From the IMG/VR virus record IMGVR_UViG_3300005914_000117, positions 1 to 22,252 of that record: DNA of 22,252 bases. One strand, written 5' to 3'. A program made the position numbers and the translations under genes. Source of the DNA: a virus. Below, one piece after another: positions 1-22,252 of this stretch (its first letter is position 1; every line of letters begins with the position of its first letter). The notes below the pieces were generated by a model. It was not told where the DNA came from. It did not search any database and saw only the letters and a list, made by a program, of their open reading frames with translations.

Positions 1-543
1 GATGATGAAAGTAATTTACACCACTCTTATTCAGATGAATTGAACCCAAAATTTGAAAAAGTAGATTATGATAAAGTAGGGTTAATAGATGTATATTATA
101 AAATTTTTGATAATTTTTGTAATAATACTTTAAAAACAAAAGACAGGTTTTCTTGGGAATATCAAATAGAAAATTATACAGCTTCTAATAAAAATCAATA
201 TTTCAGATCACATCATCATCTGCCTAAAGCTGATTTTTCTAGTGTACATTATATAAAATTTGATAAAACTCAGCATGAAAAAACTAATTTTTTTAATCAT
301 AATGATTTTAGTTCATATTCTCAATTTTTAAGTAAAGGACTTTATGATGTATCAGATGAATCAGTACCAGAAAATTCATATTTATATGAAACTTGGAAAT
401 TTACAGTAGAAGAAGATGACCTTGTAATTTTTCCTGCTGCTTTAAAGCATGAAGTACAAAAAGGAAGAGTTAACGCAGATAAATTAAGGATAACAGTTTC
501 TACTAATTTAATGATTAATAGTCCTAATAGAGAAACTAAATAA
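1..543 (+). CDS. 2OG-Fe(II) oxygenase-like protein, 5' truncated by window edge
   Basis: The frame is open from base 1, so this is the C-terminal 180 codons of a longer gene; a TTG at 40-42 could initiate but nothing favours it. The layout is that of the phage 2OG-Fe(II) oxygenase family. There is a His cluster (three His codons at 211-219) followed by a beta-rich stretch, then the motif LVIFPAALKHEV with the distal His codon at 448-450, then an Arg codon at 487-489 (LRITVSTN) as the likely 2-oxoglutarate carboxylate ligand. The first motif is HHH rather than the usual HxD or HxH, so metal binding is plausible but less certain than in the three paralogues in this window. Such enzymes hydroxylate proteins, nucleic acids or small molecules using Fe(II), O2 and 2-oxoglutarate; the substrate is unknown. 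Another 2OG oxygenase gene follows after 3 bp. Confidence 0.6.
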   Translation, partial: DDESNLHHSYSDELNPKFEKVDYDKVGLIDVYYKIFDNFCNNTLKTKDRFSWEYQIENYTASNKNQYFRSHHHLPKADFSSVHYIKFDKTQHEKTNFFNHNDFSSYSQFLSKGLYDVSDESVPENSYLYETWKFTVEEDDLVIFPAALKHEVQKGRVNADKLRITVSTNLMINSPNRETK

Positions 544-546
544 TAC

Positions 547-1146
547 ATGCGTTATAAAACTTTTAAAGATGGTGCACAGATACATACTTGGTTTCCAAAA
601 AGTGTGTATGTAATGAAAGACTTTCAGAGTGTAGATGCTTGTTTAGATTATAGTACAAGCTTAAGTGATTTAGGCATAGAATTAAAAAGAGAATACTTCC
701 AAGTGGATACTTCTCATAGTGTTGGTAAACTACATACACAAAGTAGATTTACAAATTTATTTGATGATATTATGAAACATTGTAAAGCATATGCTTTGAC
801 ATATGGTTATAATGAAAAGCATTTGGAACAATTAGAATTTGGCGACACTTGGTTTAATAAGAGTAAACCTGGTGATTTTTTGTATAAACATATTCACCCA
901 AACTCATTATTCAGTGGTGCATTTTATGTGAAAGCAAACAAAGACGACTATATAACTTTTTACAAAGAGGACGACATGACAACGCCAACAACAGAAGATA
1001 CAGAATTGTCTATTGGTAGTTATTCATATCCTTGCGAAACTGGTAATCTTATGATTTTTAAAAGTAATTTAAATCATAGTACAAATATTCAACAAGGAGA
1101 GGAAAAGATTGTAATAAGTTTTAATTGCTTTCTTAAAATACTATAA
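547..1146 (+). CDS. 2OG-Fe(II) oxygenase (phage PF13759-like)
   Basis: This is a 199-residue protein. The C-terminal half carries the double-stranded beta-helix signature: W102-F-N, then KHIHPNSLFSGAFYV with H115 and H117 as proximal iron ligands, then GNLMIFKSNLNHST with H177 as distal ligand, and finally EEKIVISFN. The position that is normally Arg (eRisisFN) is Lys187 here, which could still hold the 2-oxoglutarate carboxylate. The N-terminal ~95 residues (WFPKSVYV...) match the usual lead-in of this phage family. The start is ATG 547, three bases after the previous stop, with only a weak purine-rich stretch upstream, suggesting coupled translation. The stop overlaps the next ATG (TAATG). 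The substrate is unknown. In T4-like marine phages these genes are common and usually only assigned as generic oxygenases. Confidence 0.8.
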   Translation: MRYKTFKDGAQIHTWFPKSVYVMKDFQSVDACLDYSTSLSDLGIELKREYFQVDTSHSVGKLHTQSRFTNLFDDIMKHCKAYALTYGYNEKHLEQLEFGDTWFNKSKPGDFLYKHIHPNSLFSGAFYVKANKDDYITFYKEDDMTTPTTEDTELSIGSYSYPCETGNLMIFKSNLNHSTNIQQGEEKIVISFNCFLKIL

Positions 1147-2096
1147 TGTTCTTAACAATCTTAACATTTTTATCAGCCATAACAATATCTATTATTGCGG
1201 CTGGTTATTCAATCATAGGTCTAGCGACATTGTTCGCTGGTGCTGTGATACCAATTATTATGATGGGTTCAGCACTAGAAGTTGGTAAGTTAGTAGCGGC
1301 CAGTTGGTTATATCACAATTGGGATAGTAATGTACCACGACTACTTAAAGCATATCTATTCTCTGCTATTATAATTTTAATCTTTATTACATCTATGGGT
1401 ATCTTTGGGTTTCTATCTAAAGCACACCTAGATCAAGTTAAACCAACATCAAGTAATAATATCAAAATAGAATTAATAGACAATCAAATTAAATCACAAC
1501 AACTTATTATAGATAGAGCACAAAAGACATTAACACTATTAGACAAGGCATTAGAGGTTTATATTGATAAAGAATTTGTGACTAGAGGTCTAAAAGAGAG
1601 AAGAAAACAAGAGCCAGAAAGATTAGAATTAAACACAGCAATCAAAGAAGCAAGTAATGAGATTGGTAAACTATCCGAAGAAAAGGGTACATTAAGTTTA
1701 GAACAGAATAAGATAGAGGCAGAAGTAGGACCTATCAAATATGTGGCAGAGTTAATCTATGGTGAGAACGCTGAAGATAATTTTGATAGTGCTGTTCGTA
1801 TTGTAATATTGATACTCATATTTGTATTTGACCCACTAGCTGTACTTCTATTAATCGCTGCGAACATATCATTAAGACAGTGGAAGATGAAAAGAAATTT
1901 AATTAAAGATGAAAAGAAAGAAAATTTAGAGCAGAAAATAGAGAAGGCTGAAGCAAAGGCAGATCGTTTTAAGAAAAAGAGTAGAGATTATAAAAAACTA
2001 GTGACTAAATTTGGTGAGTTTAAAGATATGTCACCAGATGAAATAAAACTAAAACTGGACCAAATATATGACTGGAATGACAAGACTAGTAAGTAG
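1146..2096 (+). CDS. Polytopic membrane protein with long coiled-coil domain
   Basis: The protein has 316 residues. Hydrophobic segments lie at about residues 3-24, 24-41, 67-91 and 218-239. Between the third and fourth is a long, highly charged helical stretch (about 105-200) with heptad-like Leu/Ile spacing, and a second Lys/Glu-rich coiled coil fills about 250-305. Three closely spaced helices, a large coiled-coil loop, a fourth helix and a charged tail make it an inner-membrane protein of the infected cell. No enzyme motif is visible. Similar proteins occur in marine T4-like phages as unassigned membrane proteins. Its ATG overlaps the stop of the oxygenase gene before it, and its 3' end overlaps a small lipoprotein gene. 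A role in lysis, superinfection exclusion or envelope remodelling is possible but not shown by sequence. Confidence 0.7.
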   Translation: MFLTILTFLSAITISIIAAGYSIIGLATLFAGAVIPIIMMGSALEVGKLVAASWLYHNWDSNVPRLLKAYLFSAIIILIFITSMGIFGFLSKAHLDQVKPTSSNNIKIELIDNQIKSQQLIIDRAQKTLTLLDKALEVYIDKEFVTRGLKERRKQEPERLELNTAIKEASNEIGKLSEEKGTLSLEQNKIEAEVGPIKYVAELIYGENAEDNFDSAVRIVILILIFVFDPLAVLLLIAANISLRQWKMKRNLIKDEKKENLEQKIEKAEAKADRFKKKSRDYKKLVTKFGEFKDMSPDEIKLKLDQIYDWNDKTSK

Positions 2097-2238
2097 CATA
2101 TTTTTAGTGTTGATTCTATCGGGTTGTATGAAATCCCATTGTGTCGCACCTAATGAATGTGTGAAGTCACTAGATAAGAAGAATACATTTAGTCTATTCA
2201 GAACGATAATTACAAATGGTTCAAACCTTGGAAAGTAG
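2068..2238 (+). CDS. Small lipoprotein (56 aa)
   Basis: This short ORF starts at ATG 2068 (alternative in-frame ATG 2077) inside the 3' end of the membrane-protein gene and stops at TAG 2236-2238. It has a short basic N-terminus (TGMTRLV), a hydrophobic core (SSIFLVLIL) and a textbook lipobox LSGC, with the acylated Cys at residue 20. About 36 mature residues follow, containing two more Cys. It would be exported, lipidated and anchored in a membrane. Small phage lipoproteins can be outer-membrane spanins or exclusion/immunity proteins. The overlap with an envelope protein gene fits a joint function, but the partner is not a classic single-pass inner-membrane spanin. A sigma70 promoter begins 3 bp after the stop. 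Confidence 0.7.
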   Translation: MTGMTRLVSSIFLVLILSGCMKSHCVAPNECVKSLDKKNTFSLFRTIITNGSNLGK

Positions 2239-2240
2239 GG

Positions 2241-2269
2241 TTGACAAAGGCGATAAAAAGTGATATAAT
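2241..2269 (+). promoter_or_regulatory. Sigma70 promoter P1
   Basis: TTGACA at 2241-2246 and TATAAT at 2264-2269 are separated by exactly 17 bp, with an extended -10 TG at 2261-2262. Both hexamers match consensus. It sits between the lipoprotein stop and the next gene, whose ATG at 2293 has a strong GGAGGG at 2281-2286. It should be read by unmodified host RNA polymerase early in infection. Confidence 0.9.
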
Positions 2270-2292
2270 GAAACAACTATGGAGGGTATATT

Positions 2293-2475
2293 ATGCTAGA
2301 TGATCTTATGATGGTGAAACACCTAACGGCAATTCAAATAAAAAGAATATCAAACGCTGAGAAAGCTTGTAAGAACGCTATAAACAACGAGTGGAAAGAA
2401 CTCTGGTTTAATGTGTTTAGAAAGTTATGTACAAAATACAACTGTACAGATTATTTTAAAAAGGTAATGCACTAA
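2293..2475 (+). CDS. Hypothetical protein (60 aa)
   Basis: This is a small, basic, mostly helical protein with three Cys (CKNA, LCTKYNCTD). It is the first gene after promoter P1. The start at ATG 2293 is supported by a strong ribosome site, GGAGGG, 6 bases upstream. Its stop TAA shares its final A with the ATG of the next gene (TAATG), so the two are probably coupled. No family is recognised. Its place directly behind a strong early promoter suggests an early host-takeover role; this is inference from position only. Confidence 0.7.
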   Translation: MLDDLMMVKHLTAIQIKRISNAEKACKNAINNEWKELWFNVFRKLCTKYNCTDYFKKVMH

Positions 2476-3038
2476 TGAATATTTTTTATGTACACAAAGA
2501 CCCTGTGAAGTCAGCAAAGATGTTGATTGATAAGCATGTAGTAAAAATGATTATAGAATCAGCACAAATGTTATCTACTGCTCACAGAATACTTGATGGT
2601 GAACAATATGAAGATAGAACTAAATCTAATAGAAGAATTAAAAGATGGCGACTAAAGAATAAAGAACATGAAGATATAATCTACAAAGCCTCTCATGTAA
2701 AACACCCTAGTACAATATGGGTTATGGCATCAGCATACAATTACTATTGGTTATACAATCACATGGTTGCATTGAATGATGAATTTAAATTAAGATACAA
2801 TCACACAGTAGATCATATGACAATTAGAAAATTAGGTATTATACTTCGTAATCCACCTAAAAATATATCTCTAAATACAGTAAGAACAGATCCAACACCA
2901 GCAATGCCTGATGAGTGTAAGATACCTGGCGATGTAGTTGGCTCGTATAGAAAGTATTATGTTATGAAGAAAAAAGATATGGCTTCTTGGAAAGCACCAG
3001 CACAACCACCGAAGTGGTATACAGATGCCATTATATAA
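2475..3038 (+). CDS. Conserved T4-like phage protein, DNA-repair-like features uncertain
   Basis: The 187-residue protein opens MNIFYVHKDPVKSAKMLIDK, continues with HVVKMIIESAQML, and later has HPSTIWV, NYYWLYNH, an E-x-x-x-RYNH element, a Pro-rich segment ending PAMPDE, and VVGSYRKYYVMKKKDMASW...PPKWY near the C-terminus. I recognise this layout from a protein widespread in T4-like and other phages and usually left as hypothetical. The conserved His/Lys/Glu (DKHVVKM..E) and HP-x-x-x-W elements look like an active site. Some features (HP..W, E...RY, a C-terminal YYR/W-rich helix) loosely recall pyrimidine-dimer glycosylases of the T4 DenV type, but I cannot support that assignment. It overlaps the next gene by 14 bp. 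Confidence 0.65.
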   Translation: MNIFYVHKDPVKSAKMLIDKHVVKMIIESAQMLSTAHRILDGEQYEDRTKSNRRIKRWRLKNKEHEDIIYKASHVKHPSTIWVMASAYNYYWLYNHMVALNDEFKLRYNHTVDHMTIRKLGIILRNPPKNISLNTVRTDPTPAMPDECKIPGDVVGSYRKYYVMKKKDMASWKAPAQPPKWYTDAII

Positions 3039-3699
3039 ACAAGGACATAAAACAATTTACCAAATACATATACCACGAACAGGTGGCAGATATGTTAGAG
3101 ATTTGTTAAAACGAAATAAGTTTAATGTCACAGGTTGGGACTTTACAGAAAAGCATGTAGAAGCTGGTGTAGAGATACCACACTTACATTATGATTTGTT
3201 TAGACGATTAACTTTACCTGAAGATACACATTACTTTTCTGTATTAAGAAATCCAATAGAAAGATTTAAAGCTTGTTGTTCTCATACAAGTTATTTCAAT
3301 AATTTTTGGGAAACAAAGTATTGGAAGAACCCAAATGTATTTTTAAATGAAATGACTTCATATGAAAGCTTTGTAAAAACAATAGAATACAGAAATGAGC
3401 TTTTACAGATAAATGCATTTAGTCCACAAAAGATATTCTTACACCCTAATACAAAGTTATGGAAGTTTGAACATGGATTTGCTCAAGCATTTTGTGAGTG
3501 GTTTAGTAAAACTTTTGATTGTAATATAGTGGTAAAAGATATACTTCAAATGTATGCACCACCAGTATCACCATCAATGAAAATGGAAGATTCGTTTGAT
3601 AACAAGATACAAGTACAATTAACAAAAGAAATAGAAGGCTATATAAGTAAATACTATGAAGATGATTTTAATTTATGGAATAGCATTGACAAACAATAA
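3025..3699 (+). CDS. Sulfotransferase-like protein
   Basis: The protein has 224 residues. Near the N-terminus, IYQIHIPRTGGRYVRDLL (11-28) matches the 5'-phosphosulfate-binding loop of PAPS-dependent sulfotransferases (P-K/R-T-G/A-G-T/R). YFSVLRNPIERFKACCSH (70-87) matches the 3'-phosphate-binding element, with Arg75 and the RNP-x-x-R-F signature of the Sulfotransfer_2/heparan-sulfotransferase group. The expected chemistry is transfer of sulfate from PAPS to a hydroxyl or amino group, probably on a glycan or other surface molecule; the acceptor is unknown. The start ATG 3025 overlaps the upstream gene by 14 bp. The 3' end holds the -35 element of promoter P2. Genes of this kind occur sporadically in marine phages and may alter host or virion surface glycans. 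Confidence 0.75.
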   Translation: MPLYKQGHKTIYQIHIPRTGGRYVRDLLKRNKFNVTGWDFTEKHVEAGVEIPHLHYDLFRRLTLPEDTHYFSVLRNPIERFKACCSHTSYFNNFWETKYWKNPNVFLNEMTSYESFVKTIEYRNELLQINAFSPQKIFLHPNTKLWKFEHGFAQAFCEWFSKTFDCNIVVKDILQMYAPPVSPSMKMEDSFDNKIQVQLTKEIEGYISKYYEDDFNLWNSIDKQ

Positions 3700-3714
3700 A
3701 AAGAGTGATACAAT
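3686..3714 (+). promoter_or_regulatory. Sigma70 promoter P2, overlapping a gene end and a gene start
   Basis: TTGACA at 3686-3691, a 17-bp spacer, and TACAAT at 3709-3714 with an extended -10 TG at 3706-3707. The -35 lies in the last codons of the sulfotransferase gene and the -10 abuts the ATG at 3715. Transcripts would therefore begin a few bases inside the next ORF. Confidence 0.8.
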
Positions 3715-3906
3715 ATGAGTACAAAATGGGACGGAAAGTCTAGGCCATCTAATAAGGCATATGAAGAAAGCTGGAATAGAATATTTAAAACTAATCCAGT
3801 TGCTAAAGAAGTTAGAACGCCAAAGTACAAACCAAAAGTTGTAGAAAATAAGAAGAAATACAATAGAAAAAAGAAAGAGAAGTACGATACATGGATATGG
3901 ACATAA
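3715..3906 (+). CDS. Small basic hypothetical protein (63 aa)
   Basis: The sequence is very rich in Lys and Arg, with a Lys/Arg-dense run at about residues 42-57 (KPKVVENKKKYNRKKKEKY) and a C-terminal WIWT. The charge suggests nucleic-acid or ribosome binding, but no domain is recognised. AAAAAGAG at 3697-3704 can serve as ribosome site for messages arriving from upstream. The promoter P2 -10 element ends at the base before the ATG, so messages made at P2 would lack this start codon; translation from upstream read-through is needed for the full protein. Confidence 0.6.
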   Translation: MSTKWDGKSRPSNKAYEESWNRIFKTNPVAKEVRTPKYKPKVVENKKKYNRKKKEKYDTWIWT

Positions 3907-3915
3907 GGATATAAT

Positions 3916-4062
3916 ATGGATTATGAAGCAATGGAAAAAATGTCTTTAGAAGAATCTAAAAGACAAACAAAAGAGCGCAAAGAAGAAGGCAAAAATATGC
4001 TACGACCATTTACCTTTGATGAGAAAAAAATATTATGGGATGGTTGTAAAGACCCAAAGTAA
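3916..4062 (+). CDS. Small hypothetical protein (48 aa)
   Basis: The ORF runs from ATG 3916 to TAA 4060-4062. AAGGAT at 3905-3910 is a fair ribosome site and the next gene's ATG follows directly at 4063. The product is highly charged (ESKRQTKERKEEG) in the first half and ends with a hydrophobic/aromatic part (LRPFTFDEKKILWDGC). No family is recognised. The tight packing and ribosome site argue that it is a real gene. It is the first complete ORF that a transcript from promoter P2 would carry. Confidence 0.6.
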   Translation: MDYEAMEKMSLEESKRQTKERKEEGKNMLRPFTFDEKKILWDGCKDPK

Positions 4063-4641
4063 ATGATTCATAAATTAAGATTACCTGATGAAGTTATAAC
4101 AGAGATAGAGAATTGGAAGGTAGAGTGTGATAAGATTAAAAACTCACCTTTAAAAGGTTTAAGAGAACACGATAACTATGGTACTAATACAAATGCTTAT
4201 CAATGTAGTGTACCATCTAACTTAATAGCAGATAGTTTTTGGTTAGCGTTTACTCTAAGGTCTTGTGCTGAACTATTTGGTGGTAATCATAGAAACTACT
4301 ACATAAGAAAATGGAACGGACACTTTGATGGTTATGATATATGGATAAATTATTCTAATAAAGGTAATTATAATCCAACACATAATCATGCTGGTAAAGT
4401 ATCTGGTGTGATATACTTAAACAATGAAGATGAAACGATTTTTACAGAATCTAAATATAGATACAAAGGAACAAAAGGTGATATGATATTGTTCCCTGCT
4501 GACACACTTCACGGTGTAGATAGACAAACAAAAGAATATGAAAGAATAACCTTTGCTTTCAATATAGAGTACAAGGATCCAGTGTTTGCTGAAGATGAAC
4601 AATTATTACAAAAACTAATAAAAGGAGAATATAATGGCTGA
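4063..4641 (+). CDS. 2OG-Fe(II) oxygenase (phage PF13759-like)
   Basis: This 192-residue protein carries all expected ligands. THNHAGKVSGVIYL gives the iron pair H107 and H109, GDMILFPADTLHGV gives the distal H150, and YERITFAFNI gives R161 for the 2-oxoglutarate carboxylate. DIWINYSNKGNYNPTH supplies the usual W-x-N strand before the first motif. It is a good match to the phage 2OG-Fe(II) oxygenase family and the cleanest of the four in the window. The start ATG 4063 follows directly on the previous TAA; the end overlaps the next gene by 8 bp, which carries its own AAGGAG site. The substrate is unknown. Confidence 0.85.
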   Translation: MIHKLRLPDEVITEIENWKVECDKIKNSPLKGLREHDNYGTNTNAYQCSVPSNLIADSFWLAFTLRSCAELFGGNHRNYYIRKWNGHFDGYDIWINYSNKGNYNPTHNHAGKVSGVIYLNNEDETIFTESKYRYKGTKGDMILFPADTLHGVDRQTKEYERITFAFNIEYKDPVFAEDEQLLQKLIKGEYNG

Positions 4642-4870
4642 ATATAATAGAAAAAATATGTTAGAAGCAATAGAAGAACATGCTAAAGGACATATTGAAA
4701 AGCATAAAATGAATGTAGAGATTGCTTTAAAAAATAGTATGATGATTGGGGAACACCCTGATGTAATGGAAACTGTTGAAAAGGAATTAAAAGTAATTGC
4801 TGAGTATGATGACCAACTAGAAGTTATCAAAAAGTATTTTAAACAAGACCCATTGAAACCAATTAGTTAA
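4634..4870 (+). CDS. Conserved phage hypothetical protein (78 aa)
   Basis: The protein is acidic and all-helical in appearance (MLEAIEEHAKGHIEKHKMNVEIALKN...). The start ATG 4634 is backed by AAAGGAGAA at 4620-4628. The 5' end overlaps the oxygenase gene by 8 bp and the 3' end shares one base with the next gene (TAATG). Proteins of this size and character recur next to the following two genes in marine T4-like phages; none has an assigned role to my knowledge. Confidence 0.65.
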   Translation: MAEYNRKNMLEAIEEHAKGHIEKHKMNVEIALKNSMMIGEHPDVMETVEKELKVIAEYDDQLEVIKKYFKQDPLKPIS

Positions 4871-5184
4871 TGCCAATATATACATTTTACAATAAGAGAA
4901 GTAAAAAGGAATGGGACGATATGATGACCATGTCTGAAATGGAAGAATATCTTGCTAAGAATAAACACATAACGCAGGTCCTTCAACCCATAAATATAGT
5001 AAGTGGTGTACAAGGCATGGGAACATACAAGTCCGACAGTGGTTGGAAAGATAATATGAGTAGAATTGCTGAAGCACACCCTAATAGTCCACTTGCTGCT
5101 AGATACGGAAAAAAAGATACTAAAAAAATAAAAACTGAACAGGCTATGGCTAAAAACAGAAGACGAATAAGAGGAAAAAAGTAA
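4870..5184 (+). CDS. Conserved T4-like marine phage protein, FmdB-like without cysteines
   Basis: The 104-residue protein starts MPIYTFYNKRSKKEWDDMM and contains NIVSGVQGM, a GWKDNMSRIAEAHPNSPLA segment and a very basic tail (AKNRRRIRGKK). The plan (MPxYTF, then an acidic ruler helix, then V-x-G, then K-x-x-x-S-x-I-x-x-x-xP) resembles FmdB-type putative regulatory proteins found in phages, but the zinc-ribbon Cys residues are absent. The basic tail suggests nucleic-acid binding. The start shares the A of TAATG with the previous gene, and the end does the same with the next gene. Confidence 0.65.
   Translation: MPIYTFYNKRSKKEWDDMMTMSEMEEYLAKNKHITQVLQPINIVSGVQGMGTYKSDSGWKDNMSRIAEAHPNSPLAARYGKKDTKKIKTEQAMAKNRRRIRGKK
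4989..4996 (+). promoter_or_regulatory. Weak candidate late promoter (CATAAATA)
   Basis: CATAAATA at 4989-4996, one base from the T4 late -10 sequence TATAAATA, lies inside the preceding coding region. The 12 bases CATAAATATAGT recur exactly at 15745-15756 ahead of late tail genes. It could give late expression of the downstream 136-aa gene and the peptidase. Support is motif similarity only. Confidence 0.25.
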
Positions 5185-5594
5185 TGGCAGACATACCAGA
5201 TTACATGCGAGGGTTTGACCTTAATGAAGATTGGGGTATAACTCCAGTATCTTCTATACCTAAGGAAGAAGCAAAACCTACAATAGACAAAAAAGATATT
5301 GAGAAGATCGGTCAAAGTACCAACCTAGAAATAGCTAAAGTAAAGAATGATGTATCTTCTATTAAGTCTATGATGAACGAAATTATGCAGATAGTTGCAG
5401 AAAAAGATACTATCACAAAAGAAGTAAATAATGCTGATGTTGAAAAAAGATTTAAAGACATTGAAAAAATAGTATTACCATTTTTATATAATTTAAGTAA
5501 AAGTGAAGAGCCTTATATTCATTGGCCTAATAGAGGACCAATCATTAAGTCGCAAATTGAAAATTTACTCAAACTAACAAGAGGAAACAAATGA
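5184..5594 (+). CDS. Conserved T4-like marine phage protein with coiled coil (136 aa)
   Basis: The N-terminus (ADIPDYMRGFDLNEDWG) is followed by a Lys/Glu-rich coiled coil at about residues 35-95. The distinctive C-terminal segment YIHWPNRGPIIKSQI...LLKLTRG I recognise from unassigned proteins in marine T4-like phages. No catalytic motif is seen; a structural or scaffold-like role is possible. AGAGGAAAA just upstream serves as ribosome site, and the end overlaps the peptidase gene by 4 bp (ATGA), suggesting co-expression. Confidence 0.65.
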   Translation: MADIPDYMRGFDLNEDWGITPVSSIPKEEAKPTIDKKDIEKIGQSTNLEIAKVKNDVSSIKSMMNEIMQIVAEKDTITKEVNNADVEKRFKDIEKIVLPFLYNLSKSEEPYIHWPNRGPIIKSQIENLLKLTRGNK

Positions 5595-6061
5595 AACTAA
5601 GCAACAACTTTTCGCTTAAAGAAATGACTGCTTCTCAAACAGCAGACAGACACGGTATTAGTAATAATCCTAGCGAGGACCATATGGATAATTTAAAAAA
5701 ACTATGTGAGAATATACTACAACCAATTAGAGAACATTATGGTAAAGTAGTATCAGTATCTAGTGGCTACCGTTCACCAGAGTTATGTGTAAAGATTGGT
5801 TCAAGTTTAAAATCACAGCACGCCAAGGGCCAGGCGGCGGACTTTGAAATATTTGGTTTAGCAAATGCTGAACTAGCAAAATATATCATAGACAAATTAA
5901 ATTTTGACCAGTTGATATTGGAATTTCATAATCCAGAGGAACCTAATAGCGGTTGGATTCATTGTTCGTATAAGAATGATGAAGAAAATAGAAAACAAGT
6001 ATTAAGAGCATACAGAAATGATGATGGTAAGACGGTATATGAGCCGTATGACCCTAGTTGA
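5591..6061 (+). CDS. Peptidase M15-family zinc peptidase, probable endolysin
   Basis: This 156-residue protein has the M15 (D-Ala-D-Ala carboxypeptidase / L-Ala-D-Glu peptidase) signature. SSGYRSPELC (57-66) is followed by SQHAKGQAADFEI with zinc ligands H77 and D84, and then GWIHCSY with the third ligand H124. The N-terminal NFSLKEMTASQTA is the usual opening of the phage M15_3 group. The protein would cleave peptide cross-links of host peptidoglycan; with no signal peptide it needs a holin for release. It is a single domain without a cell-wall-binding module, usual for phages of Gram-negative hosts. The start overlaps the upstream gene (ATGA), and GAGGAAA upstream fits a ribosome site. After its TGA the same frame stays open for 26 more codons. 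Confidence 0.85.
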   Translation: MKLSNNFSLKEMTASQTADRHGISNNPSEDHMDNLKKLCENILQPIREHYGKVVSVSSGYRSPELCVKIGSSLKSQHAKGQAADFEIFGLANAELAKYIIDKLNFDQLILEFHNPEEPNSGWIHCSYKNDEENRKQVLRAYRNDDGKTVYEPYDPS

Positions 6062-6145
6062 GCTGTTGAAACTCTTAATAATGAAAAAGTAAAAGATAGA
6101 GAAAACCTTATATCCAAAATGATGGATTATAGGTCTATTTAAACA

Positions 6146-6174
6146 TTGACAAATACCTAATATTATGATATAAT
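6146..6174 (+). promoter_or_regulatory. Sigma70 promoter P3
   Basis: TTGACA at 6146-6151, a 17-bp spacer and TATAAT at 6169-6174 with an extended -10 TG at 6166-6167. It lies in the 144-bp gap between the peptidase and nuclease genes, 32 bp before the nuclease ATG, which has AAGGTG as ribosome site. It is the only clear signal in that gap. Confidence 0.9.
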
Positions 6175-6205
6175 ATAATGATACAATAAATGAAGGTGAA
6201 ATATT

Positions 6206-6901
6206 ATGACAAAAGAACAACGATTTAAATTTATAGACAATTTAGACACAAGTAAACTCCCAATAACTAAAGGTAAAAAAGTAGATGGTTTTCGTTTCTA
6301 TGATATAGACGGAAAGGCATATCCATCAATTACTACTGTATTAAGTATCCGTTCTAAAGAAGGAATAGAGAAGTGGCGTAATAGTATTGGTGAGAAAGTT
6401 GCCAATTGGGAAATGGGTAGAGCGGCTAGACGAGGTAAAGCAACTCACACACTTGTTGAACAATATATTAAGAATGAAACTCCAAGTATCAGAGATGTAC
6501 TTCCTCTAGGGTTATTCAGATTACTAAAACCATACATTGATCAAATTGATAACATACATTGTTTAGAAACAATTATGTATAGTAAACAATTGACTATCGC
6601 TGGTCAAGTTGACTGTATCGCTGAATATAATGGTAAGTTATCTGTAATAGATTTTAAAACAGCAAACAAAGAACGAAAAGAAGATTGGATTGAAAACTAC
6701 TTCTTACAAACAACTGCTTATGCAATTATGTATGAAGAAATGTTTGGCAAACCAATTGAACAAATTGTTATTTTACTTGCTGCTGAAGATGGTACTGTAC
6801 AATCATATACTAGAGATAAGAAAGAATACGCAGATAAATTAGGTGTTGCTATTCAGGATTTCTATAAGCATTACGAAAGTATTAATAAAGATAAGGTGTA
6901 A
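6206..6901 (+). CDS. PD-(D/E)XK family exonuclease (RecB/Cas4-like)
   Basis: The 231-residue protein carries the nuclease core in order: RRGKATHTLVE (H81, as in RecB-type nucleases), E121 in CLETIMYS, AGQVDCIAEY with D136, and VIDFKTANK with D149 and K151 (the D-x-K pair). The trailing FLQTTAYA (Q168, Y172) is the QxxxY motif of the RecB/Cas4 branch. The opening includes the typical YPSITTVL strand. It would act on DNA with Mg2+, probably as a replication/recombination exonuclease or in host DNA degradation. Such nucleases are found in marine T4-like phages. It is the first gene of the P3 transcript and its stop shares one base with the next ATG. Confidence 0.85.
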   Translation: MTKEQRFKFIDNLDTSKLPITKGKKVDGFRFYDIDGKAYPSITTVLSIRSKEGIEKWRNSIGEKVANWEMGRAARRGKATHTLVEQYIKNETPSIRDVLPLGLFRLLKPYIDQIDNIHCLETIMYSKQLTIAGQVDCIAEYNGKLSVIDFKTANKERKEDWIENYFLQTTAYAIMYEEMFGKPIEQIVILLAAEDGTVQSYTRDKKEYADKLGVAIQDFYKHYESINKDKV

Positions 6902-8394
6902 TGAAACTATTAGGCTTAAGATTATGTACGCATGATAGTAATATTTCTTATTTTGACGGCACTAATCTACATTATTATAAATCAGAAAGAAAGCATGGTA
7001 TAAAACATCATGCTTATAATAATCTTTGGCAATGGCAAAAAGAAATAAAAGATTTATGGAATGTAGATTATAATGAAATAGATGAAATTGCTATTATCAT
7101 TGATTCGCAAGTCCACAAACTACCACTAGACAACGAAGATTTTTTTCCTGCAGTAGATTATAATTATCTACCTGTAAGAAATAAGGTAGTAAGAGTTAAC
7201 CATCATTATGCTCATGCATTAAGTTGTTTTCCTGTCACTACAAAAACTCCTAAAGTAGATATAGTAATAGATGGTTATGGTGATTATAATATATCTTGGA
7301 CCGTTTTTAAAGATAGAAAATTAATTAAAAAAGGATTGATAACTGAAGTTGGCTCAATAGGTAAAGGTATGAATAGAGCTGGTGCATACCTTGGTGTACA
7401 ATCTGAACATGATGATGACTATGCAGGTAAGGTTATGGGTTTACAATCATATGGAACTACTAATAATGATTTTCTAAAACATTTAGAACAATTTGATATG
7501 AATAGTATTAATAGAATATTTGATATTGAAGAATGGTTTGATTTTCATGGCGATCCCTTAATTGGTAATTTAAAACCATTGGATTGGATAAAAACTGTTC
7601 ATCAAAGAATAGATAACTTACTTGTTTCTTTCTTTAGTGAATATGCTAATGATGATGATGTAATCTCATATTCAGGAGGAGTTGCTCAAAATGTTATATG
7701 GAATACTTCATTAAAAGATAAATTCAAAAATTTGGTAATCCCACCACATTGTGCTGATGAGGGATTAAGTTTAGGTGCGATAGAGTATTTAAGAATAAAG
7801 AACAAGTTAAAACCATTTAAATTAAATAATTTTCCATATTGTCAAACAGATGAAAGACCAGATGGATTTGTAGAAGACACTGTGATAGAAAAGGTTGCTC
7901 AATATTTAAAAGAAGGTAAGATTGTTGCTTGGTATCAAGGTAATGGTGAGATTGGTCCAAGAGCTTTAGGTCATAGATCACTATTAATGAATCCTACTAC
8001 ACCAGATGCTAAGTTAAAAGTCAACAAAATAAAAAAACGAGAAGTTTATAGACCATTTGGTTGTTCTATATTGGAAGAACATCAAAAAGAATATTTTGGT
8101 ACAGATATTCATAATCCACATATGTTGTATGTTGGAAATACAACAAAGGACAATTTAAAATCAATTACACACATTGATGGCACTTGTAGATTTCAAAGTG
8201 TCACACCAACAGATGGACCATTTTACAAATTATTAAAGAGTTTTTATGATATAACTAACTGTCCTGTTTTATTAAATACAAGTTTTAACATAAATGGTAA
8301 ACCTATTTTAGGTAATACTACTGATACAAAATCATTTTATGAAAATTCAGATATAGATGTTTTGGTTATTGGTAATAAAATTTATACTAAATAG
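6901..8394 (+). CDS. Carbamoyltransferase (NodU/CmcH/TobZ family)
   Basis: This 497-residue protein has both family domains. The N-terminal Kae1/TsaD-like part contains VNHHYAHALSCF (H101, H102, H105 metal/nucleotide site), VIDGYGD (122-128) and YSGGVAQN (257-264). The C-terminal carbamoyltransferase part contains GEIGPRALGHRSLL (349-362), VYRPFGCS (382-389) and CPVLLNTSFNINGKP. Family members join carbamoyl phosphate and ATP to carbamoyl-AMP and carbamoylate a hydroxyl group on Nod factors or antibiotics. In phages a related enzyme has been reported to carbamoylate 5-hydroxymethylcytosine in DNA, so a DNA or nucleotide hypermodification role is possible. It is slightly shorter than NodU or TobZ. 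No cytosine hydroxymethylase is present in this window. Confidence 0.9.
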   Translation: MKLLGLRLCTHDSNISYFDGTNLHYYKSERKHGIKHHAYNNLWQWQKEIKDLWNVDYNEIDEIAIIIDSQVHKLPLDNEDFFPAVDYNYLPVRNKVVRVNHHYAHALSCFPVTTKTPKVDIVIDGYGDYNISWTVFKDRKLIKKGLITEVGSIGKGMNRAGAYLGVQSEHDDDYAGKVMGLQSYGTTNNDFLKHLEQFDMNSINRIFDIEEWFDFHGDPLIGNLKPLDWIKTVHQRIDNLLVSFFSEYANDDDVISYSGGVAQNVIWNTSLKDKFKNLVIPPHCADEGLSLGAIEYLRIKNKLKPFKLNNFPYCQTDERPDGFVEDTVIEKVAQYLKEGKIVAWYQGNGEIGPRALGHRSLLMNPTTPDAKLKVNKIKKREVYRPFGCSILEEHQKEYFGTDIHNPHMLYVGNTTKDNLKSITHIDGTCRFQSVTPTDGPFYKLLKSFYDITNCPVLLNTSFNINGKPILGNTTDTKSFYENSDIDVLVIGNKIYTK

Positions 8395-8408
8395 CTAAAG
8401 GATTAACT

Positions 8409-8744
8409 ATGAAAAAATTACTAATAATACTATTATTCGGTTTGGTTGCATTTAGTGTTAACGCAGACCATGAAGAACAGACAGGCGAGGTCTATTTTCA
8501 GAATGTACCTGCATTATGTGGTACACCTGAAATGATTCAGTCATACACAGACCACGCAGATATGAAGCCACTCTTTATCTCATTAGGTAGAGAAGGCATG
8601 AAAATTAATGGTAAAGCAGTTTATATGATGACTATAATGGTGAATACTGATAACACCGAAACAATGTCAGTAATTGATGTTCCTAGTGGAACAGAAAGAT
8701 GTATATTATATCATACATTTGACCTAACAACGGTTGACAAATGA
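8409..8744 (+). CDS. Secreted small protein with signal peptide (111 aa)
   Basis: The N-terminus MKKLLIILLFGLVAFSVNA is a clear Sec signal peptide with probable cleavage after Ala19 (VNA|DH). The mature ~92 residues are a likely beta-rich domain with two Cys (ALCGTPE and ERCILYHTF), possibly forming a disulfide in the periplasm. Similar secreted proteins of unknown role occur in marine T4-like phages. The start ATG 8409 has AAAGGA at 8397-8402 upstream. The last codons contain the -35 element of promoter P4, so the C-terminal sequence is shared with promoter function. Confidence 0.7.
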   Translation: MKKLLIILLFGLVAFSVNADHEEQTGEVYFQNVPALCGTPEMIQSYTDHADMKPLFISLGREGMKINGKAVYMMTIMVNTDNTETMSVIDVPSGTERCILYHTFDLTTVDK

Positions 8745-8760
8745 TCAATAATATGGTATA
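8732..8760 (+). repeat. 29-bp direct repeat, copy 1 (promoter P4 core)
   Basis: It is identical over 29 bases to 11611-11639. It covers the -35, the whole spacer with a TGATCA palindrome, and the first bases of the -10. Here the segment encodes VDK-stop in the secreted-protein frame; the other copy encodes LTNDQ-stop. The conservation is therefore at DNA level. Confidence 0.95.
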
Positions 8761-8762
8761 GT
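8734..8762 (+). promoter_or_regulatory. Sigma70 promoter P4
   Basis: TTGACA at 8734-8739, 17-bp spacer, TATAGT at 8757-8762 with an extended -10 TG at 8754-8755. It drives the 69-aa gene, gp33, gp59 and following genes. The transcript should start near 8769 and carries a structured leader. Confidence 0.88.
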
Positions 8763-8777
8763 AATAGAGTTGCAACT

Positions 8778-8810
8778 GTGTAGGCGAAAGCGAGAGTAAG
8801 TACCCTACAC
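8778..8810 (+). other. Hairpin in the 5' leader of the gp33/gp59 transcript
   Basis: GTGTAGG (8778-8784) can pair with CCTACAC (8804-8810), enclosing 19 bases that include GCGAAAGC (a GNRA-type loop on a 2-bp stem). It lies about 10 bases after the expected P4 start and 11 bases before AGGAG (8821-8825). There is no T-tract, so it is not an intrinsic terminator. It could protect the 5' end or control translation. Confidence 0.5.
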
Positions 8811-8831
8811 TTATATAATTAGGAGAATATA

Positions 8832-9041
8832 ATGACAGACGATAGATCAGAAGACGCAAGTTATGAAAATGAAGCAAGTCCACCAACACCAATGGTTTCA
8901 ATTTCATTAAAAGAATACGACAAATTAAAAGCAAAACAGCATTACATTACAGATAAATCTATGATTGATATTATAGATAACCTAGAAAGACTTGTAAGAG
9001 CCTTAAGGAAACATATAGTAAGATCGGATTTTGATGAATAG
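8832..9041 (+). CDS. Small hypothetical protein upstream of gp33 (69 aa)
   Basis: The protein has a polar, acidic N-terminus (TDDRSEDASYENEASPP) and then a likely helical part, SLKEYDKLKAKQ...MIDIIDNLERLVRALRKHIV. The start ATG 8832 has a good ribosome site AGGAG at 8821-8825. It is the first gene on the P4 transcript and overlaps gp33 by 8 bp. T4 has dsbA upstream of gene 33, but I see no resemblance to DsbA, so no name is given. Confidence 0.65.
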   Translation: MTDDRSEDASYENEASPPTPMVSISLKEYDKLKAKQHYITDKSMIDIIDNLERLVRALRKHIVRSDFDE

Positions 9042-9249
9042 TAAAGAGTTTAGTTTTGAAATTGAGAAGATAGTAAAAGAAAAAAGAACTACATACATGG
9101 AAGCTATACTTCATTATTGCGAAGAAAACGATATTGACCCAGGAACAGTTTCATCTTTAGTTTCAAAAAGTTTAAAAGAAAAAGTACAAGTAGAAGCAAT
9201 TGATTTAAGGTTGTTAAACACTCCAAAGGGTGGTATATTACCAATTTAA
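9034..9249 (+). CDS. 33: Late-transcription coactivator gp33
   Basis: This 71-residue protein (MNSKEFSFEIEKIVKEK...YMEAILHYCEENDIDPGTVSSLVSKSLKEKVQVEA...GILPI) matches the short gp33-type coactivators of marine T4-like phages (phage late-transcription coactivator family). In T4, gp33 binds the RNA polymerase beta flap and links the gp45 sliding clamp to gp55-dependent initiation at late promoters. T4 gp33 is 112 residues, so this is a shorter form. I chose ATG 9034 over the TTG at 9031. It overlaps the upstream gene and sits directly before gp59, the same order as in T4 (33-59-32). TATAAATA late promoters are present from 11.8 kb onward. Confidence 0.8.
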   Translation: MNSKEFSFEIEKIVKEKRTTYMEAILHYCEENDIDPGTVSSLVSKSLKEKVQVEAIDLRLLNTPKGGILPI

Positions 9250-9250
9250 T

Positions 9251-9868
9251 ATGTATGGAGGTTTTGATGTTTATAAAGTTTATCTCGGTGTCAAGCTACA
9301 TTTTACATCTAAAACTTATGACTATATCAAATATGGTGGTAAAGTCAATGCGACACTCAGTAGTTTTACTAAAAGAAAGGATAGATACTTTTTTCACAAA
9401 TTAAGTACAAAATATGGACAAGATAATATACTTGACTTCTTTGTTGCTAACTTTCTTGCAGATCGCAAGAGATGGATTGGTAATCTGTTGGAAAATGATG
9501 GTAAAGATGTTTACTTGGATTATAGAAAAAGGAAAGAAGCATTTGCCTATCATTTTAGATCAGACTGTGTATCTATTAGCAATGATTTGCATGATAAGTC
9601 TATTTCTTTTAATAACGCTTTTAGAAGTCCTAAAGGTCAGCATCCTAGAATCTTACAACTTCTTATTCAAAGAAAAGTTGGGTACCAGACTGCAGTCGTC
9701 TTGGAACACTTTTTGTCGTTTATTAAAAATTGGAATGTGGAGATTAAAGAAACTTTTATCTGGCCTGAAATCGCATCTACGATTACCAGATTGAAACCGT
9801 TTATAAACTATAATGCAACAGAATGTAAATTTATTATGAAAGATGTATTTGTAAATGAATCCAAATAG
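9251..9868 (+). CDS. 59: DNA helicase loader gp59
   Basis: The protein resembles T4 gp59 (217 residues) along its length. The opening FDVYKVYLGVKLHFTSKTYDYIKYGGKV is followed by FTKRKDRYFFHKLSTKYG, then a FVANFLADRKRWIGNLL stretch and an aromatic helical C-terminal half. gp59 loads the gp41 helicase onto gp32-coated forked DNA and holds back the polymerase until priming is ready. The start is taken at ATG 9251, two bases after the gp33 stop, giving 205 residues; an upstream GTG at 9230 would overlap gp33 and adds nothing conserved. The 3' end overlaps the next ORF by 14 bp. Confidence 0.9.
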   Translation: MYGGFDVYKVYLGVKLHFTSKTYDYIKYGGKVNATLSSFTKRKDRYFFHKLSTKYGQDNILDFFVANFLADRKRWIGNLLENDGKDVYLDYRKRKEAFAYHFRSDCVSISNDLHDKSISFNNAFRSPKGQHPRILQLLIQRKVGYQTAVVLEHFLSFIKNWNVEIKETFIWPEIASTITRLKPFINYNATECKFIMKDVFVNESK

Positions 9869-10508
9869 TATCATACCATTATTTTCTACTCCACTATATC
9901 ATACTCATACTGATTATGTTATGGATACAAAAGAGTTTGAAAGACTAAAAGAAGTAGAATGGTTTTATCCACCCTCAGAGGATTTTGATGAACATAGAAA
10001 AAAAATATCTGTCGTATCTAATTCACAAAAGCTTTTCAAAGACTATGACTTTAAAGAGTTAGAAAATGTTTTTGAAAAACATAAGAATTTTTATGTAGAT
10101 GAAGTGTTAGGTATGTTTAATAAATTTACTATGTCAGCGAGTTGGGCAGCAAAAACTACAAGAGGCAACTCACACCCACCACATGACCACAAGAATTGTA
10201 TTTTTAGTGTAGTATATTATGCTAGATGTTATAGTGGCGATTTAGTATTAACAACTAGAAATAATTTTATAGAAGAAAAGTGGAATTTAGATTTTAATTA
10301 CAAGACTAATAGAAACATATTTAACAGTACGAGTTTTAATTGTAAAGTTAAGACAGGTGATATTGTTATTATACCAGGTCATATGGAACATATGACAACT
10401 CCAAACGATAGTGATTTTCAAAGATACATAGTTGGTGCTAACTATTTTGTCACTGGTGGTATAGGACAAGAAAAGAAAGTCACAAAGTTGGAGTTGAACA
10501 TTGAGTAA
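9855..10508 (+). CDS. 2OG-Fe(II) oxygenase-like protein
   Basis: This 217-residue protein begins with the family lead-in IIPLFSTPLYHTHTD. The core has NSHPPHDHKNCIFSVVYYA with iron ligands H110 and either D111 or H112, then GDIVIIPGHMEHMTTP with distal H179, and FQRYIVGANYF with R190 for 2-oxoglutarate. All expected ligands are present. Both motifs differ clearly from the other three oxygenases, so it is not a recent duplicate. It is inserted between gp59 and gp32, genes that are adjacent in T4, and may act on a phage nucleic acid or protein; the substrate is unknown. The start overlaps gp59 by 14 bp. Confidence 0.8.
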   Translation: MNPNSIIPLFSTPLYHTHTDYVMDTKEFERLKEVEWFYPPSEDFDEHRKKISVVSNSQKLFKDYDFKELENVFEKHKNFYVDEVLGMFNKFTMSASWAAKTTRGNSHPPHDHKNCIFSVVYYARCYSGDLVLTTRNNFIEEKWNLDFNYKTNRNIFNSTSFNCKVKTGDIVIIPGHMEHMTTPNDSDFQRYIVGANYFVTGGIGQEKKVTKLELNIE

Positions 10509-10758
10509 TACTATACCAGAGAGTAATAAGATTGGACCAAATGGTGAAGCTGTTGATAGATTATATTGTGACTTATATGGACATCTTAATCTAATATTGA
10601 AGAATGGTAAGGAGTATGAAGGTAAGATAGATAAGAAGTCTATTAAGAACGCTGATGGTACTTTAAACCATGTCTATCATGCTAATACTAAATGGTTTAA
10701 TAGAATGGGACAACCAATTGATAAGCCAGATAATTTAATAACGAGGGAAAAAGAATGA
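10501..10758 (+). CDS. Hypothetical protein with TTG start (85 aa)
   Basis: The frame opens with TTG at 10501 (read as Met: MSNTIPESNKIGPNGEAVD) and has no earlier in-frame ATG. GGAG at about 10490-10493 gives a suitable ribosome site, so TTG is the likely start. The middle, LYCDLYGHLNLILKNGKEYEGKI, looks like a small beta-rich domain. No family is recognised. It overlaps both neighbours by a few bases (8 bp upstream, 4 bp downstream), so it is part of one translational chain. Confidence 0.6.
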   Translation: MSNTIPESNKIGPNGEAVDRLYCDLYGHLNLILKNGKEYEGKIDKKSIKNADGTLNHVYHANTKWFNRMGQPIDKPDNLITREKE

Positions 10759-11630
10759 ACTTATTTTGTATAGGTAATGGACAAAGTAGAAATACAATAG
10801 ATTTAAATAAACTAAAGCCACATGGTAAGACTGCTGGTTGTAATGGATTGTATAGAGATTTTGCGCCAGATATATTATGTGCTGTTGACCAAGCAATCTC
10901 GCATGAAGTATATCATAGTGGATATTGCCAAGAAAACGAAACTTGGTTAAGAAACTGGACTAAACTTCCAGCAATGATGTTTGAACATACTGTTTATGGT
11001 ACAGAACCTGAACTTGCGAAAGAAGCAAAACAATATTTTGATAATATAAAGATAAACGATAAAGGTAATGCTCAACAATTTGTATTCCATGGGTCAGCTA
11101 TATCAGGTAAAGCAACTATTGTAAAAAGATATAAAGGTAATGCAGAACTAATTAAAAGAGAGATTAATAACACAGCTTGTTATGTAAGTTGGATACAAGA
11201 AAATGACAAATCAAATGACTTAACAGATTTGATACCATCAGTTTTAAGAGATAGAGGTTGGGCGTGTGGCGCCACAGCTGGCTTGGTAGGATTAACAAAA
11301 TTCACAGATACAACAGACATATATTTACTTGGCCATGACTTATATAGTAATGGACCTAAAATAAACAATTTGTACAAGGGAACAACTTGTTATGGCGCAC
11401 CAGAGGCACCACCAATACCATGTACTAATTGGATTAGTCAATGGAATCATTTGATGGCTGAGTTTCCTAATGTTAATTTTATTAAAGTCAATCCACTTGG
11501 TAAAGATGGTGATATTAATGAAAGAGTATCAAAAGAGATACACGAATGGTCAAAGAATAAGAACATATCATATATGTCATTTAAGAAATTCAATAAGAAG
11601 TTTGAACTAGGGTTGACAAATGATCAATAA
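10755..11630 (+). CDS. Putative glycosyltransferase, sialyltransferase (Cst)/DUF115-like
   Basis: The 291-residue protein starts with a Rossmann-type nucleotide loop, FCIGNGQSRNTIDLNKL (4-20), followed by AGCNGLYRDFAPDILCAVD. A second conserved block is GATAGLVGLTKFTDTTDIYLLGHDLYSNG (172-200). The pattern (I-x-G-N-G-x-S, then C-N-x-x-Y, then a small-residue helix leading to IYL-x-G-x-D-x-Y) closely parallels the bacterial sialyltransferase Cst-II family (GT42) and the DUF115/MptE-like group. The probable role is transfer of a sugar from a CMP- or NDP-sugar; the donor and acceptor are not visible from sequence. The gene is inserted between gp59 and gp32. Its last codons carry the promoter P5 -35 and spacer. 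Confidence 0.55.
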   Translation: MNLFCIGNGQSRNTIDLNKLKPHGKTAGCNGLYRDFAPDILCAVDQAISHEVYHSGYCQENETWLRNWTKLPAMMFEHTVYGTEPELAKEAKQYFDNIKINDKGNAQQFVFHGSAISGKATIVKRYKGNAELIKREINNTACYVSWIQENDKSNDLTDLIPSVLRDRGWACGATAGLVGLTKFTDTTDIYLLGHDLYSNGPKINNLYKGTTCYGAPEAPPIPCTNWISQWNHLMAEFPNVNFIKVNPLGKDGDINERVSKEIHEWSKNKNISYMSFKKFNKKFELGLTNDQ

Positions 11631-11639
11631 TATGGTATA
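11611..11639 (+). repeat. 29-bp direct repeat, copy 2 (promoter P5 core)
   Basis: It is identical to 8732-8760. It is located in the last codons of the putative glycosyltransferase gene, read in a different frame from copy 1, and extends just past its stop codon. Confidence 0.95.
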
Positions 11640-11641
11640 AT
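11613..11641 (+). promoter_or_regulatory. Sigma70 promoter P5
   Basis: TTGACA at 11613-11618, 17-bp spacer, TATAAT at 11636-11641 with an extended -10 TG at 11633-11634. Both hexamers match consensus. It drives the 55-aa gene and gp32. The start of transcription would fall near 11648, at most a few bases before the ATG at 11651, so that gene's GAGGG (11642-11646) may be partly excluded from the message. Confidence 0.9.
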
Positions 11642-11650
11642 GAGGGTAAT

Positions 11651-11818
11651 ATGTTAGATAGAATTATATACAAATCTTTAGACAAGATTATAGAATTGAT
11701 AGAACGATATAAAGCATATAAAATAAGAAAGTCTTTACCTAAATCTGCTTACAACGAACAGGCGAAATCAAAAAGTCTAAAAAAGTGGGTAGAACAAAGA
11801 GAGAAGTCTTATAAATAA
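11651..11818 (+). CDS. Small basic hypothetical protein upstream of gp32 (55 aa)
   Basis: The ORF runs from ATG 11651, preceded by GAGGG, to TAA 11816-11818. The product is basic and helical (MLDRIIYKSLDKIIELIERYKAY...SLKKWVEQREKSYK) with an amphipathic N-terminal half. No family is recognised. It sits right after promoter P5 and before gp32. Its last codons and stop coincide with a TATAAATA late-promoter sequence. Confidence 0.6.
   Translation: MLDRIIYKSLDKIIELIERYKAYKIRKSLPKSAYNEQAKSKSLKKWVEQREKSYK
11810..11817 (+). promoter_or_regulatory. Candidate T4-type late promoter for gp32
   Basis: An exact TATAAATA at 11810-11817 overlaps the stop of the 55-aa ORF, 69 bp before the gp32 ATG. T4 gene 32 also has a late promoter, so a late source for gp32 here is reasonable. 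The intervening leader (11819-11885) is AT-rich with little G. TTCC 11825-11828 / GGAA 11838-11841 could form only a weak 4-bp stem. Confidence 0.5.
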
Positions 11819-11885
11819 TAATGATTCCGATTAAACAGGAAACACAAATATAATAATACGAAAATACATACAAGGAGAAAATATA

Positions 11886-12773
11886 ATGGATTTCGAATCA
11901 CTTAAACAGTCAAGCTCAAACTTTGACAAACTTACCAAGGCTATTGAAGCCAATCTTGGTACAGAAAATAAAGATCAAAACAAATCAAAATACCAAGACG
12001 ACAGATTTTGGAAACCAGAACTAGATAAAACTGGTAATGGATACGCTGTCATTAGATTCTTACCATCAGTTGATGGAGAAGACTTACCTTGGCAAAGAGT
12101 ATGGTCACATGCATTCCAAGATGTTGGTGGCTGGTACATTGAAAACTCACTAACTACATTAGGTCACAAAGACCCTGTGTCAGAAGAAAACACTAGACTT
12201 TGGAATACAGGTTTAGATAGTGACAAAGAAATTGCTAGAAAGAGAAAAAGAAAATTATCTTACTATGCAAATATATTAGTACAATCAGATCCAAAGCATC
12301 CTGAAAATGAGGGCAAAGTATTCTTATTCAAATTTGGTAAAAAGATATTTGATAAGATTACAGAAGCTATGCAACCAGCATTTGAAGATGAGAAACCAGT
12401 CAATCCTTTTGACTTTTGGAAAGGCGCTAACTTCAAATTGAAGATTAGAAAAGTTGACGGTTATTGGAACTATGACAAGTCTGAATTTGAGGCTGTGTCA
12501 CAAATCAAAGAAGGTGATGAAGACATTAAGAAATTATGGTCTTCTCAACACCCTCTTAAACCATTTCTTGCACCCGATAATTTCAAAACCTATGACGAAC
12601 TCAAAGAGAAACTGAATAGGACGATTACAGGTGTACGAAGCACGACAACTGCTGATAAGGTAGACCTCCCATCTCAATCAGCACCAAGTGTGAAAAGTAC
12701 AGAAGCTACTTCTCCTGCTGCTAGTGAAGACGATACTTTATCGTATTTTAGTAAATTAGCCGAGGAAGAGTAA
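11886..12773 (+). CDS. 32: Single-stranded DNA-binding protein gp32
   Basis: The 295-residue protein matches T4 gp32 (301 residues) in plan. There is an N-terminal cooperative-binding region, an OB-fold core (FWKPELDKTGNGYAVIRFLP, WQRVWSHAFQDVGGWYIENS, RKRKLSYYANILV, NPFDFWKGANFKLKI), a Ser/Thr/Ala-rich linker and an acidic tail (SEDDTLSYFSKLAEEE) of the type that binds gp59 and other replication proteins. It coats ssDNA in replication, recombination and repair. The protein has no Cys at all, so the T4 zinc site (three Cys and one His) is missing; the segment that should hold it reads SLTTLGHKDPVSEENTRLW. The ribosome site is AAGGAG at 11872-11877. A strong terminator follows. Confidence 0.95.
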   Translation: MDFESLKQSSSNFDKLTKAIEANLGTENKDQNKSKYQDDRFWKPELDKTGNGYAVIRFLPSVDGEDLPWQRVWSHAFQDVGGWYIENSLTTLGHKDPVSEENTRLWNTGLDSDKEIARKRKRKLSYYANILVQSDPKHPENEGKVFLFKFGKKIFDKITEAMQPAFEDEKPVNPFDFWKGANFKLKIRKVDGYWNYDKSEFEAVSQIKEGDEDIKKLWSSQHPLKPFLAPDNFKTYDELKEKLNRTITGVRSTTTADKVDLPSQSAPSVKSTEATSPAASEDDTLSYFSKLAEEE

Positions 12774-12801
12774 ATCTCTCTCAAGCTTCAGTAAACTTTA
12801 A

Positions 12802-12831
12802 GGGTGTCGTAGAAATACGGCACTCTTTTTT
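12802..12831 (+). terminator. Intrinsic terminator after gp32
   Basis: A 10-bp stem (12802-12811 with 12816-12825, two G-T pairs) closes a GAAA tetraloop (12812-12815) and is followed by six T (12826-12831). It should end the early/middle transcript that includes gp32. Confidence 0.95.
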
Positions 12832-12833
12832 CG

Positions 12834-12841
12834 TATAAATA
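12834..12841 (+). promoter_or_regulatory. T4-type late promoter opening the structural module
   Basis: An exact TATAAATA at 12834-12841 lies 3 bp after the terminator T-tract and 6 bp before the ATG at 12847. By analogy with T4 late promoters the transcript would start at or next to that ATG, giving a leaderless or nearly leaderless first gene. No ribosome site is visible before 12847. Confidence 0.8.
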
Positions 12842-12846
12842 TAGAC

Positions 12847-13371
12847 ATGGCAATAAGCATCCTTGACCCACTAAAAACTCAACAAGGCGGCATTCGTAAG
12901 AGTGCTAATTGGTATAGAAAAACTATTGCCGACTTAGGTGATAGAATTACAGCTAGAAAGTTAATGAATAGTGGTAAATTAAATGGTATTCCTAGTAAAG
13001 GAAGATTAAATATGTTCTTTTACGACCCTAAATATAAGAAGACATTACCTTTGTATGATACATTTCCACTTGTATTACCATTGGAAACAATACCAGGTGG
13101 TTTTATGGGATTGAACTTTCATTATATAAGACCTCTACAAAGAATAAGTCTATTGAATAATTTACAAAGATTTGCTACTGGTGGAATGGCAAAGAGTACA
13201 AGAATTGATGCGACCTATGATAGAGTTAAGAATGTAGGTATCGCAGCAACTACTGTTAAGAAATATTTGTATAGTCATGTTAGGTCAAGTTTTTTAAGAG
13301 TTGATTTTGACGAAGCAGCATTGGCAGTTATGTTGCCAGTTGCACAGTTTAAAAAAGGAAAACCGTATTAA
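12847..13371 (+). CDS. Conserved marine T4-like phage protein, probable virion/tail protein
   Basis: The 174-residue protein has a basic N-terminal part (GGIRKSANWYRKTIADLGDR) and a conserved core: RLNMFFYDPKYKKTLPLYD, FPLVLPLE and GFMGLNFHYIRPLQR. It ends KYLYSHVRSSFLRVDFDEAALAVMLPVAQF. I recognise the M-x-x-F-x-YDPK-x-K-x-TLP-x-YD-x-FP pattern from unassigned proteins of cyanophages and related T4-like marine phages. Its place as first gene after a late promoter and before gp54 points to a virion or assembly role; this is inferred. Its stop shares one base with the next small ORF (TAATG). Confidence 0.7.
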   Translation: MAISILDPLKTQQGGIRKSANWYRKTIADLGDRITARKLMNSGKLNGIPSKGRLNMFFYDPKYKKTLPLYDTFPLVLPLETIPGGFMGLNFHYIRPLQRISLLNNLQRFATGGMAKSTRIDATYDRVKNVGIAATTVKKYLYSHVRSSFLRVDFDEAALAVMLPVAQFKKGKPY

Positions 13372-13439
13372 TGAAAAAACTTTGGAACAAACTAATAGAC
13401 AAACTATTTGGCAAGAGATGTCAATGCGGTAAAAAATGA
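13371..13439 (+). CDS. Tiny ORF with CxC motif (22 aa)
   Basis: ATG 13371 overlaps the previous stop, and TGA 13437-13439 overlaps the ATG of the homing endonuclease (ATGA). The product is MKKLWNKLIDKLFGKR followed by CQCGKK, a basic amphipathic helix with a C-x-C tail. Overlap at both ends suggests that it is translated and couples its neighbours. It may be a genuine micro-gene or the truncated start of a longer gene interrupted by the endonuclease. No family is recognised. Confidence 0.4.
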   Translation: MKKLWNKLIDKLFGKRCQCGKK

Positions 13440-13969
13440 TAGTATATAAGATTACAAACGAATTAAATAGCCACAGTTATGTTGGATTTACATCGCAACC
13501 TATGATGAAAAGATTTAGATGTCATTTGGGAACTGCTAGACGTGGTGCGAAGTGGCCTTTACATAATGCTATAAGAAAATATGGCAAAGAGAATTTTAGT
13601 GTCAAAACCATATATGAGGGTAGTGATGCGTTTGAACAAGAAGATAAATATATTAAGAAGTATGGTTATTACAATATTATGCCAGGTGGAATAAAAACAC
13701 CAGTTGCGATAGGTTCAACAAGAACTTTCACACAAGAGTGGAAAGAGAATATGAGTAAGAGCGCAATAGAAAGAGCAAAGAGATTAAATACATCAGAAAA
13801 GATGTCAGGTGAAGGAAATCATATGTATGGCAAATTAGGTATAGGTGCCAAAGAAAGAATTTATAAAGGAAAAGTTTATAAGAGTTTAATAGAAATGTGT
13901 AAAGATTTAAATATAAGCAGACCGACTGCTAGAAAATACTGGAGAGTCGAAAGGGGGATACAGCTATAG
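13436..13969 (+). CDS. GIY-YIG homing endonuclease
   Basis: The 177-residue protein has an N-terminal GIY-YIG nuclease domain (about 1-90). It shows IVYKITN with SYVGFTS as the paired GIY/YIG strands, a conserved Arg in KRFRCHL, the catalytic Glu in FEQEDKYI (67 or 69) and GYYNIMPGG. A NUMOD3-type segment (SGEGNHMYGKLG, 123-134) and a C-terminal helix-turn-helix-like NUMOD element (YKSLIEMCKDLNISRPTARKYW, written in two parts as YKSLIEMCK and DLNISRPTARKYW) give DNA recognition. It is a free-standing mobile gene like T4 Seg proteins, sitting between a 22-codon ORF and gp54. No intron is evident. Its stop TAG 13967-13969 overlaps the apparent ancestral start codon of gp54. Confidence 0.9.
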   Translation: MIVYKITNELNSHSYVGFTSQPMMKRFRCHLGTARRGAKWPLHNAIRKYGKENFSVKTIYEGSDAFEQEDKYIKKYGYYNIMPGGIKTPVAIGSTRTFTQEWKENMSKSAIERAKRLNTSEKMSGEGNHMYGKLGIGAKERIYKGKVYKSLIEMCKDLNISRPTARKYWRVERGIQL

Positions 13970-14952
13970 CTATCTTACGAGGAGGAAAAAGAATTGGTGG
14001 ATACGACATACGAGTAGGTATACCCAGAGATCGCTCACTTGACAATGTAGAACGAGATCCAAGATTAAGACAGAAAGCTGGTGGTAATCCTGAAACTACT
14101 ATGGGTAGATTTCAAGCTTATGTAAATGAAGCTGAAGGCTTTGCTCGTAAGGCAAGATTTTATACAGAATTTTTCTTACCAAGAGGATTATCTTTTGGTG
14201 GAGGTGTTGGTGGTGAAGATACAGCTGTTAATGTTAAAGGAACTGGCGAAGGAATAGAAGCATTTAAATTGTCAGAAGAATTACAAGCAGTACACAATGC
14301 GAATGGTAAAAGAGTTAGAGCATTTTGTGCTGAAATAGCTATGCCAAATAGAGAAGTGGTGACAAAAGAAATTAGACATGGAAATTCTCCAGCTAGAAGT
14401 CATGTAGTAGATTTTAACTCAGCAGATATAACTGCAACATTTTACTTGGATAAGTTTATGAGAGAAAGATCATACTTTGAGTTATGGCAACAAGCAGCAT
14501 TTAGTACAACATCATTTAATAAAAACTATTACGACAATTATGTATCTGATATGAATATATTTGCGTTAGGAAGTTTTGCTAGCAGACAAGAGCGTGATGA
14601 TATAACATATGCAGTTAAACTATTTGATTGTTATCCAAAAAATATTAGTGCAGTTGAATTTTCACATGAAAACAACAATGTACAAACTTTCCAAGTGACA
14701 TTTGGATTTAGATATTGGGTTAATTACTTTATTGACAAAGCAGGTCAAATAGACTTAGGTCAATCAGAATTTGGAACACCTGAAGTAAAAACAGCAGGTG
14801 GACTATTTGGTGGATTATTAGGAAGACTACCACCAGAATTGAGAAGAGCAGGGCGTGATGTTCTTAACGATTTAAGAAGAAGAGCGCCAATCGGTAGAAT
14901 AACTGGTGGAAGAGTATTCCCACCATTTAAAATACCACCGTTAAATTTATAA
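13966..14952 (+). CDS. 54: Baseplate tail-tube initiator gp54, start codon apparently ATA
   Basis: The coding frame runs to TAA 14950-14952 and has protein-like sequence well upstream of the first ATG (14101): RGGKRIGGYDIRVGIPRDRS, then LDNVERDPRLRQKAGGNPETT. No ATG, GTG or TTG precedes 14101 in frame after the stop at 13930. The ATA at 13966, read IAILRGGK, is where an ATG would give MAILRGGK and a 328-residue product, close to T4 gp54 (320). AAGGGGG lies 8 bases upstream. ATT 13993, 7 bases after GAGGAGG, is an alternative. The core (EIAMPNREVVTKEIRHGNSP, FYLDKFMRERSYFELWQQ, VKLFDCYPKNISAVEFSH, VTFGFRYW) matches the gp54/gp19 tail-tube fold. gp54 starts tube polymerisation on the baseplate. 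The extreme C-terminus (GGLFGGLLGRLPPELRR onward) is a Gly/Pro/Arg-rich tail. Confidence 0.75.
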   Translation: MAILRGGKRIGGYDIRVGIPRDRSLDNVERDPRLRQKAGGNPETTMGRFQAYVNEAEGFARKARFYTEFFLPRGLSFGGGVGGEDTAVNVKGTGEGIEAFKLSEELQAVHNANGKRVRAFCAEIAMPNREVVTKEIRHGNSPARSHVVDFNSADITATFYLDKFMRERSYFELWQQAAFSTTSFNKNYYDNYVSDMNIFALGSFASRQERDDITYAVKLFDCYPKNISAVEFSHENNNVQTFQVTFGFRYWVNYFIDKAGQIDLGQSEFGTPEVKTAGGLFGGLLGRLPPELRRAGRDVLNDLRRRAPIGRITGGRVFPPFKIPPLNL

Positions 14953-14968
14953 TAAGGAGTAAGATATA

Positions 14969-15706
14969 ATGGCATTACCAAAGGTGGAAGCACCACGATA
15001 TGAATTGACTTTACCATCACAAGATATAAAAGTTAAATACAGACCATTTCTAGTAAAAGAAGAAAAGATACTTTTAATGGCTATGGAATCTCAAAAGGAA
15101 TCTGAGATATATGAGGCAACAAAACAAATTGTTGATACTTGTACATATGGTTCCCTAAATGTTGAGGAATTACCTATGTTTGATTTAGAATATCTTTTTT
15201 TGAACATAAGAGCAAAATCCGTAGGTGAAGTATCAAAGTTTAAAGTTTTATGTCCAGATGACAAAAAGACTTATGCTGATGTTGAGATTGACTTAACAAA
15301 AGTAAATGTAGAAGTAGATGATGACCACACAAATAAAATTATTGTGGACGAGAGTAGAAATTTAGGTGTAGTGATGAAGTATCCAACGATGCAGGTATTA
15401 AAGTCAGGCACAAATATAGATCAAGCGAATATGGAACAAGTATTTAATATGCTAGCCACATGCGTTGATCACATATTTGAGGGCGAGAAAATATATCCAG
15501 CGAAGGATAGTACAGAGAAAGAAATTAAGGAGTTTTTTGAAAGTTTATCGCAAGAAAGCTTTGCTAAAATTAAGAAATTTTTTGATACTATGCCAAGAGT
15601 TAGACACGAATTTGAGGTGACTAACCCTACGACTAATGTAAAAAGTAAGGTCACGCTTACTGGACTGAATGATTTTTTCGAATCAGCCTCGCCCATAATA
15701 GCCTAG
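14969..15706 (+). CDS. 26: Baseplate hub protein gp26 (T4_baseplate family)
   Basis: The 245-residue product has the family opening YELTLPSQDIKVKYRPFLVKEEKILLMAME, followed by TYGSLNVEELPMFDLEYLFLNIRAKSVGE and FKVLCPDDKK, as in T4 gp26/gp51-type proteins (PF12322). In T4 these act in assembly of the baseplate hub. The ribosome site AAGGAG (14954-14959) supports ATG 14969. Seven codons before the end lies a T-TTT-TTC heptamer (15673-15679). The -1 frame from there continues for 61 codons, so a longer fusion product is likely. Hub-assembly factor and tail-assembly chaperone are both possible roles. Confidence 0.8.
   Translation: MALPKVEAPRYELTLPSQDIKVKYRPFLVKEEKILLMAMESQKESEIYEATKQIVDTCTYGSLNVEELPMFDLEYLFLNIRAKSVGEVSKFKVLCPDDKKTYADVEIDLTKVNVEVDDDHTNKIIVDESRNLGVVMKYPTMQVLKSGTNIDQANMEQVFNMLATCVDHIFEGEKIYPAKDSTEKEIKEFFESLSQESFAKIKKFFDTMPRVRHEFEVTNPTTNVKSKVTLTGLNDFFESASPIIA
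15673..15679 (+). promoter_or_regulatory. Candidate -1 ribosomal frameshift site (T-TTT-TTC)
   Basis: In the gp26 frame the codons are GAT TTT TTC GAA. The heptamer T-TTT-TTC fits the X-XXY-YYZ rule for -1 slippage. After a slip, decoding continues at CGA 15679-15681 in an open frame, while the zero frame ends at TAG 15704-15706. No strong downstream hairpin was found by eye. Confidence 0.6.
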
Positions 15707-15864
15707 AGGCCTATTTTGAAGTCAATTTTGCGTTATTACATCATCATAAATATAGTTTGAATGAAGTAGAGAATATGTTGCCTTGGGAACGAGATATATA
15801 TGTTCAAATGCTAATAAATCATATTAAAGACGAAAACGAAAGACGAAGTAGAGGAGAGAAATAA
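15679..15864 (+). CDS. Minus-1 frame extension of gp26 (61 codons), probably made by frameshift
   Basis: The -1 frame is open from the codon after TGA 15670-15672 to TAA 15862-15864. It reads protein-like from the slippery site on: RISLAHNSLEAYFEVNFALL, then HHHKYSLNEVENMLPWERDI and YVQMLINHIKDENERRSRGEK in part. There is no ATG, GTG or TTG until deep inside (TTG within KYSLNE), so an independent start would drop the well-formed N-terminal half. With frameshifting the total product is about 298 residues. The L-x-x-HHKYSL...PWERDIYV pattern resembles the second part of tail-assembly chaperones (a helical segment ending in a conserved W-E element). The holin-like gene and then the tape-measure gene follow directly. 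Confidence 0.65.
   Translation, partial: RISLAHNSLEAYFEVNFALLHHHKYSLNEVENMLPWERDIYVQMLINHIKDENERRSRGEK
15745..15752 (+). promoter_or_regulatory. Weak candidate late promoter (CATAAATA)
   Basis: CATAAATA is one base from the late consensus; the 12-mer CATAAATATAGT here also occurs at 4989-5000. It lies within the gp26 -1 frame, 112 bp before the next gene, and could add late transcription for the holin-like gene and gp29. Motif evidence only. Confidence 0.3.
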
Positions 15865-16166
15865 TGATACAAAAAATTAAAAACATATTTGGATCAGGTT
15901 GGTCAGGATTTAAATACGGCATAAAACAACTATGGCATTTCATAGAGGTAGAAATACCTGAATTGCTTTCTAATTGGAGATTTGTACCAAGATTAATGAT
16001 GATAGCATATGCTTATGCTTTCATGGAAGTTATAACTTGGTTTATGGCACTAGAAGCACCTAACAACGCACAAGCAGGTTTAGTATCTGTTGTAGTTGGC
16101 GCAGGCGCTGGCTGGTTTGCGATATATGTAAACGGTAAACCATCTAAAGTAAAAAATAAAGACTAA
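15864..16166 (+). CDS. Small two-helix membrane protein, holin-like
   Basis: The 100-residue protein has an N-terminal amphipathic/basic part, then two hydrophobic helices at about residues 42-62 (LMMIAYAYAFMEVITWFMAL) and 68-88 (NAQAGLVSVVVGAGAGWFAIY). The helices are separated by a short polar turn, and the protein ends with a charged tail KPSKVKNKD. The size, two-helix layout and basic tail are those of holins, and the W-x-x-x-L...SVV-x-G-A-GAGW pattern recalls GTA-type 3TM holins. No other holin is visible in the window. Its location between gp26 and the tape measure is unusual for a lysis gene, so a membrane role in DNA injection is an alternative. It overlaps both neighbours by one base (TAATG). 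Confidence 0.5.
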   Translation: MIQKIKNIFGSGWSGFKYGIKQLWHFIEVEIPELLSNWRFVPRLMMIAYAYAFMEVITWFMALEAPNNAQAGLVSVVVGAGAGWFAIYVNGKPSKVKNKD

Positions 16167-17683
16167 TGGCAATAAAAGAATCAGATATTAAAGGTTTAAT
16201 GAAAGTGGTAATGTCTTCTACTATGAAGACTGTGGCTGCTGGTCAGAAAACTGTCATATCACCTACAGAAGTAAGAAACATTGCAATTCAAATAACGAAA
16301 GATGCTACAAGTGGTAGTATTACTAGATTTGAGAACGCACTTGCTCAAACAGAAAAGGTTTTAGACAAGTTAGATATTGATTTAAGAGATTTTAATTCTG
16401 GTCTAGCCAAAACACTAAAAGAAGCACAAGTCCAAAGAGATGATAAAATAAAAGAAGTTGAAACGCTTAGAGCTAGTAATATTGTTGCTGAGGTTAAAGC
16501 TGATAAACAAGGTAGAGAGTTTATGTACGAAACTCACATACTGACTAAAAAAGAAATAGCAGAACGAACAGAGTTATTACAAAAGAATAAGAGTCTTGCT
16601 GAAGATAGAGAAAAGAAAATTATTGCTAGAATGGACGAACTGTTATCGCAAGAAAAACTTTCTAATGATGATAGACAAGAAATAATAGAAGGCGAGAAAC
16701 AAATACAAGCTGATAAGTTAAAAATTGAAAGAGAAGATAAAACATTAAATCCATTGAAACCAGATGGCGATACTGGATTTGGACCTAGTAGTACATTTTA
16801 CGAAGAATTAAAAGCACCATTCATAGCTGTTGGAGATGCGTTTATGGCAATAGGTGACCTTGGTAAAGACATTATGAAGATTGGTAAGTTTTTTGCTGAT
16901 GGTGGTTTGATGAAAGGTCTAAAAGGTTTTAAAAAAGGTATAATGGCAATAGGTAAATTTTTAATGGGAACTAAAGTATTAATAGGTCTTGCGATTGCTG
17001 GTGTAATAGCTGGAATAGTATATTTCAAAGACGAGATAATGGCTGTAGGTAAGTTTATAATGGGTGTTCCTAAAATGATAGGTGATTTTATTAAGAAAGC
17101 ATTTACGGCATTTACAGATTTCTTTAAAATTGCAGTTAATACAGTTATTGGATTAATAAGAAAATTACCTTTCATGGGAGATTTTGGAACATTAATGGAA
17201 ACTTCTACAATGAAAAAGAAAAAAGAAGAAGCAGCAAAACAAGAAAGAATTAAAAAAGGTGCAGCAGACTTTACTGGTGATGTTGAAGCAAATACACAAA
17301 GTGGGTTTGTAGATAAAGGTGGATACCTGGAACCAATAAGAGAACAAGATAATGGATTTAGCGATAACGCAGGTATGGGTAATGAACAATCTAATGTTGT
17401 TTATGACAAAGGTACCAAGTCAGCAATAATGATGAATAGACAAGTTGTTGGAAACCAATTAAGAGGTTCAGGTGCAACTGGAACAGGTGATGCGTCAACT
17501 GCTAAAACTTTATTCCAAGAACAGAAACAATCTAAGATGTATGATACTGGCGAAGTCCCACCTGTCATATTAAATAATACAAATCAATCTAGTGTTAATA
17601 GTAGTGGTAGTACAACTGTAGGATTTGTACAGAATAAAAATGTTGACGATACATTTACAAATCTCAACTATGTAATGCCTTAA
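16166..17683 (+). CDS. 29: Tape-measure / baseplate hub protein gp29
   Basis: The 505-residue protein shows tape-measure features. There is a long charged coiled coil at about 55-200 (many Lys/Glu/Gln, e.g. EKVLDKLDIDLRDF, EIAERTELLQKNKSLAEDRE). Gly-rich hydrophobic segments follow at about 235-330 with repeated Phe/Met-Gly-Lys units (IGKFFADGG, AIGKFLMG, AVGKFIMG) and a strong membrane-like helix VLIGLAIAGVIAGIVYF. The C-terminal part is polar and low in complexity. Position after gp26 and before gp48 supports gp29, which in T4 sets tail length (590 residues). A shorter protein suggests a slightly shorter tail or a divergent form. The start is ATG 16166, overlapping the upstream stop. It ends in overlap with the oppositely oriented gp4 gene. 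Confidence 0.75.
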   Translation: MAIKESDIKGLMKVVMSSTMKTVAAGQKTVISPTEVRNIAIQITKDATSGSITRFENALAQTEKVLDKLDIDLRDFNSGLAKTLKEAQVQRDDKIKEVETLRASNIVAEVKADKQGREFMYETHILTKKEIAERTELLQKNKSLAEDREKKIIARMDELLSQEKLSNDDRQEIIEGEKQIQADKLKIEREDKTLNPLKPDGDTGFGPSSTFYEELKAPFIAVGDAFMAIGDLGKDIMKIGKFFADGGLMKGLKGFKKGIMAIGKFLMGTKVLIGLAIAGVIAGIVYFKDEIMAVGKFIMGVPKMIGDFIKKAFTAFTDFFKIAVNTVIGLIRKLPFMGDFGTLMETSTMKKKKEEAAKQERIKKGAADFTGDVEANTQSGFVDKGGYLEPIREQDNGFSDNAGMGNEQSNVVYDKGTKSAIMMNRQVVGNQLRGSGATGTGDASTAKTLFQEQKQSKMYDTGEVPPVILNNTNQSSVNSSGSTTVGFVQNKNVDDTFTNLNYVMP

Positions 17684-18111
17684 TAAGGGCCTAAGTCTTT
17701 TTCAGTAATCAATTTAAATTCAGCATTATTATCTTCACAGTAAGCTTGTGCTGCTTTCCATTTCGCTTGATTTTTAATATATTCAAATGACTCACGCATA
17801 AACGATCTTGTTTTCTTTTTGGTAGGTTTTGGTGGTACACATTGACGAGATGGTTTAATCTCTATAACAAATTTCTTATCCTTAATAGTCTTAACAATGA
17901 AGTCAGGATAGTATTTGTGGTACTTTTTATCAATAGGATTGAAGTATCTAATAGATACTTCTTCACTAGCCCAATTAGTTATGTCTGGATTACGGTCACA
18001 ATGTAGCATAAACTTACGCTCTAGTAAAGAACGATACACTATTTTGGCCGGGTCACCCACATATTTTTTAGGGTTTGATGGGCGATATAAACCTTGGTAT
18101 GACTTTCTCAT
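17680..18111 (-). CDS. 4: Head completion protein gp4 (TnsA-like nuclease fold)
   Basis: The 143-residue protein matches T4 gp4 (also called 50/65, 150 residues). It has IVYRSLLERKFMLHCDRNPD with its conserved Glu, WASEEVSIRYFNPIDKKYHK, then YYPDFIV with the Asp, and FVIEIKPSRQ with the E-x-K pair. These elements make the PD-(D/E)XK-type active site of the TnsA N-terminal family. In T4 it is needed to complete packaged heads before tail joining, perhaps by trimming DNA ends. It is the only - strand gene here and its stop overlaps the gp29 stop. The upstream 35-bp divergent spacer holds a + strand late promoter; no equivalent - strand TATAAATA is seen, and no clear ribosome site precedes its ATG. 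Confidence 0.85.
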   Translation of the reverse strand: MRKSYQGLYRPSNPKKYVGDPAKIVYRSLLERKFMLHCDRNPDITNWASEEVSIRYFNPIDKKYHKYYPDFIVKTIKDKKFVIEIKPSRQCVPPKPTKKKTRSFMRESFEYIKNQAKWKAAQAYCEDNNAEFKLITEKDLGPY

Positions 18112-18116
18112 GGTGT

Positions 18117-18124
18117 TATAAATA
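18117..18124 (+). promoter_or_regulatory. T4-type late promoter for gp48
   Basis: An exact TATAAATA lies in the 35-bp spacer between the - strand gp4 start (18111) and the gp48 ATG (18147). AAGGAT at 18136-18141 serves as ribosome site. A promoter here is needed because the preceding gene runs the other way. Confidence 0.8.
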
Positions 18125-18146
18125 TTATCATTACAAGGATATTTAG

Positions 18147-19304
18147 ATGGCTTTTACAAGTAAGATTTCAAATGTTATAAAAGGTGCGATTAAGAATCAG
18201 ATTACCAGCTCAATTGGTAGTTTGACGCATGGACTAGTTGCGGGTAAATCACAATCTGCTAAGGTTGCGGCTAAACTACTAAACAAGTCACCTTTAGAGA
18301 TAGAAAATATCAATCCAACATCACATATGAAAGAAAATCCATATTCATATGGTACAGTATTCTACCCTAACGAAACAGCAAACTTAGGAGAAGGCCACTA
18401 TGTAATATTTGATGTTATAATGCATAACTCATCAAAATTCAAATCAACTAATTTTAGTAATAATAAGATTGCTACTAACTCAAACAATTTAGTTGGTGAA
18501 TATGGTTATTCTTCTGCGCAAGGAGATACTGTAAACAAAATTAAGGCAAGTAAATTTGCTGAGGCGAGAAAGATAAATCCTAAATCAGGACTAAATGAAA
18601 AGACACCAACACATAGTTTTATAAGTGATAGTATAATATTATACACACCAGCTCAGTCATTGAAGTTTGGATATGGCGCTACATACGATACGCCTGCCAC
18701 TGGTATCGCTGGTCTAATAGGACAAGGAATAGGTGACTTTAGAGATACAAAAGGATTTGTAGAGAAATTAAAATCAATGGGTAGTGTCGGTGGTGACGCT
18801 GTAAAACAAATTGGTAGAAAGGCACTATTTGGTGCTGCTAGTTTGATACCAGGATTTGAAGGTGCTGAAGCGGCATACGATAAAGCATTTGGACAAGCTG
18901 TTAACCCACAAATGGAAGTGACATTTCAATCTGTACCATTTAGAGAGTTTAGTTTCCCCTTTGAGTTTGCTCCTAAGAACCCATCTGAAAAAGATAGCAT
19001 ACACAAAATTATTAATATGTTCAAGTTTCATATGTTGCCCGAGTACCAGGGAACAACAAAAGGTTATTTCAATACACCAAGTGAATTTCAAATAACATAT
19101 ATGTACAGAGAAGATATAAACACATACATACCTAGAGTAAGTCGTTGTGTACTAACTAACATGGAAGTAGATTATGCACCAGAAGGTGTGATTTCATCTT
19201 TCATACCTGATGAAGGTGGTGCTGCGCCAACACTAGCAACAGTCAATCTGACATTTAAAGAAACAGAAATTATGACAAAAGAAAGAGTGGCGGACGGATT
19301 CTAA
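18147..19304 (+). CDS. 48: Baseplate tail-tube cap gp48
   Basis: The 385-residue protein compares well with T4 gp48 (364) in size and place. Recognisable parts are MKENPYSYGTVFYPNET, GHYVIFDVIMH, SFISDSIILYTPAQSLKFGYGATYD, the C-terminal VTFQSVPFREFSFPFEFAPK, IINMFKFHMLPEYQG, FQITYMYREDIN and RVSRCVLTNMEVDYAPEG. These belong to the tube-like fold shared with gp54 and gp19. gp48 caps the baseplate and, with gp54, primes tail-tube assembly. A Gly/Ala-rich stretch at about 190-250 (TGIAGLIGQGIGDF, KALFGAASLIPGFEGAEAA) is an internal insertion. It is the first gene behind the 18117 late promoter; gp53 follows 1 bp after the stop. Confidence 0.85.
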   Translation: MAFTSKISNVIKGAIKNQITSSIGSLTHGLVAGKSQSAKVAAKLLNKSPLEIENINPTSHMKENPYSYGTVFYPNETANLGEGHYVIFDVIMHNSSKFKSTNFSNNKIATNSNNLVGEYGYSSAQGDTVNKIKASKFAEARKINPKSGLNEKTPTHSFISDSIILYTPAQSLKFGYGATYDTPATGIAGLIGQGIGDFRDTKGFVEKLKSMGSVGGDAVKQIGRKALFGAASLIPGFEGAEAAYDKAFGQAVNPQMEVTFQSVPFREFSFPFEFAPKNPSEKDSIHKIINMFKFHMLPEYQGTTKGYFNTPSEFQITYMYREDINTYIPRVSRCVLTNMEVDYAPEGVISSFIPDEGGAAPTLATVNLTFKETEIMTKERVADGF

Positions 19305-19305
19305 T

Positions 19306-19839
19306 ATGTATTTTTCTAAATTTCCAACAGGTAATTACGATATGAAAGGTGACGGCAATCAAAAGATTGTGACTGACCTAATGAGAAGAGTCAAGGTAAG
19401 AAGTAAGATTATAGATGAAGTTTCTTTATATGACACTTATGATGTACCAAATGGTGAGAAACCAGAAGACACAGCATACAAACATTTTGGTGACCCTGAA
19501 TTACATTGGGTAATTCTAATGACAAATAATATCACAGATAGATATTACGGTTGGCCACTGACAAACCAAGACTTTGAAAAGTATATAACTACAAAGTATG
19601 ATAATCCAGATGCGATACATCATTATGAAATTACACAATCAAGTGGACCATTGACAAGCAACGGACCAAATGATTACTCACACAAAATAGAAGTCAACAG
19701 TACAGAAGTTGGAGCTGCGTCAGTATCCAATAGAGAATACGAACAAAGATTACAAGATGAGAAAAGAAGTATTAAACTATTACAACCTGGTTTCCTAGGT
19801 GTATTCATAGAAGAATTTGATAAATTAATTAGTAAGTAG
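19306..19839 (+). CDS. 53: Baseplate wedge protein gp53
   Basis: The 177-residue protein matches the gp53 family (T4: 196). It starts MYFSKFPTGNYD, contains VTDLMRRVKVRSKIIDEVSLYDTYDV in its N-terminal third, then the hallmark DTAYKHFGDPELHWVILMTN with the following DRYYGWPLT, and ends KLLQPGFLGVFIEEFDKLI. The central part includes the LysM-like element characteristic of gp53. It is the last wedge protein added before wedges join into a hexagonal baseplate. In T4, gene 53 is next to genes 4 and 5; all three are found within 4 kb here. The start codon lies one base after the gp48 stop. Confidence 0.9.
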   Translation: MYFSKFPTGNYDMKGDGNQKIVTDLMRRVKVRSKIIDEVSLYDTYDVPNGEKPEDTAYKHFGDPELHWVILMTNNITDRYYGWPLTNQDFEKYITTKYDNPDAIHHYEITQSSGPLTSNGPNDYSHKIEVNSTEVGAASVSNREYEQRLQDEKRSIKLLQPGFLGVFIEEFDKLISK

Positions 19840-19845
19840 TGAAAA

Positions 19846-21321
19846 ATGTACAATGATATTAACACAGAACAACTAAACAGAGCTGGACAATATTCTTTAT
19901 CAGATGTCCAGTTAGTTTCATACCAATCGTCAGAAGGTCAAAACAAACCTAAAAGAATAAGTGTAAGGTCGCTTGTGACTGAGTTGAATGTATATGAAAG
20001 TATTACAAACAAAACTCTATCAGGCAACATTGTCTTAACAGACGCACAGAATGTTCCCAATCACTTACCACTAACTGGCTTTGAACAAATAGAATTTAAG
20101 TTGTTTACACCTGGAACAAGTAGAGCATATGACTTTACCACAGCCACAGGTCACCCAATGCATATCTACAAGATTTCAAATAGACAAGGATTAAATCCTC
20201 GTACTCAAATCTATGTACTTAACTTCGCAAGTAAAGAAATGATTACAAATGAACAAGTCAAAGTAAAGAACGCATTTGAAGACAGCATAGACAATAATGT
20301 ATTGAAAGTAGTCAGAAACAATTTAGACAGTGACAAGACATTAATTTTAGAAGAAACAAAAGGTATTCGTAAATTTGTCATACCAAGAATACGACCCTTT
20401 GAAACATTGGATTTGTTTTGTAAGTCAGCAGAAAGTAAGAAACATCACACACCAGGTATGATGTTCTTTGAAAACGCACTTGGATTTCACTTTAAATCAT
20501 ATGAGAGTATGTTGGCGAGTACAGATACAACAGCACGACCAGTAGTGGCGCTGTATCGTCCTACACCGGCAAACATAAGAGATGAAACAGGCAATAGACA
20601 AGTTGTAAAAGAGATGCAGACAGTTAAAGGCTTTCAAATCAACAGTCAATTTGATACACTAAAGAATTTAAGAAACGGTATCTATAACAGTAAAGTCGTA
20701 TCACATGACAATTTCAACAAGACATTTAAAGAAACAGATTTTGATTATCTAACAGAGTATCCTAAAGCATTTCATACAGAACATGATGGACAAGGAAGTA
20801 AGACAGATGGCAAAGGTATACTGCCACTGTTTAATTACAAACAAGGTAAGTCATTTAGTGATTTTCCCGAAGGCACATTATACTTTTTAAGTGATACAAG
20901 TAATATACATAACAACGCAGAGATGCCAAATTACCACGAGACCACACCAAAACGATTATCACAAAGACTGTCATTTGAAACAATGAACATATCAATAGAT
21001 GTCCCAGGATTTACTGGTATTTCATGTGGTGATTTAGTTGCGTTTGAAATGCCAGCATACGAGCCAATGGGAAGAGATAATCCCTACGATAACGACCCTT
21101 TTCTATCTGGCAGATACCTAGTCAAATCAATCAGACATAGCATAGACACAGTAAACGATTACCATGCGATGAACATAGAGATGATTAAAGACGCAGTTAA
21201 GGATTCATATCCAGAAGAAGATTTAGATACACTGTCAGAAAGAAACAACAAAGACAGATTAAACATATTACAATACGATTTAGACGATAATATACTTAAA
21301 GACCAAGGAGATGAGGTATAA
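19846..21321 (+). CDS. 27: Baseplate hub protein gp27
   Basis: The 491-residue protein begins with the gp27-type domain: SLSDVQLVSYQSSEGQ, ISVRSLVTELNVYESI, LSGNIVLTDAQNVPNHLPLT, GFEQIEFKLFTPG. It also contains RIRPFETLDLFCKSAES, and ends with ISIDVPGFTGISCGDLVAFEMP and FLSGRYLVKSIRHSID, as in phage hub proteins that form the trimeric ring joined to gp5. T4 gp27 is 391 residues, so this one has about 100 extra, mainly in the middle third. gp5 follows downstream, as expected for the partner, but is separated by two small ORFs. The stop shares a base with the next ATG. Confidence 0.8.
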   Translation: MYNDINTEQLNRAGQYSLSDVQLVSYQSSEGQNKPKRISVRSLVTELNVYESITNKTLSGNIVLTDAQNVPNHLPLTGFEQIEFKLFTPGTSRAYDFTTATGHPMHIYKISNRQGLNPRTQIYVLNFASKEMITNEQVKVKNAFEDSIDNNVLKVVRNNLDSDKTLILEETKGIRKFVIPRIRPFETLDLFCKSAESKKHHTPGMMFFENALGFHFKSYESMLASTDTTARPVVALYRPTPANIRDETGNRQVVKEMQTVKGFQINSQFDTLKNLRNGIYNSKVVSHDNFNKTFKETDFDYLTEYPKAFHTEHDGQGSKTDGKGILPLFNYKQGKSFSDFPEGTLYFLSDTSNIHNNAEMPNYHETTPKRLSQRLSFETMNISIDVPGFTGISCGDLVAFEMPAYEPMGRDNPYDNDPFLSGRYLVKSIRHSIDTVNDYHAMNIEMIKDAVKDSYPEEDLDTLSERNNKDRLNILQYDLDDNILKDQGDEV

Positions 21322-21410
21322 TGGGATACACTCCGAGAATCGCTGAAGAATCGCTGCTAGAGCGTGTAGGAACGACTATAAGCGGTGGCTATGAGAGGAT
21401 AGATAACTAA
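21321..21410 (+). CDS. Tiny ORF between gp27 and gp5 (29 aa)
   Basis: ATG 21321 overlaps the gp27 stop (TAATG); the stop is TAA 21408-21410. GAGG (21313-21316 region) gives a ribosome site. The product is MGYTPRIAEESLLERVGTTI and then SGGYERIDN. Base use (CCG, CTG, CGT, GCG-type triplets) is visibly richer in G+C than the neighbours. It includes a tandem 10-bp repeat AGAATCGCTG at 21336-21345 and 21347-21356. Not recognised; it may be a conserved micro-gene or a remnant of something inserted between gp27 and gp5. Confidence 0.4.
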   Translation: MGYTPRIAEESLLERVGTTISGGYERIDN

Positions 21411-21414
21411 CAAC

Positions 21415-21663
21415 ATGAAAGACATACTTTCACAATATAAGAGAATGATAATGAATATTAAAGAAGAAATTAAGACAATCATAGATGACTACTCATTTGC
21501 TTCAGCAGAGGCCAATGAGAGAAACAAGTACAATGGGTTCTTTAAAGGACACCGAGGCACTGATAGCTCTTGGAACCATGTAAAACACCCTTGTTTACTT
21601 AGAATTAAGGGCCTTCTTGCGAGTCTTAAATTGATAAACAACAAAGATAATACATATAGCTAA
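21415..21663 (+). CDS. Hypothetical protein between gp27 and gp5 (82 aa)
   Basis: The ORF starts at ATG 21415 (weak ribosome site); internal ATGs near 21446 and 21452 have purine-rich sequence upstream and may be the real start. The first half is helical and charged (MNIKEEIKTIIDDYSFASAE). The second has NKYNGFFKGHRGTDSSWNHV, KHPCLLRIKGLLASLK and a polar tail. No family is recognised. It separates two genes whose products form one complex and that are commonly adjacent, which suggests a local insertion. Confidence 0.5.
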   Translation: MKDILSQYKRMIMNIKEEIKTIIDDYSFASAEANERNKYNGFFKGHRGTDSSWNHVKHPCLLRIKGLLASLKLINNKDNTYS

Positions 21664-21673
21664 CCTTGCGTGT

Positions 21674-21706
21674 GCTTTCGCTAAATGCTATTAAATAGCG
21701 TAAAGC
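21674..21706 (+). other. Hairpin upstream of gp5
   Basis: GCTTTCGCTA (21674-21683) can pair with TAGCG (21696-21700) and AAAGC (21702-21706), with one bulged T at 21701, over a 12-base loop. A shorter alternative is GCTAT/ATAGC around TAA at 21687-21699. No T-tract follows, so it is not a standard terminator. It is the main feature of the 82-bp gap between the 82-aa ORF and gp5. Confidence 0.45.
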
Positions 21707-21745
21707 CAGTGTATTAAAACAAAAGGCATATCGGAAAAAATAAAA

Positions 21746-22252
21746 ATGATTAATGACAAATTTATAGGACACAATGGTTTTCTGTGGTTCGTTGGCGTTG
21801 TAGAGAATAGACAAGACCCGGAGTTCGCAGGCAGAGTAAGAGTGAGAGCACTTGGCCATCACACAAGCAATCAAAGTATTCTTCCTACAGCTGATTTACC
21901 ATGGGCGCAAGTTGTTCTTCCTATTACAAGTTCAGGTATAAGTGGATTAGGTCAAACGCCATTAGGTCTAGTAGAAGGCTCTTGGGTGTTTGGATACTTT
22001 AGAGATGGGAACAATAAGCAAGAGCCATTGGTCCTTGGTTCTTTACCAGGGAAGCCATCGGAGCTGTCGCAAGCTGGTGGATTCTATGACCCGAATGGTA
22101 TCTATCCCAAATACAAACAAGAACCTGATGTCAATAGATTAGCTGTGAACAATGAGGACAATCCACATCTATCTTTAACATTACGACAATCAACACGATT
22201 AACTGGGATAGCCACAGCTGACTTTAACGCCTTTGTCAACGCCGATGGCTCT
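21746..22252 (+). CDS. 5: Baseplate hub / tail lysozyme gp5, 3' truncated by window edge
   Basis: The frame from ATG 21746 is open to the window end (169 codons), so the C-terminus is missing. It matches the N-terminal OB-fold domain of T4 gp5: FLWFVGVVENRQDPEFAGRV (T4 WFVGVVEDRMDP), RVRALGHH, LPWAQVVLPITSSGISGLG (T4 LPWMSVIQPITSAAMSGIG), GLVEGSWVFGYFRDG, LVLGSLPG, GFYDPNGIYP (T4 GFSDPTGQYP). The N-terminal domain binds gp27; the T4 protein then has a lysozyme domain and a triple beta-helix needle, which lie beyond this window, so lysozyme activity cannot be confirmed. The ribosome site is weak (GGAAAAAA 21733-21740). Confidence 0.9.
   Translation, partial: MINDKFIGHNGFLWFVGVVENRQDPEFAGRVRVRALGHHTSNQSILPTADLPWAQVVLPITSSGISGLGQTPLGLVEGSWVFGYFRDGNNKQEPLVLGSLPGKPSELSQAGGFYDPNGIYPKYKQEPDVNRLAVNNEDNPHLSLTLRQSTRLTGIATADFNAFVNADGS

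Follow-up and report, generated by a model that had tools for sequence, protein, structure and literature searches.

Organization of the gp26 locus

The stretch of DNA analyzed here (22,252 nucleotides from a marine T4-like virus, referred to below as the window) carries genes that fit a T4-like tail module, namely those for single-strand DNA binding protein, DNA end protector, tail-tube-like protein, gp26, an extension of gp26 in the -1 frame, a small protein, a putative tape measure, and head closure, tube cap, wedge and hub/lysozyme genes. The 0-frame product of the gp26 gene (14969..15706, + strand), a putative short, G-like chaperone (TAC-N), has 245 residues and matches PF12322 (E=1e-63) and phrog_150 (E=3e-70). 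Near its 3′ end the gene carries a slippery heptamer, T_TTT_TTC in the gp26 frame (codons TTT TTC; 15673..15679, + strand), and eight codons lie between the TTC and the gp26 stop codon, TAG, at 15704-15706. In the -1 frame a TGA at 15670-15672 directly adjoins the start of the heptamer, and therefore no upstream start could feed the reading frame that opens there. A -1 shift at the heptamer would add RISLAHNSLEAYFEVNFALLHHHKYSLNEVENMLPWERDIYVQMLINHIKDENERRSRGEK, terminating at the TAA at 15862-15864, and would create the junction peptide ...LTGLNDFFR. The extension itself (61 residues and a stop codon, + strand) is assigned to 15679..15864, its coordinates beginning at 15679 because the last base of the heptamer is read twice. 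In the window, the -1 frame reaches its first ATG, GTG or TTG (a TTG) only with residue 27 of the extension, and the stretch preceding any start codon is ISLAHNSLEAYFEVNFALLHHHK. The coordinates, the T-TTT-TTC heptamer, the open -1 frame and the 61-residue extension are as the initial annotation of this DNA had described them, as is the lack of a start codon that would keep the first half of the extension; its count of seven codons from the heptamer to the end of gp26 is corrected here to eight, counted after the TTC and before the TAG. An AF2 model of gp26 had a pLDDT of 87.9, with the tail beyond the slip site disordered.

Two further open reading frames on the + strand follow the extension. 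One encodes a small hydrophobic protein of 100 residues (15864..16166; phrog_10198, of unknown function, E=1.5e-16), whose ATG overlaps the stop codon of the extension and which lies between the candidate chaperone pair and the next gene. The other encodes a putative tail tape measure protein of 505 residues (16166..17683), so designated from its position and a weak match to a tape measure PHROG (phrog_5448, E=1e-5, ~87 residues). The initial annotation had placed a putative tape measure, gp29, one small gene downstream of gp26. Neither phmmer nor hmmsearch matched T4 gp29 to this protein. Directly 5′ of gp26 is a tail-tube-family protein gene (phrog_45; 14101-14952), whose counterparts in relatives are labeled either baseplate tail tube initiator or tail tube. 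A homing-endonuclease-like gene (13436-13969), with a GIY-YIG domain (PF01541, E=6.6e-6) and a weak NUMOD1 match, is inserted after the DNA end protector gene and ahead of the tail-tube-like gene. Elsewhere in the window this marine phage has a carbamoyltransferase gene (PF16861/PF02543; 6901-8394), apparently with an auxiliary metabolic or modification role.

Conservation of the slip site, the -1 frame and the downstream RNA

Scans of IMG/VR and a phage collection provided 261 usable related loci. An in-frame TTTTTT(C/T/G) is found 7-31 nt ahead of the gp26 stop in 259 of them; the site is exactly TTTTTTC in 238/261 and its phase is always X_XXY_YYZ. In every locus readable to its end, the -1 extension is open, over 55-68 codons. 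The slip site is conserved far beyond chance: it is present in 190/190 unique junctions, while among the 231 other Phe-Phe pairs of these genes, which served as an internal control, only 12 have T_TTT_TTY-like runs. The codon preceding the site differs among loci (AGT, GAT, TCT, AAT, or GCT), although its third base is always T, and therefore amino-acid constraint does not explain the site. Of the 246 nine-codon windows in the gene, one beginning just ahead of the slip has the least synonymous change (rank 1), in the window's group as well as in the P-SSM2 group. Past the dual-coding stretch, differences at codon positions 1, 2 and 3 of the -1 frame numbered 557, 244 and 954, a pattern by which the extension evolves as a protein in that frame beyond the dual-coding part. 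Sequencing error or a pseudogene was ruled out, since the same site is common to 259 of the 261 loci.

Phages carrying the site, with the same or nearly the same heptamer and a -1 extension in the same place as in the window, include the Kyanoviridae cyanophages, Pelagibacter phage Mosig, Methylophilales phage Melnitz, Schizotequatrovirus (KVP40-like), Aeromonas AS-zj (Emmerichvirinae), Sinorhizobium phiM7, Rhizobium P10VF, Acidovorax ACP17 and Stenotrophomonas Yut2. These loci differ from the window in that the gp26 stop is mostly 7-13 nt from the heptamer start (31 nt in the window and also in Mosig), in that their downstream stems are unlike in sequence and geometry, and in that they are recorded as two genes or gp51 is missed. 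Across the loci, the stop lies 31 nt from the heptamer start in 51 and ~10 nt from it in 205, and even close relatives differ in this. Both of the loci without the heptamer belong to the Ackermannviridae. The -1 extension is open in each, with non-canonical sequences at the junction: GAA ATT TTC ATT TAA in L098 (Salmonella phage Sajous1, near 2292) and GAG GCT TTC ATG TAA in L099 (Vibrio phage YC, near 2160).

Downstream of the heptamer, the window has a candidate stimulatory stem formed by GCCTC (15686..15690, + strand), which begins 6 nt past the heptamer, and GAGGC (15706..15710, + strand). The GCCTC...GAGGC pairing is present in 54 of 56 unique sequences of the window's group, and L022 shows one compensatory double change, from C-G to G-C. 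The window's own stem, of 5 bp with a 2-bp inner helix, is weak (z -1.0 to -1.7), and we regard it as only plausible. A stem after the slip site has good support in the cyanophages, being strong in many of them. Among unique loci, mean folding energy has its minimum at or just past the site (-11.1 vs. -5.6 kcal/mol for background), and in dinucleotide shuffles the cyanophages gave a z of -2.9 and the window's group one of -1.8. An 11-bp stem, spaced much as in the window, occurs in P-SSM2-type phages, where 75% of its cells are paired versus 27-48% when the stem is slid and 23 cells are double-changed; S-PM2 has a 14-bp stem and other phages carry different stems. RNAalifold found no single common structure in a mixed cyanophage alignment. 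A pseudoknot in the window (loop AATAG with CTATT), judged by eye, was dropped as its bases are not conserved.

Relation to the T4 proteins gp26 and gp51

A profile search with the 61-residue extension, which the initial annotation had proposed as a check, matched PHROG 634 (E=2e-27), and by this match the extension is a member of a known family, that of the T4 gp51 "baseplate hub assembly catalyst"; a Pfam scan of the extension by itself gave no match. Both phrog_150 and phrog_634 span the junction, because phrog_150 scores the fusion more highly than gp26 alone (272 vs. 238 bits) and because fusion residues 203-295 align with phrog_634 positions 24-114. No second copy of gp26 or of the extension was found elsewhere in the window's record, which is a 22-kb fragment only.

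In T4, gp26 (208 residues) and gp51 (249 residues) are encoded by separate genes on opposite strands, and Pfam assigns PF12322 to both proteins. In hhalign comparisons, T4-type gp51 aligned with the fusion profile through the junction and almost to its end (prob 99.4), whereas T4-type gp26 aligned with the short part only, the alignment stopping at the slip site (prob 99.5). When the gp26 and gp51 profiles were compared to one another the probability was 98.9. On these profile matches the short product is homologous to T4 gp26 and the long product to T4 gp51, and the two T4 proteins are paralogs, so that what T4-type phages encode in two divergently oriented genes corresponds to a single gene with a putative frameshift in the window.

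A tree of these proteins has three groups, the T4-type gp26 clade, the T4-type gp51 clade and the frameshift loci, with support for T4-type versus the rest of 94/95, slightly below the starred level. Schizotequatrovirus and Emmerichvirinae belong, like T4, to the Straboviridae, yet are of the frameshift type, and therefore the simplest reading would be that the T4-type phages exchanged the frameshift for a duplicated gene. We lean towards a history in which frameshifting is older and usual in the wider T4-like superfamily and T4 is derived, the pair having been duplicated into divergent genes, gp26 (equivalent to G) and gp51 (equivalent to GT), with loss of the frameshift, while elsewhere the stem was repeatedly replaced and the heptamer stayed fixed.

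A candidate tail assembly chaperone pair

The comparative evidence, namely the heptamer, the coding character of the -1 frame and the homology to gp51, strongly supports the proposal of the initial annotation that a programmed -1 frameshift produces a short and a long chaperone, and we consider it very probable that gp26 and its extension form a tail assembly chaperone pair of the G/GT type. We infer the frameshift itself, the slip efficiency, the short-to-long ratio, the role of the window's stem and the chaperone function to be as follows. Most ribosomes would read gp26 to the TAG at 15704 and produce the 245-residue protein, and a minority would move back by one base on U_UUU_UUC (15673-15679) and continue to the TAA at 15862, the RNA stem beginning six bases past the heptamer probably assisting the slip. 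The long product would have 298 residues and would end in the 61-residue gp51 (T-like) domain. If the pair acts as lambda gpG/gpGT does, the downstream-encoded tape measure protein would be coated by many copies of the short form and few of the long, and tail tube subunits would be recruited by the latter.

The resemblance to lambda gpG/gpGT and other long-tailed-phage pairs lies in a short form and a predicted long form extended in the -1 frame, a heptamer towards the 3′ end of the short gene and a position immediately upstream of the putative tape measure; in the lambda model, the short and long chaperones assemble on the tape measure (PMC5009743). In the window, by contrast, the short form is larger (245 residues, PF12322 family), one small gene separates the pair from the putative tape measure, and its proteins have no significant sequence or fold match to the lambda/HK97-type chaperones. 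PDB fold searches with gp26 and T4-type gp51 gave no significant match; in one, HK97 gp13 (2ob9) ranked fifth, with the top probability among the matches listed (0.20), a TM of 0.46 on the target and an E of 2.3. Phage Adele (Vandenendeviridae/Andersonviridae; PMC12846349) is similar in having a poly-T -1 slip site at the TAC-N end, upstream of the tape measure, and a downstream ORF mis-annotated as hypothetical. Its motif is GTTTTT and the phage families are others, and we liken it to the window by arrangement, not by protein homology.

A review from 2016 described G-T frameshifting as widely conserved among long-tailed phages "except T4" (PMC5009743). The gp26/gp51-type proteins of T4-like phages have since reportedly been recognized as tail assembly chaperones (Vladimirov, Gautam and Davidson, 2022, Virology 566:9-15, PMID 34826709), in a paper whose title proposes a mechanism other than frameshifting. 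Of the papers citing that study, one reports that in some T4-like phages the gene occurs in two copies, the one short and the other long (PMC10885494), and another that T4-like phages are known to have poly-T slippery sequences in their TAC-N genes (PMC12846349). The initial annotation was aware of no described G/GT-type frameshift at a T4-like gp26; according to these sources, the chaperone identity and apparently poly-T sites had already been published. The system is thus of a known kind, and some of its taxonomic distribution may also have appeared in print. In the literature we searched, in which Vladimirov et al. (2022) was represented by the papers that cite it, we found no description of a gp26/gp51 frameshift in cyanophages or pelagiphages.

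Most public annotations treat the extension as a separate small gene, gp51, with a start of its own and perhaps coupled to gp26 termination. Among 18 named phage records, 14 have a distinct short gene at the gp51 position, 4 omit it and none annotates a join. Possible starts for such a gene are an ATG at index 3 of the extension codons, in many P-SSM2-like loci, and an ATG overlapping the gp26 stop, in Vibrio, Rhizobium and Stenotrophomonas relatives. Neither the position nor the codon of the start is conserved. Against a separate gene, initiation at residue 27 in the window, or at the starts of its group (mostly at residue 19 or later, or none), would lose the conserved first part of the extension; the early-ATG cyanophages and Vibrio phages retain the heptamer, rather than having an ATG in place of a slippery sequence; and T4 gp51 is a full-length fusion with a gp26 domain and no 60-residue peptide. 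We consider independent initiation highly improbable. Joining of the frames by transcriptional rather than ribosomal slippage would draw on the run of six Ts (seven in some relatives) and on the downstream hairpin, which could also help a polymerase slip. Polymerase slippage usually needs runs of 8-9 or more, for which this run is short, and the constant X_XXY_YYZ phase, with TTTTTTC in 238/261 loci, is that of a classical ribosomal -1 site, and we consider transcriptional slippage a highly improbable source of the fusion.

The T4 names raise the question of whether gp26 and the extension are instead structural parts of the baseplate hub, and genetic work cited in PMC3004832 assigned gp26 to the hub. 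That same review, however, classes gp26 and gp51 as hub assembly chaperones, gp51 being required for assembly and missing from the particle, and Vladimirov et al. (2022), as cited, identify the T4-like tail assembly chaperones. The location ahead of the putative tape measure and the predicted short and long forms, with their common N-terminal domain, also suit a chaperone model, and we think a structural role very unlikely.

If gp26 and its extension are a chaperone pair, a widespread annotation pattern would be corrected, as the "gp26" and "gp51" of marine T4-like phages would be one frameshifted chaperone gene, of which the gp51 part is usually missed or entered as a truncated gene of its own. 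T4, which has long stood as the exception where G/GT frameshifting is discussed, would become a lineage with the same two proteins in two genes, and the short-to-long chaperone ratio would become testable between frameshift and two-gene phages. A gp51-type extension is present in the DNA yet unannotated in S-CAM8 (L088), metaG-MbCM1 (L083), ACP17 (L093) and Aeromonas AS-zj (L096).
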